Below are positions 1-64,000 of a stretch of DNA of 64,000 nucleotides, one piece after another. A program made the translations under genes and the position numbers. The notes beneath the pieces are model-generated. The model saw only the letters and a list, made by a program, of their open reading frames with translations, was not told the DNA's origin and did not search any database. Positions within the stretch are counted from its first letter, which is position 1. Each line of letters begins with the position of its first letter. The DNA is taken from positions 62,001 to 126,000 of the forward strand of contig JAFPUC010000007.1 of NCBI GenBank assembly GCA_017413255.1. Direction: 5' to 3'. Origin of the DNA: Aeriscardovia sp. Lineage in GTDB: Bacteria > Actinomycetota > Actinomycetes > Actinomycetales > Bifidobacteriaceae.

Positions 1-2
1 AG

Positions 3-170
3 GGCCTTAGGGACGCAAATATGGATGACAAGCAAGTTCGCTCCATCCTCGAAGAGGCCAACGAGAAGCTTTGCGCCCGGATAAAGGAGAAGACAGACGA
101 GCTTCTGGAGAAGGTTACCTACTCTGCCAGCATGCAGATGAACAACTCCTTCTACCTTTCCGACAACTAA
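3..170 (+). CDS. 3' end of an unrecognised gene (partial)
   Basis: An open frame enters from the left edge and ends at a TAA at 168-170, giving about 55 residues. The tail is charged and probably helical (alternating Glu/Lys/Asp), then Ser/Met/Asn-rich, ending in LSDN. A canonical rho-independent terminator follows 25 nt later, which supports it as the real end of a gene. I do not recognise the family from this tail alone. Confidence 0.6.
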   Translation, partial: GLRDANMDDKQVRSILEEANEKLCARIKEKTDELLEKVTYSASMQMNNSFYLSDN

Positions 171-195
171 AGCCAAAAGAGGCTAAATTCTGAAA

Positions 196-230
196 CTACA
201 CCGGGAGGAGCCTTCCGGTGTAGCTTTTTT
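196..230 (+). terminator. Rho-independent terminator
   Basis: A 9-bp perfect stem (CTACACCGG at 196-204 with CCGGTGTAG at 215-223) is followed by a run of T at 225-230. It closes the partial gene ending at 170 and separates it from the fhs-like gene. Confidence 0.85.
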
Positions 231-244
231 AAAAGGGGAGTTTT

Positions 245-1642
245 TTGACAAGTTTTAATACCCGAGATGCCTTTCTTGAAACCGGTAAAGCGAGAGGCAA
301 ACTCGTCCTCGTTACAGCAGCTCCCCCAGTAGCTGCTTCAAAAGGAGAGGGTAAAACCAGCTGCACTTTGGCCCTTTTGGATGCCGTAAGGCTGGCAGGG
401 GCCTCGGCATGCGCAGTTTTAAGGCAGCCCAGCATGGGCATAAGCGCAGCCGGTGCCAAGGGGGGCGCCAGCGGAGTTGGAAAGTCTGCACTAAAAGAAG
501 CTGCGCAGGCCGATTTTGGCCTGCAGGGGCAGATGCTTAGAATTGGGGCCTACCAAAACCTTTTAGTGAGCTTTGGGGAAAAAGAGGGGCAGGAGGAGGG
601 TCAAATCCTTCTTCCAAGAACTTCGTGCGTGCCGACAAAATATTTAAGAAAGGTGCAGGCTGGGCCCTACGGCGAGTCTTTTGTCCTCATTCCCACCTGC
701 GAAATGGAACAGGTACGGGTTCTTTCCCTTTCGGAAAAAGAGGCCAAAAAGGCCGTCGATGAGGTAACGGTCGCAAAATGCAGGGGAAAGTACCTGAGGG
801 CAAAAGATCTCCCCATTTTTGCATCATGGCCTGTTTTGTCTCCGGCTTTCCAAATTTCTCTTTTAAGCACTTTTAGAGGTTCGCCCGTCCTCATGTACTG
901 CGGTCCCTTTGCCAATGTTTCCCTGGGCATTCCGGGGCTCTGCGCCCTTAAGCTGGCCCTGTCAAAATACGATTGGGTGCTTATGGAGGCGGGCTACGGC
1001 TTTGATATGGGAATGCAAAAATACCTGGAAGTCGCCTCCAAAAAGGGATGCGCCCTTCCCGTAGGCGCCGTGGTAGTGAGGCGAAAGAAAAGCGGGGAAG
1101 GGCAATACCAATGGAAAATCCTTCAGGGTCAAAGATGCATGCGCGAGCTTGGACTTTTTTCCTTCCCTCTTTTAAACATTTTCGAGGGAGAAGAGAGAAA
1201 GGCGCCTTTGAAAGGCATGGCTTTAAACCCCGCAAAGGATGAAGAAAAGGAGCTTTTGCCTATAGGAGAAAAATTCCTATCGCTTCTTGAGGGGCAAAAG
1301 GGCATGAGGAAAGGGGCCTATAAGGGCTCGCTTCCCCTAATCACAAAAATTTCCTATATCTGCTCTGCTTTTTACGGCGTTCCTTCGGGAAGGGTGAAAT
1401 TTACAAGGGCTTTTAAAAAGGCTTATCTTCAAGCCGCCGGCCAGGCAAAATCTGAGGGGGCAAATCTTAAGGAATTTATAGTAAACGTCGTAAAGTCCCC
1501 TTCAACCCTAACCGACGACGACCTTAAAAAGTTTTCAAAGCGCACCGTAACCGTAAGGGCCATTTCTTTAAACACGGGCTCCAAAGTGGCAAACATCCGC
1601 CTCACACTGGCTCCTACCACATTTCTCCCCAGGGTTGTATAA
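245..1642 (+). CDS. Divergent, shortened formate-tetrahydrofolate ligase (Fhs-like)
   Basis: The 465-residue product aligns by eye to formate-THF ligase, which makes 10-formyl-THF from formate, ATP and THF in the cytosol. Visible landmarks are a P-loop-like GEGKTS (about residues 34-39), LRQPSMG followed by a KGG block (family form LREPSLGP and IKGGAAGGG), GPFANVSLG near 220, the EAGYGFDMG block near 250, and a C-terminal TLTDD/TVTVRAISLNTGS region matching the family SLSDDP/TVRDVRLSAGAG. The usual family length is about 555, so about 90 residues are missing, including the conserved HFTGD segment. The Glu of the REPS motif is Gln. Start is TTG with a GGGGAG Shine-Dalgarno at 235-240. It may still be active or be drifting towards loss of function. 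Confidence 0.75.
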   Translation: MTSFNTRDAFLETGKARGKLVLVTAAPPVAASKGEGKTSCTLALLDAVRLAGASACAVLRQPSMGISAAGAKGGASGVGKSALKEAAQADFGLQGQMLRIGAYQNLLVSFGEKEGQEEGQILLPRTSCVPTKYLRKVQAGPYGESFVLIPTCEMEQVRVLSLSEKEAKKAVDEVTVAKCRGKYLRAKDLPIFASWPVLSPAFQISLLSTFRGSPVLMYCGPFANVSLGIPGLCALKLALSKYDWVLMEAGYGFDMGMQKYLEVASKKGCALPVGAVVVRRKKSGEGQYQWKILQGQRCMRELGLFSFPLLNIFEGEERKAPLKGMALNPAKDEEKELLPIGEKFLSLLEGQKGMRKGAYKGSLPLITKISYICSAFYGVPSGRVKFTRAFKKAYLQAAGQAKSEGANLKEFIVNVVKSPSTLTDDDLKKFSKRTVTVRAISLNTGSKVANIRLTLAPTTFLPRVV

Positions 1643-1664
1643 AAGGAAAAACCTGTGCTACAAT
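1635..1664 (+). promoter_or_regulatory. Probable sigma-70 promoter of tRNA-Lys
   Basis: A -35-like TTGTAT (1635-1640) overlaps the fhs stop region, then 18 nt, then a -10-like TACAAT (1659-1664), which ends 10 nt before the tRNA. The spacing suits transcription starting just before the mature 5' end. Pattern match only. Confidence 0.5.
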
Positions 1665-1674
1665 CTTGGTTGTC

Positions 1675-1748
1675 GCCTCCATAGCTCAGTTGGCTAGAGC
1701 AGCGGACTCTTAATCCGCGTGTCCAGGGTTCGAGTCCCTGTGGGGGCA
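1675..1748 (+). tRNA. tRNA-Lys (CTT)
   Basis: A 74-nt cloverleaf. The acceptor GCCTCCA pairs with TGGGGGC (one G-T pair). The anticodon stem GCGGA/TCCGC holds loop CTCTTAA with anticodon CTT, reading AAG. The T-loop is GTTCGAG and the discriminator is A. No CCA is encoded. A run of T directly after it probably ends the transcript. Confidence 0.96.
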
Positions 1749-1771
1749 CTTTTTTATGGGATTTTGCAGAG

Positions 1772-1802
1772 TTGTCATTTTTTCTATTATTTTGCATATA
1801 AG
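1772..1802 (+). promoter_or_regulatory. Possible promoter of the Thr-Gln repeat membrane protein
   Basis: TTGTCA (1772-1777) and TATAAG (1797-1802) are separated by 19 nt in an AT-rich stretch 45 nt upstream of the gene at 1847. The spacing is slightly long, so this is tentative. Confidence 0.35.
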
Positions 1803-1846
1803 ATAAGTCACAGTATCAACAGGGCAATTTTGGAGGATTCCGATTT

Positions 1847-3304
1847 ATGAAAAGTAATGGTGATAATGAAGAGACCCAGGCCATCCCTCCAATTCCGCCC
1901 AATCCATCACAGCCCAGCAAACCCAGCGTTCCGCTCCCTCCTAAATCTAAAAATGAAGAGGAAACCCAGGTAATCTCCCCTGTCACACAGACCCACATAA
2001 TGCCCCCGGCCCGCCCGTCAAGTGATGAAGAGGCTACAAAAGTGGGCATGCCCCCTGCCGGATACGGGGCAAATAACGAGGAAACCCAGGTGATTGCATC
2101 CTCTTCTTTTCTCAAAGAAGAGGAAAATCCCGCTGAAACCACCATGTATTTAGGGGCTGTGGGAGACGCAGGTGATTATGACAAAGCTGAAACAAAAGCC
2201 ACGCCCGAAGACTTTGGGTATATAGATTACGACAATGACGTCTCCTATGACGACTCGGGGACCGGCACTTATGACTTTTCTGAGGCATTCCCCTCTTCTG
2301 CCCAGGCGGCTTTTACTCCTCCTCCAAGCACCCCCGGCATCTATGGGCAAGATTCTGTATACCAGTCCCCCAAAAAGAGAAAGAAGGAGGAAAAAGGGGA
2401 AAGGAAAGGCAAGGGGGGATGGATAGCCCTCATAGTCGTCTTGGCCGTTTTAATCTGCCTGGGATTTGGAGGATGGTGGTGGTTGAGCACCAATAGGAGG
2501 CAAAGGGCCTTGGAGACATGCCAGCAGATTCAAACCCAGCTCACCAATGCCTCCGACAGCGCCAGGCAGGTCATAGCCTCTGCCCAGTCGGAGCTAGATT
2601 CTGCCGTCTATTCCCAGAGCGGAAGCAGCCTTGTCTCAGCCCTCCAGTCAGACATTGACACTACCCTTCCCGTGCCGGTTTCCTGCCCCGCCTCAGCTTC
2701 TGCCGCCCTTCTCAATTCCAATGCCCAGTCCATGAATCAGGCAGTCGAGCAGATTAACTCTCTTGTAAGCAAAACCAAATCCGACATCCAGGCCCTTAAG
2801 ACTTCCCAGGCCACTGCGGCCCTGCAAAGCGCAAAATCATCTCTTTCCAAGGCCATAACCGCGGCCCAGCAGGCTTTGGCTCAAAATAACGGAGCCGTAT
2901 CAGATCCCTCCACAATCACCGCCCTTCAAAAAGCTCTGACAGAGGCCAAAAGCGTGGAGGAAGACAGTTCTTCTACAGCCTCGCAGATATCTACAGCTCA
3001 AACTTCCCTTCAAGAAGCTGTAGAGAAAGTAACTGCCAGCGCCCAGCAGTACGAACAGCAAAAGCTAAACAGCTTAAAGCAGCAGCAAAAGGAGACCCAG
3101 CAGGAGACAAAATCCAATTCATCCCAGCCTTCTCTCACCTCTTCTACCCCCCTTACGGGAAGCGGGGCCAATTCCTACAATCGAACCATGGCAGGACCTA
3201 GCCAGGGAAATCTTGAAGGTCCAAATTCAGGTTCATCCGCCTCTTCTTCAACTTCCTCTTCGCCAACTTCCGCCCCTCAAAAACAAGCCGTCAAAAAGCA
3301 ATAA
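1847..3304 (+). CDS. Single-pass membrane protein with acidic Thr-Gln motif repeats
   Basis: 485 residues; family not recognised. The cytosolic N-terminal half is Pro-rich and contains regularly placed acidic Thr motifs: EETQAI (T10), EETQVI (T40), EEATKV (T64), EETQVI (T80) and AETTMYL (T98/T99). A Lys/Arg-rich patch (176-190) precedes one membrane span (about 191-213). The outer half is Ala/Gln/Ser-rich, predicted coiled-coil (about 225-410), and ends in a low-complexity Ser/Thr tail. Acidic residues before Thr with Ile/Leu at +3 match the known preference of actinobacterial Ser/Thr kinases and of FHA phosphopeptide binding, so a phosphorylated docking tail is my inference. A strong GGAGG lies 10 nt upstream of the ATG. 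Confidence 0.8.
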   Translation: MKSNGDNEETQAIPPIPPNPSQPSKPSVPLPPKSKNEEETQVISPVTQTHIMPPARPSSDEEATKVGMPPAGYGANNEETQVIASSSFLKEEENPAETTMYLGAVGDAGDYDKAETKATPEDFGYIDYDNDVSYDDSGTGTYDFSEAFPSSAQAAFTPPPSTPGIYGQDSVYQSPKKRKKEEKGERKGKGGWIALIVVLAVLICLGFGGWWWLSTNRRQRALETCQQIQTQLTNASDSARQVIASAQSELDSAVYSQSGSSLVSALQSDIDTTLPVPVSCPASASAALLNSNAQSMNQAVEQINSLVSKTKSDIQALKTSQATAALQSAKSSLSKAITAAQQALAQNNGAVSDPSTITALQKALTEAKSVEEDSSSTASQISTAQTSLQEAVEKVTASAQQYEQQKLNSLKQQQKETQQETKSNSSQPSLTSSTPLTGSGANSYNRTMAGPSQGNLEGPNSGSSASSSTSSSPTSAPQKQAVKKQ

Positions 3305-3326
3305 AAAAGCGCGATGGTCATCGCGC
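3303..3326 (-). terminator. Terminator of the lysin operon (minus strand)
   Basis: An inverted repeat at 3309-3326 (GCGCGAT, 4-nt loop, ATCGCGC) is followed on the minus strand by six T (A-run at 3303-3308). A second, weaker hairpin (GAGGG at 3336-3340 with CCCTC at 3347-3351, then T-rich) faces the other way and could end the convergent upstream gene. Confidence 0.75.
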
Positions 3327-3359
3327 AGAATTTGGGAGGGTGCTTGCCCTCTTAAATTT

Positions 3360-4391
3360 TTAATACCAGTTATCCGCTACCTCGTGGGCCCACGCCCCGC
3401 AAGGCGTCCCATAGCGAGTAGCTATGTATTCAAGGCCCCATGAAATTTGCACTGTGGCGCTGGTCTGCCATCCGGGCCCCATTTTGCTTCCAGGCAAGGC
3501 CTGGGGAATGCCGTATGCGCCGGAGGGATTTTCAGCCGTTACGCTCCAACCGGATTCTTTTTGCCACAATTCCACCAGGCACGTAAACTGTTCCGCGCCC
3601 CAGCCATGTTCTTCAAGCATCTGTTGGGCAATTTTCTGCGGACTTCCTACTGCCTGAGTGGTTCCGATGGAAGACGATGAGGATGAAGACGATGAGGATG
3701 AGGCCTGAGAGGAGGAAGAGGAGGAGGCGGACGAGGCCGGGGAAGAAGACTGGCTTGCCACAGCCTGCGTCCCTATCAGGATCACTTCATTTGTAGGGGC
3801 CGTTTTAACGAATGAAACTATGGTATTTGAAAAAGTGACCTTAGAGCCTGTGCGCCTCACAAGCTTTGTCGTCTGCATGACGCCGTCTTTGCCCTGAACC
3901 GAAACCTTTTCGGTTCCCACCTGCATGCTCGGATCGTTTTTGGTGATGACGTTATAGGCAATAGGGGTGTCTTGGGTGCTGATTTGGGAGTTAGGGCTCT
4001 CTATGGTGATAACGGTATTTTCATTTACCGGAGAGGAGAGGGAAGGAGAAATGCTATCGCCCTGTTCTAGGGTGATGTTTCCCTCCTGAAGCACCGACTT
4101 TACGTCTGTAAAGTGCATCCCGAATACAAATCTCGACTGGCCGTTAATTACGACCTTTATATAAGAAATTCCGGGATCTACTCCCCCCGCGCCCTCGGTA
4201 ATGAAAGAACCCTCTTCCGCCTGGGAGGGCGCGGGGATAAAGGCTGAAGAAAGCGACTTGTTTTTTGAATAGGTTCTGTCCATGGCAAATCCCGCCCAGC
4301 CTAAAAGGCATACGGATGCCGCCACGGCCAAGGCGATGACGAATATCTTGGGCTTAAAAAAAGTTCCCTTTTGACCTCGATGATTCGCCAT
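3360..4391 (-). CDS. Secreted G5-domain cell-wall lysin (resuscitation-promoting-factor-like)
   Basis: 343 residues. A basic N-terminus and one membrane span (about 14-36) anchor or export it. Residues 76-132 look like a DUF348-type module. Residues 141-208 match a G5 domain (repeated short strands, GTEKVSV, LVRRTGSKV). A poly-Ser linker (212-241) leads to a C-terminal lytic-transglycosylase/lysozyme-like domain (250-343) with the WQKESGW motif, E279 being the likely acid, and a downstream NPSGAYGIPQALPG block. The expected role is peptidoglycan cleavage during growth or reactivation. It is 18 nt downstream of a thioredoxin on the same strand, suggesting co-transcription. The lysin domain has two Cys (271 and 331). 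Confidence 0.85.
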   Translation of the reverse strand: MANHRGQKGTFFKPKIFVIALAVAASVCLLGWAGFAMDRTYSKNKSLSSAFIPAPSQAEEGSFITEGAGGVDPGISYIKVVINGQSRFVFGMHFTDVKSVLQEGNITLEQGDSISPSLSSPVNENTVITIESPNSQISTQDTPIAYNVITKNDPSMQVGTEKVSVQGKDGVMQTTKLVRRTGSKVTFSNTIVSFVKTAPTNEVILIGTQAVASQSSSPASSASSSSSSQASSSSSSSSSSSIGTTQAVGSPQKIAQQMLEEHGWGAEQFTCLVELWQKESGWSVTAENPSGAYGIPQALPGSKMGPGWQTSATVQISWGLEYIATRYGTPCGAWAHEVADNWY

Positions 4392-4409
4392 CTATCTTTT
4401 TCCCCCTTC

Positions 4410-4727
4410 TTACTTAGTTGCTTCCTTAATTTTAGCTTCGAGCTGCTCGGCGTTGAGGGCTCCTGCCTTTTTGTAGACCACTTTTCCGTCTTTTACGATC
4501 ATGAGAGTGGGAATGGCCTGGACGGAATACTGGGCTGCAAGATCCTGGTTGTCGTCCACGTCAACTTTTCCATATACGAAATCGGGGTGCTCTTCGGATG
4601 ACTTTTCATAGATCGGTCCGAAAGCCCTGCAGGGCGGGCACCAGGTAGCCCAAAAATCTACCAAGACTACGCAATTCTCGGAAATCGCCTTTTCAAATGA
4701 AGACTTGTCAAAAGTCTGAGTAGCCAT
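4410..4727 (-). CDS. trxA: Thioredoxin
   Basis: 105 residues. The fold pattern is clear: WATWCPPC with redox cysteines C30 and C33, then AIPTL with the cis-proline. The dipeptide between the cysteines is Pro-Pro rather than the usual Gly-Pro, which is expected to change redox potential. I chose the ATG at 4727 because an AAGGAG lies 6 nt upstream and the family begins here; an ATG 54 nt upstream would add an unlikely 18-residue tail. It reads directly into the wall lysin. It should reduce disulfides in the cytosol. Confidence 0.93.
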   Translation of the reverse strand: MATQTFDKSSFEKAISENCVVLVDFWATWCPPCRAFGPIYEKSSEEHPDFVYGKVDVDDNQDLAAQYSVQAIPTLMIVKDGKVVYKKAGALNAEQLEAKIKEATK

Positions 4728-4871
4728 ATTTGCTCCTTTTAGTAATCGCCCCTGCCCTTTAGGGCTCGGCGCGATATTCATTCTAATTCATGGCTTTCAG
4801 TTGCAGATGAAAAGAAGAAAATCTGTAAAGTTATAGAATGTATATTCAATGGTTTTTTATCGGAAAGACGC

Positions 4872-7121
4872 ATGGCTTTGATTTCGACCCTGAAGGCAAA
4901 AAAAGGGCAACCTTCCCTTCCGCATCGTAAGAGGGCACTTCATCTGAATTTTTCGGAGATGGGATCGGGGTGGAAGATCTTTGCAAAGCGCAGATGGAAG
5001 TTTCTGATTTTCTGCCTCGCCTTAGCTGCCCTTTTGGAAATCTTTATTTTCAATCTTCCTTTTTGGGACACGCTTTCCGCCTCCCCTTCATTTGAGACTC
5101 TTTCCCCTTCCAATACCCAGGGCCTGGCGATGGATTCAAAAAATGAGGCGAAAAAAGCCGGAAGGGATGTAATCGAGCCTCAGGTAAATATTGATCTTAA
5201 ATCCCAAACTCCCATAAAGTTTGTGCGGCTGATAGAAAATCAGGGGATTGAAAATACGCCGGGCATGCAGTATAGAGTGGTGAGCTATCTGGAAGGTTCC
5301 TCAGATCCCCATCCCTCAAATTACTGGCAGCTTCTAAACCCTTCCTGCCCCACTTCCCTCTACATAAACACTTCCGGAGCATACAAGCATATTCAAATAC
5401 AGGTCCGGGCCGATCCCGGCAAGCTCTTCGTATTTTACGGAGCCGTCATCAACCCCAGGGTGCCCTTCGATGCAAGCCCGCTGAGGATCTTGCTTATGCT
5501 CCTCTTTATAATCCTTGCGCTTTTTCTGGGCCCTTCTTCCCCCCTCTACAGGTTGGATCTCGACCTGCGTTCCCTCTTTCAGATTTCGCTCATCGTTCTT
5601 TCCACCCTGCTTTTGATGGCCTTCTACGTAGGCATTTGGTATATCTTTGAGGCCAGAAGAATATACGTGGGAGACGGTGGGGGAGCGCCTTACGAAGTCT
5701 ACGACATACTTGCCAAGTCGCTTTTGCACGGCAGGCTGTCTTTGGACTACCCGGTAAACCCTCAGCTTGCAGCTTTGAAAAACCCCTATAACTATGCCGC
5801 ATGGCATGCCATCTGGGAGCACCCCGGAAAGAGCGGCATAACCGTATATTGGGACTGCGCCTTTTACCGCGGAAAGTACTACTGCTACTTTGGGGTAATA
5901 CCGGCCCTCCTGCTCTTTGTCCCGTTTGCACTGATCAGCGGAGGAAGAAGCCTTCCCACAGCCGACGCGGCCCTTATTTTTTCCCTTCTTTCCTTAGTCT
6001 CCCTCACCCTCCTCGTCTTTAAAGTTGCAAAAGATCGCTTGAAAGAATGCAGCCCGGGATCCTGCCTTCTTGTCACATGGATCTGCGCCATAGGATGCGG
6101 ACTGTTTTTCGAGGTCTTCCAGGCCGATACCTACGCCATTCCCATTACCTGCTCCTTCTTTTTCACCTTCTTTGGGCTCTGGTGCTGGGAAATGTCGAAA
6201 AGGAGGAAAAAGGGCCTTCCCCATATAAACTCCTGGTGGGCCTTTTTCGGATCTCTCTTCATGGCTTCCAATTTGGGTTCCCGCCCTCAGTTTGAAATAG
6301 CCTCAATCCTTGCAATAGCGATATTTTGGAGGAGCGTGTTTAAGGACAGATCGCTTTTCAGCAAGAGGTCAATCCTCCCCTCCATTTTTATCTGCCTGCC
6401 TTACTTCTTCGTCTTTCCGCTCCTTTTGGTCTACAACCACGCAAGGTTCGGTTCTCCTTTCACTTTTGGAAATACTTACCAGCTGACGGTCTACGACGTA
6501 GAAAAGGAAAAGTGGCCCAAGATGGGCACCCTTTCCATCCTCTACTATTACCTGTTTGAGCCTGCCAGCCTCCAGGCTGCCTTCCCCTTTGTCTTTGAGC
6601 CTCTTCCTAACCTTCAAGTCTGGCAGTGGGAAGGCCCGTGGATTGGCGGCCTGTTTTCGGCCCTGACCCCGGCCTTCTTCTTCCTCTTCCTAGTTCCGTG
6701 GACTTTTTCCAGAAGGAGGAAGGCCGATACGGTTTCCGTCCTTAAAGATGAAGGATACGGAGTGTATTCCGCCCGGAGGGGACTTATTTCCCTCATGGGC
6801 TTGACGCTTTTTTGGATTTTTTTAGCGGCTCTGGCAGATTCTTACCTGGCGGGCCTCATGCAGCACTACGTGTGCGACTTCGGAGCTCCCACAGCACTCC
6901 TGTTTATCGTGGGGGTTTTGCCACTTCTTTCCTTGACCGATTCCAACCCCCAGTACATGCAGTGGGGCTACCTTTTGAGACTCCTTCTCTTTTCCGCGCT
7001 GATTTATTCCATTCTTTTCCATTTCTTTGCCTGCTTTGTAAACGCAGGAAACGGGGATATTTTCAATAAAATTCCCAGGCTTTTCTTTCACGTAAAGAAC
7101 TGGTTCTTATTCCTCGACTGA
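4872..7121 (+). CDS. Large polytopic membrane protein, GT-C-like, function unknown
   Basis: 749 residues. One N-terminal membrane span (about 43-65) is followed by a soluble, presumably extracellular, domain of about 140 residues (about 70-205), then about ten or more hydrophobic spans to the C-terminus. The layout resembles GT-C type glycosyltransferases or O-antigen/mannosyl-transfer membrane proteins. I cannot point to a reliable catalytic Asp-Glu motif, so the activity is inference. It is transcribed divergently from trxA across a 144-nt gap and is followed by an amino-acid permease, so the neighbours give no functional hint. Confidence 0.75.
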   Translation: MALISTLKAKKGQPSLPHRKRALHLNFSEMGSGWKIFAKRRWKFLIFCLALAALLEIFIFNLPFWDTLSASPSFETLSPSNTQGLAMDSKNEAKKAGRDVIEPQVNIDLKSQTPIKFVRLIENQGIENTPGMQYRVVSYLEGSSDPHPSNYWQLLNPSCPTSLYINTSGAYKHIQIQVRADPGKLFVFYGAVINPRVPFDASPLRILLMLLFIILALFLGPSSPLYRLDLDLRSLFQISLIVLSTLLLMAFYVGIWYIFEARRIYVGDGGGAPYEVYDILAKSLLHGRLSLDYPVNPQLAALKNPYNYAAWHAIWEHPGKSGITVYWDCAFYRGKYYCYFGVIPALLLFVPFALISGGRSLPTADAALIFSLLSLVSLTLLVFKVAKDRLKECSPGSCLLVTWICAIGCGLFFEVFQADTYAIPITCSFFFTFFGLWCWEMSKRRKKGLPHINSWWAFFGSLFMASNLGSRPQFEIASILAIAIFWRSVFKDRSLFSKRSILPSIFICLPYFFVFPLLLVYNHARFGSPFTFGNTYQLTVYDVEKEKWPKMGTLSILYYYLFEPASLQAAFPFVFEPLPNLQVWQWEGPWIGGLFSALTPAFFFLFLVPWTFSRRRKADTVSVLKDEGYGVYSARRGLISLMGLTLFWIFLAALADSYLAGLMQHYVCDFGAPTALLFIVGVLPLLSLTDSNPQYMQWGYLLRLLLFSALIYSILFHFFACFVNAGNGDIFNKIPRLFFHVKNWFLFLD

Positions 7122-7285
7122 GCCGGGCTTTAAGGAAATTTTAAGTTTGTCATTTTTTGATCTAAAATTCTTACGGTATCGAATGGCATTGTCGCCTGTA
7201 TTTTAAATTTTCTAGCTTGAGATAATCGTCTTGGGTCAGTGTGAGATTTAAGCCTTGGATGATTATCTCTGGGGAAGCTGTGATC

Positions 7286-8749
7286 ATGGACGATCAACAA
7301 GGTGCTGCACTGGGCGAACCAAAGAAATTAGGCGTTGTAGCCCTAATCGGTCTTGTGGTGAGCGCCTGTATAGGTGCAGGTATATTCAATCTCCCCGGAC
7401 AGCTGGCCGAAGTGTCGGCTGCCGGCCCGATGATCTGGTCGTGGGTTATATGCCTTGTAGGCGTTACAGCCCTGGTTCTTACCTTAAACAACCTTCTTAG
7501 AAAGAGGCCCGATCTTGACGCAGGCATCTTCAGCTATGGAAAAGCCGGCTGCGGATGGCTGGGAGGATTTATCTCAGGCTGGGGCTACTGGCTTTCTTCC
7601 TGGATTGGCAACGTAGCCTTTGCCACCCTGCTTATGGCTATCATAGGCTCTTTCTGGCCGGTATTCGGAGACGGCAGCAACTGGCCCAGCGTCATCGTGG
7701 CAGCCATTGTCCTTTGGTGCCTGACCTTCATAGTTATGGCCGGCATGAAAGGCGCCACCCTTATCAACACCATTGGAACCATCTGCAAGCTAATCCCGAT
7801 TGTAATTGCCATGATCGTGCTGGTGTGCACGGTCAAGGCAGGCGTCTTCACCCAGGACTTCTGGGGCAACCTCGCTGCCAACGTCTCCCACGGAGTGGAG
7901 CCCAGCGGAGTGTGGACCCAGATGCAGGGCTCCATCGTCAACATAATGTTCGTGTTCGTCGGCATTGAGGGCGCGGCTGTTCTTTCCAAGAGGGCCAAGT
8001 CCAACAAAGCCGCCGGAAACGCCACCCTTTGGGGCCTTCTGATTTTGGCAATCGTCTACGTTTGGTGCTCCATCCTCCCCTACGCCGTCTTCCCCCAGGG
8101 CGTTATCTCCGACTGGGCCAAAAACGGCACTGACGGAACCGTGCTTTCCGCCATTATGTCCAACACCGTTGGAGCTTGGGCATACTGGGTTTTGACCATC
8201 GGCATCATTATCTCCATCCTCGCCTGCTGGCTTTCTTGGACTATTCTTCCTGCCGAAACCACGGCTCTTATGTCCAACTCTGAAATGACCCTGGCCCCCT
8301 TCTGGGGCAAGCCCGGAAAGAAGAGGAAGGATTCTTACGTCACTTCCCTCCTCATCGCTACCATTCTCCAAACCATCTTCATTCTCTGCCTGCCCTTCCT
8401 CTCTGCCGCATATACCTTCGCTTCGCAGATGTGCACCGTGGCAGTGCTTATAACCTACATGTTTGCCGGAATTTACCAGATGGAGATTTCGGTACAGCGC
8501 AAGGAAGCATGGCAGTTCATAGTTGGGGTAGTATGTACGGCCTTCGAGGTATTCGCTGTCTTCATTGCAGGCTGGCAGGATCTGCTGCTTTTGTGCATAG
8601 GCATTACCGTAGGCTTCTTCTTCTATGTCCCGGCAGCCAAGAAGAACGGGCACAGAGTAGGGCCGTGGGAGTGGGTAGTGATGGCTCTGGTATGCTGCGC
8701 AGGAATCATCTCCATCATCCTCGCCTGCGCAGGAATCATCTCTGTCTGA
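7286..8749 (+). CDS. APC-superfamily amino-acid permease/antiporter
   Basis: 487 residues from the chosen ATG, with about 12-13 hydrophobic spans. The first span carries the APC signature region ACIGAGIFNLPG, which forms the unwound substrate-binding helix. Overall it most resembles basic amino-acid/polyamine antiporters (ArcD/LysP-like), but substrate cannot be read from sequence. I prefer ATG 7286 (GGGGAAG 8 nt upstream) over the GTG at 7241, which adds 15 residues not typical of the family. It is monocistronic, with a terminator 20 nt after the stop. Confidence 0.88.
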   Translation: MDDQQGAALGEPKKLGVVALIGLVVSACIGAGIFNLPGQLAEVSAAGPMIWSWVICLVGVTALVLTLNNLLRKRPDLDAGIFSYGKAGCGWLGGFISGWGYWLSSWIGNVAFATLLMAIIGSFWPVFGDGSNWPSVIVAAIVLWCLTFIVMAGMKGATLINTIGTICKLIPIVIAMIVLVCTVKAGVFTQDFWGNLAANVSHGVEPSGVWTQMQGSIVNIMFVFVGIEGAAVLSKRAKSNKAAGNATLWGLLILAIVYVWCSILPYAVFPQGVISDWAKNGTDGTVLSAIMSNTVGAWAYWVLTIGIIISILACWLSWTILPAETTALMSNSEMTLAPFWGKPGKKRKDSYVTSLLIATILQTIFILCLPFLSAAYTFASQMCTVAVLITYMFAGIYQMEISVQRKEAWQFIVGVVCTAFEVFAVFIAGWQDLLLLCIGITVGFFFYVPAAKKNGHRVGPWEWVVMALVCCAGIISIILACAGIISV

Positions 8750-8766
8750 TTTTCATTTAAGGTAAT

Positions 8767-8796
8767 AAAAGGCGCGGCTTTGACTGCGCCTTTTTT
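8767..8796 (+). terminator. Terminator of the permease gene
   Basis: GGCGC (8771-8775) pairs with GCGCC (8786-8790) and is extended by A/T pairs from the flanking A-run. TTTTTT follows at 8791-8796. Confidence 0.8.
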
Positions 8797-9483
8797 AATG
8801 GGGATTTAGTTTTATCTATGCACGGCTTAAATCTCCGGTTCCATGCCCTCTGCAAAGCCGCCCGCATTTGCGATCGCAGATTAGGTTGAGTTTTTACTTA
8901 AACTATTAAGCTGCCTGAAAACATTTTGCCCTTCTGGGCTTTATCATCATTGGCCGGATGCAAGAATCGCAAAGCTGGCAAGAGGGCCAAGAAGGAGGGG
9001 TTGGGCGTTGCGCTTTCTTGCTGCGTAAGCGGGCTTTTATGCCGCCTTAAATTTTCTTTTTACCACTTATATTTGGGAGGCGCATTCTTCAGGGTTGGCA
9101 GCCGCGGTTTCTTCTTACATGCGCCACCAAAGCGTCTTTCCGGCTTTCTTTTCCGCTCCACCTGTATTTATCCGGCATTGCGCCTATTTGAGGATTTAGC
9201 CCTTGTTTCTAGATTGAAAGAGCTGTTAGATGTAGGGCTTTCTTGCCAATCGTATTTAAATGCCCTATAAATCCGGACGAATGGATTGCAAATCTTTCGG
9301 AGATGACAAAAGGCCTTAAACGACTCCCCTTTTTAAAAACTTTTCCGTTTCTTTTTAAGAGACTTGAGCAGGAGGTTTTTGCGGCCTAATTTTGCCGCCT
9401 TACTTCTGGAAATCAGGCTTATTTCAATCCCCTCCTTTCTCCCGCCCCCTCTTTTATGATTTGAGGCGATTTCATTTTAAAAA
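8797..9483. other. Long non-coding gap, no supported gene
   Basis: About 690 bp between the permease terminator and the App1-like gene. Open frames here (for example 8926-9270) have no recognisable protein character, no convincing ribosome-binding site and unusual Cys/Phe/Arg composition. I see a 10-bp palindrome TGCGATCGCA (about 8868-8877) and a short GCGGC/GCCGC inverted repeat near 9380-9402, but no tRNA, repeat array or mobile-element end. It may be a decayed gene or a long leader. Confidence 0.6.
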
Positions 9484-10935
9484 TTGCAAATTTTGCGAGG
9501 GCAAAAAGGTAAACTTGACAAGTATTGTGGGAGCGAAAACGCCCCCGGGGCGCCACAGTGCATCCGGAAAAATTCCGTGCCCTTTTCCGGGCTTGCATAT
9601 TACCGGCGCTTTACAATAAGCAAACGAAGGACGATCATTTTAGACAGTTTTGAATACACTCCCACCCAAGGCTCCGGGGCGGCTTCTTTCAATTCCTATA
9701 TGTCGGCAGGAGAGGAGTCTTACGCAAGGGCCCAATCTTCCCTTGCCTCCCACAAGAGGCTTTTTAGACGCTCCAAGAGCTTTGTAGATTCCCCTCCCCC
9801 TGACCAGGTGCCTTATAAAAAGAGCCTCCCCGTCAGGGCCTTCAGGCTGGCAGTCACCACCGCATTTCAAGTCTGGGTAGACCTTTCCATTGATATCACA
9901 GAGAGCCTGCGCTGGACCCCTAGGGTCGTCCCCTACATCGGGTATGGCACCGAAAAGTACTCCAGGCTCATTTGCAGGCTTGTAAGATCCCCGCGCGGGT
10001 ACGTCCCCGTAAAGATGGGGGTGAAGGGGATAAGGGCGGCCTTCATGGTGCCCGCTTCCCACGTGCCTGTAAAAATTGATATAGACAACTCCCCTCTGGA
10101 ATCTGTCCAAATAGGAACTTCCTACAAGAGAGATGAGGTAGATCGCAGGAAAAACCAGAACGCCAGCCAGGCCGTTTCCGACAGCCACGGATATTTGGAT
10201 TTAATCACCGAAGGAAAGGTATCTCCCGGCATCCACAAAGTAACTTACAGTGTAAAGGGGAGAAAACCCGTGCTGGCCCCCCTTTACACTGTGGGCAAGA
10301 AGGAGAAGATAGGCGTCATTTCGGATATAGACGACACCATTTTGGTCACCGACGTACCCGATCCGCTTCAAGCCGTCTACAACATGCTCTTTTTGGATCC
10401 CTCCAAAAGGAGGGCAGTTTCCGAAATGGCCCAGTTTTACAATGCCCTTTCCCAGGAGCTGGGGGGCCACGCCCCCTTCTTCTACCTTTCCACCTCCCCG
10501 TGGAACGTAGAACCCATGCTCAGGTATTTTTTAACCAACAACAATTTCCCCTGCGGCCCGCTCCTTCTTAGGGATTTTGATCCCAGGCCCAAGACTTTTA
10601 TCCCCAACGGCGTTGAGCACAAGCTCGAATTTTGCAGGCAGCTCATGGATGACTTTCCCCATATGCGCTTTATATTGGTTGGAGACAACGGCCAAAAAGA
10701 TCCTTTCACCTACGCCCAAATAGCCCGGGAAAACCTGGACAGGATTATTGCTATAGGCATTAGGCAGCTTCAGCCCAAAGAAGGGATACTTCGCCACTCC
10801 CTCCATCCCATGCCCGATGTTCCGGTCCCGGTTTTCTATGGGCACGGAGGAGCCAACCTTATACGCACGATGATTCCCTACCTTAGGGTGTATATGAAGA
10901 CCCAAAAGTGGGGAGGAAAGAGGATGAAGGGGTGA
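9484..10935 (+). CDS. App1-type phosphatidate phosphatase family (DUF2183) protein
   Basis: The C-terminal half carries the HAD-type catalytic signature SDIDDTI (DxDxT form) followed by a conserved YLSTSPWN block, an FILVGDNGQKDP block and an NLDRIIAIGIRQ stretch, as in App1 phosphatase catalytic domains. The middle contains a beta-rich module. Yeast App1 is a phosphatidate phosphatase; the bacterial substrate is unproven. The true start is unclear: reading from the TTG at 9484 adds about 50 residues that look non-coding, while GAAGG at 9626-9630 sits correctly for an unusual ATC/ATT start at 9634-9639, and the first in-frame ATG is at 9700. The stop overlaps the next start in a GTGA. Confidence 0.82.
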   Translation: MQILRGQKGKLDKYCGSENAPGAPQCIRKNSVPFSGLAYYRRFTISKRRTIILDSFEYTPTQGSGAASFNSYMSAGEESYARAQSSLASHKRLFRRSKSFVDSPPPDQVPYKKSLPVRAFRLAVTTAFQVWVDLSIDITESLRWTPRVVPYIGYGTEKYSRLICRLVRSPRGYVPVKMGVKGIRAAFMVPASHVPVKIDIDNSPLESVQIGTSYKRDEVDRRKNQNASQAVSDSHGYLDLITEGKVSPGIHKVTYSVKGRKPVLAPLYTVGKKEKIGVISDIDDTILVTDVPDPLQAVYNMLFLDPSKRRAVSEMAQFYNALSQELGGHAPFFYLSTSPWNVEPMLRYFLTNNNFPCGPLLLRDFDPRPKTFIPNGVEHKLEFCRQLMDDFPHMRFILVGDNGQKDPFTYAQIARENLDRIIAIGIRQLQPKEGILRHSLHPMPDVPVPVFYGHGGANLIRTMIPYLRVYMKTQKWGGKRMKG

Positions 10936-12341
10936 TTGCCCTTTATATAGTCATAGCTGGGGCATTCTGCCTGGTAGCCGGCTTTCTGATTGGTTTTTTT
11001 ACAAAGCGCCCTGCAGGGGCTCCGCCGCCGCCTTCTCAGCAAAAAGAAATTGAAGGCCTTAAAGCCGATCTTAAAAAGGAAGAAGAAGCCCTATCCTCCT
11101 TAAGGGAGGAAAAAGAAAAGGCCGATCTGAGCAATGCAACCCTTTCTGAAAAGTGCAGGGGATACGAAGAACAGATAAGAGGTCTGAAGGAAGAAATCGA
11201 AAGCAGGCAATCTGAGTTCGATTCGCGCCTAGCCCAACAGCAGCAAGAGGTGCAAAAGAGGGAAGAGGAGCTGCGTTCTTCTATAGAAGAGGAATTTGAA
11301 AAGAACAGAAACCTCCAAAAAGAAGCTGAAAATCGGCAAAACAGCAACAACGAAGAAAGGATTAAGACTCAGGCTGAAATCCTAAATGCCCTCTCCCCTC
11401 TGACGGGCCAGATTTCTTCCCTCCAGGAGTCTCTGGCATCCGCCAAGGAAAACAGGGCAAGCGAGGTGGGAGAACTTAAAGCGAGCATAGAAGGCCTAAA
11501 AGACATAGAGAAGGCTATCCAGGAAGAAAATCAGAATTTTTCCAGTCTTCTCAGCAACAACCAGCTTCGCGGAAGGTGGGGGGAGATCCAGCTGGAAAAC
11601 CTGGTGGAAAAATGCGGCATGAGCAAGCATGTGGATTTCGACACCCAGCTTTCCCTTCCCTCCAAGTCCAAGGGCAAAGAAGGGGAGGAAAGGGGTCGCC
11701 CGGATCTTGTAGTATTCCTTCCCGGCAAGGGGGCAATGCCCGTAGATGCCAAAACCCCATTGGAAAAATTTGAAGAAGCCGGGGAAAAAGAGGCATCAAA
11801 TGCCGGAGTGGAGTATGCAAAGGTAGTAAAAAAGCAGGTAGATTCCCTCTCAAAGAGGGATTACCCCAAGCTGCTTTCGGAAAACGGGTTTGAGCCCCTG
11901 AGCTTTACTGTGGCGTATATACCCGTCTCTTCGTGGCTTCAGGGAGCCATCGCTTCCGATCCGGATCTTTTGAATTACGCCTTTTCAAAGAACGTAGTGC
12001 TTTGTTCATCCGCCAGTTTTTGGGCCCTTTTGCAGGCTGTAAGCGTTTCGTGGAGAAACTGGTCGCTTGAAGAAGACGCTCAGGAGATAAAAAAACTGGG
12101 AGAGGAACTGTACAGCAGCCTGGAAACTTTTTCCACATATCTGGCCAAAATGGGGTCCGGATTTAAAACCGCCCTGGAGGGGTATAACAATCTTGTGGGA
12201 AATGTGGATTCCAGGTTAGTTCCCAGAGCTAAAAAGCTTAGGGATCTAGGCGTTGGCCATAAGGATTTCAAATTACCCGAAGAGATGGAGCCGGATCTGA
12301 AGATCCCGAAGGCAATGGAAAAAGAGAGTGAGGAAAAATGA
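10932..12341 (+). CDS. rmuC: RmuC-family DNA recombination protein
   Basis: 469 residues. An N-terminal membrane span (about 1-22) precedes a long Glu/Lys-rich coiled coil (about 35-190) and the RmuC nuclease-like domain, recognisable by NNQLRGRWGEIQL, GRPDLVVFLPG, the PVDAKTPLEKF block (putative PD-D/ExK core) and the SWLQGAIASDPDLL region. RmuC limits recombination between inverted repeats. I take the GTG at 10932, overlapping the previous TGA, with AGAGGA 8 nt upstream; an upstream in-frame GTG at 10908 would add eight charged residues before the membrane span. It is translationally coupled to the App1-like gene and overlaps the next gene by 4 nt. Confidence 0.9.
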   Translation: MIALYIVIAGAFCLVAGFLIGFFTKRPAGAPPPPSQQKEIEGLKADLKKEEEALSSLREEKEKADLSNATLSEKCRGYEEQIRGLKEEIESRQSEFDSRLAQQQQEVQKREEELRSSIEEEFEKNRNLQKEAENRQNSNNEERIKTQAEILNALSPLTGQISSLQESLASAKENRASEVGELKASIEGLKDIEKAIQEENQNFSSLLSNNQLRGRWGEIQLENLVEKCGMSKHVDFDTQLSLPSKSKGKEGEERGRPDLVVFLPGKGAMPVDAKTPLEKFEEAGEKEASNAGVEYAKVVKKQVDSLSKRDYPKLLSENGFEPLSFTVAYIPVSSWLQGAIASDPDLLNYAFSKNVVLCSSASFWALLQAVSVSWRNWSLEEDAQEIKKLGEELYSSLETFSTYLAKMGSGFKTALEGYNNLVGNVDSRLVPRAKKLRDLGVGHKDFKLPEEMEPDLKIPKAMEKESEEK

Positions 12342-12922
12342 ACACAACGGCTGAAAAAAGAGAGGAAGTTAAAAAAGCGCTTCAAAGCGAGGTGGGATCA
12401 AATCCCTTCTCCGATCTTTTTGCCGTGACTATGAGCTCAAAAACTTGGGAAATTTGCGGAGAAGCCGTTTTAGACGCCCTTGAGGAAAGGGGGGTGGACC
12501 TTTCTAAGGTGGGGGCACTTGGGGCCCTGAGCCCCGCGGGAGTGCCTCTGGTGGGCTGCTGCATGGCCGCGGCAAAAAGGAGGGGCCTTACTTTTGACGG
12601 CTTTTCCATGGATTTTGTATACCCCTCCCTTAAAGGACCGTCGGTAGAGGGAAAGGATGTAGTCCTCATCGACGCATGGATAAGCGATCTGGGCTACATC
12701 CAGACTTCTTCCCTCGTCACCCTCACGGAACATCAAGAGCTGGAGCTCGACTGGAGCATAGTAAAGGATGCGAGGGCGCACGTTTTGGCTGTGGCTTCTT
12801 TAGTGGCGGGAAGTGAGGAAGGGCAAATCCCGGAAGATCTCGATCTTAAGGACGTAAACACGGGGGAAGAGAAAAGAGTTCCTTTCGCTTATGCCTTTTC
12901 CAAAAAGAGCTTAGAGGGATAG
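12338..12922 (+). CDS. Phosphoribosyltransferase-like protein with altered PRPP loop
   Basis: 194 residues, orotate-phosphoribosyltransferase-like fold. The central segment VVLIDAWISDLG occupies the place of the PRPP-binding motif (family form VVLVDDVITTGG), but the second acidic residue and the TTGG turn are replaced. The preceding ALSPAGVPLVG and SMDFVYPSLKG parts fit the fold. The change suggests weak or altered PRPP use, or a regulatory role; this is inference. It overlaps rmuC by 4 nt (ATGA) and is followed 2 nt later by the SpoU gene, so all three are probably one operon. Confidence 0.65.
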   Translation: MNTTAEKREEVKKALQSEVGSNPFSDLFAVTMSSKTWEICGEAVLDALEERGVDLSKVGALGALSPAGVPLVGCCMAAAKRRGLTFDGFSMDFVYPSLKGPSVEGKDVVLIDAWISDLGYIQTSSLVTLTEHQELELDWSIVKDARAHVLAVASLVAGSEEGQIPEDLDLKDVNTGEEKRVPFAYAFSKKSLEG

Positions 12923-12924
12923 AC

Positions 12925-13569
12925 GTGGAAGAAGAACCGACTTTTAGAAAAATCGGCATGGGCCCATGGAAGGAAGAATTTCCCGATAAAGACCCCTCCG
13001 ATCCCCGCTTCGATCCGGAGCTTTTGGAAGAGGGGGACAGGCGAAACGTGCTGGATCGCTACCGATACTGGAGCGTGGAAGCCATAAGGGAAGATCTGGA
13101 TGAAAGAGGATGGTCGGATCTTGAGATCGCATGCGAAAACTGGACCCATGACTTCAATATCGGATCTATGGTAAGAAGCGCTAATGCGTTTGGAGCCCGG
13201 GGAGTGCACATAATAGGCCCTCATAAGTGGAATAGGAAAGGCTCCCTCATGACGGAAGTCTATGAAAGGGTTTACCAGGACGCTTCGATAGAAGATCTTG
13301 TGTCCTATGCCAAAAACAACCCTTCCAAACCCCACCTTATAGCCGTAGATAACGTGGAAGGGAGCGTTCCTATAGAGACTTTTTCTTTCCCCCCCTCCTG
13401 CATCCTCATTTTCGGATCCGAGGCCACAGGGCTTTCAAAAGAGGCCCTAAGCGCCGCGGAAGCCACGGTTTATATAGAGCAGAGAGGGTCAGTTCGTTCC
13501 ATAAATGCGGCCGCGGCCGCTGCCATAGCCATGTACGCATACAGCGTCTGCGTAGAGAAAAAAGCATAA
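12925..13569 (+). CDS. SpoU/TrmH-family RNA 2'-O-methyltransferase
   Basis: 214 residues. All three SPOUT motifs are present: NIGSMVRSANAFGA (motif 1, Asn and Arg for ribose methylation), CILIFGSEATGLS (motif 2, SAM knot) and SVRSINAAAAAAIAMY (motif 3). The N-terminal 60 residues are acidic and specific to actinobacterial members. It transfers methyl from SAM to a ribose 2'-OH in tRNA or rRNA; the target cannot be told. GTG start, directly downstream of the phosphoribosyltransferase-like gene. Confidence 0.9.
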   Translation: MEEEPTFRKIGMGPWKEEFPDKDPSDPRFDPELLEEGDRRNVLDRYRYWSVEAIREDLDERGWSDLEIACENWTHDFNIGSMVRSANAFGARGVHIIGPHKWNRKGSLMTEVYERVYQDASIEDLVSYAKNNPSKPHLIAVDNVEGSVPIETFSFPPSCILIFGSEATGLSKEALSAAEATVYIEQRGSVRSINAAAAAAIAMYAYSVCVEKKA

Positions 13570-13678
13570 CCTGCCTTGGTACAAGTCAACTGGGAACCGG
13601 GCGCCTTTTTTATTTTGACAACTGTACTGATTTTTAATTGATTTTCAGTATACTTAAAAAAATAAGAAAGGTGAGAAA

Positions 13679-14308
13679 ATGGCAGTCCAAACCCTATCGA
13701 AAGAGTATGTAAAAGGGCAATCCAGAACAAAAATACTGGAGTACATGCGGCAGAACAATGGCTACATCACTTCGAGAGAGGTCTACAGGCTCTCCCTTCA
13801 CAGGGAGTGGCTGAGGATCTTGGAAAGGGAAGGGAAAATAGAGAAGCTGGGGCGCGGGGTGTATGTCACCCCCGACAAGTGGCCCGACCCCTACTACGCC
13901 CTCAACCTAGAGCTTCCCAAAGTCGTCTTTTCACATATGACGGCCCTGTACTTTTACGATCTGTCAATCAAGGCTCCCGATGACGAATGGGATGTGACTG
14001 TCCCCAGAAGCTACCACAGCTTCAGACTGAAAAAGCCCTACACCGTTTTCTACGTTTCTCCGGAGGCCTATGGGCTTGGCCTGACAAAAGTCCGCACCAA
14101 TTTCGGCAACTATGTGAATGCCTATGACGTGGAGCGCAGCATATGCGACGTCATACGCTCCAGGGAGAGGGAAGACTACGAGTACGTGAAGTACGCGGTG
14201 AGAGAGTATTTGAGAAGTCGGAAAAAGAACCTGCAAAAACTTGTGGAGTATGCCGAGAAGCTCGGAGTGCAAAGCAAAGTGGAACGCTATATAGAGCTTC
14301 AATACTAG
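13679..14308 (+). CDS. AbiEi-type antitoxin of a type IV toxin-antitoxin system
   Basis: 209 residues. An N-terminal winged-helix-like domain (SRTKILEYMRQNNGYITSRE, then the KIEKLGRGVYV wing) is followed by the AbiEi C-terminal domain with PKVVFSHMTALYFYDL and NAYDVERSICDVIR blocks. AbiEi antitoxins repress their own promoter and block the nucleotidyltransferase toxin AbiEii. The frame is intact. Upstream sequence (13600-13678) is AT-rich, as expected for an autoregulated promoter. AbiEii lies immediately downstream but is broken, so this antitoxin seems to persist without a working toxin. Confidence 0.9.
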   Translation: MAVQTLSKEYVKGQSRTKILEYMRQNNGYITSREVYRLSLHREWLRILEREGKIEKLGRGVYVTPDKWPDPYYALNLELPKVVFSHMTALYFYDLSIKAPDDEWDVTVPRSYHSFRLKKPYTVFYVSPEAYGLGLTKVRTNFGNYVNAYDVERSICDVIRSREREDYEYVKYAVREYLRSRKKNLQKLVEYAEKLGVQSKVERYIELQY

Positions 14309-14315
14309 GAGAGCG

Positions 14316-15143
14316 ATGAAGGCTGAACAACTGATGGCCAAACTTCGAAACCTATCGAAGCAGACCGGAGTCTCTCCGCAAATACTATTAAAGATTTTTA
14401 TGTTCGATAGCTTTGCAGAAAGGCTCTCTATAAGTCCCTACAAGGACAATTTCGTCCTAAAAGGAGGATTTTTCTATCCACCTTATTTGGTTTGACCAAG
14501 AGAGCCACAGAAGATATTGATGCAATTTTGCAGGACGCGTCATTTACAGAAGGCAATCTGACTGCGATGATCAAGGAGATATTTGCTCTTGATGTAGGAG
14601 ATGGGGTTCTTCTGCACTATAGGAGAATAAAACCCATACGGGATGAGGATAAATATGGAGGCTTCAGGGTAGATGTAGAAGGCAGACTGGAAAACATAAG
14701 GAACAACTTCTACATAGACATAGCTACCGGAGGTAAAATTATTCCACGTAAGTTGGAATACTCTTATAAGTCACTTGTGGGAGGAAATGACATTTCCGTA
14801 ATGCCTGTAGCCTGGAGACTGCAGTAACTGAAAAACTTGAACCTTATTTAGTCGATCTATCTTAAATGGAAGGATGAAAGACTACTACGATATATATCTG
14901 ATTTACCAAATCAATAGAGATAGAATCAGTACGGACGTTCTGAAAAAAGCCGTAAAGACCGTATTTGATAATAGAAATCTTGCGGTGCGGCATAATGATA
15001 TTTTGGATCTCATCGAGGCGAATGAGAATATACACCACCTGTGGTCAAATTATTCAATGAAACATTCATTTGCAGAAGAAATTAAATTCGATGACGTTTT
15101 TACATGCATAAGGGATTTATGCAGGGAGATTGGGTTAATTTGA
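14316..15143 (+). pseudogene. AbiEii nucleotidyltransferase toxin, frameshifted
   Basis: Read in three frames, this recovers an AbiEii toxin. It starts at ATG 14316 (AGGAG upstream) and runs to NFVLKGGF. A one-base loss in the T-run at 14469-14473 then shifts frame, and the protein resumes as STLFGLTKRATEDID, the nucleotidyltransferase motif. A second shift near 14805-14812 is needed to continue as SLETAVTEKLEP, and a third near 14855-14862 to continue as LNGRMKDYYDIYL. The last frame ends at TGA 15143. Three separate indels make function very unlikely. The 8-nt gap from the antitoxin keeps the normal operon layout. Confidence 0.88.
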
Positions 15144-15305
15144 GGGCCAAATTGGCTTAAAGCCTCCGCTTTTAGAAGGTCTCTCATAAAAGTCTTGGCG
15201 CCTTCGAAGCCGGAAAAGGGCGGAGGACGCGAAAATAACTCCCTATGCAGTCTCTCGCGTTCTCGGTATCTGTCAGTTAGCAGGCGCGTACATTAGCATG
15301 GAAGT

Positions 15306-15602
15306 ATGTCGGATTTTTCATATGAACAGGTGCAGCATTTGGCCAAGCTCGCCTGCATCGCTTTAAGCGATGAGGAGATAGAGGATCTGAAAAAAGATCT
15401 GCAGGGTATCGTCAAAAGCGTGGCCCTGATAAGCGACATCGACATCTCCGGGGTAGAGCCCACCACCAACCCATTGACCCTCCCGCAACACCTCAGGGAA
15501 GATGTCCCCGGGGAGACTTTGGAAAGGGACGTTCTTTTGGAGCAGGCCCCGGAGTGCGAAGACGGAATGTTTGTCACGCCTAGAATTTTGGGAGATGAAT
15601 GA
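15306..15602 (+). CDS. gatC: Asp-tRNA(Asn)/Glu-tRNA(Gln) amidotransferase subunit C
   Basis: 98 residues, usual GatC length. The N-terminal helix [17 protein letters not shown] and the central GVEPTTNPL segment are typical. GatC wraps around GatA and GatB and stabilises the amidotransferase that makes Gln-tRNA and/or Asn-tRNA by the indirect route. The Shine-Dalgarno is poor (GGAAG only 1 nt from the ATG). The TGA overlaps the gatA ATG (ATGA), so gatCAB is translationally coupled. Confidence 0.95.
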
Positions 15603-17119
15603 TGAGCGGAGCCGAAGAAATCGTTACCCTTACAGCTTCCCAAATGGTAAAAGCCATGCAGAAGGGGGATCTGAGCAGTAGGCAGATTGTGGAAGCGGAG
15701 CTTGAAACCGCCAAGGCCGTAGATCCGAAGACCCAGTCTTATCTCGCCACCTGCTTTAATTCAGCTTTTGTAGTGGCAGATGCGGTAGACCAGGCCAGGG
15801 CCCTTGGCCAGCAGCTCCCGGATCTTGCAGGGGTTCCGATAGCGATAAAAGACATGATCGTCACCAAGGGAGTGGAAACCACGGCTGCCTCCAAGATTTT
15901 GAAGGGATGGGTTCCGCCCTACGACGCTACAGCAGTCGGGAAGGTTAAAGAGAACGGAATGCCCATTTTGGCAAAGACCAATTTGGACGAGTTCGCCCAG
16001 GGCTCCAGCACGGAAAATTCAGCCTTCCATCCCACTTTTAACCCATGGGATCTGGAAAGGGTGCCGGGAGGAAGCGGCGGAGGATCTGCAGCCGCAGTCT
16101 CTTCCTTCGAGTCCCCCCTGGCCCTCGGAACGGACACCGGGGGCTCTATAAGGCAGCCCGCCTCCTTTACGGGATCGGTGGGAATGAAGCCCACCTACGG
16201 AAGGGTGTCGAGATTTGGAGCCATTTCCATGGCCTCTTCCCTCGATCAAATCGGACCCTGCGCCAGAACGGTGGAAGACGCGGCAATGCTCTTTGATGCC
16301 ATCGCAGGGTATGATTCCAAAGATTCCACATCCATTCCCGGCTGCGAGCCTGATGCCTTAAAGGCGGCGCTGGAAGGGAAAAGAGGAGATCTGTCAGGCG
16401 TTCAGGTAGGAATTATATCGGAGGCCAGCGGGGAAGGATTTTCCAAAGACGTAATGGACGGGTTTTTGAGGGGGGCAAACCTTCTTTCCTCCATGGGTGC
16501 GAAGGTAGAAGAGAAGAGCTTCCCCCACTTTTTGCATGGCATTCAGATTTACTACATCCTTATGCCGGCAGAGGTTTCCAGCAATATGTCCCGCTACGAC
16601 GGAATGCGCTACGGACTGCGTGTAATGCCTCCCGGTGCCACCACCTCCTCCATGATGGCTGTCACCCGCGAAGAGGGATTCGGGCCGGAAGTGAAAAGAA
16701 GAATAATGCTTGGCACTTACGTCCTTAGTTCGAGCCAGTACGAAAAGATGTACGTGGCGGCCCAAAAGGTAAGGACCGTGCTTATCGAAGACTTCAAGAA
16801 GGCTTTCCAATCTTTTGACGTCTTAATCTGCCCCACCAGCCCTACCACGGCTTTTAAAGCCGGCGAAGTGGAAGATCCGGTGACGATGTATAAAAACGAC
16901 ATAGCCACCATCCCTGCAAATCTTGCGGGGCTCCCCGCCATCAGCCTCCCCGTGGGCCTAGATGACTTGGGGCTTCCTATAGGTTTTCAGATTATGGCCG
17001 ACAGGAAAAAAGACGAGCTTGCGTTTAAAGTGGCTTCCGCACTTGAGGAGGCCGTGTCTAGGGAAAATGACGGGCCCATTTGGAATAAGGTTCCCCGCCT
17101 TTGGAAAAGTGGTGAATGA
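15599..17119 (+). CDS. gatA: Asp-tRNA(Asn)/Glu-tRNA(Gln) amidotransferase subunit A
   Basis: 506 residues. The amidase-signature catalytic triad is complete: K84 in PIAIKDM, S159 in the GGSGGGS glycine/serine stretch, and S183 in [11 protein letters not shown]; the 24-residue spacing between the serines matches the family. GatA hydrolyses glutamine and channels ammonia to GatB. Two ATG codons lie in tandem (15599, 15602), both overlapping the gatC stop. Confidence 0.97.
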
Positions 17120-18618
17120 TGACTGAAAAGCTTATGAGTTTTGATGAGGCAGTGGCCCAGTTTGATCCCGTGATAGGCCTAGAAATCCATGTGGAGCTAA
17201 GCACCGCCACCAAGCTCTTTGACTGGGCACACTACGAGTTCGGATCCGAACCCAACACCGAGCTCACCCCCGTTTCCTTTGGGCTTCCGGGAGCTTTGCC
17301 CGTGGTAAACAAGGAAGCTGTGAGGAAGGCCGTAAAGCTGGGTCTGGCTTTAAACTGCCACGTAAATGAGTGGAGCCAGTTTGCCAGGAAGAACTACTTC
17401 TATCCCGACATGCCGAGAGACTACCAGATTTCCCAGTTTGACAAGCCCACCAATGGAAACGGATGGCTGGATGTAGAACTGGAAGACGGAAGCATTTTCA
17501 GGGTTCCTATAGAAAGGGCCCACATAGAAGACGACGCCGGAAAGATTAACCACATCGGAGGAGCCAACGGAAGGCTGGAAGGGGCGGATCACTCCCTTGT
17601 CGACTACAACAGGGCGGGCGTCCCCTTGGTGGAAATCGTCACAAAGCCCATTACGGGCGCCGGGGCCCTTGCCCCCCAGGTGGCCGGCGCCTACGCAAGG
17701 GCCGTCCGCGATATAGCCGTGGCCTGCGGGGTATCTGAAGGAAAGATGGAGCACGGAAATCTGAGGGCGGATGTGAATGTCTCTTTGAGGAGAAACCCCG
17801 ACGATCCTCTGGGCACAAGGTCTGAGACTAAAAACGTAAACTCCTTCAGAGCCATGGAAAAGACCGTGGCCTACGAAATCCGCCGCCAGGCCTACATCCT
17901 TTTCCATGGAGGCCAAGTTCTCCAAGAGACTCGCCACTGGGATGAAAACGGCCAGTGCACGGCCGGGGCCAGGCTTAAAAGCGATGCCAACGATTACCGC
18001 TACTTCCCAGATCCCGATCTTTTGATGCTTCACGTCACGGAAAGCGAAGTAGAAGAGATTCGAGCCACCCTCCCAGAGCTTCCCTTTGCCAAAAGGCGCA
18101 GGCTGAAGGCTGAGTGGGGTCTTTCAGATACCGAAATGCGAGACCTTTTGAACGCCGAAGCGGTAGATTTGGTGGAAGAAAGCGTCAAGAAGGGGTCTTC
18201 TCCTCAGGGCGCCCGCAAATGGTGGCTGGGAGAAATCCTGCGCCTTGCAAATGAAATGCAGATGCCCTTGGAGGCCTTGGCGATAGAGCCTGAAGACGTG
18301 GCGAAGATAGAAGAAATGCTCTCTTCCGGCAAGCTCACCGACAAAATGGCCAAGCAGGTTGTAGAAGCTGTGGTAAATGGCGAAGGCAGGCCGGAAGAAA
18401 TAGTGGAGAAGAAGGGGCTTAAGATTGTCTCAGATTCTTCCCAGCTTTCGGAAGCCATCAAGAAGGCCCTAAAGGAAAGTCCCGATATAGCCGAAAAACT
18501 GCGCCAAGGGAACATGAAGCCCATGGGGGTTATAATCGGCCTGGTAATGAAAGAGACCCACGGTCAGGCCGATGCCAAGAGCGTCAAGGAGCTTATTCTT
18601 CAGGAAGTTTCCAGGTAG
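17116..18618 (+). CDS. gatB: Asp-tRNA(Asn)/Glu-tRNA(Gln) amidotransferase subunit B
   Basis: 500 residues. Family landmarks are [39 protein letters not shown] and [13 protein letters not shown], then the C-terminal YqeY-like tRNA-binding tail (about 400-500). GatB phosphorylates the misacylated aminoacyl-tRNA and accepts ammonia from GatA. The start overlaps the gatA TGA. No glnS or asnS is visible in this window, so which tRNA is amidated in vivo is undecided. Confidence 0.97.
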
Positions 18619-18673
18619 CCCCTTTGTCTTTGGGCCTTTTGGCCAATGCACCCTTTCCATGTAGAGGATTTAG

Positions 18674-18991
18674 ATGAGCGCAGAAGATTTGGACAACTAT
18701 GAGACAGAAGCTGAACTTGCACTCTACAAGGAGTACAGGGACGTAATAAAGCTTTTTAGATACGTGGTCGAAACAGAGAGGCGCTTTTACCTGGCGAACG
18801 GCGTGGATTTTAGGACGTGCAACGGGGGGGAGGACGTATATTTCGACGTCCAGCTCACCGATGCCTGGGTATGGGATATCTACAGGCCGTCCAGATTTGT
18901 AAAGTCGGTTCGCATCGTGACCTTCAAAGATGTAAATGTGGAGGAACTTACGCATACCGATGCCGATCTAGACATCTTGGGCCGTATATAA
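18674..18991 (+). CDS. DUF2469 family protein
   Basis: 105 residues, almost invariant in Actinobacteria and recognisable by MSAEDLDNYETEAEL, VVETERRFYLANG and DAWVWDIYRPSRFVKSVR. Function unknown. In many actinobacteria it sits in the rplS-lepB-rnhB neighbourhood, as here, although a flavoprotein gene is inserted between. Confidence 0.92.
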   Translation: MSAEDLDNYETEAELALYKEYRDVIKLFRYVVETERRFYLANGVDFRTCNGGEDVYFDVQLTDAWVWDIYRPSRFVKSVRIVTFKDVNVEELTHTDADLDILGRI

Positions 18992-19068
18992 AATCCAAAA
19001 ACTCATTAGGTCCGGAATTAAAATATTCTAGTTGAAATCAACTTCATAGCTATAGATAGGAGGGCGGC

Positions 19069-20652
19069 ATGGCCAAGACCCGTGTTGCCATAATAGGGGG
19101 AGGCCCGGCCGGTCTTACTGCAGCCTATGAGCTGCTAAAGGAAGGCGGAAGGGAAAAGTACGACGTCACCCTTTTGGAAGCAAGCGATCAGTTCGGAGGA
19201 ATTTCTAGGACCGTCAAGTTCGACGGCCAGAGAATGGATATAGGAGGCCACCGCTTCTTCTCAAAAGATCAGAGAATCATGGACTGGTGGCAAAACATCT
19301 TGCCCCTTCAGGGAGCTCCGGCCTATGACGATAAAAAACTCCACCGGCCCTGCGAGTTGGAGCCCGGAGGGCCTGACCCGGAAAAAACCGATCAGGTGAT
19401 GCTTATCCGCCACCGCCTCAGCCGCGTCTTCTGGCACCAGCATTTCTTTGATTATCCCATCACTCTTTCCGGGGACACCATTAAGGCCATGGGCCCTGCC
19501 CTAACAATAAAGGCGGGGCTTAGCTACCTTGAATCTACCATGCACAAACTCCCCGAAACCAATCTTGAAAACTTCTACATCAACCGTTTCGGCCGCGTCC
19601 TCTACTCCCTCTTCTTTGAGGGCTATACCGAAAAATTGTGGGGACGCCATCCTTCCGAGATTTCAGCCGACTGGGGAGCTCAAAGGGTTAAAGGCCTCAG
19701 CATCACGGCCGTCTTGAAGAACGCCATAGAAAAGCTAATGCCTTCCCAGAAAAACAGGCAGGTGGAAACTTCCCTCATAGAGAAGTTCTGGTACCCCAAG
19801 CTCGGACCCGGAGAGCTTTGGGAGACCGTTGCCCAAAAGGTAACGGACATGGGCGGAAAAATCATAATGAACGCCAAGGTGAATCGCTTTTCCCAGAAAG
19901 ACGGAAAGGTGGATTCTTTGTCTTATATCGCCCAAGACGGCCAGGAAGTCGAACTTAAAGCCGATCAGTTCATGAGCTCCATGCCCCTTAAAAACCTGCT
20001 GCAGGCCTTTAACAACTCGGAAACGAAGGCTCCGGAAGACATTACGGAAATCGCCTACGGCCTTCCTTACAGGGATTTTGTTACCGTAGGCCTTCTTTGC
20101 AAGAGGCTAAAGCTTAAAAACACCACCACAATAAGGACTTTGGGAGAACCCCCGATTGTCCCCGACAACTGGATTTACGTGCAGGACCCCGGTTACAAGG
20201 TAGGAAGAATCCAGATTTTCAACAACTGGAGTCCGTACCTTGTCTCCAATCCCGACTACACGGTGTGGATAGGCCTAGAGTACTTCACTCAGGAGGGGGA
20301 TGACTTCTGGAACCTTTCCGACCAGCAGGCCAAGAACTTCGCCATAAAGGAAATGATAAGGATGCAGGTCCTTTACAGGGCCGAAGACGTCTTGGACTTC
20401 CACAGGGAAAGGGTTCCCAAAGCTTACCCCGCCTATTTCGACACCTACGAGCGCATGGACGAACTGAAAGAGTGGCTGGACCACTTTGGAAACCTTTACT
20501 GCATAGGGAGAAACGGTCAGCACCACTACAACAACCAGGACCACTCCATGGCCTGCGCAATGGAAGCGGTGTCAAACATAAGGACCGGCAAAACTTCCAA
20601 AAACAACGTGTGGAACGTGAATACCGAAAAGGCTTACCACGAGTCTAAGTAA
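19069..20652 (+). CDS. NAD(P)/FAD-dependent oxidoreductase, UDP-galactopyranose-mutase/amine-oxidase-like
   Basis: 527 residues. The N-terminus has the Rossmann FAD motif [17 protein letters not shown] (about 5-21) and a later [10 protein letters not shown] block typical of the protoporphyrinogen-oxidase/UDP-galactopyranose-mutase-like amine oxidases. [24 protein letters not shown] and the C-terminal [16 protein letters not shown] block fit the glycan-linked flavoprotein branch. The substrate is unknown; a role in sugar-nucleotide or envelope-glycan modification is inference. A GGAGG sits 8 nt before the ATG. Confidence 0.85.
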
Positions 20653-20812
20653 AGGGCTCTGTTAAGATATTATTCGGATTTCAAAGAAATCTTTCACTCC
20701 GGGGCGCATCCCTCCTTGCCGCGCAGAGGGGGATGGGTAGTCCAGCCTAAAGCGGATCTTTGGAGCGGAAAAGACACGGACCTGCTGTTGCGCGGCAGCA
20801 ATGGAGGAACTT

Positions 20813-21181
20813 ATGAACCTGGTAGAAAAATTCGGCCAAGAGCACGAAAAGAAGGACAAGCCTATTCCCGAATTTAGGCCCGGAGACACCGTAAAGGTAA
20901 ATGCCAAAATTGTGGAAGGGGATCACAGCAGGCTTCAGGCTTTCCAGGGCGTGGTCATCGCCCGCGTAGGCCATGGCATCAGTGAAAATATCCTTGTTCG
21001 CAAGATTAGCTTCGGGTGCGGGGTAGAACGCCGCTTCCCCCTTCACTCTCCTCTCGTAGATTCCATTGAAGTGGTTTCATACGGCAAGGTGAGAAGGACC
21101 AAGCTTTACTACTTAAGGCACCTTAAAGGCAAGGCTGCTAGGATTCCTGAAAGGCGCGAGCCTAGAGGGGCAAAGAAATAA
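20813..21181 (+). CDS. rplS: 50S ribosomal protein bL19
   Basis: 122 residues. [31 protein letters not shown] and the basic C-terminal [19 protein letters not shown] are diagnostic. I choose ATG 20813 because GGAGG (20803-20807) is 5 nt upstream and the family starts MNL; the ATG at 20801 contains the ribosome-binding site. The 160-nt gap before it contains short self-complementary segments and could be a structured leader, but I recognise no known motif. Confidence 0.96.
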
Positions 21182-21195
21182 TTTAAACCGAGGGC

Positions 21196-21933
21196 ATGGA
21201 AGAGGGGCGGATGGATTTCAAGGCAGCCACCACAGAGCCCCCCATGCACCAACGGGGAGCACATCTTAAAAAAGGAGGTTCTAGGCCTCCCATGCATCAG
21301 CGAAGATTCCACCGTAAAAAAGGCAGCTGGATAGGCTGGGCACTGTCTATCGCGATTCCAATAATCGCAATACTCATTCTCAGAATTTTCGTGTTCGGCA
21401 TTTACGTTGTGCCCTCGGGCTCCATGCAAAACACCCTCCTTATAGGCGACCACATCCTCACCTTTAAACTTGACGGAAAGTGGACGCCTCTCAAAAGGGG
21501 GGACGTCATAGTTTTTAAAGATCCGGGCCACTGGCTTTCCCAATCCCAAGACGATGCCATTGGGGGCGGATTTTTGGTAAAGAGGTTGATAGGGCTTCCC
21601 GGAGACACCGTAGCCTGTTGCACCGCCCAAGGCCTTGTCACTATAAACGGGGTTCCAATCCACGAAGAAAGCTATCTCTATCCCGGAAACGCCCCTAGCC
21701 TGATAAAATTCAACGTCAAAGTTACTCCCGGCCATATTTTTGTAATGGGCGACCACAGGAGAATTTCGGCAGATTCTCGCTATCACTTAAATGAGGATGA
21801 CGGCCTTGTGCCGATTTCAGATGTGGTGGGAGTGGTAAGGCTTGTGTGGTGGCCTCTAGACAGATGGCGCTACATTGGAGATCCTTCTTCCGTTTATAAA
21901 AATGTCGGGGGAGTGAGCGGAGCTTATGAATGA
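21196..21933 (+). CDS. lepB: Signal peptidase I
   Basis: 245 residues. The catalytic Ser is S76 in VVPSGSM and the general base is K129 in FLVKRLIGLPGD. A membrane span (about 47-70) leaves the catalytic domain outside. C-terminal box GHIFVMGDHRRISADSR is present. It removes signal peptides after export. The cytosolic tail holds a 16-residue-period duplication (PPMHQRGAHLKK at 15-26 and PPMHQRRFHRKK at 31-42). Start choice is open between 21196 and the ATG at 21211. It overlaps rnhB by 8 nt. Confidence 0.94.
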   Translation: MEEGRMDFKAATTEPPMHQRGAHLKKGGSRPPMHQRRFHRKKGSWIGWALSIAIPIIAILILRIFVFGIYVVPSGSMQNTLLIGDHILTFKLDGKWTPLKRGDVIVFKDPGHWLSQSQDDAIGGGFLVKRLIGLPGDTVACCTAQGLVTINGVPIHEESYLYPGNAPSLIKFNVKVTPGHIFVMGDHRRISADSRYHLNEDDGLVPISDVVGVVRLVWWPLDRWRYIGDPSSVYKNVGGVSGAYE

Positions 21934-22615
21934 TCCCTCTCTTTGCCTTGAAGAAGAGGGCTTTAAGTCTTTTGACTTTGTACTGGGCGCGGACGAAGTG
22001 GGAAGGGGATGCGCCGCAGGTCCTGCGTATGTGGGGGTGTGCAGGCTAGATTCTCTTCCCTCTTCCTTTCCGGCAGGCATAAAAGATTCAAAACTTCTAA
22101 CTCCAAAACAAAGAGCGAAGCTCAGAAGCGCCATTGAAGAATGGGTTTCCGACTGGGCGGTGGGATCCTGCTCTAATGAAGAAATAGACAAGATGGGAAT
22201 CACCCTTTCTTTGGGACTGGCCTTGGAAAGGGCCATGATTTCCATGGAGGAAGTTTCAGGGAAGGGCCTTTTAATTTTGGACGGCAATTTCGATTATCTC
22301 TCCTATGCCCGCGCCTCTCTTCACCTTCCCCAAAGGCCGGATATCGAGGTTGAATGCGTTATAAAGGGAGACGTGAAAAGCGCCTTATGCGCTTCAGCCT
22401 CTATTTTGGCCAAGCTCGACAGAGACGAGTTAATGGCTAACCTTTCAAAGTTAGACGAGTACAAAGGCTACAAATGGAAAAAGAACAAGGGCTACCCCAC
22501 CCGGGAACATGTAGAAGCAATAAAGAAGATGGGCTTGAGCCCTCTTCACAGAAAGACGTGGAAGTTAAAGGGACTAAAGGAGTCTCCTTTCCCAAGCGCC
22601 CCTCCTTTGTTCTAA
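21926..22615 (+). CDS. rnhB: Ribonuclease HII
   Basis: 229 residues. The first catalytic pair is in GADEVGRG (D23, E24). IKDSKLLTPKQR and the ILDGNFDYLS Asp follow, then the KKNKGYPTREHVEAI tail typical of RNase HII. It cleaves RNA in RNA-DNA hybrids and removes misincorporated ribonucleotides. It overlaps lepB at its start and trmB at its end. The window also encodes an RNase HI domain in the Nudix fusion at 35910-36956. Confidence 0.95.
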   Translation: MNDPSLCLEEEGFKSFDFVLGADEVGRGCAAGPAYVGVCRLDSLPSSFPAGIKDSKLLTPKQRAKLRSAIEEWVSDWAVGSCSNEEIDKMGITLSLGLALERAMISMEEVSGKGLLILDGNFDYLSYARASLHLPQRPDIEVECVIKGDVKSALCASASILAKLDRDELMANLSKLDEYKGYKWKKNKGYPTREHVEAIKKMGLSPLHRKTWKLKGLKESPFPSAPPLF

Positions 22616-23361
22616 GATCCCCGAAGTTAGATGAAAGAGAAGAGCGGATTTTTCAAAATGCCGGAAAAATTCTGCTTAAGGTTCCTGAGAAAGAGAGATT
22701 TCACCCGGATCCGTCTTTTCGCCTCACTTCCTTCAAAAGGAGGGAGATTTGGGGCAATTTAAATCCCCTGGTAGTAGAAATAGGCAGCGGTCAGGGAGAA
22801 GAACTCGCCTTCGCCTCTTCCCGCTTTAAGAATCTGGACTTTTTGGCGCTGGAAGTTTTCCCGCAGGGAATTGCACACTCCATAAGGCACCTTAAGGCCT
22901 TGGGAGTAGAAAACGCAAGAATTTTACAGGCAGATGCGTTTTCTTTCTTTTCCACCGCCCTTCCGGCTCAATCCGTATTTGAAGTGTGGACGTTCTTTCC
23001 CGATCCGTGGCCTAAAACCAAACACCACAAACGCAGGCTGATTGCCCCTGATTTCGTCCCTTTGGTGGCCAGTGCGCTCTCTTACGGGGGGCACTGGAGA
23101 ATAGCTACAGATGACAGCGACTATGCCCTACAAATTCATGAGGTAGTGGATTCTTCACCAATGTTTAAAAATATGGGAAAGGCTTATGCCACCCTTTCTT
23201 TGGTTCACTTTGGAAAAGGAAACCGTGACTTGCAGGCTGACGCTCCCAAAGGCAAATTCCTGCAGGCCGAAAGGTTTGAAGACAGGATTCTTACCAGCTT
23301 TGAAAAAAAAGGAATCGAAGCTGGGAGAGAGATCTACGACTTCGATTACAAAAAAATCTAA
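22558..23361 (+). CDS. trmB: tRNA (guanine-N7-)-methyltransferase
   Basis: 267 residues from the chosen GTG. EIGSGQGEEL is the SAM-binding motif I. FPDPWPKTKHHKRRL is the TrmB hallmark. TDDSDYALQI and the final DFDYKKI complete the family pattern. It makes m7G46 in tRNA variable loops. The frame stays open upstream inside rnhB, but that part is just another frame of rnhB; the GTG at 22558 gives a family-like length, although its ribosome-binding site is weak. It overlaps rnhB by about 58 nt. Confidence 0.93.
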   Translation: MEVKGTKGVSFPKRPSFVLRSPKLDEREERIFQNAGKILLKVPEKERFHPDPSFRLTSFKRREIWGNLNPLVVEIGSGQGEELAFASSRFKNLDFLALEVFPQGIAHSIRHLKALGVENARILQADAFSFFSTALPAQSVFEVWTFFPDPWPKTKHHKRRLIAPDFVPLVASALSYGGHWRIATDDSDYALQIHEVVDSSPMFKNMGKAYATLSLVHFGKGNRDLQADAPKGKFLQAERFEDRILTSFEKKGIEAGREIYDFDYKKI

Positions 23362-24050
23362 GGTAAAAACCTGGAACCACTCTTTTATTGGTTCAATTGG
23401 AACTACATCTAATCTTCCCAGATCACAATCGGTTGAGGTGGAATAGAAAATTTCCGAATCCTCCCTCCACGTGGAAGACTCACGTAGGAGCATATGCATG
23501 AATTTGTCCGACGTATAGTTTTCCGGAAGAGGCAGTATAGGAATGTTCAGTTCTTTAAATTCTTCTGTGTATTCGTTATCCTTCACTTTTCCTCCTACCT
23601 TATAGGTCTGGGCTTGGGGGCGGGGGTATGTCTTCGTTATCATAGTATGCCCCAGTTGGTTTTCCGTAATTTTTACAGCGCTTGAAACGGAAAAAGTTTG
23701 CATATAGCAGTGATGAATGGTTAGAACACAATCCTGAAGATCCCTGCAATTCTCTTTCTTTTTGTCGCAAAGGCCTTCCAGGGGTAATACCCTTATACCT
23801 AAATCCTTAGCTTCATTAAAAGAGATATGTTTTGCATGACTAAAAGTTTCCTTATGGCTGCCTAGGTGCTCTGTTATGCCCTTTGCTGTTTCCTCTTTTT
23901 AGGCCCATCTTCTTTTGAAAGCATATTCGCTTTTAGCCATCTGGCAACCATATCTTTAGACCAAATAATTGCCTTTTGGCACCGAAGAGTATAGGATCCT
24001 TTCACCTCACCCCAAGAGTAGATGTAAGAAGCGAGAAGGGATTTAAAGCC
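23362..24050 (-). pseudogene. Truncated, frameshifted Clp-fold serine-protease-like gene (serine dehydrogenase proteinase family)
   Basis: On the minus strand, a frame open from 24050 encodes MVARWLKANMLSKEDG then runs out of frame at an A-run near 23890-23900. The next frame continues with EETAKGITEHLGSHKETFSH, ISFNEAKDLGIRV, LQDCVLTIHHCYMQTF and the VKITENQLG block. This order matches the C-terminal region of the serine dehydrogenase proteinase (SDH_sah) family of membrane-associated Clp-fold hydrolases, as far as I can recall it. The N-terminal catalytic part is absent upstream of 24050, and the 3' end runs without a stop into antisense trmB. One frameshift plus truncation means a dead remnant. 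Family assignment is moderate. Confidence 0.55.
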
Positions 24051-24156
24051 CTATGATGACGCAAGGCTATGCTATGCGACTTTCCCCTCCATGCATTTCG
24101 GCATTCATGCAACCATTCCCTGGCCGCACTTGTTTCGCTAATACTATGTACAAAAA

Positions 24157-24809
24157 ATGGCTCTAAAGGCTACAGATTTGGTTGTCAGTTCCAATTTTCT
24201 CTTTGAAATTGATGTGAAAGTTAAGGATTCATCTCGAATCTTTGCAGAGGGAGCCTATATTAAAGGCTGTGATTCATGGCTTATTTATCATGAAGGTGCT
24301 TCTCTTTCCAATGAGTTCAATACCAAAAATGCAATGATGCCGTTTTCCAAACTACCTTAAGAACTGCAAGAAAAGGCCTAACACAGTGGCAGGTAATAGA
24401 GTCAGTGCGAAGCTTGACACCTTTGCAAGGTCTGCCCTATGCACGAGTGGTAATGGCAGAAGCAAGGTGTTTATATGGTTTCCATGGAAGAAGAATGTGA
24501 AATTGCCAAAATCTTAAAAACAGCGCTTGCTGTTGGGGGTTATCAGACATTTAACGAGAATATCGAGCAGTGGCTATCTGCCACTCTGCTGGCTACCCCT
24601 TTTCAAGCTGATGCTTGGCGGTTAGGTCTTCAAAAAACAATGATCGATATTGCATTCTTATGTGTGCCCTACTGGCCAATGCCCTCCAGACTCCAGGGAC
24701 ACAGACACCGTCATGCCTTTATCCTTTAAGGCCAGAATTAAAGAAGAATTCTATTATCCAGCAGATGTTGAAAGATACTTTAAGAGAACCTATCCCTCTG
24801 AGTAGGTAG
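24157..24809 (+). pseudogene. Decayed gene of unknown family (three frameshifts)
   Basis: Four consecutive frame segments on the plus strand each look protein-like and join end to end: 24157-24360, then a segment through about 24340-24510 (TTLRTARKGLTQWQVIES, LQGLPYARVVMAEARCLYG), then about 24500-24660 (CEIAKILKTALAVGGYQTF, IEQWLSATLLATPFQADAWR), then one ending at TAG 24809 (NALQTPGTQTPS, IIQQMLKDTLREPIPLS). At least three indels are needed. I do not recognise the family. It is convergent with the broken restriction-modification gene downstream and divergent from the protease remnant upstream. Confidence 0.5.
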
Positions 24810-24840
24810 AATTAATTTCTAAAAAGGTCGAAGTTTTTTT

Positions 24841-27777
24841 CTACTTTTCTTCGGCTTCCTTAATCTTCCCGTATGCCTCGAAAAGCACTTTTTGCCTCTC
24901 TTCTTCACTCTTTAGAGGCTTATCGGAAAAAACAGAATCTACAGCCTTATCCAACGCTTCATGGGCTTTTAGGAGGTTTTTTTCAAGATCGGGGTCGAGT
25001 ACGGCAGGTTCGCTGTATATGTCTGCGAGTGAAGCTGTAGGGTCTTTCTTCCTTATAAGAGCCCTGGATTCCAATACCTTTCTCCCTCCATCTATGATTC
25101 TGTCTTTCTGTTCTTTTGTGAGTTCAGGCAAGGGAAAAGTATTCCAGACGAGGGTGTTAGAAAACCTTCTACTCATTCCAAGCCTGCCTCCCACGAGATC
25201 CTGCCAAGCCATAAACATAGAGGATTCGATGACAGAGAAGGCAAAACCGTCCGGATCAGACGCGACGTAAAGCGTATTGCTGGCAATTACATTTTTATTT
25301 AGAAAATCTGCGGTAAAGTAGCTTCTCTTTTCTGAAAATTGGGCAGGAATGGCAAGGTAGTTGCAATCGGGCTGTCTGTCATTTGCAAAAAGCCAGGGAG
25401 AAACTTTTATGGGTGACTTAGCCGTTTTTCTGTATTCCTCTACCTCTTCAATCCTCTTCTTTAGAAACTTGCTCTTCTGCCTGTCTTCGCGAGTAGAATC
25501 AACTAGCCACAGACATCAGCGGCTTTTATTGTGAATAAGCTCATCCCCCCCAAGATAGAGCCTTACATAATCCCTGCCTTGCTTTTTTGCTTCAGTTATT
25601 ACGGAGTTCTTTAAGGCCTCATTTCTTTTCGTTTCGTCTTCGAGGACCAGGCCCTCAAGAATTACGCCATTAATGTTTTTATCATGCCCGTCTATGGGCT
25701 GGCTACCCATGCAAACGTCAGGCAGGATGGAAATGGGAGTTGTTTTATTCTCCACAAACATTGTGGGAGCCTCTAGGAGCTCATAGGGAGTGATGTTCTT
25801 AACTTGCTTAAATCCCTTGTTGTCATAGAGTTTGGGATACGTATTAGGGCTTTGCGACATTCCAATGATACACACGGTTACGGTAGCTCCCTCATTACTC
25901 CAACTGAAAGACGGATAGGCAAAGGAAATGCGCCATCCCATATTCATGATGGGCTTGAAGAGCTTAAGGACTTGTATCCCCTCTGTCACAGAATTTGTGG
26001 AAAGGAAGGCAAAAGTACCTCCGGAGTGGTCAAGGAACTTGGCGGCCTTGTAATACCATACGGCGCAGTAATCGAGTTCAGAATAGGGCAGGGCGCCAAA
26101 AACATCTTCAAGCTCTTTCTTCTGTGTATTTTTACCGTCTTTTGTAATGTGTGCACCTGCATATGGAGGATTTCCAAAGATGAAGAGATTGGAAGAGGGC
26201 TTAACAAGGGTAAGCCAGTCAATCTCAAGGGAATTACCGCAGATTATCCCTTCAACGTTTTTCTTCAGGGGGATAAATTGCGGAGCTTTCGCCGTTTCCT
26301 TAAACCTTGCATAACTCTTTTCGAGTGCCTGTTCCCTGGCAATCTGGAGAGCTAGCTTCGCTAGTTCTGTCACATATTCGTTTATCTCGATTCCGTGGAA
26401 CTGAGAAAGAGAGATTTTAATGTCCTTATCCAAATCATGGGCGGAAGAGTTTTCAAGCTCTATCACATCATCTTCCAATTCTCTAAGCTCCATGAAGGCT
26501 TCAGTAAGGAAGTTTCCGCTTCCGCAGGACGGGTCAAAGAATTGAAGTTGAGTTAGCTTGTCATGGAAGGCTGTGAGCTTATCATGCTGCTCGGTCCAAT
26601 CTTTAACGGCCTTTATCTTCTCAAATTCTTCTCTTAACGGATCCATGAAGAGGGGTTCTATTACCTTCTGAATATCTTTCTTTGAGGTGTAGTACATCCC
26701 GCCTTCACGCCTCTCATCATGGGGGAAAGCATTATCCATGATAGTTCCGAATACAGAGATGTCGATTTCATCCCAGTCTTTAAAATCCAGGAGCTCGTGA
26801 AGGGCGTTATATGCCTTATCAGGAAAAGCAGTAAAAGGGGTAGGGGGAACTTTTGCAAATAATCCCCCATCTACGTAGGGGAAATTCCATAGAGTCCTGG
26901 ATACTCCGGCCCTCAATCTCTCAAATTCAGGCTCTTTTTTAGTGTTAAGGCAAAGGAAGAGGTCGAAAAGACTCTTACCCAAAGACTCGGGATCGGTCTT
27001 GTTTATGAAGGTCTCAAATTCGTCGTTCTTGAAGATCTTGCCTAAATCGTCTGAAGTATTGTTTGCAAAGAGGCAGAAGACGGTGCGCATTACAATCATA
27101 GGGATTTGAGCTTTATATGCCTTCTTCAGTTCCAGATCTTTGTCGGCCTTTGCCTCCTTAAACAGGTCATCTATGCCTCTGTCAAGGATGTTATAGAACT
27201 TGCTTACGGAGTGTGCAACTTCCTTTGTGCTCTCCTCGTCCAGGATGGAGAACTTGGCTTTTATCCTCTTGCCCCTAAAAAGCTCTTTAAAGAGTTCGAG
27301 TTTTTCAGGAATTTCTTCAAGTACGCATTCTTCGGCTATCCTGCCGTTACGCCCCGCTTTTGTGGTTACGTCATAAAACCTAAATGTCTCAAAATTGCAG
27401 GTGACGATGGTCTTAATGGGCTTTTCTTCCTGCACCATCTCCTTGTAGTAATTCATAGCCTGCTCAAAAGGAGTGACTTTTTCTTTTCCGCGCAGCTCTG
27501 AAGTATCCAAATTTATGCCTTTTGACTTCTGCTCGGCTATGAAGCCGCACTTTAGAGAACAAACGTCAGGATACTTCCCACCGCTGGTCTCCTGCTCGAA
27601 GACATCAGATTCGTAACTTCCCGCAAAGGTTTCGTACAGGTCAATCCAAAAAACCTGAGCAAACTGCCTTTCGCCTTTATACTTTTCTACTTCGGAAAGC
27701 TGTTTCTGCCATCTTTTGACAAACTCTTCCGCCTTCTCTTTTTCACTCTTTCCGAATTGGATTTCGGCCGCAGCCAT
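24841..27777 (-). pseudogene. MmeI-like type IIL restriction-modification protein interrupted by one in-frame UGA
   Basis: A single frame of 979 codons from ATG 27777 (AGGAGG upstream) to TAG 24841, with one TGA (minus strand, 25518-25516) at about codon 754. Before it: a nuclease-like N-terminus with YPDVCSLKCGFIAEQKSKG (PD-(D/E)xK type), a helical spacer, MTase motif I FFDPSCGSGNF, and motif IV NPPY. After it: CLWLVDST, SPWLFANDRQPDCNYLAIP, SSMFMAWQDLVGGRLGMSRRFSNT and FPLPELT, the target-recognition/C-terminal part. The TGA stands where Trp is expected (SR-W-CLWLVD), so TGG to TGA is the simplest change. The truncated protein would keep nuclease and methyltransferase but lose most specificity determinants. 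Confidence 0.85.
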
Positions 27778-28014
27778 ATCGCCTCCTACCACCTAAAAAA
27801 CAGCCAAATATCATTATCGCAAGGCTAATTGCGTTCCCGTACCCTACACTGAAAAAACAGAAAAATAAGCGGAAATATTAACAGGATAAAAACTGATTGC
27901 AAAGGCTCTTTTTTCTAACGGGTTAATGCATAATCCGAAGGAATTTCATGGGTATCTGTAGACTGTAGAGCATAAATAAAAAACTTTGGCCTGTCTTTCT
28001 AACCAATTTTTATT

Positions 28015-28045
28015 AAAAAACCGCTGCAAAAAGTTCTCTGCAGCG
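28015..28045 (-). terminator. Terminator of the class A PBP gene
   Basis: CGCTGCA (28022-28028) pairs with TGCAGCG (28039-28045). On the minus strand the hairpin is followed by six T (A-run at 28015-28020), 20 nt after the PBP stop codon. Confidence 0.85.
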
Positions 28046-28065
28046 ATTTAAAAGAACTATCTAAT

Positions 28066-30303
28066 TCACTGTCCCCATGTGTCTACCGGCGTCATAGGAG
28101 CTACATGCGTTCCAAACAGGTTTTCTCCCTGGTCCTCCCACTGGCGGGGGGAGAGAGGAAGATCAACCATATTCGGATCCGGGGTCCCATAGTTGTCATC
28201 AACCGGTATCTTAGCTTCTTTAAGATAGGTTGACATATAGTCTTCAAGCGAACGAATCAGATACATTTCCCCATACCACTGCGTCTCGCAGTAAGTTCCG
28301 GGGCCGCTCGTAGCTGACCAGACCAAAGAGTTCCCAGTTATGCAGTAGGGAAGCTGGCTGGGGTGCTGGGGCTGAGCCGAAATGGTGAATGTGGCCATCT
28401 GGGGAACGAAGGCACCGTCCGCCAAAGATCCATCCTGGTTTGTCCCGGACTTTCCAAAGGTCTTGCGGCCTGGTATCTGCTCTAGGTAGGCGATTCCTTT
28501 AGTAATATCGAGATTCATAGCAAAGGCCACGGTATTTGCCACCTGCTTGCTTATAGCCTGGTGGCAGTAAGCGGGAGGAACGGGAAGGCTCTTTCCATCG
28601 GCATTTATGATCTTGTTGATTGCAATGGGAGTGCACTCCACCCCGTTTGCGGCGATTGTCGCATACACATTGGCCATAGTCAGGGGAGAGACGCCGAGGG
28701 TGCCAATGATCATGGTGGGCGTAATAGTATCGTGAATATTGCTTGTGGCCGTGGCCGCGTTATGGTACCCCAACTCCGTTGCGGCATTCGCTATTGCGCA
28801 TAAGCCTATAATCTGTGCCATTGAGGCTTGGGGGGTATTATGAGACCAAATTAAGGCGTGGAGCGGCGACTCTGGAGTTAGCGTGCCGCCCTCGGCATTC
28901 GTCAGATTCCACATGGCCCCAGTCTTCTGGGCGCATGGGATGGAATTTACGGGGTATACCGTATAGGTATCTAGCTCCTGGGTTATCTTATGGCCCGCCT
29001 GAAGCCACGCCACCATATTGATGGGCTTGAAGGAGGAGCCTATTCCAAATCCGGTGCCACCACCCTCCGACTGGTCTACCGAGTAATCGAGAGCGGTGTA
29101 CTGGGGGCCTGCATTACCGTCGACGTTGTAAATCTTGTTTTGCTGCACTTCTATGATCTTGCCTGTACCGGGCTGCACGGAAGCTGTAGCTATTATCATG
29201 CCCTGGGGATTGTTGGGGGCGATGTACTTGGTCTGGGCGTTGTAGGCCGCCTGCTCTGCAGCTTCGCTGAAGGTGGTATATATCTTAAGACCGCCTTCAT
29301 AAAGGAGCTTCCTTCTGGCTTCCACGGTAGGACCCAACTGAGAGTCCATGAGGATGTCTCGAACGGTGTAATCGCAGGCATATCCCATTATTCCTATATC
29401 GTTGCATCCTATAGGGTAGGTCTTGGGGTGGAGCATGCTTTTTACAGGAATCGCCTCGGCCGCCTGGGCCTCGGCCTTAGTGGCAAAGCCGTACTGCACC
29501 ATTTGCTGGAGTACGATGTTTCGCTGCTGCTGGGCTACCAGAGGATGGTAGAGGGGATCGTAGGCCGAGGGATCTTTGGTGATGGAGGCTATGAGAGCAG
29601 ACTGGCTGAGCGTCAGCTGGTTTGCGTGGACTCCAAAGTAGGACTCTGCGGCCACTTCCACGCCGTAAATGTTCACTCCGTACTGGGCGATATTCAGATA
29701 GCCCTGCAGAATTTCGGCTTTGTTATAATGCTCGTTTAACTCCTGGGCAATAAGCATTTCGCGCAGTTTTCGGGTGATAGTGTCTGCCCTGGCGTGATAG
29801 GCGGCTATAGGGTCGTTTTGTTCCATGGCCTCGTCTATCAGGGCGTTTTTCACATACTGCTGGGTAAGGGTGGATCCGCCTTCCCTGGGCCCCCTCTTAA
29901 TGAAGGTCTCAACAAAAGCCCTGGCTATGCCCTTGGGGTCAATGCCGGTTTCCGTCAGAAAGTTGTGATCCTCCCTGGCCACCATGGCCTTTTGCATCCA
30001 TGGTGAAATGTTTTTCAGCGCCACCACTATGCGGTTTTGGGTGTAAAACTGGGCTATCAGCTTTCCGTCCGAAGAGTACATTCTGGACTGCTGGGGCAGA
30101 TCGGTAAGGTTAAGGCTCACGTTCTCCCCCTGCAGGGAGAAAGAAGACTTATCTACGGTCTTGCCTATATCCACCAAAGCGGGCGCAAAGAAGCCTGTCA
30201 TAGTCATCCCGCCTGCTATGCAAAGCACTATGTAGGCGATAAGGAGCGCTACAACTCTCCTGGCCGGCTTTGCAGCGGGATTTTGAGGGCGATTATCTCT
30301 CAT
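28066..30303 (-). CDS. Class A penicillin-binding protein (bifunctional transglycosylase/transpeptidase)
   Basis: 745 residues. A short cytosolic tail and one membrane span (about 16-40) precede the GT51 domain with its AREDHNFLTETGIDPKGIARA motif 1 (catalytic Glu) and EGGSTLTQQYVKN motif 2. The transpeptidase domain has SSFK (SxxK, catalytic Ser), SHN (SxN), and KSGTN in place of the usual KTG. It polymerises and crosslinks peptidoglycan outside the membrane. The C-terminus lacks PASTA repeats. It is transcribed divergently from the GadC-like antiporter and ends at a strong terminator. Confidence 0.94.
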   Translation of the reverse strand: MRDNRPQNPAAKPARRVVALLIAYIVLCIAGGMTMTGFFAPALVDIGKTVDKSSFSLQGENVSLNLTDLPQQSRMYSSDGKLIAQFYTQNRIVVALKNISPWMQKAMVAREDHNFLTETGIDPKGIARAFVETFIKRGPREGGSTLTQQYVKNALIDEAMEQNDPIAAYHARADTITRKLREMLIAQELNEHYNKAEILQGYLNIAQYGVNIYGVEVAAESYFGVHANQLTLSQSALIASITKDPSAYDPLYHPLVAQQQRNIVLQQMVQYGFATKAEAQAAEAIPVKSMLHPKTYPIGCNDIGIMGYACDYTVRDILMDSQLGPTVEARRKLLYEGGLKIYTTFSEAAEQAAYNAQTKYIAPNNPQGMIIATASVQPGTGKIIEVQQNKIYNVDGNAGPQYTALDYSVDQSEGGGTGFGIGSSFKPINMVAWLQAGHKITQELDTYTVYPVNSIPCAQKTGAMWNLTNAEGGTLTPESPLHALIWSHNTPQASMAQIIGLCAIANAATELGYHNAATATSNIHDTITPTMIIGTLGVSPLTMANVYATIAANGVECTPIAINKIINADGKSLPVPPAYCHQAISKQVANTVAFAMNLDITKGIAYLEQIPGRKTFGKSGTNQDGSLADGAFVPQMATFTISAQPQHPSQLPYCITGNSLVWSATSGPGTYCETQWYGEMYLIRSLEDYMSTYLKEAKIPVDDNYGTPDPNMVDLPLSPRQWEDQGENLFGTHVAPMTPVDTWGQ

Positions 30304-30411
30304 GCAGTTTATTTTACGTTCACACTCCTAACAGCTCTCACATTTGTAAGAATCGACATGCAAAAACAGAGTATTGAAAAAAAATAAAAAATACATATCA
30401 TGTGTAGTTTG

Positions 30412-30429
30412 TTACCTTTCACAAGGTAA
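30412..30429. promoter_or_regulatory. Perfect inverted repeat, possible operator
   Basis: TTACCTT (30412-30418), four nucleotides, AAGGTAA (30423-30429), in the 183-bp divergent region between the PBP and GadC-like genes, about 58 nt before the antiporter start. No T-run follows, so a terminator is unlikely. A dimeric repressor site is inference. Confidence 0.4.
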
Positions 30430-30486
30430 AAGGCGGCCCTTGGAGCCGGGTGCTCAATTTTAACGATATAAGGAAAATTTAGGTTA

Positions 30487-32100
30487 ATGAATGCTCAACT
30501 GAAGAAAAAGCTGACGCTTTTCGGTTTCTTCTCCATGACGGCCTCCATGGTTATGACCGTCTATGAGTTCCCAAGCCTGGCTACAGCCGGCTTTGCTTGC
30601 GTATTCTTTGCCATTTTGGGCGGCGTTTTTTGGTTCCTTCCCACAGCCCTCATCTCTGCGGAGATGGCTTCCGTAGAAGGATGGAGCGAGGGGGGAGTGT
30701 TTGGCTGGGTAGGAAACGCCCTACACTCTGAAAGACTTGGATATATTGCACTTTTTTGCCAGTGGTTCGAGGTGACTATAGGCTACGTCACGATGTGCTA
30801 CTTCGTCATTGGCATGTTTGCAGATACGTTCGGATGGGGCATTATCAACAACAATCCGACATGCAAGTTTTTCTGCGTCATAATTCTTTTCGGAGTAGTC
30901 AACCTCCTCCAGCTCCACGGGACTAAGCAGACAGCCCGAATCGCTAAAATCGGCTTTTTCCTCGGGGTGTTTATTCCGGGCTTCCTTCTTTTCATTCTCG
31001 CCCTCATTTATATGGGACAGGGGAACCATCTCTATATAGAAGTTTCCCCCCATACTTTCTTCCCCGACTTCAGGAAACTGGGCACTCTGACGATTTTTGC
31101 CACCTTCATTTTGATGTACTCCGGAATTGAGGCCAGCGGAACCCATATAGACGAAGTGGAAAACCCCAGCAGGAATTACCCCCTCACGATGTTCATGATG
31201 TTTATAGTGGCCATAGTAATGGATTCTTTGGGCGGAATGAGCGTAGCTGTGGCGGTATCCCCCAAAGTTTTGTCCATGGACGCCGGAATGTACCAGGCCT
31301 TGCACGCACTCATAGGGCATTTCAACCCTCACCTCACCTGGATTGCAGGCGTATTTAGCGTGCTTATGGCCCTTGGAATTGTGGCAGAGATAGGATCTTG
31401 GGTCGTAGGCCCCTCCAAGGGCCTTGAAGACAGCGCCAAGTACGGCCTTATGCCCAAGTGGATAAACCATGAAAATCGTTACGGCGTCGCCACCCATATG
31501 CTTTTCGTGCAGTTTTTGTGCACCCTGGTGTGGGCCGCAGTGCTCACATTCGACGCCAGCAGCGGAAACATGTCCTTCCTTATAGCCACTACCTTGACCT
31601 CCCTGGTTTACCTTGTGTGCTACATGCTGATGTACCTTTCCTACTTCAAGCTCATATTCATATACAAAGACCTGCCAAGGAGTTACAACGTTCCGGGCGG
31701 GATAGTAGGAAAGACGATAGTGTGGGCGTGCGGATTTCTTTGCTCTATTTTCGCCTTTGTAGTTTCCTTTATTCCCACAACGGCGCTTCCCGCCTCCCAG
31801 GGCACTTCATTTGTCCTAATCCTCACTTACTCGTTCCTCTTGATAATGATTGTGGCCCTGCTCATTCCTTCCTTCAGAAGGCATTACCTGAAGGGCGCCG
31901 ATCCTGCGCAGCTCAAAGTCATGCACTTTAGGCTTATGTGGAGGAAGGTGCCTTCGATAATGCAGGAGGCGGTCGATGCCGCAAGGCGCAAGGAGGGGGT
32001 TAAGACGGTAGACGGGCGTTTAGTCCAATACGTGAAAGACAAGAACGGGGAAGAGCATGTGGTCACCCGCTCCGACGAATATAAAAATTCGGGCTATTAA
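30487..32100 (+). CDS. APC-family antiporter, glutamate:GABA antiporter (GadC)-like
   Basis: 537 residues with about 12 membrane spans. The first span (LFGFFSMTASMVMTVYEFPSLA) and the KTDIQ-free GTKQTARIAKIG loop resemble the glutamate/GABA antiporter branch. The cytosolic C-terminal tail (about 455-537, charged) is the position of the pH-gating plug in GadC. Substrate is inferred, not proven; no glutamate decarboxylase is visible in the window. The stop codon overlaps the convergent downstream gene by 4 nt (TTAA). Confidence 0.82.
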   Translation: MNAQLKKKLTLFGFFSMTASMVMTVYEFPSLATAGFACVFFAILGGVFWFLPTALISAEMASVEGWSEGGVFGWVGNALHSERLGYIALFCQWFEVTIGYVTMCYFVIGMFADTFGWGIINNNPTCKFFCVIILFGVVNLLQLHGTKQTARIAKIGFFLGVFIPGFLLFILALIYMGQGNHLYIEVSPHTFFPDFRKLGTLTIFATFILMYSGIEASGTHIDEVENPSRNYPLTMFMMFIVAIVMDSLGGMSVAVAVSPKVLSMDAGMYQALHALIGHFNPHLTWIAGVFSVLMALGIVAEIGSWVVGPSKGLEDSAKYGLMPKWINHENRYGVATHMLFVQFLCTLVWAAVLTFDASSGNMSFLIATTLTSLVYLVCYMLMYLSYFKLIFIYKDLPRSYNVPGGIVGKTIVWACGFLCSIFAFVVSFIPTTALPASQGTSFVLILTYSFLLIMIVALLIPSFRRHYLKGADPAQLKVMHFRLMWRKVPSIMQEAVDAARRKEGVKTVDGRLVQYVKDKNGEEHVVTRSDEYKNSGY

Positions 32101-32366
32101 TTTTCCGAAGATTTGAAGATATAAGAATAGGCCGCATCAATCAGCCAGTCGGAAGGGGTCGTCCCTTGGCTTTTGGCCTCTTTTTGGATGAAGGACCAGA
32201 GGGGGTCCGGCAAGGAGATCTGGTGGAAGTGAGAGCCCTTTCTGCTCTCTTTTTCCCTGGCCCTTTTCGCCTGCAGGCCCAGGCTTAAAATTTCCGTTAT
32301 GACTTCGCTTCCCATATCCGCCAAGGCCCGTGCCGCTGAGGCAAGATCTTCCTTGTCATCTTTCAT
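32097..32366 (-). CDS. Small protein with a ribbon-helix-helix-like C-terminus
   Basis: 89 residues. The C-terminal 45 residues fit a ribbon-helix-helix pattern: a short strand (HFHQISLPDPL), a helix (WSFIQKEAKSQG), a turn, and a second helix (TPSDWLIDAAYSYIF). The N-terminal part is a charged helix. Such proteins often bind DNA as dimers. Its ATG overlaps the stop of trmL by 4 nt, so it is the last gene of a radA-trmL-rhh operon and its translation is coupled. Family not recognised with certainty. Confidence 0.65.
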   Translation of the reverse strand: MKDDKEDLASAARALADMGSEVITEILSLGLQAKRAREKESRKGSHFHQISLPDPLWSFIQKEAKSQGTTPSDWLIDAAYSYIFKSSEN

Positions 32367-32977
32367 TTTCCGCCTTCAAACCCTTTCTGCCTCCACGCTT
32401 CATACACTGCCAAAGCCGCGCAGCTGGCCAGGTTCAGGCTCCTTCTTGAAGGAAGCATAGGGATTTTCACCCTTTCTTCCACCCTGGCAGAGTTCATTAT
32501 TTCCATGGGATCCGGAATGTCTCCGGGCTCAGGACCGAAGAGGAGGATGTCTGTGGGCCTGTAGGAAATATCGGTGTAGAACCTGGTGGCCGAAGCCGTA
32601 AAGGCAATAATTCTTCCCTTGCAAAAAGAAGCCATCTCTTCAAAGGAAGGATGGATTATGACGTGCGTCATGTCGTGGTAATCCAAGCCGGCCCTTCGAA
32701 GCTTGGTATCTTTCAAATCAAACCCTAAAGGCTCTATAAGGTGCAAAAGCGTTCCCGTTACCGCACACAGCCTTATAGCCGATCCGGTATTGCCCGGAAT
32801 TCTTGGAGAGTAGAAGCAAATCTGGGGGATTTGGGTTTTATAGGTTTTAATCTCTTCTTCGGTGGGAAGGGCGTCTTTTAGGCTTATGGGATTGCCATGC
32901 TCGTCTGTTATAAGTTCGTCCGGGCCATAGTCTTTTCTTCTGTACCCGTATTCAAACGTATTGGGCTTTTCTTCCAT
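32363..32977 (-). CDS. trmL: tRNA (cytidine(34)-2'-O)-methyltransferase TrmL
   Basis: 204 residues. A SPOUT methyltransferase of the small TrmL type: PRIPGNTGSAIRLCAVTG (motif 1), DILLFGPEPGDIP (motif 2) and RSLNLASCAALAVYEAWRQ (motif 3), preceded by LIEPLGFDLKDTKLRRAGLDY. It 2'-O-methylates the wobble base of tRNA-Leu. About 45 extra N-terminal residues, many charged, extend the usual 155-residue enzyme. It starts 8 nt after the radA stop. Confidence 0.93.
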   Translation of the reverse strand: MEEKPNTFEYGYRRKDYGPDELITDEHGNPISLKDALPTEEEIKTYKTQIPQICFYSPRIPGNTGSAIRLCAVTGTLLHLIEPLGFDLKDTKLRRAGLDYHDMTHVIIHPSFEEMASFCKGRIIAFTASATRFYTDISYRPTDILLFGPEPGDIPDPMEIMNSARVEERVKIPMLPSRRSLNLASCAALAVYEAWRQKGFEGGK

Positions 32978-32985
32978 CTGCCGCC

Positions 32986-34314
32986 TTACCTTAAAATCTG
33001 GAGTATATCGTTTAAATTATCGACTCTAAAAAGGGATATTTTACCTTTTTCTTTCAGATCCTTTTGGGAGGCCGGGACGACGGCCGTTTTAAACCCCAAT
33101 CTTTCGGCCGTCTCTATCCTTTGATCCATCATTGCCACCGGCCTTATCTGGCCTGTGAGAGAAACTTCCCCGATCGCCACCATCCCCGGAAGGGGCAAAT
33201 TTGTAAACGATGAAGCCATTGCCATGGCTATGGCCAAGTCGGCCCCGGGCTCTTTGGTTTTAGCTCCGGCGATGGTTGAAAGGTAAAGGTCTCTACCCGA
33301 CAGATAGATTTTGGAGTGTTGCTGGAGCGCCGCTGCGATCATTGCCACCCTGTTGTACTCCAAGCCGTTTACCGTAACCGATCTCTGCCCTCCTTCCCCC
33401 CTCATTTTCGGGGCGCACAGAGCCTCAATTTCCAAGGGGAAAAATCTTCTCCCTTCCATGGCCATGGTGACGCATCTTCCTGCGGCCGCGCCTTCCCCTT
33501 TCACTACAAAGAGGCCGTAGGGGTCTTTTACCTCCTCCACCCCCCTTTCTTTTATTTCAAAGCATCCTATTTCGTCGGTAGACCCGAACCTGTTTTTTAC
33601 AGACCTTATTATCCTCAAAGGGGTATTGTTTTCCCCCTCAAATTGGCACACTACGTCCACCAGGTGCTCCATGGTCCTAGGCCCTGCAATGGATCCGTCT
33701 TTCGTTACATGGCCCACTATCAATGAGGCGCATCCGCTTGCTTTGGAATATTCAATTATTTTTGAACTCGCCTCCCTTATCTGTGAAGCAGATCCCCCTC
33801 CCCCCGGAGCTGAAAGGGCCTGGATGGAATCAAAAACCACGAGGCTGGGGCCAAGCTTCCCCGCATCCGACAGCGCTTCTTCGATTTCTCTTGTGTAGGC
33901 TGCAAAGAGGTTGGGATTAAAAGCTCCCACCCTTTTCATCCTCCCCGCCAGCTGCGGGTAAGATTCCTCTGCCGAAATATATAGGACTTTTCCTCCTGCT
34001 TCTGCGATCTTGGCGCACGACTGCAAAAGCAGGGTTGATTTTCCGATTCCGGGCTCTCCCGCCAGGAGAATGACGGAGCCGGGCACAATTCCTCCCCCTA
34101 AAACCCTGTCAAATTCGCCAAACCCCGTAGAAATCCTTTTCTCTTCTTCGGCAGACAAACCGGGCGAGGGGTAAATCTTGCCGGCTTTGCGCTCTTCCCC
34201 TTTCCCCTCGGGCTTTTCCTCTCTTTCTTCAAGCTCCCAGTTCCCGCATTCGGGGCACCTGCCGTACCACTTTGTGCTTTGCCACCCGCATTGGGTGCAT
34301 ACCCATTTTTTCAT
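32986..34314 (-). CDS. radA: DNA repair protein RadA
   Basis: 442 residues. A four-Cys zinc finger (C6, C9, C20, C23) is followed by a RecA-like ATPase with Walker A GEPGIGKST, the RadA-specific KNRFG motif, and a C-terminal Lon-protease-like domain (LPLPGMVAIGEVSLTGQIRPV) without peptidase function. It processes recombination intermediates and drives branch migration. It leads the minus-strand operon with trmL. Confidence 0.96.
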   Translation of the reverse strand: MKKWVCTQCGWQSTKWYGRCPECGNWELEEREEKPEGKGEERKAGKIYPSPGLSAEEEKRISTGFGEFDRVLGGGIVPGSVILLAGEPGIGKSTLLLQSCAKIAEAGGKVLYISAEESYPQLAGRMKRVGAFNPNLFAAYTREIEEALSDAGKLGPSLVVFDSIQALSAPGGGGSASQIREASSKIIEYSKASGCASLIVGHVTKDGSIAGPRTMEHLVDVVCQFEGENNTPLRIIRSVKNRFGSTDEIGCFEIKERGVEEVKDPYGLFVVKGEGAAAGRCVTMAMEGRRFFPLEIEALCAPKMRGEGGQRSVTVNGLEYNRVAMIAAALQQHSKIYLSGRDLYLSTIAGAKTKEPGADLAIAMAMASSFTNLPLPGMVAIGEVSLTGQIRPVAMMDQRIETAERLGFKTAVVPASQKDLKEKGKISLFRVDNLNDILQILR

Positions 34315-34448
34315 TTGCCTCCCTGATGGATTTCAAATTCCCTTATTAGAATGGGAAAAGTCATTATAAGCCTGAGGGCGCAGTTGGCAATCGGAAAGGG
34401 AGCCGTGAACTTTTTAAGGCTGGGCAGAAAGGCCTGTCCCAAAAGAAT

Positions 34449-35060
34449 ATGAGTACCGGTCAAGACAAGCCCGATCCCAGGGAGCACATGGGAGCCAGAA
34501 TCGTGATAGTGGTGGTAGTGGCCGCCATCCTGGTGCTGATTTCAGCCTTCATTTGGCCCGGTTGGGCCCACAGGAAAAAAGAGAGCGCCCCTGCGCCCTC
34601 CTCTCAAACCCAAACTTCCCAAAGCCAGCCTGCAAGGACGGTACAATACGTGCCTCTTCCCCAAGGCGCTACAAAGCTGGAACAGGCCATGCCAAATTAT
34701 GTCGGATCCTATGCCAGGGTATCGGTAAAGGCGGCTACGACATGGCAGAAAAGCTACCCCATAGAGGAGTGGGTGGTGACCTATGACAACGGAAAGAGCG
34801 ATATCACGCTTCTGGCCGCCCAGTGGCCTTTGGCGGGAAATGCCGCAGGGGAGTACGCTTCCCTTTCCTCCGCCCTCCAGGGCACTTCCCTTTCTTCGGG
34901 AAAAGTCACAGTTTCAGGGCAGCAGACGGGGAGTTTTGAAGTGAAAAAGCAGGACAAGCCATCCCAGTCCACTGCGCTCTGGCAAAATTCCACCTGCGTC
35001 TTTGAGGCGCAGGGCCCCGGCACCAGCGCCCAGACCTTCTGGCAGGCTTTCCCGTTTTAG
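34449..35060 (+). CDS. Membrane-anchored secreted protein of unknown function
   Basis: 203 residues. A short cytosolic tail, one membrane span (about 17-39) and a Ser/Gln/Pro-rich linker (48-62) precede a roughly 130-residue extracellular domain with an EEWVVTYDNGKSDITLLAAQW core and a single Cys near residue 188. No family recognised. It is followed 53 nt later by bS22. There is no clear Shine-Dalgarno before its ATG. Confidence 0.7.
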   Translation: MSTGQDKPDPREHMGARIVIVVVVAAILVLISAFIWPGWAHRKKESAPAPSSQTQTSQSQPARTVQYVPLPQGATKLEQAMPNYVGSYARVSVKAATTWQKSYPIEEWVVTYDNGKSDITLLAAQWPLAGNAAGEYASLSSALQGTSLSSGKVTVSGQQTGSFEVKKQDKPSQSTALWQNSTCVFEAQGPGTSAQTFWQAFPF

Positions 35061-35113
35061 TCTTATGCTAGGATTAGCATTACATCGTTTATTTTCTTTG
35101 TAAGGAGGCAGAA

Positions 35114-35203
35114 ATGGGATCGGTTATAAAGAAGCGCCGCAAGAGAATGAGCAAGAAGAAGCACCGCAAGATGCTGAGAAAGACCAGGCATCAGCGCAAG
35201 TAG
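35114..35203 (+). CDS. Small basic ribosomal protein bS22 (AURKAIP1/COX24 type)
   Basis: 29 residues: starts [19 protein letters not shown] and ends in KTRHQRK. This matches the actinobacterial small-subunit protein bS22. A strong AAGGAGG is 7 nt upstream of the ATG and a terminator follows directly. It is too short for most gene callers. It binds rRNA near the decoding region of the 30S in mycobacteria. Confidence 0.93.
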
Positions 35204-35208
35204 GTTTC

Positions 35209-35238
35209 AGCCATCTGTTTTGAGTGATGGCTTTTTTT
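35209..35238 (+). terminator. Terminator after bS22
   Basis: AGCCATC (35209-35215) pairs with GATGGCT (35226-35232), then a run of T. It overlaps the last codons of the convergent rpiA. Confidence 0.82.
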
Positions 35239-35908
35239 ATTTTATGATTTTGATTCCGTTCTGCGTCGCCGCGATTACTTCGTTTACCATTCCCAGAAAC
35301 ATCCCGTGCTCTATAACCCCGGTTCTCTGCTTTAAGTCGTTTGCCAGGAAGGCAGGGTCTTTTATTTCTCCCAGATCCAGCTCTATCAGGTAGTTGGAGC
35401 TGTCGGTGAGGGCCGGCCCGTTTTCCCCCTTTTTAAAGGAGGGGTTAAGGCCGCACTCTTCTAGCTGCTTTAAAAGCTTGCCCGAACCGAATTTCACGAC
35501 TTCCAGGCAAACTTTCCCCCGGAGGGCATCTACAAGCTTGCTTTCATCTACTATCCAGACGTAGTGATCTGAATTTTCGGCTACAATCTTTTCCCAAAGG
35601 AGGGCCCCTCCCATGCCTTTAAGCCCGTTAAGCTTGGGATCTACCGCATCGGCCCCGTCTACAGTAAGGTCGATTCTTCCCACCTTGTCTATATCACACA
35701 CTTCCATTCCGCATTTTTTCAAAGCCTGGGCAGAGCGGATGGAAGTGGGCACGCAGCGGGCTTCGAGGCCTTCTTCCTTATGCCTTCGACCCAGCTCTTC
35801 TATAAAGTAGGCCACGGTAGAACCCGTCCCCACTCCCAAAGTCATGCCGTTTTCCACCATTTGGCAGGCTTTTACCCCCGCCTCTTTTTTGAGCTGAGAA
35901 ATATCCAT
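35237..35908 (-). CDS. rpiA: Ribose-5-phosphate isomerase A
   Basis: 223 residues, typical length. LGVGTGSTVAYFIEEL (phosphate-binding), TVDGADAVDP (catalytic Asp residues), KGMGGALLWEKIVA and GSGKLL are the family motifs. It interconverts ribose-5-phosphate and ribulose-5-phosphate in the pentose phosphate pathway, which feeds the bifid shunt and nucleotide synthesis. It starts 1 nt after the stop of the Nudix-RNase HI gene, so the two are one transcript. Confidence 0.96.
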   Translation of the reverse strand: MDISQLKKEAGVKACQMVENGMTLGVGTGSTVAYFIEELGRRHKEEGLEARCVPTSIRSAQALKKCGMEVCDIDKVGRIDLTVDGADAVDPKLNGLKGMGGALLWEKIVAENSDHYVWIVDESKLVDALRGKVCLEVVKFGSGKLLKQLEECGLNPSFKKGENGPALTDSSNYLIELDLGEIKDPAFLANDLKQRTGVIEHGMFLGMVNEVIAATQNGIKIIK

Positions 35909-35909
35909 T

Positions 35910-36956
35910 TCAAATTCCTTTTAAAGAACTTTTCGATTCCTCCGGGAGCCGATCCTCCCTGGCTCCCTTCGCCACGTCTTTGGCATAGCCCGAGGCCAAA
36001 GAGTCGGCTATCTCGTTGAAAGCGTCGCCTGCATGGCCTTTGACCCATGCAAATTCAACGCTACCACTTCTTTGGGAAATTTCTTTTTCTATCGCCTGAA
36101 TGAGGGGGAGGTTTTTTATGCTGGATCCGTCGTTCTTTTTCCAGCCCCGCTTTTTCCACGCTTTCACCCAGTCGCGGCTGCAGCCTATGGCGTAGCGTGA
36201 ATCTGTTTCTATGAGAAGGTTCCCCTCTTTGAAGCGGCGAAGGGCCATCAAGACTGCCGTCAGCTCTCCTACCTGGTTTGTCCCCTGCCTGCATCCCCCG
36301 CTTTCTTTTTCCCCCGTCTCATGGTCCACCCACGCCCAGCCCATGGCCCCCCTCGGATTTGAGAGGGCAGATCCGTCCGTTGAGATTTTGCGGGGGAAGG
36401 GGGAGGTTCCCTGCGAAGATCGTGCCCCCGAAGAGGCAAAAGCGGCGCTTCTTTGCCTTCCCCACTTCATTTTCCCCTCGCAGAGGAAGGAGGCGGGGGC
36501 GGGCCCGGCGTGAGTGAGGCAGAAAACGGCCTTTTCAGTTCTTGAAGAAATCGGGGAAGGAAGGCAGGAGGGGTCGAACCAGCCCGAGCTTTCATTTTCC
36601 CCGTCCGGGCAGCCCGGGATCTGTCCACCGGGGGCAGAGCAGTAAAAAAGAATGTTTAGGGCGAGGATCTCGTCTCCGTTTGGGTAGATTTTGGGCTCAT
36701 CCATGGATTGGACGTTGGCTATGAATATGGGCTCGCACTCTACGCCCGTTTCTTCTTTAACTTCCCTTTTTACTGCATCTGCAGGCTGCTCTCCGGGCTC
36801 TATTATCCCCGCCACCATGCACCAGAGCCCGTCGTCTTTTCTCTTTGCCAGAAGAATTTTTCCTTCTTCGTTTTCTACTATGCCTTCTACTGCGCTGATC
36901 CAAAGCCTTTCGTTTCCCACTTTTTTTCTCAAATCCAGTATGTAGTCGGGAGTCAT
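35910..36956 (-). CDS. Nudix hydrolase - RNase HI fusion protein
   Basis: 348 residues with two complete domains. Residues about 15-150 are a Nudix hydrolase: the box runs from G50 (Gx5E at E56) to R64-E65-V-K-E-E-T-G71, with all metal ligands. Residues about 190-322 are RNase HI: D194 in STDGSA, E231 in GELTAV, D252 in IETDSRYA, H308 in KGHAG and D318 in NEIAD, plus the basic handle-like AWKKRGWKK. A linker of about 35 residues rich in Ser/Ala/Arg joins them. The product should hydrolyse a nucleoside diphosphate derivative and RNA in hybrids. In-frame through the junction, no sign of frameshift. Coupled to rpiA. Confidence 0.92.
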   Translation of the reverse strand: MTPDYILDLRKKVGNERLWISAVEGIVENEEGKILLAKRKDDGLWCMVAGIIEPGEQPADAVKREVKEETGVECEPIFIANVQSMDEPKIYPNGDEILALNILFYCSAPGGQIPGCPDGENESSGWFDPSCLPSPISSRTEKAVFCLTHAGPAPASFLCEGKMKWGRQRSAAFASSGARSSQGTSPFPRKISTDGSALSNPRGAMGWAWVDHETGEKESGGCRQGTNQVGELTAVLMALRRFKEGNLLIETDSRYAIGCSRDWVKAWKKRGWKKNDGSSIKNLPLIQAIEKEISQRSGSVEFAWVKGHAGDAFNEIADSLASGYAKDVAKGAREDRLPEESKSSLKGI

Positions 36957-36965
36957 CTCTTCCTT

Positions 36966-37745
36966 TCAGAGGCTGTAGCGGTTATTTGACTGAGTTTGAA
37001 GGTAGGTGGCAGAAGATCCCGTACCCACCCTAAAACCTGAAAAAGGCTCGTTTCCGGCCTTAACTACAAAACTGGGGGAGAGCTCGAAGGAAAAATTCTC
37101 TGTTTTATACGGGCTTTCCAGTACTGCAGAGCATGAAAGCTGCTGCTGGGAGCAGGAAGCCGTTTGCCCCCCCGATGCCTCGGGGGCGGAAAAAGAGAGA
37201 GTGGATCCGGAAAGGGTGTAGGGGACGGGGGAGGGAGCTTTGAAAGCGGCGTTTTGAACGTCTTCTATGCTCCTTTGCGCCGCTTCTATCGCCTTCTGGG
37301 CATTTTGTATCTGGCTTTGCCTGGCGGCGGAGTTTCCCTGGGCCGAAGAGGAAGCCATGGCGGTTCTAGCCCCGCTTTCTATGGCCTTCTGGGTGGAAAT
37401 TATCTGGTTAAAGGAAGCCACGTCGCTTTTAACGCTTTGTTCAAATTGCGCCTTGTCCATATTCAGGGCATCTTTAAGGATCTCTTCCTTGCTTTTGCCG
37501 AAAATCTGGGCGTAAGTGAAGCCGGATGTAGTGTTATAGGCAGTGACGCTTCCGGATGAAAAGTAGAGAATCTGGGAGATAGGCACCTTGGAACCCGCAG
37601 GGTAGGTGGATACAAACCAGACAGATGGAGAAGAAAAGGCCTGGGAAGCGCTTTCCTGACTGGGAGTGTTTCCGCATCCCGCCAGGAAGGGGAGGATGAG
37701 GAGTGGGCCCAAAAGCAGGGCTGACAAATATTTCATATACCGCAC
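36966..37745 (-). CDS. Lipoprotein of unknown function
   Basis: 259 residues. A lipoprotein signal peptide ends in the lipobox LAGC with C24 as the lipidated residue. Residues about 95-170 form a Gln/Ala/Ser-rich helical segment (probable coiled coil). The C-terminal part is beta-rich with Cys residues in CSQQQLSCS. No family recognised. It lies 9 nt upstream of the Nudix-RNase HI gene on the same strand, so it may be part of that transcript. Confidence 0.78.
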   Translation of the reverse strand: MRYMKYLSALLLGPLLILPFLAGCGNTPSQESASQAFSSPSVWFVSTYPAGSKVPISQILYFSSGSVTAYNTTSGFTYAQIFGKSKEEILKDALNMDKAQFEQSVKSDVASFNQIISTQKAIESGARTAMASSSAQGNSAARQSQIQNAQKAIEAAQRSIEDVQNAAFKAPSPVPYTLSGSTLSFSAPEASGGQTASCSQQQLSCSAVLESPYKTENFSFELSPSFVVKAGNEPFSGFRVGTGSSATYLQTQSNNRYSL

Positions 37746-37802
37746 TGTTTCACCTTCTCAGTTTATGATAGCCCAGTAAAAACAGAGCGCTCGGAGGGAA
37801 AA

Positions 37803-39077
37803 ATGACAAAAAGAGAGGAAAAAAGCGAAGGCGAAATATGGGGGGAAATTTGGTCGAAAAAGGGCGAAAAAGAAGAGATGGCCCCCTCCAGAATGAAGGA
37901 GGCCCTCAAACTTTTAGGCTCCCCCCAATCCCTTTTCGCCCCCATTTTTCTGTGGGGGGAGGGAAAAGAAAGTTCGTGCGCCCTTTTGGATTCGCTTTTG
38001 CAAACTTACGGGGTGGGGGCAGGTGTTTTTTGCTCTGGAGCCAAAGATCTTAAGGGCTCTATCAAAGTGAGGGGGGAAAGCCCCTCTTCAAAGAGGCTTT
38101 CCGATCTCTATGGGGAACTTACAAATTTTCTTTCCCTTGCCGAAAAGAAGTTTGAAAAGGAAGGCCTTGGAAAAATGGGTCCGATGGAAGTTCTGCTCTG
38201 CTTTTCGGCCCTGGAATTTTCGGACGAACCGGTGGACGTGGCCATGTTTGAAGTGCCTAACGAGGGGTTTGAAGGGATTTTTGAAGCCCTGGGCCCTTCG
38301 GGGCTGATATTGACTTCCGATCCTTCTTCTCCCCTCCCCATAGATCTTGCGCAGTCTTCCCCCTTCACCGCTTCCCTCCTGCAGAGAGAAGAGGAGATGG
38401 AAAGCATCAGGGAGGCTGCCCGGGAATCGGGAGCCTGCCTTTTGGTGGACGGAGAGGATTTGAGAGTGTCTAACGACCTTTTGGCCGTAGGAGGCCAGGT
38501 GGCAGATCTTTGCACTCCCAGGGGCCTTTACCCCCAGGTGCCCATAAAGCTTTTCGGGGAGTTTGAGGCCCACCTCTCCCTCCTCTGCCTTTCAACTGCA
38601 GAGAGGCTGCTAAGCGAAGGAAAGCTTGAAGAGGATTTGGTCTCGGAAGCCTTTTCCACAGTCAAGATCCCCGGAAGCTTGAAGGTGGAAAAGGCCGATC
38701 CTTTAACGCTCTCCTCTTCTGCCGCTTCCCCGTTTAAAACGGAGCTGTGCCTCTCGGCCTTAGAAGAAACCTTCCACCCCTCTTGGCTTGCAGTAGTGCT
38801 GGCCGCGGGAAAAAATTTTGACCCCGCTTCTTTAAAGGTTTTGGAAAGGTCCTGCGATCTTTTAATCGTGACGCAGATCTCGGGAGGAAAAGCGGGGGCC
38901 GAAGCTGTTTTTTCTTTGGCAGGAGACTACTTTGATTCTTCGCGCCTTCTATGCGTTCCCGATTTTTCTTCTGCCCTCAAAAAAGGGAGGGAAGCGGCCC
39001 TCGGACAGGAAGAGGGATGCGTGCTTGTAATGGGGGGAATGGAAGCCGTCAGGCAGGCTGAAAAAGATCTCAGTTAA
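37803..39077 (+). CDS. FolC-fold (folylpolyglutamate synthase-like) protein lacking ligase motifs
   Basis: 424 residues. The framework follows FolC: LLGSPQSLFAPIF, TYGVGAGVFCSG, GELTNFL, MGPMEVLLCFSALEF, DVAMFEV, and the C-terminal IPGSLKVEKADPL and a VLVMGGMEAV close. Every catalytic motif is changed: the P-loop GTNGKGS is WGEGKESS (51-58), VGMGG is VPNEG (151-155), the LDH motif is TSDPSS (171-176), and DGAHNP is SSSAASP (304-310). The reading frame is fully open and codon use is like its neighbours. I infer a pseudoenzyme or a very recent loss. It overlaps the convergent MurE-type gene by 8 nt. Confidence 0.7.
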   Translation: MTKREEKSEGEIWGEIWSKKGEKEEMAPSRMKEALKLLGSPQSLFAPIFLWGEGKESSCALLDSLLQTYGVGAGVFCSGAKDLKGSIKVRGESPSSKRLSDLYGELTNFLSLAEKKFEKEGLGKMGPMEVLLCFSALEFSDEPVDVAMFEVPNEGFEGIFEALGPSGLILTSDPSSPLPIDLAQSSPFTASLLQREEEMESIREAARESGACLLVDGEDLRVSNDLLAVGGQVADLCTPRGLYPQVPIKLFGEFEAHLSLLCLSTAERLLSEGKLEEDLVSEAFSTVKIPGSLKVEKADPLTLSSSAASPFKTELCLSALEETFHPSWLAVVLAAGKNFDPASLKVLERSCDLLIVTQISGGKAGAEAVFSLAGDYFDSSRLLCVPDFSSALKKGREAALGQEEGCVLVMGGMEAVRQAEKDLS

Positions 39078-40599
39078 TCTCTTTTTCCCACTCTTTTACG
39101 ATGGAAGGGTCAGACTTTTGAGCAACCTTCTTCCCTGCCACTTTTACCCAGTCTTCTTCCCCCTTCCCCACCAGAAGCACCACGTTGTGCCGGCCGGTCT
39201 TTTCAGAGTCTTTCTTGGCCCCGTTGAGCGCTGAAAGCACGGCCAGGGTCCTGTCATCCTCCCTTTCGACCCGGGTATTGGGATTGTCTACCGCCTTTTC
39301 TATTTGGGCATCTATCTGATCTAGGGAATCAAAATCCCTGTCGTCAGTCGTTAGAATGAGCCTGCCCGCTCCAAGCGACGCGGCTTTGCCAAGCCCCTCC
39401 CTGCGGTTAAGGCCTTTGGTTCCGGTAGCTCCCGTAACTACGGTTATGAAAGGATCTTTGAAAGCCGACTGCACGTGGCGTATAAGGGATGCCAAAGACA
39501 GGTAATTGTGGGCGTAGTCGACGTAGACCGTAACGCCCGGCGCCGGATCCATCCTTTCCATGCGCCCTGCAACTTTCACTTTCTCTAAGGCGTGCAGGGC
39601 GGGGCTCTCTGTAGGAACTCCGCATTCTATTGCAAGAGCTATGGCGGCCATGGCGTTGGCGAGGTTAAAGTCTCCCTCCATTGCCAAATCGAACGCCCCC
39701 AGGCTCTTTCCTTCAAAAAAGATTTCGCTCCCCTTTTCGCCTTTCTTTAAGTAAAGGTCTGAGGAAGAGGAGGAGAGGGAAAAAGAGAGGCTCCGGCTTT
39801 TCTTTTCGGCTTCTTCTTTTATCAGCCCCTCAAACTTTCCAAGATCTGCGCTGTAAACGGCGCTCCTGCTGTTTTTAAGAAGCTGGCGCTTGCAGAAAAA
39901 GTAGTCCTCAAAATTGGGGTGCTCACTGGGAGAGACGTGGTCGGGGGAGATATTCAAAAAAGCCCCCGCATCAAACTCAATACCCTCGACCCTTGAAACT
40001 TTGTAGGCCTGGCTCGACACTTCCATTACAAAGTGGCCAACGCCGTGCTCGAGGGCATCGCTTAGGGCTTTGAAGATGTCTAGAGATTCGGGAGTAGTGA
40101 GAGAAGAAGGGGTGAAGGTTTTTCCGTCCGAGCAATTTTTGTCGGAAGAGAGCAGGCCGCAGCTCCCAAAATATGAAGAAAGGATGGCGTGGGTGAAGAA
40201 GGCTGTGGTCGTCTTTCCCTTGGTTCCCGTAATTGCAGCCAAACATATCCTCTCTTGGGGGTAGGAATAAAAGTAGGCGCCCACTTTAGCCATGGCCTTA
40301 GAGACGTCTTGAACCACGATCGCCGTGGCCGAAGATGAAAGATAGGGGCGGGAAGAGACATAAAAGAGGCTTTGAGAACTCTTAAGGTACTCTTCTTTAA
40401 ACGCTCCCTTGCAAAACAGGAGAGTCGAGGGGGAAGCGGTTTTTGAAGTGTAGGAAAGAGAATCTATATTAAACTCGGTAAGATCGCCTTCGTTGCGGCT
40501 CCACTTGTCTTTGGAAATGACTTCCCTCAGCAGCCCCTCTTTCTTTAAGAGCCTGACTATGTTTCTTATGTTTTCTTTTCTCTGCACTACAGGCCCCAC
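39070..40599 (-). CDS. murE: MurE-type UDP-MurNAc-tripeptide ligase
   Basis: 509 residues. The P-loop ITGTKGKTTT (about 123-132), SPDHV, the FEDYFFCKRQLL lysine for carbamylation, GDFNLANAMAA and VDYAHN are intact, so it is a working Mur ligase adding the third residue of the stem peptide. The specificity region reads TTDDRDFDSLDQI rather than the DNPR motif of meso-DAP enzymes, which fits an enzyme adding Lys or Orn, though this reading is tentative. It overlaps the upstream exonuclease by 13 nt. It could also be a MurE paralogue. Confidence 0.88.
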   Translation of the reverse strand: MGPVVQRKENIRNIVRLLKKEGLLREVISKDKWSRNEGDLTEFNIDSLSYTSKTASPSTLLFCKGAFKEEYLKSSQSLFYVSSRPYLSSSATAIVVQDVSKAMAKVGAYFYSYPQERICLAAITGTKGKTTTAFFTHAILSSYFGSCGLLSSDKNCSDGKTFTPSSLTTPESLDIFKALSDALEHGVGHFVMEVSSQAYKVSRVEGIEFDAGAFLNISPDHVSPSEHPNFEDYFFCKRQLLKNSRSAVYSADLGKFEGLIKEEAEKKSRSLSFSLSSSSSDLYLKKGEKGSEIFFEGKSLGAFDLAMEGDFNLANAMAAIALAIECGVPTESPALHALEKVKVAGRMERMDPAPGVTVYVDYAHNYLSLASLIRHVQSAFKDPFITVVTGATGTKGLNRREGLGKAASLGAGRLILTTDDRDFDSLDQIDAQIEKAVDNPNTRVEREDDRTLAVLSALNGAKKDSEKTGRHNVVLLVGKGEEDWVKVAGKKVAQKSDPSIVKEWEKEIN

Positions 40600-41318
40600 T
40601 CTTCCTCTACTTTGAAAGCTCCGTTATTTTCTGCCCATTCATTTCTTCCCTTTGCCCATTTTCTGTAGGCATCCCTTTGCCACTCCATGGCGTAGTAGGG
40701 TATTTCGGGATGGGCCTTTAAGATGAGGCACAAAAGATCCAAGACGGCTTGGGTGTCGACTTGGGCGTCGTGGTAGCCTCCCCTGGGAGCAGCCCCCCAC
40801 CACTGCATGGCGCTTTCAAGATTCCTTTTTCCGGGCCTGCGGGAAAGGTATCTGTCCATGACGAGGGGGTCAAGGACGAAAATCCGGGAGAGTTTTTCTG
40901 CAAGGTCTTTTCTGCCGACCTTTTCCAAATCCCCCTTGAGCATCTTCACGTCAAACTTGGCGTTGTATGCCACAAGCGGAATGCCCTTTTTTTGGGCAAG
41001 GAGAATGGCCTCGGCTATCTTTTCCACTTCTTCTTTTTGATTTTTCCCGTTCTTTTCTACAAATTCCTGCGTAAACCCGTTTACGGCCGACGCTTTGGGA
41101 TCGATTGGGGTATTGGGATTTATCAGAAAGTTAAAGACTTTATCTTCCCCGCTTTGCCTGTCTCTAAGGACCAGGGAGGCGGAGATAATGGAATCTTTTT
41201 TATAGTCCAGCCCTGTAGTTTCAGTGTCGAAGCCTAAAAGATCGCAAGTTGAAAGGTCTTCCGGTTGTTTTGGTATTTTTTCCAGTTCTTCCAAGATATC
41301 CATGATCGCCCTTATCAC
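40587..41318 (-). CDS. DEDDh 3'-5' exonuclease (DnaQ-like)
   Basis: 243 residues (228 if the ATG at 41303 is used, which better fits the family). Exo I FDTETTGLD, Exo II VAYNAKFDVKML and Exo III with the catalytic His in GGYHDAQVDTQAVLDLL are all present. Likely roles are DNA polymerase proofreading, or single-strand or RNA 3' trimming. It is the first gene of a two-gene operon with the MurE ligase, overlapping it by 13 nt. Confidence 0.9.
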   Translation of the reverse strand: MIRAIMDILEELEKIPKQPEDLSTCDLLGFDTETTGLDYKKDSIISASLVLRDRQSGEDKVFNFLINPNTPIDPKASAVNGFTQEFVEKNGKNQKEEVEKIAEAILLAQKKGIPLVAYNAKFDVKMLKGDLEKVGRKDLAEKLSRIFVLDPLVMDRYLSRRPGKRNLESAMQWWGAAPRGGYHDAQVDTQAVLDLLCLILKAHPEIPYYAMEWQRDAYRKWAKGRNEWAENNGAFKVEEEWGL

Positions 41319-41412
41319 GTTTCCGCTTTTTCTATCTGATATTATCTATTTTCGATCCTACTAAATCCGAATCTAAGAAAATGAAGGCCGGATTTATCGG
41401 AAAAGAGGAAAG

Positions 41413-42462
41413 ATGGCAGCAATTAAGATAGGCATAAATGGATTTGGGCGCATAGGGCGCCTGGCATTCCGCCGTATTTTCCAGCTTCAGCAGCAGGGAG
41501 GCGGCAACCAAATAGAAGTGGTGGCCATAAACGACCTGACCACTCCCGCCATGCTCGCCTACCTTCTCAAGTATGACAGCACCCACGGCAGGCTCCGTCA
41601 CTTGGATGGAAGCGAAGTGGAAGTGGAAAGCGATGATTTGCACATCATCGTGGATGGGAAAGCTTACAGGGTTTACGCGGAAAAAGACGCCTCTCAGATT
41701 CCCTGGGTCAAGGAAGAGGGAGTAGATTACGTCCTTGAGTGCACCGGTTTTTACACTTCCTTTGAAAAGAGCCAGGCTCACATTAAGGCAGGGGTAAAGA
41801 AGGTACTCGTCTCCGCTCCCTGCAAGGACGATGTAACTCCGACCATAGTCTACGGAGTGAACCACAAGATCTTGAAGAAAGAAGACACCGTAGTTTCTGC
41901 AGGCTCTTGCACCACCAATTCTTTGGCGCCCATGGTAGATCTATTAGACAAGCGCTTTGGCATAAAGGCAGGATTTATGACTACCATCCATGCCTACACT
42001 GCCTCCCAAATGCTTTTGGACGGACCCCGCTTCTCAAATGCCAGGAGCAACAGGAGCGCGAGCGTAAATACCGTAGCCCACTCGAGCGGAGCTGCTAGCG
42101 CCATAGGAAAAGTAGTTCCCTCGGTAGACGGAAAGCTTACCGGCCACGCCCAGAGGGTGGCAGTGTGTGACGGATCTGTGACCGAGCTAACTTCCCTCCT
42201 GGGCAGGGAAACTACCAAAGAAGAGATCAACTCCCTCTTCAAGGAGGCCTTCTCCAACACCGATTACTTTGGCTACAACGGAGACGGAATAGTTTCAAGC
42301 GACATAATCGGAGATTCGCACGGAGGCGTTTTCGATCCTACCCAGACCGATGTTCTCACCACCCCCTCCGGACAGCTTGTGAGGACCGTTTCCTTCTACG
42401 ACAACGAATACGGCTTTACATGCAACATGATTAGAACTTTGCTTTATTTTGCAGAGCTTTAG
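41413..42462 (+). CDS. gap: Glyceraldehyde-3-phosphate dehydrogenase
   Basis: 349 residues. GINGFGRIGRLAFRRI is the NAD-binding start, SCTTNSLAP carries the catalytic Cys, and the HAYTASQ and YDNEYGF blocks close the active site. It oxidises glyceraldehyde-3-phosphate in the lower part of the bifid shunt. Strong codon bias and a GGAAAG-type Shine-Dalgarno fit a highly expressed gene. A bidirectional terminator follows. Confidence 0.98.
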   Translation: MAAIKIGINGFGRIGRLAFRRIFQLQQQGGGNQIEVVAINDLTTPAMLAYLLKYDSTHGRLRHLDGSEVEVESDDLHIIVDGKAYRVYAEKDASQIPWVKEEGVDYVLECTGFYTSFEKSQAHIKAGVKKVLVSAPCKDDVTPTIVYGVNHKILKKEDTVVSAGSCTTNSLAPMVDLLDKRFGIKAGFMTTIHAYTASQMLLDGPRFSNARSNRSASVNTVAHSSGAASAIGKVVPSVDGKLTGHAQRVAVCDGSVTELTSLLGRETTKEEINSLFKEAFSNTDYFGYNGDGIVSSDIIGDSHGGVFDPTQTDVLTTPSGQLVRTVSFYDNEYGFTCNMIRTLLYFAEL

Positions 42463-42473
42463 AAAATAAAAAT

Positions 42474-42497
42474 GGCGGGATCTCTCCCGCCGTTTTT
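42474..42497. terminator. Bidirectional terminator between gap and the bL37 operon
   Basis: A perfect 7-bp stem GGCGGGA (42474-42480), TCTC loop, TCCCGCC (42485-42491). T-run on the plus strand at 42493-42497 and A-rich sequence on the other side give T-runs in both directions. It ends gap and the sigma-factor operon. Confidence 0.88.
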
Positions 42498-42508
42498 ATG
42501 TTTTACCT

Positions 42509-42583
42509 TTAAGCGTTCGGCCTCTTGCCATGGCACGCGGCGCTGTGCCTTCTGGCCCTGCGCATTCTTCCTCTTTTTGCCAC
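42509..42583 (-). CDS. 50S ribosomal protein bL37
   Basis: 24 residues: GTG start, then AKRGRMRRARRH and ending in CHGKRPNA. It matches actinobacterial bL37 (compare MAKRGRKKR...NHGKRPN from memory). An AGGAGGT lies 5 nt upstream of the GTG. It sits downstream of a sigma factor and its small partner on the minus strand. Usually missed by gene callers. Confidence 0.92.
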   Translation of the reverse strand: MAKRGRMRRARRHSAACHGKRPNA

Positions 42584-42613
42584 GTTACCTCCTTTTCCTT
42601 AACTTTGCGGCAA

Positions 42614-42895
42614 TTACATGCTTTCAATCAAGGCGAAGCATTTTTCCAACAAGTCCAAAGGGGCTTTGTCGGGCCTAAGCACCCGCTTTATAAGTTCCAA
42701 AAGCTCCTTTTCCTGGGCGTCGGCATCCCTATCCGGATTGAAACCCTCAGTAAACTTGCTTTCCCTTCCCAGGATTTGCTCTAAAGCGAGCCCCGCCTGG
42801 TAAAGATCTGAAAAATCTTCCATGCAAACTACATCCGTGCAGCCTGTTTTCACCATCACCAGGGACATCCCTGTTTTTCGGGGGCTCATATTCAC
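42614..42895 (-). CDS. Small protein in the anti-sigma position, zinc motif absent
   Basis: 93 residues. It occupies the position of RsrA/RshA-type anti-sigma factors directly downstream of an RpoE/SigH-like sigma gene. Two Cys lie near the N-terminus (TGCTDVVC) and the helical tail (LLELIKRVLRPDKAPLDLLEKCFALI) resembles the anti-sigma C-terminal part, but the HxxxCxxC zinc motif is not present. It may be a divergent anti-sigma factor that no longer senses thiol oxidation, or an unrelated protein. AGAGGTG lies just upstream of the ATG. Confidence 0.65.
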   Translation of the reverse strand: MNMSPRKTGMSLVMVKTGCTDVVCMEDFSDLYQAGLALEQILGRESKFTEGFNPDRDADAQEKELLELIKRVLRPDKAPLDLLEKCFALIESM

Positions 42896-42932
42896 CTCTC
42901 TCCGTTACTAATTGCCAGTTCGATCTTATATT

Positions 42933-43532
42933 CTAGTTCACGGCCTTTATTCCGGGTTTTGCGTAGGAAGCCAGCTCCTTTTTTAGCTGGTTTCTTGCCC
43001 TGTTTAGCCTACTCATTACAGTGCCTATTTTTATATTGTTCTCTTCGGCCACCTGCTTATAGCTTTTGCCGTCTACCGCGGCCTCTATAAAAATCTTCCT
43101 TCTCTCTTCCGGAAGCCTGTTTAGCGCATCCAGGATGTCTCCGGAAATCAGCCCGTCCATATAAGTCTGCTCACTGCTTTTAGTGGATCCCGGGTTGCTT
43201 CTTTCCGCTTGCAAAAGCTTGCTGTCGCTGTAATCTCCCGTGAAGGCGTCCAATTTCTTAGGCCTTCTTTGGGCCTTATGGTATTGGTTGAAATAAGTGT
43301 TTTTTAAAATCGTGCTAAGCCACGCTTCCAAATTGGTTCCAGGCTTGAAGGAACTGAAAGCCTTAAACCCTTTCTCAAAAGTGTCTTGCACAAGGTCTTC
43401 GGCATCAAAAGGATTGTTGGTGTATTTCATGGCCTGCCTGTAAAGCATATCCACTGCGGGCAGGGCTTGTTGTTCAAATATTTTTTTAGAGTTTTCTTCA
43501 GCATCCATAAGCCGATCCAAACTTTTTGTCAT
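42933..43532 (-). CDS. RNA polymerase sigma factor, SigH/RpoE-like ECF
   Basis: 199 residues. Region 2 carries FDAEDLVQDTFEKGFKAF and the -10-recognition segment. Region 4 carries LPEERRKIFIEAAVDGKSYKQVAEENNIKIGTVMSRL, the helix-turn-helix for -35 binding. It belongs to the actinobacterial SigH/SigR group, which usually answers thiol stress. It leads an operon with the anti-sigma-position gene and bL37. Confidence 0.92.
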   Translation of the reverse strand: MTKSLDRLMDAEENSKKIFEQQALPAVDMLYRQAMKYTNNPFDAEDLVQDTFEKGFKAFSSFKPGTNLEAWLSTILKNTYFNQYHKAQRRPKKLDAFTGDYSDSKLLQAERSNPGSTKSSEQTYMDGLISGDILDALNRLPEERRKIFIEAAVDGKSYKQVAEENNIKIGTVMSRLNRARNQLKKELASYAKPGIKAVN

Positions 43533-43588
43533 TCCGTTTCTATTTTCTAGAATATACCCCCTGTTTTAATTTCATCCCGCTCTCAGAG

Positions 43589-43719
43589 TATGATTATGAA
43601 AGTCGGCTTGAAGAATCAAGAAAGTGGAGAAATCCCACCTGAGGGCCTTCTGTGGCGCTGGGTTTTGATTACAAGTGCGTTTTTATTTTGACTTTCTCAC
43701 TCTGAGGATTGGAGAAGTT
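43589..43719 (+). promoter_or_regulatory. infC leader region with possible attenuator
   Basis: TATGAT at 43589-43594 could be a -10 box. A stem with inner and outer parts (CCCA at about 43637 with TGGG near 43662, GCC with GGC inside) is followed by a short T-run, resembling an attenuator. A 30-codon open frame (43595 ATG to TGA 43690) runs through it without a good ribosome-binding site. Suggestive only. Confidence 0.3.
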
Positions 43720-44373
43720 ATAAGCGATTTAAGGATTAATGAGGAGATCAAGTCCCCTCAAGTCCGATTGATTGGACCTAATGGCGAACAGGTAGGAGTG
43801 ATCTCTACCTCTACCGCGATGAATCTGGCCAGAGAGGCCAATCTGGACTTGGTGGAAGTGGCCTCCCAGGCCGTCCCCCCCGTGGTCAAACTAATAGACT
43901 ATGGCAAATTCAAGTACGATGAGACGATAAAACAGCGCAATGCCAAGCGCAACCAGAACAGGGCGGAGCTTAAAGAGATAAGGTTCCGACTCAAAATCGA
44001 CGATCACGATTTTGAGACTAAAGAGAACCACACTCGAAAGTTTCTCCAAGGCGGAGATAAGGTCAAAGTGACGATAATGCTCCGAGGAAGGGAAAGAGCC
44101 CACCCCATAGGCGGAAAAGAACTTCTCTTCCGACTCGCCCAGGGCGTTGCAGATATCAGTTCCATCGAAAACCAGCCCAGACAGGATGGGAGAGACATCT
44201 ATATGACCCTCACTCCCAAGGTTAAAAAAGTACATAGCGAATCTGAGCAAAGGCGCAGAGGGGAAGAGGCCAAGGCTGAAAGGTTGAGCAGACAGGCTGC
44301 GCACCTTTTGGCCAAGGAAAAAGCTCAATCTGAACAGACTAAGGAGGAAAGCGATGCCCAAGGCAAAGACTAG
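43720..44373 (+). CDS. infC: Translation initiation factor IF-3
   Basis: 217 residues. Family pattern: the N-domain runs from ISDLRINEEI through EVASQAVPPVVKLIDYGKFKYD, then the linker and C-domain from KIDDHDFETKENHTRKFL. I place the start at the ATA codon 43720, 5 nt after GGAG (43711-43714), because the family begins here and infC genes characteristically use rare AUU/AUC/AUA starts for autoregulation. An open frame upstream to 43675 has no ribosome-binding site. It carries a long charged C-terminal tail. It overlaps rpmI by 20 nt. Confidence 0.92.
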   Translation: MSDLRINEEIKSPQVRLIGPNGEQVGVISTSTAMNLAREANLDLVEVASQAVPPVVKLIDYGKFKYDETIKQRNAKRNQNRAELKEIRFRLKIDDHDFETKENHTRKFLQGGDKVKVTIMLRGRERAHPIGGKELLFRLAQGVADISSIENQPRQDGRDIYMTLTPKVKKVHSESEQRRRGEEAKAERLSRQAAHLLAKEKAQSEQTKEESDAQGKD

Positions 44374-44554
44374 GAGAGCCGTAGCCAAGCGCATGAAGGT
44401 GACCGGATCTGGAAAGCTGATAGCTTGCGGATGCGGGATGCGCCACCACTTGGAGTGCAAGAGCGCCCACAAGAAGCGCGAGCTGAGCGCTGACGACAAT
44501 ATAGCTCAGTGCGAAGAAAAAGTTACTTGGAGAATGCTCGGGAAGAAGAAATAG
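44354..44554 (+). CDS. rpmI: 50S ribosomal protein bL35
   Basis: 66 residues. MPKAKTRRAVAKRMKVTGSGK, a MRHHLE block and a basic C-terminus are typical. Unusually, residues C25, C27, H31/H32, C35 and H39 put Cys/His where close relatives mostly have other residues, so it could bind a metal. It is encoded inside the 3' end of infC (20-nt overlap). Confidence 0.93.
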   Translation: MPKAKTRRAVAKRMKVTGSGKLIACGCGMRHHLECKSAHKKRELSADDNIAQCEEKVTWRMLGKKK

Positions 44555-44563
44555 AGGTTAGAG

Positions 44564-44956
44564 ATGGCACGTGTAAAGAGAGCCGTAAACGCCCACAAGA
44601 AGCGCCGCGTAGTGCTCGAAAGGGCCAAGGGTTACAGGGGCGCCAGGTCCAGATCCTACAGAAGGGCAAAAGAGCAGCTTCTGCACTCTTTTAATTACTC
44701 CTTCAGAGACAGGCGCCACCGCGCAGGCCAATTTAGGAGGCTGTGGATTGAAAGGATCAACGCCGCTGTCCGTGAGGAAGGCCTGACATACAACCGCTTC
44801 ATTCAGGGCGTCAGACTGGCAGGAATAGATCTGGACAGGCGCAGCCTGGCAGATCTGGCCGTGCAGGATCCCGAGGTCTTTTCTTCCTTGGTTGCCAAAG
44901 CCAAGGCAGCTCTTCCGATAGACGTAAACAAGCCCGTCGATCACATAGCCGAGTAG
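44564..44956 (+). CDS. rplT: 50S ribosomal protein bL20
   Basis: 130 residues. [29 protein letters not shown], then [17 protein letters not shown]-like helical core and [13 protein letters not shown]. It binds 23S rRNA early in 50S assembly and, in the infC-rpmI-rplT operon, can regulate the operon. A GAGG sits 6 nt upstream. Confidence 0.96.
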
Positions 44957-44959
44957 GCA

Positions 44960-44987
44960 ATAAAAAAACGGCCCGTTAAGACCGTTG
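44960..44987 (-). terminator. Possible terminator of tRNA-Pro (GGG)
   Basis: On the minus strand AACGG, a 10-nt loop, CCGTT and seven T follow the tRNA (A-run at about 44962-44968). The stem is short, so this is a moderate call. Confidence 0.5.
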
Positions 44988-44997
44988 GAATAGAAAG

Positions 44998-45071
44998 TCG
45001 GGCTGACAGGATTTGAACCTGCGACACCTCGGCCCCCAGCCGAGTGCGCTACCAAGCTGCGCTACAGCCCG
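44998..45071 (-). tRNA. tRNA-Pro (GGG)
   Basis: A 74-nt cloverleaf on the minus strand: acceptor CGGGCTG/CAGCCCG, anticodon stem CTCGG/CCGAG with loop CTGGGGG, anticodon GGG, T-loop GTTCAAA, discriminator A. It is nearly identical in body to the tRNA-Pro at 56992-57065. Confidence 0.95.
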
Positions 45072-45133
45072 CTGAGAAATAATTATACATATTGCGCAGA
45101 AATTCTGCCAACTTTTCTTCGGATTGACTTTGT

Positions 45134-45973
45134 ATGGCAAAAGATCTTTTAGGGCGCGAATTTGAGCCTTTTTCCCCACCTCCGCTTCAAAGGCGCAGCA
45201 CGGCTCCCGTGATAGCTGTGGTAAATCAAAAAGGCGGCGTAGGAAAAACTACCAGCACCATAAACATAGCCGGCGTTCTCTCCCAGTTAGGAAGGAAAGT
45301 GTTGGCAGTAGACTTCGATCCCCAGGGCGCCCTCACAGCCGGTCTGGGGGTGGACGGGAACTCAAAAGACAAGACGATTTATGACCTTCTTTTCGATCCC
45401 TCATTGGATGTGAAGGACGCCATAATACACACCCGTTTCAAAGGCCTTGACTTATTGCCGGCAAATATTGATTTATCAGCTGCAGAAATTCAGCTGGTCA
45501 CGGAGATGGGACGCGAGAGGATTTTACAGGGGGTGCTTTCCCCGGTCTTGGGAGACTACGACGCCATTCTCATCGATTGCCAGCCTTCTTTGGGCCTTTT
45601 GACGGTAAATGCCCTCACGGCTTCTTCGGGGGTTATAATCCCGGTCTCTACGGAGTACTTTGCCCTGAGGGGCGTAGCCCTCCTTATGGACTCTATAAAG
45701 AGGGTAAAAAGCCGGATCAACCCCTCTCTTGAGGTATTTGGAGTGCTGCCTACGATGTACACGACCAATACCAACCATGCCCAGGAATCTTTAAACAGGC
45801 TTTATGATGCCTTCGGAGACAAGCTTTTCCACACTGCGATCTCCAGATCCATCAAACTCCCCGATGCTTCAGTAGCCGGGGCCCCCATCACTTTCTATGC
45901 ACCGGAACACAAGGTGGCCAAAGAATACAGGGAAGCCACTTACGAAATTCTGGCCAAAAAATTCATCGCTTAA
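45134..45973 (+). CDS. ParA-type chromosome-partitioning ATPase
   Basis: 279 residues. The deviant Walker A motif is NQKGGVGKTTS (K33 and K38 both present). AVDFDPQGALTAGLG follows, then ILIDCQPSLGLLTVNAL (Walker B). It binds ATP and DNA as a dimer to segregate chromosomes, or acts in a partner-specific way. No parB-like gene is nearby. The ATG at 45134 has no clear Shine-Dalgarno. It ends 4 nt before typA. Confidence 0.92.
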   Translation: MAKDLLGREFEPFSPPPLQRRSTAPVIAVVNQKGGVGKTTSTINIAGVLSQLGRKVLAVDFDPQGALTAGLGVDGNSKDKTIYDLLFDPSLDVKDAIIHTRFKGLDLLPANIDLSAAEIQLVTEMGRERILQGVLSPVLGDYDAILIDCQPSLGLLTVNALTASSGVIIPVSTEYFALRGVALLMDSIKRVKSRINPSLEVFGVLPTMYTTNTNHAQESLNRLYDAFGDKLFHTAISRSIKLPDASVAGAPITFYAPEHKVAKEYREATYEILAKKFIA

Positions 45974-45976
45974 GAC

Positions 45977-47908
45977 TTGACTGGAGAAATACGGACGATG
46001 ATCAAACCGGATATACGGAATGTAGCCATAATAGCCCACGTGGATCACGGCAAGACCACACTGGTAGACGCCTTGTTAAAGCAGGCCCACGCTTTTTCAG
46101 ACAGGCAGAAAGTGCCTGACAGGGTCATGGACAGCGGGGAAATAGAAAGAGAAAAGGGCATAACCATCCTTGCCAAAAATACGGCCATAAATTACAGCGG
46201 AGAGGCCGCGGCAAAGAAGGGGCAAAAAAGCATTACCATAAACCTCATAGACACTCCCGGACACGCAGATTTCGGAGGGGAAGTGGAAAGGGGCTTGTCC
46301 ATGGTGGACGGGGCTATACTTCTCGTGGACGCCTCCGAAGGCCCGCTTCCCCAGACCCGTTTTGTTTTAAGAAAGGCCCTGGAGGCAAAGCTTCCCATAA
46401 TACTTGTCATAAACAAGACAGACAGGCCGGATTCTAGGATTGCCCAGGTGGTTAGCGAAACTACCGACCTTCTTTTGTCCTTGGCAGAAGACGTGATGGC
46501 GGAAGGAGTGGAGGTGGACATAGACAAGCTCTGCTCCCTTCCGGTTCTCTACGCCTGCGCCAAAGCGGGCAGGGCGGACACCGTCAGGCCAAAAGACGGG
46601 CAGATGCCCGCAAACGGGGATTTGGAGCCTCTTTTTGCAGCCCTGGTAAACGAAATACCGGCCCCCACCTACGATCCAAACTCCCCCCTCCAGGCCCTGG
46701 TCACAAATATCGACTCCTCTGATTTTTTGGGCCGCCTCGGACTTATCCGCGTTTACAACGGTGTGATAGAAAAAGGGAAGACATACGGGCTGGTCAGAGA
46801 AAAGGGAATGGAAAGCTTTAAAGTGACCGAGCTGCTCAGAACTTACGGCTTAAACCGTTTGCCCTCCCCTTCCGCCGGCCCCGGAGACATAGTTGCCGTG
46901 GCGGGCGTGCAAGACATCATGATAGGCGAGAGCATAGTGGATTTAAACGACCCCAGGCCGCTTGGAGTGATACACATAGACGAGCCCGCTATTTCCATGA
47001 CTTTCGGCATAAACGATTCCCCCCTCGCAGGAACCGAAGGAAAGGATCACAAGCTCACGGCCAGAATGCTTAAAGACAGGCTGGACAGAGAGCTTGTGGG
47101 AAACGTATCCATAAAGGTCCTTCCAACCGATCGGCCTGATATGTGGAAAGTCATGGGGAGGGGGGAACTGGCCCTCTCCGTCTTGGCGGAGCAGATGAGG
47201 AGGGAGGGCTACGAACTCACCCTGGGACGCCCTCAGGTTGTAACCCGAAAAGGCGAGGACGGATCTGTGCTGGAGCCTTTTGAAGAGGCCACTATAGACG
47301 TCCCTAGCGAATTTGTGGGAGCCGTCAGCCAGCTTATGGCCCTTCGCAAAGGGATAATGGTTTCCATGAAGGACCACGGGTCCGGGTGGGTGCGCCTCGT
47401 CTTCTCCGTTCCTTCAAGAGGGCTTATAGGCATTAGAGCCAAGCTCCTTACAGACACCCACGGCACCGCCGTCAGCTCGTCTCTGCTCACAGGCTACAAG
47501 CCGTGGGCAGGAGAAATCGTCACCAGGCAGAGCGGATCTATGGTGTCGGGAACAAGGGGGACTGCCACCCCTTACGCCATGCAGCACCTTCAGGCCAGGG
47601 GCATTTTCTTTGTGGAGCCCCAGAGCCAGGTTTATGAGGGCCAGGTCGTAGGGATTGCAAACAAGCCCAATGATTTGGATGTAAATATTACGGTGGCGAA
47701 GCACATGACCAATATGAGGTCGTCTACCGCAGATGTGTTTGAAACCCTCACTCCCCCCATCACCCTAAGCCTCGAAGAGGCTTTAGACTTTGCAGCGGAG
47801 GACGAATGCGTAGAAGTTACGCCGGAGGCCATAAGGGTCAGAAAGATCATCCTCAACAGGGAGCAGTGGTACAAGTGGCGCGCCAGGCAGGCCAGGGAAA
47901 CCAGATAA
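45977..47908 (+). CDS. typA: Ribosome-binding GTPase TypA/BipA
   Basis: 643 residues (the family start is more likely ATG 45998, MIKPDIRNV, than the TTG at 45977). G1 AHVDHGKTT, G3 DTPGHADFGGE, G4 NKTDRPDSR are intact, followed by elongation-factor-like domains and the BipA C-terminal domain. It is a translational GTPase used in 50S assembly and stress. Its 3' end overlaps the start of the next gene. Confidence 0.95.
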   Translation: MTGEIRTMIKPDIRNVAIIAHVDHGKTTLVDALLKQAHAFSDRQKVPDRVMDSGEIEREKGITILAKNTAINYSGEAAAKKGQKSITINLIDTPGHADFGGEVERGLSMVDGAILLVDASEGPLPQTRFVLRKALEAKLPIILVINKTDRPDSRIAQVVSETTDLLLSLAEDVMAEGVEVDIDKLCSLPVLYACAKAGRADTVRPKDGQMPANGDLEPLFAALVNEIPAPTYDPNSPLQALVTNIDSSDFLGRLGLIRVYNGVIEKGKTYGLVREKGMESFKVTELLRTYGLNRLPSPSAGPGDIVAVAGVQDIMIGESIVDLNDPRPLGVIHIDEPAISMTFGINDSPLAGTEGKDHKLTARMLKDRLDRELVGNVSIKVLPTDRPDMWKVMGRGELALSVLAEQMRREGYELTLGRPQVVTRKGEDGSVLEPFEEATIDVPSEFVGAVSQLMALRKGIMVSMKDHGSGWVRLVFSVPSRGLIGIRAKLLTDTHGTAVSSSLLTGYKPWAGEIVTRQSGSMVSGTRGTATPYAMQHLQARGIFFVEPQSQVYEGQVVGIANKPNDLDVNITVAKHMTNMRSSTADVFETLTPPITLSLEEALDFAAEDECVEVTPEAIRVRKIILNREQWYKWRARQARETR

Positions 47909-48291
47909 AGTCGGTCCTGGCCTGGGTTAGGATCGCGCTCTTTGCCCTCTTTTCCGCCCTTTTGGGCACGATGATTTCCAGAGACGGCGCAGATGGCCCT
48001 TTTCCATGGGGCCTTCTAATCTCGCTTCTTTTAATTTTCGTTGTCTCCCTTCTGGCAAGGAGGGACAAGAAAATCGCCGGGGTGGGAATGTGTTTGATGT
48101 TTTCAAGCGCCATGGCATGGATTTTGGCGCTTCTTCCGGGGGCGGGGGGAAGCATTTTAGTCCCTATCGCCTCCCCCGCCTTTACTACATTTTTCAGCGC
48201 CTTTGCAGGCTATATCTGGCTTTTTGGCCTGATAGTGGTTCAGATCATAACGGCCCTGCTCCCTAGAAAGTGGTTTTCGGAAAAAAAATAG
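47875..48291 (+). CDS. Small integral membrane protein (four predicted spans)
   Basis: 138 residues from the GTG at 47875 (AGGGAG 11 nt upstream), overlapping the typA end. Hydrophobic spans near 18-36, 45-60, 68-88 and 100-122 alternate with short loops (RDGADGPFPW, RRDKKIAG). The C-terminus ends in a basic tail. Unrecognised; similar small membrane proteins downstream of typA occur in other actinobacteria. An earlier in-frame start at 47806 would lie entirely within typA. Confidence 0.65.
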   Translation: MARQAGQGNQIKSVLAWVRIALFALFSALLGTMISRDGADGPFPWGLLISLLLIFVVSLLARRDKKIAGVGMCLMFSSAMAWILALLPGAGGSILVPIASPAFTTFFSAFAGYIWLFGLIVVQIITALLPRKWFSEKK

Positions 48292-48306
48292 CCGCTCGGT
48301 TTTAGA

Positions 48307-49149
48307 ATGTTACAGATGGCGACGCTTATTTCCACATCCAATTTGAACGGCTTGCGCGCCGCATGGCGCAAGGGAATGGGAGGCTGGATAGACAGGACCC
48401 TTCCCGATGTACTCTGCATGCAGGAAGTGCGCGCTCCCAAGGACGCGGCGGAGTCCATTTTTTCCGATATTTCCTCTCTCTACTCTTCTAAAGGAAAAAA
48501 GCTTTATGCGGCCTATCAGCTTTGCAAAATTCCCGGCAGAGCCGGAGTGGCGCTCCTTAGCGTCTTTCCTTTTGAAGATCTTTCTTTTGGTCTGAAAGGC
48601 CTGGATGACGATGTAGACAGCGGCAGGTGGATTGAAGCGCGCATAACCCTGAAAAGCGGAATAAAGCTTACGGTGGTATGCGCATACATCCATTCCGGAG
48701 ACAGCATGGATGAGGAAAAGATGGATCAAAAATTCAGGTTTTTGGACACCGCCACCTGCAGGATTGAAGAACTCCTTTTGGCCAAAGAGGGAGAGCTTTT
48801 AATATGCGGCGACCTAAATATCGCCCACACCCCCTTAGACATCAAGAACGCAAAGTCAAATATAGACAGCTCCGGCTTTCTTCCCCAAGAGCGATCTTAC
48901 CTGGACAAGTGGCTTTCTTTGGGCCTTGTAGACGAAGTGCGCAGCCTTTGCGGCCAAAAGCAGGGCCCGTACTCATGGTGGAGTTATAGGGGGCGGGCCT
49001 TTGACAACGATGCGGGCTGGAGGCTGGACTACGAGCTGGGGACGCCCGCCATTTCTTCAAAGGCGAAAAATTTCTTCATAGAAAGGGCTCCGTCCTACGA
49101 TCTGCGCTTTAGCGATCACGGACCGGTAAGCGTCGAATACGAGTGCTAG
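48307..49149 (+). CDS. Exodeoxyribonuclease III (AP endonuclease)
   Basis: 280 residues. Motifs: STSNLNGLRAA, the QEVR Glu, GDLNIAHTPLDI (Asp/Asn), YSWWSYRGRAFDNDAGWRLDY and SDHGP (catalytic His). It incises abasic sites and has 3' exonuclease activity in base-excision repair. It partners functionally with the DNA glycosylase at 55913-56701. Confidence 0.94.
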   Translation: MLQMATLISTSNLNGLRAAWRKGMGGWIDRTLPDVLCMQEVRAPKDAAESIFSDISSLYSSKGKKLYAAYQLCKIPGRAGVALLSVFPFEDLSFGLKGLDDDVDSGRWIEARITLKSGIKLTVVCAYIHSGDSMDEEKMDQKFRFLDTATCRIEELLLAKEGELLICGDLNIAHTPLDIKNAKSNIDSSGFLPQERSYLDKWLSLGLVDEVRSLCGQKQGPYSWWSYRGRAFDNDAGWRLDYELGTPAISSKAKNFFIERAPSYDLRFSDHGPVSVEYEC

Positions 49150-49159
49150 GAGGCGTATT

Positions 49160-49915
49160 TTGTTTAAAAAGCGGGACAAGAAAAAGGAAGAGGACGCAAA
49201 AGAAGAGGCGGAGGAAAGAAAGGAAAAGGAAGAGAAGGAAAAAGAGATAGAGGAGGAAGAAATAGAAGAATCCGAGGGCGTAACAGGTCACTCGGGCCCC
49301 TACGACATTTCAGATCCCGATGCGCCGAAAGGGGAGTACCTGGATTTGGGAGGTCTTAAGATCCTTGGCAAGGGCGGCCTTTCCATGCGCCTCGTCCCTT
49401 CCCCCGACCAAAAAAACATAGCGGATCTGGCCTTTAGTTACGGCAGCTCTTCTCTTCAGCTCACCCTCCTCGCCTCCCCCAGACGCGTAAAGTTTTGGCA
49501 GGAACTGCGAAACGATATACTCTCCTCCCAAAAAGGCGCAACGGAAAAAGAAGGTACTTTCGGGCCTGAAGTATATTTCACCACCAAGGTAAGGGAGGGA
49601 GTGGAAATTCCCACCAGAATTGTAGGCGTAGACGGTCCCCGCTGGATGCTTCGAGGGATTTTTGCAGGCCCCGCCGCAGAAGGAGGGGAAGAAAAAGACT
49701 ACTTGGACGACTTCTTCTCTACTGTAATTGCAAACAGGGGAACCGAGCCCCTGGCTCCCGGCGACCCCGTCCCGCTTGTCTTCCCCCCGCAGCTCCTTCC
49801 TCAAAATATGGCAAAGGCAGCCGCGGGCGAGGGCCCGGAGATGGTGGACGTGACTACAAAGCAGAGCGTGCAGGAGACCTTGGAAAGAGGCCCCATGTTT
49901 ACGGAAATAAGATAG
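49160..49915 (+). CDS. DUF3710 family protein
   Basis: 251 residues. A charged Lys/Glu-only N-terminus (1-40, low-complexity coiled coil) precedes the DUF3710 domain with GPYDISD, EYLDLGGLKI and RWMLRGIFAGPAA. Function unknown; conserved in actinobacteria, often next to DUF3159. TTG start with AGGAGG 6 nt upstream. Confidence 0.88.
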   Translation: MFKKRDKKKEEDAKEEAEERKEKEEKEKEIEEEEIEESEGVTGHSGPYDISDPDAPKGEYLDLGGLKILGKGGLSMRLVPSPDQKNIADLAFSYGSSSLQLTLLASPRRVKFWQELRNDILSSQKGATEKEGTFGPEVYFTTKVREGVEIPTRIVGVDGPRWMLRGIFAGPAAEGGEEKDYLDDFFSTVIANRGTEPLAPGDPVPLVFPPQLLPQNMAKAAAGEGPEMVDVTTKQSVQETLERGPMFTEIR

Positions 49916-49932
49916 TTGGATAAAGGCGGCAA

Positions 49933-50715
49933 ATGGCACAAGAGTCCGGAGAAAGAAGAAGGAGAAGGGTAGTCTCTTCTACCCTCCAACCCGCACCCGA
50001 ACCGCAGCAAATGCGTCAAAACCCTCAGGAGGGGGGCAAAAAGGGCTTTGCCTCTATAGCCCAGAGCGACACCTTTTCCTTTATGGGCGCCGTGGGCGGC
50101 TGGAGAGGGATATTCGAAGCCGTAGGCCCCAGCGCAGTCTTCCTAATCCTCTACATCTGCACCCACAAGCTTTCTATAGCCGTAGTGTGCTCCATAGGGA
50201 TTTCGCTGTTTTTCATAGCGTGGAGATTTATAATGCGCGAAAAGATGAGGAGCGCCATAGTGGGCCTCATCCTCTCCTGCATTTATTTGGGGGCAGCTGC
50301 CCTGAGCCACAGCGCGAGAAATTATTACCTTCCCGCTTTTATTCTCGATTTTTGCGCAGTCATAGTCTTTCTAATCACCCTTTTGTGCCGTTTTCCGATT
50401 TTGGGGATATTGGTGGAGTTTTTCCACACTCCCCCCAAAAACGGACTTAGGGTGTGGGCCAAAGAATGGAATGGGGACAAGGCCCTCCACAAAGCCTATA
50501 TGAAGGCCACCTGGGTGTGGGTGGCCCTGTTTTCCATCCGCCTCATCATAGAGGTCCCCTTCTACTTTGCAGACAACATAGACGTGCTTGGAATACTGCA
50601 CCTGGTGCTAGGCATCCCGCTTTACGCTGTGACGGTATGGCTGTGCTGGATGATAATTTCACCCCAGATAAAGAGAGTTGACAGAGCTAGGAAGTATGGC
50701 GGGGGAAGAGTTTAG
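49933..50715 (+). CDS. DUF3159 family membrane protein
   Basis: 260 residues. An Arg-rich cytosolic N-terminus (1-45) is followed by a DTFSFMGAVGGWRGIFE motif and five or six membrane spans. Conserved in actinobacteria and genetically linked with DUF3710. Function unknown. It overlaps the next gene (start 50696) by 20 nt. Confidence 0.88.
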   Translation: MAQESGERRRRRVVSSTLQPAPEPQQMRQNPQEGGKKGFASIAQSDTFSFMGAVGGWRGIFEAVGPSAVFLILYICTHKLSIAVVCSIGISLFFIAWRFIMREKMRSAIVGLILSCIYLGAAALSHSARNYYLPAFILDFCAVIVFLITLLCRFPILGILVEFFHTPPKNGLRVWAKEWNGDKALHKAYMKATWVWVALFSIRLIIEVPFYFADNIDVLGILHLVLGIPLYAVTVWLCWMIISPQIKRVDRARKYGGGRV

Positions 50716-51913
50716 AGTCGTAATCGAAAAGTTCGCAGATCAGGGCCGGTGCGTCACCCATATTGACGGGCGCACTGTCTTTGTGCGCTTCGCCCTGCCG
50801 GGGGAAGAAGTCCTAATTTCCATAGACCGGCCCGCAAGGAAGGAAGCGAGGTTCTGGACGGGGGAAGTAAAAGAAGTGTTTTCAGCTTCCCCTTTCAGGA
50901 TAGATCCCTTGTGGAAGGAAGCGGGATCTGCGGCCGAAGGCGGGGGGATAGGCGGAGCGGACCTGTGCTTTGTAAGCCTTCAAGGCCAGATCGAGTGGAA
51001 AAAATGGGTGATAGAAAACCAGCTAAAGCGCCTGGGGGGGATTGAAGAAGAGTGCCCGGTAGAGAGATTAAAGTTTGACCTTGAAAACGGAGGCCTTCAC
51101 TGGAGAAGCCGGATTGATCTTTTGACCAACTCCGATGGGCGCCCATCCATGAGGAAAAGGGAAAGCCACAGCCTGGTTCCGATTTCCACAATGCCGCTCT
51201 GTTACTCCCCCCTTTTGGAAGAGGCGAAAAAAGCCGGAATTTGGAAGACACCTCTTCCCAAAAACGCGCCTCTCCACCTGGCCGGCGGAAGCGGCGGGGA
51301 AGAGGGCAACTTCTATGTAGGGATTGGGGGGAAAAGGGCTGCAGGAAGGCAGACTTTGACTTGGAAAATACATTTGGATCGCCCCTACTGCTATGAAGTG
51401 GACGCCTGCTCCTTCTGGCAGGTCCACGTCATGGCGGCCCAGATCCTGGCAGAGTGCGTCTACGGGATGGCAAAGCCCTTCGCAGGAAAGCTGGCGTGGG
51501 ATCTTTATTCGGGATCCGGTCTTTTTACCCTCCCCCTGGGATCTTTGTTTGCCAGGGTGCAGAGCGTAGAACAGGCTCCGACGGCGGTAAGGATGGCCAG
51601 GAAAAATACGGGGGACGGGAAAAAATTCTCCCTTTCCTGCGCAAAAGTGGAAAAAGCGCTCCCTTCCCTTTCATCTTCGCCGGATTTTGTCGTGGCAGAT
51701 CCCGCAAGATCCGGCCTGGGGAGAGAAGTGTGTGAAGGATTAGCCAAAAAGGGGGTAAAAGCCCTGGCCTACGTCTCCTGCAACCCCACTACCTTCGCCA
51801 GAGACTGCAGGTATTTGACAGAGGAGGGATACCGCCTGGAGCAACTGCGCGCCTTTGACCTTTACCCCTGCACGCACCACGTTGAAGTCGCAGCGCTTCT
51901 TGCGCGCCCTTAA
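50696..51913 (+). CDS. RlmD/TrmA-family RNA uracil-C5 methyltransferase
   Basis: 405 residues from ATG 50696 (GGAAG upstream). An N-terminal TRAM-type beta domain (GRCVTHIDGRTVFVRFALPGEEV) precedes the methyltransferase core with WDLYSGSGLFTLPL (motif I), ADPARSGLGREV and YVSCNPTTFARD, which holds the nucleophile Cys. No typical four-Cys iron-sulfur cluster pattern is visible, as in many actinobacterial members. It makes m5U in tRNA or rRNA; target unresolved. Confidence 0.92.
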   Translation: MAGEEFRVVIEKFADQGRCVTHIDGRTVFVRFALPGEEVLISIDRPARKEARFWTGEVKEVFSASPFRIDPLWKEAGSAAEGGGIGGADLCFVSLQGQIEWKKWVIENQLKRLGGIEEECPVERLKFDLENGGLHWRSRIDLLTNSDGRPSMRKRESHSLVPISTMPLCYSPLLEEAKKAGIWKTPLPKNAPLHLAGGSGGEEGNFYVGIGGKRAAGRQTLTWKIHLDRPYCYEVDACSFWQVHVMAAQILAECVYGMAKPFAGKLAWDLYSGSGLFTLPLGSLFARVQSVEQAPTAVRMARKNTGDGKKFSLSCAKVEKALPSLSSSPDFVVADPARSGLGREVCEGLAKKGVKALAYVSCNPTTFARDCRYLTEEGYRLEQLRAFDLYPCTHHVEVAALLARP

Positions 51914-51993
51914 CCGGTTTTTGAAACGGCAGGAGCCGGCTTTTGTCTTTACGGGCGCATAGGCGCGCAGGGAAGAAGAACTGCGAAGAGAAT

Positions 51994-52012
51994 GCAGGCG
52001 AAGACCGCCTGC
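51994..52012. promoter_or_regulatory. Perfect GC-rich hairpin after the methyltransferase gene
   Basis: GCAGGCG (51994-52000), AAGAC loop, CGCCTGC (52006-52012). It lacks a following T-run, so it is either an inefficient terminator or a structured leader for the gene at 52071. Confidence 0.45.
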
Positions 52013-52070
52013 AATTTAGCATAAAAGACATAGTCAATAGTATTTTTCCAAAAGACTTGAAAGGCGAGAA

Positions 52071-52601
52071 ATGAAATACAGCCAAGCCTGGAATGAAATG
52101 CACAAAACCCGCAGGCTTCCTACTTATTACGATCCCACGTTTCAAAATAATGACGAAGATGATTTTATAGGAGTGGTCAGGTGCGCGTGGTGCGGAAAGG
52201 AGGTAATCGCTGTTTGGGATAAAGAGAGGCTTTCAAAACGCTCCAGCAGATGCACCTACCCCTTTTACCCCCTTCCCTATCTGGGCCGCAATTCGGTAAG
52301 GAACTGCAAGACTGCAATATACGCCTACAGCAATCTGATAACGGCAGTGAAAAAGGAGTGCAACCTGTTTGAGGTGTTGGTCAACGTGCTTTTCCGCGTG
52401 CGAAATTCCGACGGCACCATAGCGACTGATTTCCTTGAAAACCCCCACAACGTAGAACTTTTATGCAGCAACTGCCTGCTGAAAACTGCCAGGCACGGCC
52501 AGTCGAGGAAGGTTACAAAGCTTAGAAATACCTATTACAGGGTGATTGTAACTTCACCCGCAAAAACCAAAGAAGAGGTTTTATCTGATTTGGGCCTTTA
52601 A
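52071..52601 (+). CDS. Unrecognised protein with CxWCGK zinc-ribbon motif
   Basis: 176 residues. C38 and C41 in VRCAWCGKE, with C60 and a CSNC pair (131, 134), could form a zinc site. The rest is mixed alpha/beta with Tyr-rich N-terminus. The gene has AGGCGAGA upstream of the ATG. The CxWCGK signature recurs in the small protein at 56762-57010. Function unknown. Confidence 0.65.
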   Translation: MKYSQAWNEMHKTRRLPTYYDPTFQNNDEDDFIGVVRCAWCGKEVIAVWDKERLSKRSSRCTYPFYPLPYLGRNSVRNCKTAIYAYSNLITAVKKECNLFEVLVNVLFRVRNSDGTIATDFLENPHNVELLCSNCLLKTARHGQSRKVTKLRNTYYRVIVTSPAKTKEEVLSDLGL

Positions 52602-52696
52602 AAGCGCGTAAGCTTTAGCATCCAATTTGAACAGCCCATTTAGGGGATCTTTCTTTGCGTGTGATCCGCCTCTCTTTTTTGTATAAGCCCGCGCTT

Positions 52697-52732
52697 TTGG
52701 ATTATGAAAATAAATTGGATTATGAAAATAAA
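52697..52732. repeat. Tandem 18-bp direct repeat
   Basis: Two exact adjacent copies of an 18-nt unit (TTGGATTATGAAAATAAA) at 52697-52714 and 52715-52732, in the non-coding stretch between 52602 and 52885 upstream of crcB. No further copies are seen nearby. It could be a slipped duplication or part of a promoter/regulator site. Confidence 0.9.
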
Positions 52733-52885
52733 AATGGGATCCCCGGTAAGGGAAAGTGAAATACATGGAGCTCCCCCTTTCCCCTCCCGGCGGGGCAAAC
52801 GGATCGAAAAGCCCATACATAGACCTCATAATAAAATTAGCTTGGAAATTTTGAGCGAAGGAAGCGGAAGATTAACAAGTCAAAA

Positions 52886-53461
52886 GTGAGACATGGAAAT
52901 TACCAGGGGAGGCATCTGAAAACCGCTCCCCCTTCGACCCGTATCCGAAAAAAGGGGGGAAGCAGGCGCGCCGGAAAGCATCACTTTCTAAGCGACCTGC
53001 TTTTGGTATTTGCAGGGGCGCTCCTGGGGGCCGCGCTGAGGGTCCTAATAACACATTTTTGCGATTTAGTCCAGTACAGCTTCTACGGGTGGGACTGGAC
53101 TTACCTTTTTATAAACGTCATAGGCGCTTTCGCTTTTGGCCTGCTTGTCTCGCTCTTCAAAGTCCGCTTCCCTTCCAAGGAAAAAAAATGGTACGTTTTT
53201 GTCTCTGAAAGCGCCGCGGCAAGCTTTACGGCATTTGACTTGGTCTTCTCACAGATTTCCCTGCTTTTTTTGCGGCCCAACATAGTCGTTCTTATTTTCT
53301 ACGTAGCTGTAAATTTTGCCGCATGCATTGTATTTAGCTCGCTGGGTGTATTTTTGGGTTCGGGAAAAAAGCCCGCGGGGATAAAGAGATCCGGATCGCG
53401 TCACGAGCTTTCTTCGGAGCGGGGCAAAACGCGCCTCCCCGGCCCCCGCCACGGCTACTAA
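52886..53461 (+). CDS. crcB: CrcB/Fluc-type fluoride channel protein, first of a tandem pair
   Basis: 191 residues, about 60 longer than usual owing to basic tails at both ends. Four membrane spans begin near residue 38. INVIGAFAFG (about 76-85) is the family Asn/Gly motif for ion passage. The second motif, GGxTTFSTF in typical members, is reduced to ASFTAF. Fluc channels dimerise in antiparallel; the two adjacent genes here are expected to make a heterodimer. GTG start without a strong Shine-Dalgarno. Confidence 0.8.
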   Translation: MRHGNYQGRHLKTAPPSTRIRKKGGSRRAGKHHFLSDLLLVFAGALLGAALRVLITHFCDLVQYSFYGWDWTYLFINVIGAFAFGLLVSLFKVRFPSKEKKWYVFVSESAAASFTAFDLVFSQISLLFLRPNIVVLIFYVAVNFAACIVFSSLGVFLGSGKKPAGIKRSGSRHELSSERGKTRLPGPRHGY

Positions 53462-53471
53462 AGGCAGAAAA

Positions 53472-53846
53472 ATGTGGATAGATGTTCTGGTAGTTGTAAC
53501 TTCGGCCTTTGGTACGGCTTTAAGGTTTTGCCAGGATCGCTTCTTTAAGGGATTTAAAAACAGCCGTTCGGCCAGCATATTTGCAGCCAGCCTTATTTCC
53601 TGCCTTGTATGCGGAATACTGAACGCAATGATTTTTCTTTTGGAAACCTCGCCTGTTTTAAAGGAAGTGATATGTGCGGGCTTCCTTTGCGGCTATTCTT
53701 CCTTCGCGGTGCTCGGGACGGCGGCTGCGCTGCTGACAAAAAGAAAAAAAGGATGGGAAAAGTCCATCTTTTATTCCCTTTCCGCTTTCATCTTAAGCCT
53801 GTGTTTTTATTTCATAGGGTTTTTCGGTATTTTAGTTCTTCACTAG
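53472..53846 (+). CDS. crcB: CrcB/Fluc-type fluoride channel protein, second of a tandem pair
   Basis: 124 residues, four membrane spans. The Asn-Gly motif is degraded (SLISCLVCG) while the second motif remains partly as GFLCGYSSFAVLG. The two proteins are complementary in what they retain, supporting heterodimer function. It starts 10 nt after the first crcB. Confidence 0.78.
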   Translation: MWIDVLVVVTSAFGTALRFCQDRFFKGFKNSRSASIFAASLISCLVCGILNAMIFLLETSPVLKEVICAGFLCGYSSFAVLGTAAALLTKRKKGWEKSIFYSLSAFILSLCFYFIGFFGILVLH

Positions 53847-53870
53847 GATAGGGAAAGTAGGAGGTGCAAA

Positions 53871-55202
53871 TTGAAAAATACGAGTTCTCCCCTTAGCGTG
53901 GCAGTGGGAAAGGGCGTGCAGGGTGCCTGCAAAATCCTAAAGAGGGGGCACTCTTTGCCGGGGATGATCGTAGAAAAGATGGATGCGGGATTTCTGTCTT
54001 CTGCCCTAAGACAGCTTCCTTTGGGCACGATGATTGTCTGCGGAACTAACGGAAAAACTACGACGGCGCGCCTGATTGCCCAGGCCCTCTCTTCTTTGGG
54101 GCTTAAGACGGTTACAAATGATTCGGGAGCAAACTTTACAAGGGGAATTATTTCCTCCCTTCTGCCCCTTATGACTCCTTCCGGAAAGCTCCCCTGCGAT
54201 ATCGGGGTGTTTGAACTGGATGAGGCATGGGCCCCTATATTCTGCAGGCAGTTCCCGCCGGATTATGCCCTCATTTTGAACTGCTGCAGAGATCAGCTGG
54301 ACCGCTACGGGGAAAGGGATGCGGTCGAAGCCATGCTTTCCCAAGTAGCCTCTTTTGCCAAAAGGGGCCTTATACTGAATGCTGCAGACAGGAGGGTGAA
54401 GGGTTTTTCCAGCCGTTTTCCGGAGGCCAAGACCTCCTTTTACGGTTTTGACCTTTCCCTGTCTCCCCTATTTCCCGGCGATGAAGACTTGATATGCATG
54501 AGGCATGGGTGCGTTTCCCCCGTTCAAAGCGACTTGGCTTCGGTGGTGCTTAGGGCGATAACCGGAAATACTGCCACTTTTGAAATTGAAGGGCAAAAGC
54601 TCTCCCTTGAAATGGGGATAAAGGGCAGTTTCAATTTTCTAAATGCCGCCGCCGCAATTTGCGGAATTTTAAATATAGCCCGAACCTGCCCCGCCCTTAA
54701 AAATTCGGTCCGCTTTAAGGATCTGGACTTAGGGCCTAAAGCCGTTGCAGAGGCCGTCTCCAAGGTCCGTCCAGCCTTCGGAAGGGGGGAAGGGTTCAAA
54801 ATCGGGCAATCTCATGTAGAGATGGTCCTTGTCAAAAACCCCGTGGGCTTTTCTTCGGCCCTGCGTTCAATCCCGCTTGAAGGAAAAGAAGTAATGGTAG
54901 CTTTAAATGACCAAAGCGCCGACGGCAGGGATGTGAGCTGGATATATGACGTGGACTATTCAAACCTGTCTACGATCAAGGCCGTGAGCGGGCAGAGAGC
55001 TTTTGACATGGCCCTGTGCCTGGAATACAACGGCAAAAAAGTGGTGAGAGCCGATCTGGACATAGAGGAAAGCCTGATGCACTTTCTTGAGGGCGGGGGC
55101 GACAAGATAATATTTTCCAGTTATACTTCCATGCTCTCCATCCGCAAAATCCTTTTGGATCTGGACAAGAGCAAAGGAGGGAATTTATATGCGGCGGATT
55201 GA
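53871..55202 (+). CDS. murT: MurT, lipid II isoglutaminyl synthase Mur-ligase-like subunit
   Basis: 443 residues. The P-loop is CGTNGKTTTARLIA (about 58-71). ELDEAWAP and the DUF1727 C-terminal domain with RPAFGRGE, LVKNPVGFSSAL and ALNDQSADGRDVSWIYD follow. It activates the D-Glu of lipid II for amidation by GatD. The four-Cys zinc ribbon found in staphylococcal and streptococcal MurT is missing; only CMRHGC remains in that region. TTG start with AGGAGG 6 nt upstream; it overlaps gatD by 14 nt. Confidence 0.93.
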   Translation: MKNTSSPLSVAVGKGVQGACKILKRGHSLPGMIVEKMDAGFLSSALRQLPLGTMIVCGTNGKTTTARLIAQALSSLGLKTVTNDSGANFTRGIISSLLPLMTPSGKLPCDIGVFELDEAWAPIFCRQFPPDYALILNCCRDQLDRYGERDAVEAMLSQVASFAKRGLILNAADRRVKGFSSRFPEAKTSFYGFDLSLSPLFPGDEDLICMRHGCVSPVQSDLASVVLRAITGNTATFEIEGQKLSLEMGIKGSFNFLNAAAAICGILNIARTCPALKNSVRFKDLDLGPKAVAEAVSKVRPAFGRGEGFKIGQSHVEMVLVKNPVGFSSALRSIPLEGKEVMVALNDQSADGRDVSWIYDVDYSNLSTIKAVSGQRAFDMALCLEYNGKKVVRADLDIEESLMHFLEGGGDKIIFSSYTSMLSIRKILLDLDKSKGGNLYAAD

Positions 55203-55920
55203 TGTTCTTTCCCTTTACACCAACGACATGAGCTTTTACGGGGATATGGGAAACGTCCTCATAGTTTCCAAAAGGCTCTCTTTTTATGGTTTTGAGCCTG
55301 TGGTCCACTTTTACAATCCGGGCGACAGCTTTCCCGATCATGTTGACATGATTTTGGGAGGAGGCGGACAAGATTCGGGGCAAAAGAATATATTCGACGA
55401 TCTGCAGATGAGGGGGAAAATGCTGCGGCAGCTCTCAACCCAGGGCGTCCCTATGCTGATGATTTGCGGAATGTACCAGCTGTTTGGAAAGTACTTTCTA
55501 ACCAATTCCGGAAAAAAGATTCCCGGCATTTCTGTTTTTGACGTCTACACCGAGGCAACTTCCGACAGGCTTATAGGAAATCTGGTAGAGGAGTCGGAGC
55601 TGTTTGGAAGGCTGGCGGGCTTTGAAAACCATTCGGGCCAAACCTATTTTTCTTCCCCCCTCACCCCTCTGGGCAAAGTCACCTCGGGAGGGGGCAACAA
55701 TTCAAAAGACGGAGTAGACGGGGTTATCGTAAATAACACCATAGGCACCTATCTTCACGGCCCGGTACTTTCCAAAAACCCCAAGCTGGCAGACTTTCTA
55801 ATCTGCAAGGCGCAGCTGGAAAGATATGGGGAAGAGCAGCTCCCCCCCTCTCCGGTTTTACGCCGCATTGATGAACTGGCTGCCAAAGGCAACGAAGTCG
55901 CCAGCAGGAGGCCTAGATAG
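55189..55920 (+). CDS. gatD: GatD, lipid II isoglutaminyl synthase glutaminase subunit
   Basis: 243 residues. A class I amidotransferase: ICGMYQLFG carries the nucleophile Cys, and GTYLHGP the catalytic His. It delivers ammonia to MurT to amidate D-isoglutamate of the peptidoglycan stem. It is translationally coupled to murT and its 3' end overlaps a convergent glycosylase gene by 8 nt. Confidence 0.94.
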   Translation: MRRIDVLSLYTNDMSFYGDMGNVLIVSKRLSFYGFEPVVHFYNPGDSFPDHVDMILGGGGQDSGQKNIFDDLQMRGKMLRQLSTQGVPMLMICGMYQLFGKYFLTNSGKKIPGISVFDVYTEATSDRLIGNLVEESELFGRLAGFENHSGQTYFSSPLTPLGKVTSGGGNNSKDGVDGVIVNNTIGTYLHGPVLSKNPKLADFLICKAQLERYGEEQLPPSPVLRRIDELAAKGNEVASRRPR

Positions 55921-56701
55921 AGCGGGCATAAAAGTAAAGGTACTGTTGTAAAATCCCGGCTTTTTCGCCCATCTCCGGAAACGGGTTCACGCCCTTGAAC
56001 CATTCGTTTATGATTTTTTCGATCCACACGTCCACAGGCGCGCAAGACATTCTGTGATAGCCGAAAAGAAGCACGCAGTTGGCTATCTTTTCTCCCACCC
56101 CCTTTATCTTTTTAAGTTCCAACTTAAGTTCGGCGTCGGGAAGGGCTGCAAGGGCGCCCAAATCCAGCTTCCCCTCCGCAACATTCTTTGCAGCTTCTTC
56201 TACGTAAGCTTGTCGGTAGCCCAGTTTGAAGGAAGAGAGATCGGAAAGAAGGGATGAGGGATCCGGAAAAGATTTGACCGTTCCTAGCGGAGTTTCTATT
56301 TCCCTCCCCCGCTCCCCGCTCATTTTTTCTACGCACGAACTTATGGCCGGGATATTTTTTCTCTGCGAAATTATAAAGCTTATCAGGCATTCCCACGGAT
56401 CTTGCCGCAAAATCCTTATTCCTTTCCCAGCCTCTATCGCCTTTTTAAGATAGGGGTTTTCAAAGTCTTTTGGATCCATAAAATAGCTGTTTTCAAGATC
56501 GAAATAAGGTATCCATATTTTTTCCCACTCCTTTGGGGAACATGAGACTTCAAAAGTGCAGGGGGCTTTTTTTGTTATGAAAAGGGCGGAGGATTTGTAG
56601 ATAAATCTGTAGACGCCTTCGTTTACCATTTTTGCCCTGAAGGTTTGCCCGCTTTCGGCAATCTTCTTCAAATCCATATCTTCATCGGTGATTCTTATCA
56701 A
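55913..56701 (-). CDS. DNA glycosylase, OGG1-like HhH-GPD family
   Basis: 262 residues. IKGVGEKIANCVLLFGY is the HhH with the catalytic Lys (GVGEK), and APVDVW holds the catalytic Asp. LRQDPWECLISFIISQRKNIPAI is the N-terminal part of the GPD fold. It most resembles 8-oxoguanine DNA glycosylase of the OGG1 type, rare in bacteria. It probably excises 8-oxoguanine. It could also act as a 3-methyladenine glycosylase. Confidence 0.88.
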   Translation of the reverse strand: MIRITDEDMDLKKIAESGQTFRAKMVNEGVYRFIYKSSALFITKKAPCTFEVSCSPKEWEKIWIPYFDLENSYFMDPKDFENPYLKKAIEAGKGIRILRQDPWECLISFIISQRKNIPAISSCVEKMSGERGREIETPLGTVKSFPDPSSLLSDLSSFKLGYRQAYVEEAAKNVAEGKLDLGALAALPDAELKLELKKIKGVGEKIANCVLLFGYHRMSCAPVDVWIEKIINEWFKGVNPFPEMGEKAGILQQYLYFYARSI

Positions 56702-56761
56702 TTTGCCCTCCTCGCGCCAAAAATCCAGTAGTCCGCGTCTTTTAGGTTTATATTGATGTAA

Positions 56762-57010
56762 GTGTATTTCTTTGAACCCAAACGCTGCGAAATCTCCAAT
56801 AAGATAATGTACGCCTCCCGGGCTCAGGCGGAGGAAGAAGTTAAAGAGACCTACTTTAAAAGGGGAGTGTCACTTTTCGTATACCAATGCAGATGGTGCG
56901 GAAAATGGCATCTGACCAGTCATGATCCGAAACAATACAAACGCAGGAACGAAGAATTGTCTAAAAGAAGGCGGAAGGCCGGGAAAAAGGGTCGGGCTGG
57001 CAGGATTTGA
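56762..57010 (+). CDS. Small zinc-ribbon-like protein overlapping a tRNA
   Basis: 82 residues, GTG start. The C-terminal half has [15 protein letters not shown], a two-Cys, His-containing knuckle, followed by a Lys/Arg-rich tail. No family recognised. Its last seven codons lie inside the antisense tRNA-Pro at 56992-57065 and end at a TGA in the tRNA. It shares CxWCGK with the protein at 52071. Moderate support for coding. Confidence 0.55.
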
Positions 57011-57065
57011 ACCTGTGACCCCCTCGTCCCGAACGAGGTGCGCTACCAAGCTGCGCTACAGCCCG
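56992..57065 (-). tRNA. tRNA-Pro (CGG)
   Basis: A 74-nt minus-strand cloverleaf: acceptor CGGGCTG/CAGCCCG, anticodon stem CCTCG/CGAGG with loop TTCGGGA, anticodon CGG, T-loop GTTCAAA, discriminator A. Confidence 0.95.
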
Positions 57066-57165
57066 CTTATTAAAAAATACCACAAGCCTTAAAATTTTCA
57101 ATCTGGGCTCTGTATTGCTTTATAAAATTGCAGTGGGTAAAATAAAAGATGCGTGATAAACGCTT

Positions 57166-57238
57166 GCGGACATAGCTTAGTTGGTAAAGCGCGACCTTGC
57201 CAAGGTCGAGAGCGCGGGTTCGAGTCCCGTTGTCCGCT
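57166..57238 (+). tRNA. tRNA-Gly (GCC)
   Basis: A 73-nt cloverleaf: acceptor GCGGACA/TGTCCGC, anticodon loop with GCC (CGACC/GGTCG stem), T-loop GTTCGAG, discriminator T. First of a four-tRNA run. Confidence 0.95.
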
Positions 57239-57258
57239 CCGGTTTTTTTTGAAACCAT

Positions 57259-57329
57259 GGTGGGTGAACCAGGCGGTTAGGTACCGGTCTGCAAAACCGT
57301 TTAGATGAGTTCGACTCTCATACCCACCT
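57259..57329 (+). tRNA. tRNA-Cys (GCA)
   Basis: A 71-nt cloverleaf: acceptor GGTGGGT/ACCCACC, anticodon loop CTGCAAA with anticodon GCA, T-loop GTTCGAC, discriminator T. Confidence 0.95.
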
Positions 57330-57344
57330 CTCATCCACCACCTT

Positions 57345-57416
57345 GGGCGATTAGCGCAGCGGTAGCGCACTTCCCTGACACGGAAGGGGTCACAGGTCCG
57401 ATTCCTGTATCGCCCA
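57345..57416 (+). tRNA. tRNA-Val (GAC)
   Basis: A 72-nt cloverleaf: acceptor GGGCGAT/ATCGCCC, anticodon stem CTTCC/GGAAG, loop CTGACAC with anticodon GAC, discriminator A. Nearly identical to the next tRNA gene. Confidence 0.95.
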
Positions 57417-57424
57417 CTTTTTAA

Positions 57425-57496
57425 GGGCGATTAGCGCAGCGGTAGCGCACTTCGTTCACACCGAAGGGGTCACAGGTCCGATTCCTGTATCGCCCA
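57425..57496 (+). tRNA. tRNA-Val (CAC)
   Basis: A 72-nt cloverleaf identical to the preceding tRNA-Val except in the anticodon arm (CTTCG/CGAAG, loop TTCACAC, anticodon CAC). It is a clear tandem duplication with anticodon-arm changes. Confidence 0.95.
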
Positions 57497-57552
57497 CTTT
57501 TCATATCTTCACAAGGCTCACGCCTTTCTTCTATGCGGGGTATGTTTTCATT

Positions 57553-59547
57553 ATGTCTCAATCAGGACAAGCAAAAATTAAAGTCAACGGATCTGAAAAA
57601 CTTGTAGATCTTCCCCTGTCTGCCAAGGATGTTATTAAAGGGCAAAGCGGATGCGCGGCAGCAAAAATTAATGGGGAAATAAAGGACTGGTTAACACCTC
57701 TCAAAGATGGAGACGAGGTTGAAGATATTCTTCCCGGTTCCCAAGAGGCTTTGGCAGTCATGCGCCATTCGGCGACCCATGTGATGGCGCAAGCCGTGAC
57801 CGACCTCTATCCTGAAGCCAAGCTTGGGGTAGGGCCTGTCATAGAGGACGGCTTTTACTACGACTTTGACGTTAAAACCCCCTTCACTCCGGAAGATCTG
57901 GAAAAGATCGAAAAGAAGATGAAGGAGATAATAGCCCAAAAGCAAAAGTTTGTAAGAAGGGAAGTGGGTTTTGAAGAGGCTCTAAGAGAAGAGGCCTCCC
58001 AGCCTTACAAGATCGAGCTGATAAAGGATAAGGAGGGGCAGACTCTGACCATGTACGACAACGTGGATCAGAGCGGAAAGACCGTATGGCAAGATCTTTG
58101 CCGCGGTCCCCATATGCAGGACACCGGAAAGATTGGAGCCGTAAAGCTCCTGCGCACCGCTTCAGCCTATTGGAAGGGAAACGAAAACAATCCCTCCATG
58201 CAGAGAATTTACGGAACGGCATGGTTTACAAAAGATGATCTCGACGCCTATATAAAGAGAAGAGAAGAAATAGCAAAAAGGGATCACAGGAAAATAGGCG
58301 AGGCCATGGACCTCTTCTCCTTCCCCACCGAACTTGGAGCGGGACTTGCCGTCTTTCACCCCAAAGGCGCAGCCGTAATTGAAACGATGAAGGACTACTC
58401 GAGGAGGATGCACCTTAAAAACGGATACTCCTTCGTACAAACCCCCCATGTCACAAAAGGGGACCTTTACAAGACCTCAGGGCACCTCAACTGGTATTCC
58501 GATTCGATGTATCCCCCAATGCACTTAGACGAGCTGAAAAACTCTGAAGGGGAAGTTATAAGGCAGGCTCAAAACTATTACCTAAAGCCCATGAATTGCC
58601 CCATGCACAACCTCATATACATGTCTAGGCAAAGGTCTTATAAGGAGCTGCCGCTCAGGCTATTTGAGTTCGGGACGGTCTACCGCTATGAAAAGTCGGG
58701 AGAAGTGCAGGGGCTGACCAGGATGCGCGGATTTACGCAAGACGACAGCCACATTTATTGCACCCCCGAGCAGATGGAAGAAGAGCTTTCAAATACTTTA
58801 AACTTTATCCTTACCGTTCTTAGGGACTTTGGCCTTAAGGACTTTTATCTGGAGCTTTCCACCAAAAATCCGAACAAGTACGTAGGCTCGGATGAAATTT
58901 GGCAGAAAGCTGAAGATACGCTCCGCAGAGTGGGAGAGGCATCCGGGCTTTCGCTAAAGCTGGATGAAGAAGGCGCGGCATTCTACGGTCCAAAGATTTC
59001 CGTAGAAATAAAAGACGCTTTGGGCAGGTTCTGGCAGCTTTCCACCCTGCAACTCGACTTTAACGAGCCCAGGCTTTTTGGCTTGGAGTATGTAAGCAAG
59101 GAGGGCGAGCACAAGGAGCCGGTAATGATCCATAGGGCGCTGTTTGGCTCCATAGAGCGCTTCTTTGCCATTCTTCTTGAGCACTACGCAGGGGCGCTTC
59201 CCGCATGGCTCGCCCCCACCCAGGTCCTTTTCATTCCCGTGACCGATCACAGCCAAGACTACCTCTCTTCCATCGCCAAAGAGCTCGAGTCTTGTGAACT
59301 AAGGGTGGAAAAAGACTTTTCTTCCGACAGATTTGGAAAGAAGATAAGAAATTCGGTACAAACTAAAGCACCCTTCGTTCTCATAGCCGGCCCTAAGGAC
59401 GAGGAAGCCAAAACTGTCAGCTTCAGGTTCAGGGACGGATCGCAGCTAAATTCCATTCCCAAAGAAAAGGTTTCCGATCTTATAGAGAGGGCCTGCAAGG
59501 ATAAGATTCAAGTTAATACGGCAGAGGATCTAAAATCGTACATGTAA
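57553..59547 (+). CDS. thrS: Threonyl-tRNA synthetase
   Basis: 664 residues. An N-terminal TGS domain (about 5-60), the editing domain with [11 protein letters not shown], then the class II catalytic core with [11 protein letters not shown] (motif-2 region zinc ligand Cys) and [13 protein letters not shown], and the C-terminal anticodon-binding domain from QVLFIPVTD. It charges tRNA-Thr. It is separated from the tRNAs by a 56-nt gap with no T-box features seen. Confidence 0.97.
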
Positions 59548-59565
59548 TAGCGATAGGAGGGAAAT

Positions 59566-60324
59566 ATGTCCGGGCATTCAAAATGGGCGACCACCAAGCA
59601 CAAGAAGGCCGCAATAGACGCAAAGAGGGGCAAGCTCTTTGCAAAGCTTATTAAAAACATCGAGATTGCAGCCAAGCAGGGCGGCCCAGATCCTGACGGC
59701 AACCCCACTCTTTATGATGCGATTTATAAGGCGAAGAAGAATTCTGTTCCTGCAGACAACATAAAGAGGGCCGTAAAGAGGGGCAGCGGAGCTGAAGGCG
59801 GCAGCGTAAACTACGAGACCATAACCTATGAAGGCTATGCCCCCGGAGGGGTGGGCCTCATTATCGAGTGCCTTACCGACAACCACAATAGGGCTGCGGC
59901 AGAAGTCAGAAGCACTCTCGGAAAGAACGGAGGATCCCTTGCATCTTCCGGCTCAGTGGCATTTAACTTTGCCAGGAAGGGCGAAATTGAGGTTCCTTCG
60001 GAAAACGTAGACTACGATGAGCTGTTTTCAGTCGCGGCCGAGGCGGGAGCGGAAAATGTGGAAGACGACGGGGACATATACACCGTCACCACTTCTCCTG
60101 CCGACCTTATTACTGTAAGAAAGGCCCTTCAAGCTGCGGGCTTCGATTACGAATCGGCCGAAACCGCTTTGGTGCCTTCAGTCAAGGTGGATCTTGATTT
60201 CGATACCGCCAAGAAAGTTATAAAGCTCATAGATGCGCTAGACGATCTCGACGACGTGCAGAATATCTACTCCAACTGGACCGCCAGCCCCGAAGTCTTG
60301 CAGCTTTTGGAAGACGAAGAATAA
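59566..60324 (+). CDS. YebC/PmpR-family translation or transcription regulator
   Basis: 252 residues. MSGHSKWATTKHKKAAIDAKRGKLFAKL, then DNIKRAVKRG and YEGYAPGGVGLIIE define the family. Some members relieve ribosome pausing at proline-rich stretches, others bind DNA. It precedes ruvCAB, a common arrangement. AGGAGG lies 5 nt upstream. Confidence 0.95.
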   Translation: MSGHSKWATTKHKKAAIDAKRGKLFAKLIKNIEIAAKQGGPDPDGNPTLYDAIYKAKKNSVPADNIKRAVKRGSGAEGGSVNYETITYEGYAPGGVGLIIECLTDNHNRAAAEVRSTLGKNGGSLASSGSVAFNFARKGEIEVPSENVDYDELFSVAAEAGAENVEDDGDIYTVTTSPADLITVRKALQAAGFDYESAETALVPSVKVDLDFDTAKKVIKLIDALDDLDDVQNIYSNWTASPEVLQLLEDEE

Positions 60325-60326
60325 AC

Positions 60327-60911
60327 TTGCTTGTCTTGGGCATAGATCCCGGTCTGACCCGCTGCGGAATTGGAGTAGTAGAGGCCCAGGGGCTCAAGAT
60401 GCGCTTTGTGGACATGCAGGTTTTGTTCACTTCACCCTCGCAAAGACAGGAAGAGAGGCTTTTGAGCCTCTATGAAGGACTTAGGAAGCAGATTTCCGGT
60501 TTTAAGCCCGATATAGTTTCCATAGAAAAAGTTTTCGCTCAGAAAAATACCAATACCGTTTTGGGGACCGCCCAGGTGGCGGGTCTTGCCATGCTTGTAG
60601 CGGCGCAGTATTCGCTTCCTACTGCCATGCATACCCCCACCGAGGTAAAGCTGGCTGTCACCGGAAACGGAATGGCCAAAAAGGAGCAGATTCAAAGGAT
60701 GGTAGCCCGTTTTCTTTCCCTTCCTACCCTGCCCACTCCCTTCGACGGGGCCGATGCTCTGGCTCAAGCTATCTGCCACATTCTTCATCCTGAAGATTCT
60801 TCCGTGTTTTCAATTATGGATACGGGCAAAAGCGAAGCTCAGAAAAAGTGGATAGAGGCCAGCGAGAAGTTTAAGGCGGCCAGAAACAAAATGCGCGGGA
60901 GGGGAATGTAA
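60327..60911 (+). CDS. ruvC: Holliday-junction resolvase RuvC
   Basis: 194 residues. Catalytic acids are in LGIDPGLTRCG (D7), SIEKVFAQKN and FDGADALAQAI. It cuts four-way junctions. TTG start 2 nt after the yebC stop. Its TAA overlaps the ruvA ATG. Confidence 0.96.
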   Translation: MLVLGIDPGLTRCGIGVVEAQGLKMRFVDMQVLFTSPSQRQEERLLSLYEGLRKQISGFKPDIVSIEKVFAQKNTNTVLGTAQVAGLAMLVAAQYSLPTAMHTPTEVKLAVTGNGMAKKEQIQRMVARFLSLPTLPTPFDGADALAQAICHILHPEDSSVFSIMDTGKSEAQKKWIEASEKFKAARNKMRGRGM

Positions 60912-61480
60912 TGCTTTCCTTTCTAGAGGGCCAAGTGGTTTCAACTTCAGATTTTTTAGTCCTTGAGTGCTTTGGGATCGGCTTTGAAATAAGCATGCCG
61001 GAAAGGGATATGGAAAAACTGGAAATTGGGGAAAAGAAAAAGATAGAGGTATCTCTGCGAATTTCTCAGGAAGGTCCCAGGCTCTACGGATTTTTAAGTT
61101 CTGCAGAAAAGGAAATCTTTTCCGTTCTTCTCAAGGTTCCCGGAATCGGCCCAAAGGCTGCTCTTTCAATCCTTTCAAATATGGAAATGGCGAGTTTGGC
61201 CGAAGCGGTAAAAAATAGGGATTCCTCCCCGCTTCTCAAGGTTCCCGGAATCGGCCCAAAGGCTGCTTCCCGGCTCATTTCCTCCCTGCAGGATGCAGAT
61301 CTTGGCTTTTTGGGTGAAGAGGGAAGCAAAGACGATGGGGTTCTGGAGGCTCTTCAGTCTTTGGGATGGAAAAACTTTCAGGCCCAGGCTGCTTACCGTT
61401 CAGCCAAGGAAGCTCTTCCTTCGGCCGACAGTTCTACGCTTTTAAAAGCCTGTTTAAAAATTTTGGATAGACATGCCTGA
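60911..61480 (+). CDS. ruvA: Holliday-junction DNA helicase subunit RuvA
   Basis: 189 residues. Domain I beta-barrel (1-65), then two helix-hairpin-helix motifs VPGIGPKAA at about 76-84 and 111-119, then domain III. Both motifs are identical in protein and DNA (36-nt perfect repeat at 61127-61162 and 61232-61267). It overlaps ruvB by 8 nt. Confidence 0.96.
61127..61267 (+). repeat. 36-nt direct repeat inside ruvA
   Basis: Two exact 36-nt copies (61127-61162 and 61232-61267), 105 nt apart (35 codons), each encoding [12 protein letters not shown] of the two HhH motifs. Confidence 0.97.
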
Positions 61481-62486
61481 CGATAAATTTTCTCCTATTT
61501 CGGGGGCGGGGGCGGAATTAAGCGATGAAAAACTGCGGCCCCGCACCCTTGAGAGCTTTGTGGGCCAAAGCGAAATAAAAAAGCAGATGCAACTTTTCCT
61601 GAATGCCGCTAAAAAGAGAGGGAAAACAGCTGACCACATACTGCTTTCCGGGCCTCCCGGCCTTGGAAAGACCACGATGGCTTTTATAGCTTCCGAAGAG
61701 ATGCAGGTGCCCATGAGAATTACCAGCGGCCCCGCCGTCCAGCATCCCGGAGATTTGGCCTCCATTCTTTCTTCGCTTGAAGAGGGGGAGATCCTCTTTA
61801 TAGACGAAATTCACCGCCTTCCAAAAGTGGCAGAAGAGATGCTTTATATAGCCATGGAGGATTTTAGGGTGGATGTAATGGTGGGAAAAGGGCCGGGAGC
61901 CACTTCCATTCCTCTTGCCCTCCCCCACTTTACCGTAGTAGGCGCCACTACCCGGGAGGGAATGCTTCCCAGCCCCCTTATGACTCGCTTTGGCCTCTCT
62001 TTGAGGCTTGACTACTACAAGCCTGAGGAATTGGCGCAGCTTATAAAAAGATCTGCAGAAATTTTGTCTATTTCCATCACCGAAAGCGCCTGCATGGAAC
62101 TGGCCAGAAGGAGCCGGGGAACCCCCAGAATTGCTAACCGCCTTCTTAAGAGAGTAGGAGACTGGGTGACGGTGGAAAATGTGGAGGTAGCCGGAGAAGA
62201 GGATGTGAAAGAGGCTTTAAACATATACCAGGTCGATCCCTCCGGCCTAGACAGGTTGGATATCGCCCTTCTTAGCGCCTTGGAGCTTCAATTTAAAGGA
62301 GGGCCGGTGGGGCTTAAAAATCTGGCTGCCGTTTTGGGGGAAAATGCCGAAACCATAGAATCTGTGGCCGAACCCTACCTTATCCGAGAAGGATTTATGG
62401 CCCGTACCCGAAAGGGCAGGATAATAACCCAAAAAGGAAGGCAACACCTCTCTTTGGACCGGGGCGACCTTTTCCACTTGAGTTGA
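61473..62486 (+). CDS. ruvB: Holliday-junction DNA helicase subunit RuvB
   Basis: 337 residues. Walker [10 protein letters not shown], Walker B with DEIHRL, TRYGLS-like sensor in [10 protein letters not shown], and the C-terminal winged helix. It drives branch migration with RuvA. Confidence 0.97.
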
Positions 62487-62596
62487 GAGTCAGTGCCTGT
62501 TATGAGTATTATCATAGGAAAGTGAGAGTAAAATCCTCCTACCACGGGAGCAAGTACTCATCTGGGATTTAGTTCGAGAGAAGAAAAGGAAAGAGC

Positions 62597-63109
62597 ATGC
62601 GCGACAATTACCTGCTTATTATCGCCATGATAATCATCTTTATCGTATTTGCCATCTTTTCCATGCGCCGCTCCAAAAAGACGCGCACCACCCAGGAAGA
62701 ATGGCTTAAAAGCCTCAGGCCGGGCGACCCCGTAGCTACGGTGTCGGGCCTTCTGGGGAAGATAAGGGAAATAGATATCAGGCACGATCAGGTGGTGATA
62801 GATTCGGAGGGATCTTTGTCCCGCTGGAGGATTCAGGCCATTGTGAAGCCTCCGGTAATTCCGGCCTATGCGGGAGAAGAGAGGGAGGAAGCCAAAGCCG
62901 AGGCAGAGGAAAAAAAGACGGGCTCTTCCCTTGAAAAAAAGTCTGAACCTGCATCCCCCCAGGCCCAGGAAAAGAGCGTAGAACACGTAGAGGCCAATGG
63001 AGCTGCAGAAGGCGTAAAAGTCGAAAATATTGACCTGATGAATGAATCCAAATCCTCTGATAGTGAGGATGGAGAAGACAAAGTAGCCAAGATCGAAAAT
63101 CAAGATTGA
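62597..63109 (+). CDS. yajC: Preprotein translocase accessory protein YajC
   Basis: 170 residues. One N-terminal membrane span (about 5-22), then RSKKTRTTQEEWLKSLRPGDPVATVSGLLG, typical of YajC, and a long acidic Ala/Glu-rich tail not found in most homologues. It is part of the SecDF-YajC complex. It overlaps apt by 4 nt. The gene follows an unusual 110-nt gap after ruvB. Confidence 0.92.
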   Translation: MRDNYLLIIAMIIIFIVFAIFSMRRSKKTRTTQEEWLKSLRPGDPVATVSGLLGKIREIDIRHDQVVIDSEGSLSRWRIQAIVKPPVIPAYAGEEREEAKAEAEEKKTGSSLEKKSEPASPQAQEKSVEHVEANGAAEGVKVENIDLMNESKSSDSEDGEDKVAKIENQD

Positions 63110-63684
63110 TGATAGATAAGTCCCTCGTAAAAGCCGTGGGGGAGGAGAACGCGGGCTACATCATGGGAAAGCTGCGTTCAGTTGAGGGATTCCCACGGCC
63201 TCGGGTGGTTTTCAGAGACATTATGCCCCTCATTTCGGATGCCAAAGCATACCACATCCTTTTGGACGCCCTCATTTCCACCCTTCCGGTCCAGGCGTCA
63301 GATTTTGATTACGTGGGAGGCCTTGAAGCCAGGGGCTTCCTTATAGGCGCTCCCATGGCCGACAGGCTGGAAAAAGGATTTGTCGCATTTAGAAAAGACG
63401 GGAAACTGCCTCCTCCGGTGCTCAGGGAAGATTACCAGCTTGAGTACGGCATTTCCAGCGTGGAGATGGAAAAAAACCTCATTAAGCCAAATTCCAAAGT
63501 CCTCATAGTAGACGATCTTATGGCTACCGGAGGAACTGCCGTCAGCGCGGCGAGGCTGGTCAAAAGATCGCATGCCAGGGTGGCCGGCTTTTGCTTCCTT
63601 ATAGAGCTTAAAGGGCAAGGGGGCAGGGAAAGGCTTTCCGGAATCCCCATCAGCACTTTAATTCAATTCCCGGAGAAAGCGTGA
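63106..63684 (+). CDS. apt: Adenine phosphoribosyltransferase
   Basis: 192 residues. VGGLEARGFLIGAPMADRL and VLIVDDLMATGGTAVSAARLV (PRPP loop with both Asp) are intact, in contrast to the changed PRPP loop in the protein at 12338-12922. It salvages adenine to AMP. It overlaps the yajC stop (ATGA). Confidence 0.95.
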   Translation: MMIDKSLVKAVGEENAGYIMGKLRSVEGFPRPRVVFRDIMPLISDAKAYHILLDALISTLPVQASDFDYVGGLEARGFLIGAPMADRLEKGFVAFRKDGKLPPPVLREDYQLEYGISSVEMEKNLIKPNSKVLIVDDLMATGGTAVSAARLVKRSHARVAGFCFLIELKGQGGRERLSGIPISTLIQFPEKA

Positions 63685-63962
63685 AAAAGGAGGGAAAAAC
63701 CGGAAAGAGGGGCAAGATATTTCTCGCCTCGCTTTTTTATTTTCCCTTTCTTATATTATTTGCGGCGAGCCTTTTAGCTTTTTTCGGATGCCTGCTGGCG
63801 GGAGTTATAGTGATGCTTTCCGCTTTATTTTCGGCATTTGTTTTTAGGATCGCTTTAAAAGATAAAAGCCCATGGAAGGCCCGAAGCCGAGCTACGGACT
63901 GCGCTATTCTAATCTTTTGCGCCTTCGTTTTCCTCGGATCCTACCTCCTTCTTCGCCTTTAA
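63681..63962 (+). CDS. Small membrane protein of unknown function
   Basis: 93 residues, GTG start overlapping the apt stop by 4 nt. Two long hydrophobic spans (about 13-58, possibly two helices, and 71-92) and a basic N-terminus. No family recognised. Confidence 0.65.
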   Translation: MKKEGKTGKRGKIFLASLFYFPFLILFAASLLAFFGCLLAGVIVMLSALFSAFVFRIALKDKSPWKARSRATDCAILIFCAFVFLGSYLLLRL

Positions 63963-64000
63963 AGATTTTTTGCCCTCTTCTTCCTCTTCCCGATTTTCTT
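63959..64000 (-). CDS. Possible 3' end of a minus-strand gene (partial)
   Basis: On the minus strand an open frame enters from the right edge and ends at TAA (63961-63959). The visible tail is Lys/Arg-rich (KKIGKRKKRAKNL). Only 13 codons are visible, so this is a weak call. Confidence 0.3.
   Translation of the reverse strand, partial: KKIGKRKKRAKNL

Follow-up and report, generated by a model that had tools for sequence, protein, structure and literature searches.

The only FolC homologue of an Aeriscardovia-like bacterium, here termed pseudo-FolC, is an orthologue of its family's FolC by homology and position, but it had already lost its ATP, Mg, lysine-carbamate and glutamate-transfer motifs when the genus began to radiate. 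The gene is still under purifying selection, with an altered pattern of constraint. It is probable from these comparisons that a single-copy FolC has become a non-catalytic protein without gene duplication, its N-terminal domain likely acting as a scaffold or adaptor.

The pseudo-FolC gene lies in a 64,000-nucleotide window (the whole stretch of DNA analysed) from an assembly of 928,029 bases (0.93 Mb; estimated 100% complete, 0.12% contamination); other genomes of the family, which the genus name identifies as Bifidobacteriaceae, are mostly 1-3 Mb. Contigs related to this host genus come from ruminant metagenome-assembled genomes, sampled in the abomasum and reticulum of yak and water buffalo. 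A search with two peptide patterns in one genome per species (about 85,000 species), which would miss distant relatives, detected relatives only under the genus name Aeriscardovia. The intact frame of 424 codons described in the sequence-only reading is present (Table 1), and, within the reach of their contigs, its relatives in the genus share the gene order around it. Misassembly was rejected, since seven assemblies agree.

Table 1. Features of the pseudo-FolC locus and of other genes in the window
Feature	Codons	Position	Strand	Evidence or remark
Divergent short Fhs (stop-to-stop frame)		233..1639	+	left edge of the window; P-loop GEGKTS, RQPSMG and KGGASG intact
Nudix hydrolase-RNase H fusion, single frame	348	35910-36956	-	PF00293 at 22-132, PF00075 at 192-323; conserved in 7/7 genus genomes
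Lipoprotein-like gene, no recognised domain		36966-37745	-	divergent from pseudo-FolC, <60 bases between; conserved in 7/7 genus genomes
Shine-Dalgarno GGAGGG		37793..37798	+	strong, 4 bases 5' of the pseudo-FolC ATG; read directly
Pseudo-FolC gene, the genome's only FolC homologue	424	37803..39077	+	uninterrupted ORF, ATG at 37803, stop ends at 39077; FolC profiles, Mtb FolC match, orthologues in 7/7 genomes
N-terminal helices	8-46	37824..37940	+	more conserved than in active FolCs (mean identity 0.70 vs 0.57)
P-loop remnant, GEGKESS for GTNGKGST	52-58	37956..37976	+	canonical FolC comparison
Former TSPH...ER loop	77-86	38031..38060	+	Ser deleted, His and Arg lost; canonical FolC comparison
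Helix, variable in active FolCs, constrained here	93-124	38079..38174	+	mean identity 0.74 vs 0.49; dN/dS 0.12
FFE to PME, then strand ending in retained Glu150	125-152	38175..38258	+	dN/dS 0.055-0.08
Former GGxxDATN, DHxxxLG and KAGI segments	153-200	38259..38402	+	lost, shortened, fast evolving; dN/dS 0.2-0.26
AVGGQVADLxTPxGLYPQVPIKLFGxFxAH and following helices to PGS	227-293	38481..38681	+	most constrained part; dN/dS 0.02-0.05
Former DGAHN motif, now SSSAAS	304-309	38712..38729	+	canonical FolC comparison
MurE, convergent with pseudo-FolC		39070..40599	-	profile match; marker of ancestral FolC position
MurT		53871-55202	+	151 bits vs curated cut-off 800
GatD, with MurT lipid II isoglutaminyl synthase		55189-55920	+	168 bits vs curated cut-off 400

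A reading of the gene as a member of another family was rejected, because profile searches assign it to FolC, in agreement with the assignment first proposed. Pseudo-FolC matches NF047860 with E 3.5e-30 (105 bits; curated cut-off 700), TIGR01499 with E 2e-10 (41 bits; cut-off 162.65) and Mtb FolC (PDB 2vor) with E 8e-19, and a profile of the genus sequences matches 2vor with E 1e-32 over residues 27-396; the scores fall far under the curated cut-offs for functional FolC (DHFS/FPGS). Pfam Mur_ligase_M gave no match in profile searches of pseudo-FolC, and Mur_ligase_C gave a marginal one (E 0.06). The canonical folC of sister genera (g11, for example) is convergent to a MurE-like hit, as in this genus, so position and sequence both identify the window gene as the FolC orthologue. 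In a FolC tree the seven pseudo-FolCs form a group (100% support) with a very long stem (1.33) that joins the rest of the tree at an unreliable point, and an AlphaFold model built from an alignment of 7 sequences only reached a pLDDT of 49.

Motif loss was assessed by comparison with 37 canonical FolCs from the family, in which 80 columns are invariant. Within motifs (the motif windows being author-defined) 7 of 44 such columns are kept in all seven species, compared with 19 of the 36 outside them (Fisher p 0.0007). The P-loop has lost its Asn and, by deletion, its Thr (GTNGKGST to G-EGKESS), and its Lys is Arg in three of the seven species. Also lost are the TSPH...ER loop, the GxGGxxDATN, DHxxxLG and IAxxKAGIxK segments, DxxHN (His and Asn in 7/7 species, Asp in 6/7) and DK, together with the Asn of HQxxN and the Arg of PGR. 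The lid bearing the carbamylated Lys (KAGI) is deleted, and the SPH loop and DHxxxLG are replaced or deleted, in all seven. These losses cannot be put down to a shifted alignment alone, as some are deletions: the P-loop Thr, the Ser of SPH and the greater part of the DHxxxLG-to-KAGI segment. The earlier statement that every ligase motif was lost is nonetheless slightly too strong: nearly all are replaced or deleted, but Glu150 (EVG), Glu129 (FFE), two glycines of the P-loop and the PG hinge of PGR are retained in all seven, Glu150 being the sole survivor of the Mg and lid residues. Compared with FolC as represented by TIGR01499, NF047860 and 2vor, then, pseudo-FolC shares full-length homology, adjacency to MurE and framework residues, and differs in the loss of the catalytic, Mg, P-loop, lid and pterin-pocket motifs. 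We infer that it has no ligase activity; residual nucleotide or metal binding may persist, because Glu150 and part of the P-loop glycines do.

No second or canonical FolC was detected in the source genome by family profile searches of whole genomes, on which all gene absences reported here are based. Mur_ligase_M hits fall in five places in that genome, namely MurE, three genes in one cluster on contig 12 that are taken to be MurC, MurD and MurF, and MurT beside GatD. The check for another folC that had been called for gave the same answer in the rest of the genus: TIGR01499 is above its cut-off in 107 of the 121 family genomes (220-358 bits), including most sister genera, but scores <48 bits in all seven genus genomes, none of which encodes a canonical FolC, and pseudo-FolC is full-length with an open frame in every one of them. 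Four incomplete genomes of g5, also a reduced lineage within the family, yielded no FolC of either kind, which indicates that an unneeded folC is able to disappear.

The folate genes of the genus are consistent with an organism that salvages folate and has given up polyglutamate synthesis. None of the seven genus genomes encodes FolP, which is present in the four sister genomes tested; DHFR is found in 6/7 genomes, adjoining ThyA in the four loci read, and all seven have FolD, Fhs and a member of the formyltransferase family that we take to be Fmt. With FolP gone while folate-using enzymes stay, the genus must import folates. The exception for DHFR is a 0.6 Mb genome (G003, 95% complete) that has pseudo-FolC, FolD, Fhs and the formyltransferase-family protein, its lack of DHFR reflecting either an assembly gap or a further loss. 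A search for FolT gave one hit per genus genome, below the cut-off; that in genome G000 (L099, contig 13, 2004-2276) is ECF S-component-like and, as read by eye, lies near a cobalamin-adenosyltransferase-like gene and an ECF-type ATPase. Given the score and these neighbours, it is probably not FolT.

In such a salvager, which apparently cannot add the polyglutamate tail that retains folate, pseudo-FolC might use its cleft to hold imported monoglutamyl folate in the cell or to pass it to ThyA, DHFR or Fhs. This is unlikely. The FFE aromatics and the DATN segment, which reportedly form the pterin pocket of E. coli FolC (Mathieu 2005), are changed to Pro and Met/Leu and lost, respectively, in all seven species, and the cleft loops are among the fastest-evolving parts of the protein. 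The folate-binding role first suggested for the gene is weakened by these changes; the scaffold role suggested with it is possible and is the class of function preferred here, as an interpretation of the constraint pattern described below.

Estimated by NG86, a simple method, and with dS approaching saturation between distant species, dN/dS for pseudo-FolC is 0.127 in the closest pair (dS 0.44) and 0.13-0.18 elsewhere (dS up to >1), as compared with 0.06-0.09 for the neighbouring MurE and 0.11-0.18 for the Nudix-RNase H gene. The comparison of relatives proposed in the sequence-only reading thus reveals purifying selection and, with a full-length gene in 7/7 genomes and no canonical folC in the genus, bears out its description of a pseudoenzyme under constraint. 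Constraint is uneven, dN/dS being 0.02-0.08 in residues 125-152 and 227-293 but 0.19-0.37 in the C-domain and in loops 71-92 and 153-200, which were once part of the active site. It is also displaced relative to active FolCs: mean identity falls from 0.83 to 0.50 in residues 71-92 and from 0.75 to 0.43 in 153-200, and conservation at individual sites shows almost no correlation between active FolCs and pseudo-FolC (r 0.10). When the gain in 8-46 and 93-124 was set against the loss in 71-92 and 153-200, a contrast picked post hoc, 1 of 402 circular shifts was as extreme. This pattern is the one expected of a protein that has taken on a new, non-catalytic job, and it fits neither a gene in decay nor a ligase with slight alterations.

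The same data bear on whether the function is new at all. FolC in this family may always have had a second, non-catalytic function, which this lineage kept alone; block 227-258, well conserved in active FolCs (mean identity 0.77) and more so in pseudo-FolC (0.89), would fit such a history. We regard it as distinctly improbable, since residues 8-46 and 93-124 are constrained here but poorly conserved in active FolCs (0.57 and 0.49), a difference that points to a newly acquired interface and not an ancestral one. Migration of catalytic residues, known in other pseudoenzymes (PMC10211241), could in principle have left a cryptic enzyme that still ligates glutamate or another amino acid, and Glu150 and a G-x-G-K/R remnant persist. 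Such an activity is very hard to reconcile with a P-loop whose Thr is deleted and whose Lys is replaced in three species, with the deleted lid and lost DxxHN, and with former active loops that are unconstrained. That the gene is simply decaying, with disruption still to come, is scarcely credible: it is the fastest evolving of the locus genes compared, in a reduced genome, and its C-domain is weakly constrained, but its dN/dS across the genus at such dS, its seven open frames, the invariance of 26 of the 32 codons of 227-258 and the apparent disappearance of folC from g5 all stand against it. A recent loss of function, as once suggested, is likewise at odds with motif losses that predate the genus radiation and with continuing purifying selection.

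The conversion of the ligase into a structural or regulatory protein without duplication may, tentatively, be explained by loss of de novo folate synthesis, which would have freed the active site, and by a new N-domain interface that became essential. The starting point is the single-copy FolC of the family, at its ancestral site beside the convergent MurE. Its catalytic motifs were lost ahead of the genus radiation, no other FolC exists in the genus genomes, and the genus, lacking FolP but keeping folate-using enzymes, must import folate. Folate would then be used as monoglutamate or imported polyglutamate, without polyglutamylation by the cell itself, and the N-terminal domain would now bind a partner, most likely another protein, in the role of scaffold or adaptor.

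In many known cases a pseudoenzyme modulates an active relative with which it coexists. As no active FolC occurs in the genus genomes, a dead FolC cannot tune a FolC paralogue there. The inactive SHMT isoform PfSHMTm of Plasmodium falciparum, for which a partner-binding role has been proposed, is similarly a conserved folate-pathway protein that is missing active-site residues (PMC3014972), but it coexists with an active SHMT, whereas the pseudo-FolC genomes are without active FolC. Mycoplasmas that encode DHFR, ThyA and Fmt without folC offer a metabolic parallel, and they have been suggested to use monoglutamyl folate (PMC1971073); these folate salvagers resemble the genus in keeping those three proteins, in having no FolP and in that polyglutamylation is not expected, but they have no folC gene at all, while the Aeriscardovia-like genus retains one that is inactive yet constrained. 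A search of the open-access literature found neither a described FolC pseudoenzyme nor a precedent for a folate salvager that retains the body of FolC. Whether FolC always held a second function that was isolated in this lineage, or a new one evolved, either reading bears on the role of FolC in ordinary bacteria and on folate use without polyglutamylation.

SHMT is absent from the genus, and from three of the four sister genomes tested. With SHMT absent and Fhs present, one-carbon units probably enter from formate through Fhs, which may be their sole entry. The pairing of pseudo-FolC with an eroded Fhs, as had been suggested, is not supported: sister genera g3, g11 and g12, all of which have canonical FolC, carry this short, divergent type of Fhs too, its GEGKTS/T P-loop intact. 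Judging from this distribution, the short Fhs is a variant of the family, not an erosion tied to FolC loss, and the version in this genus has drifted further.
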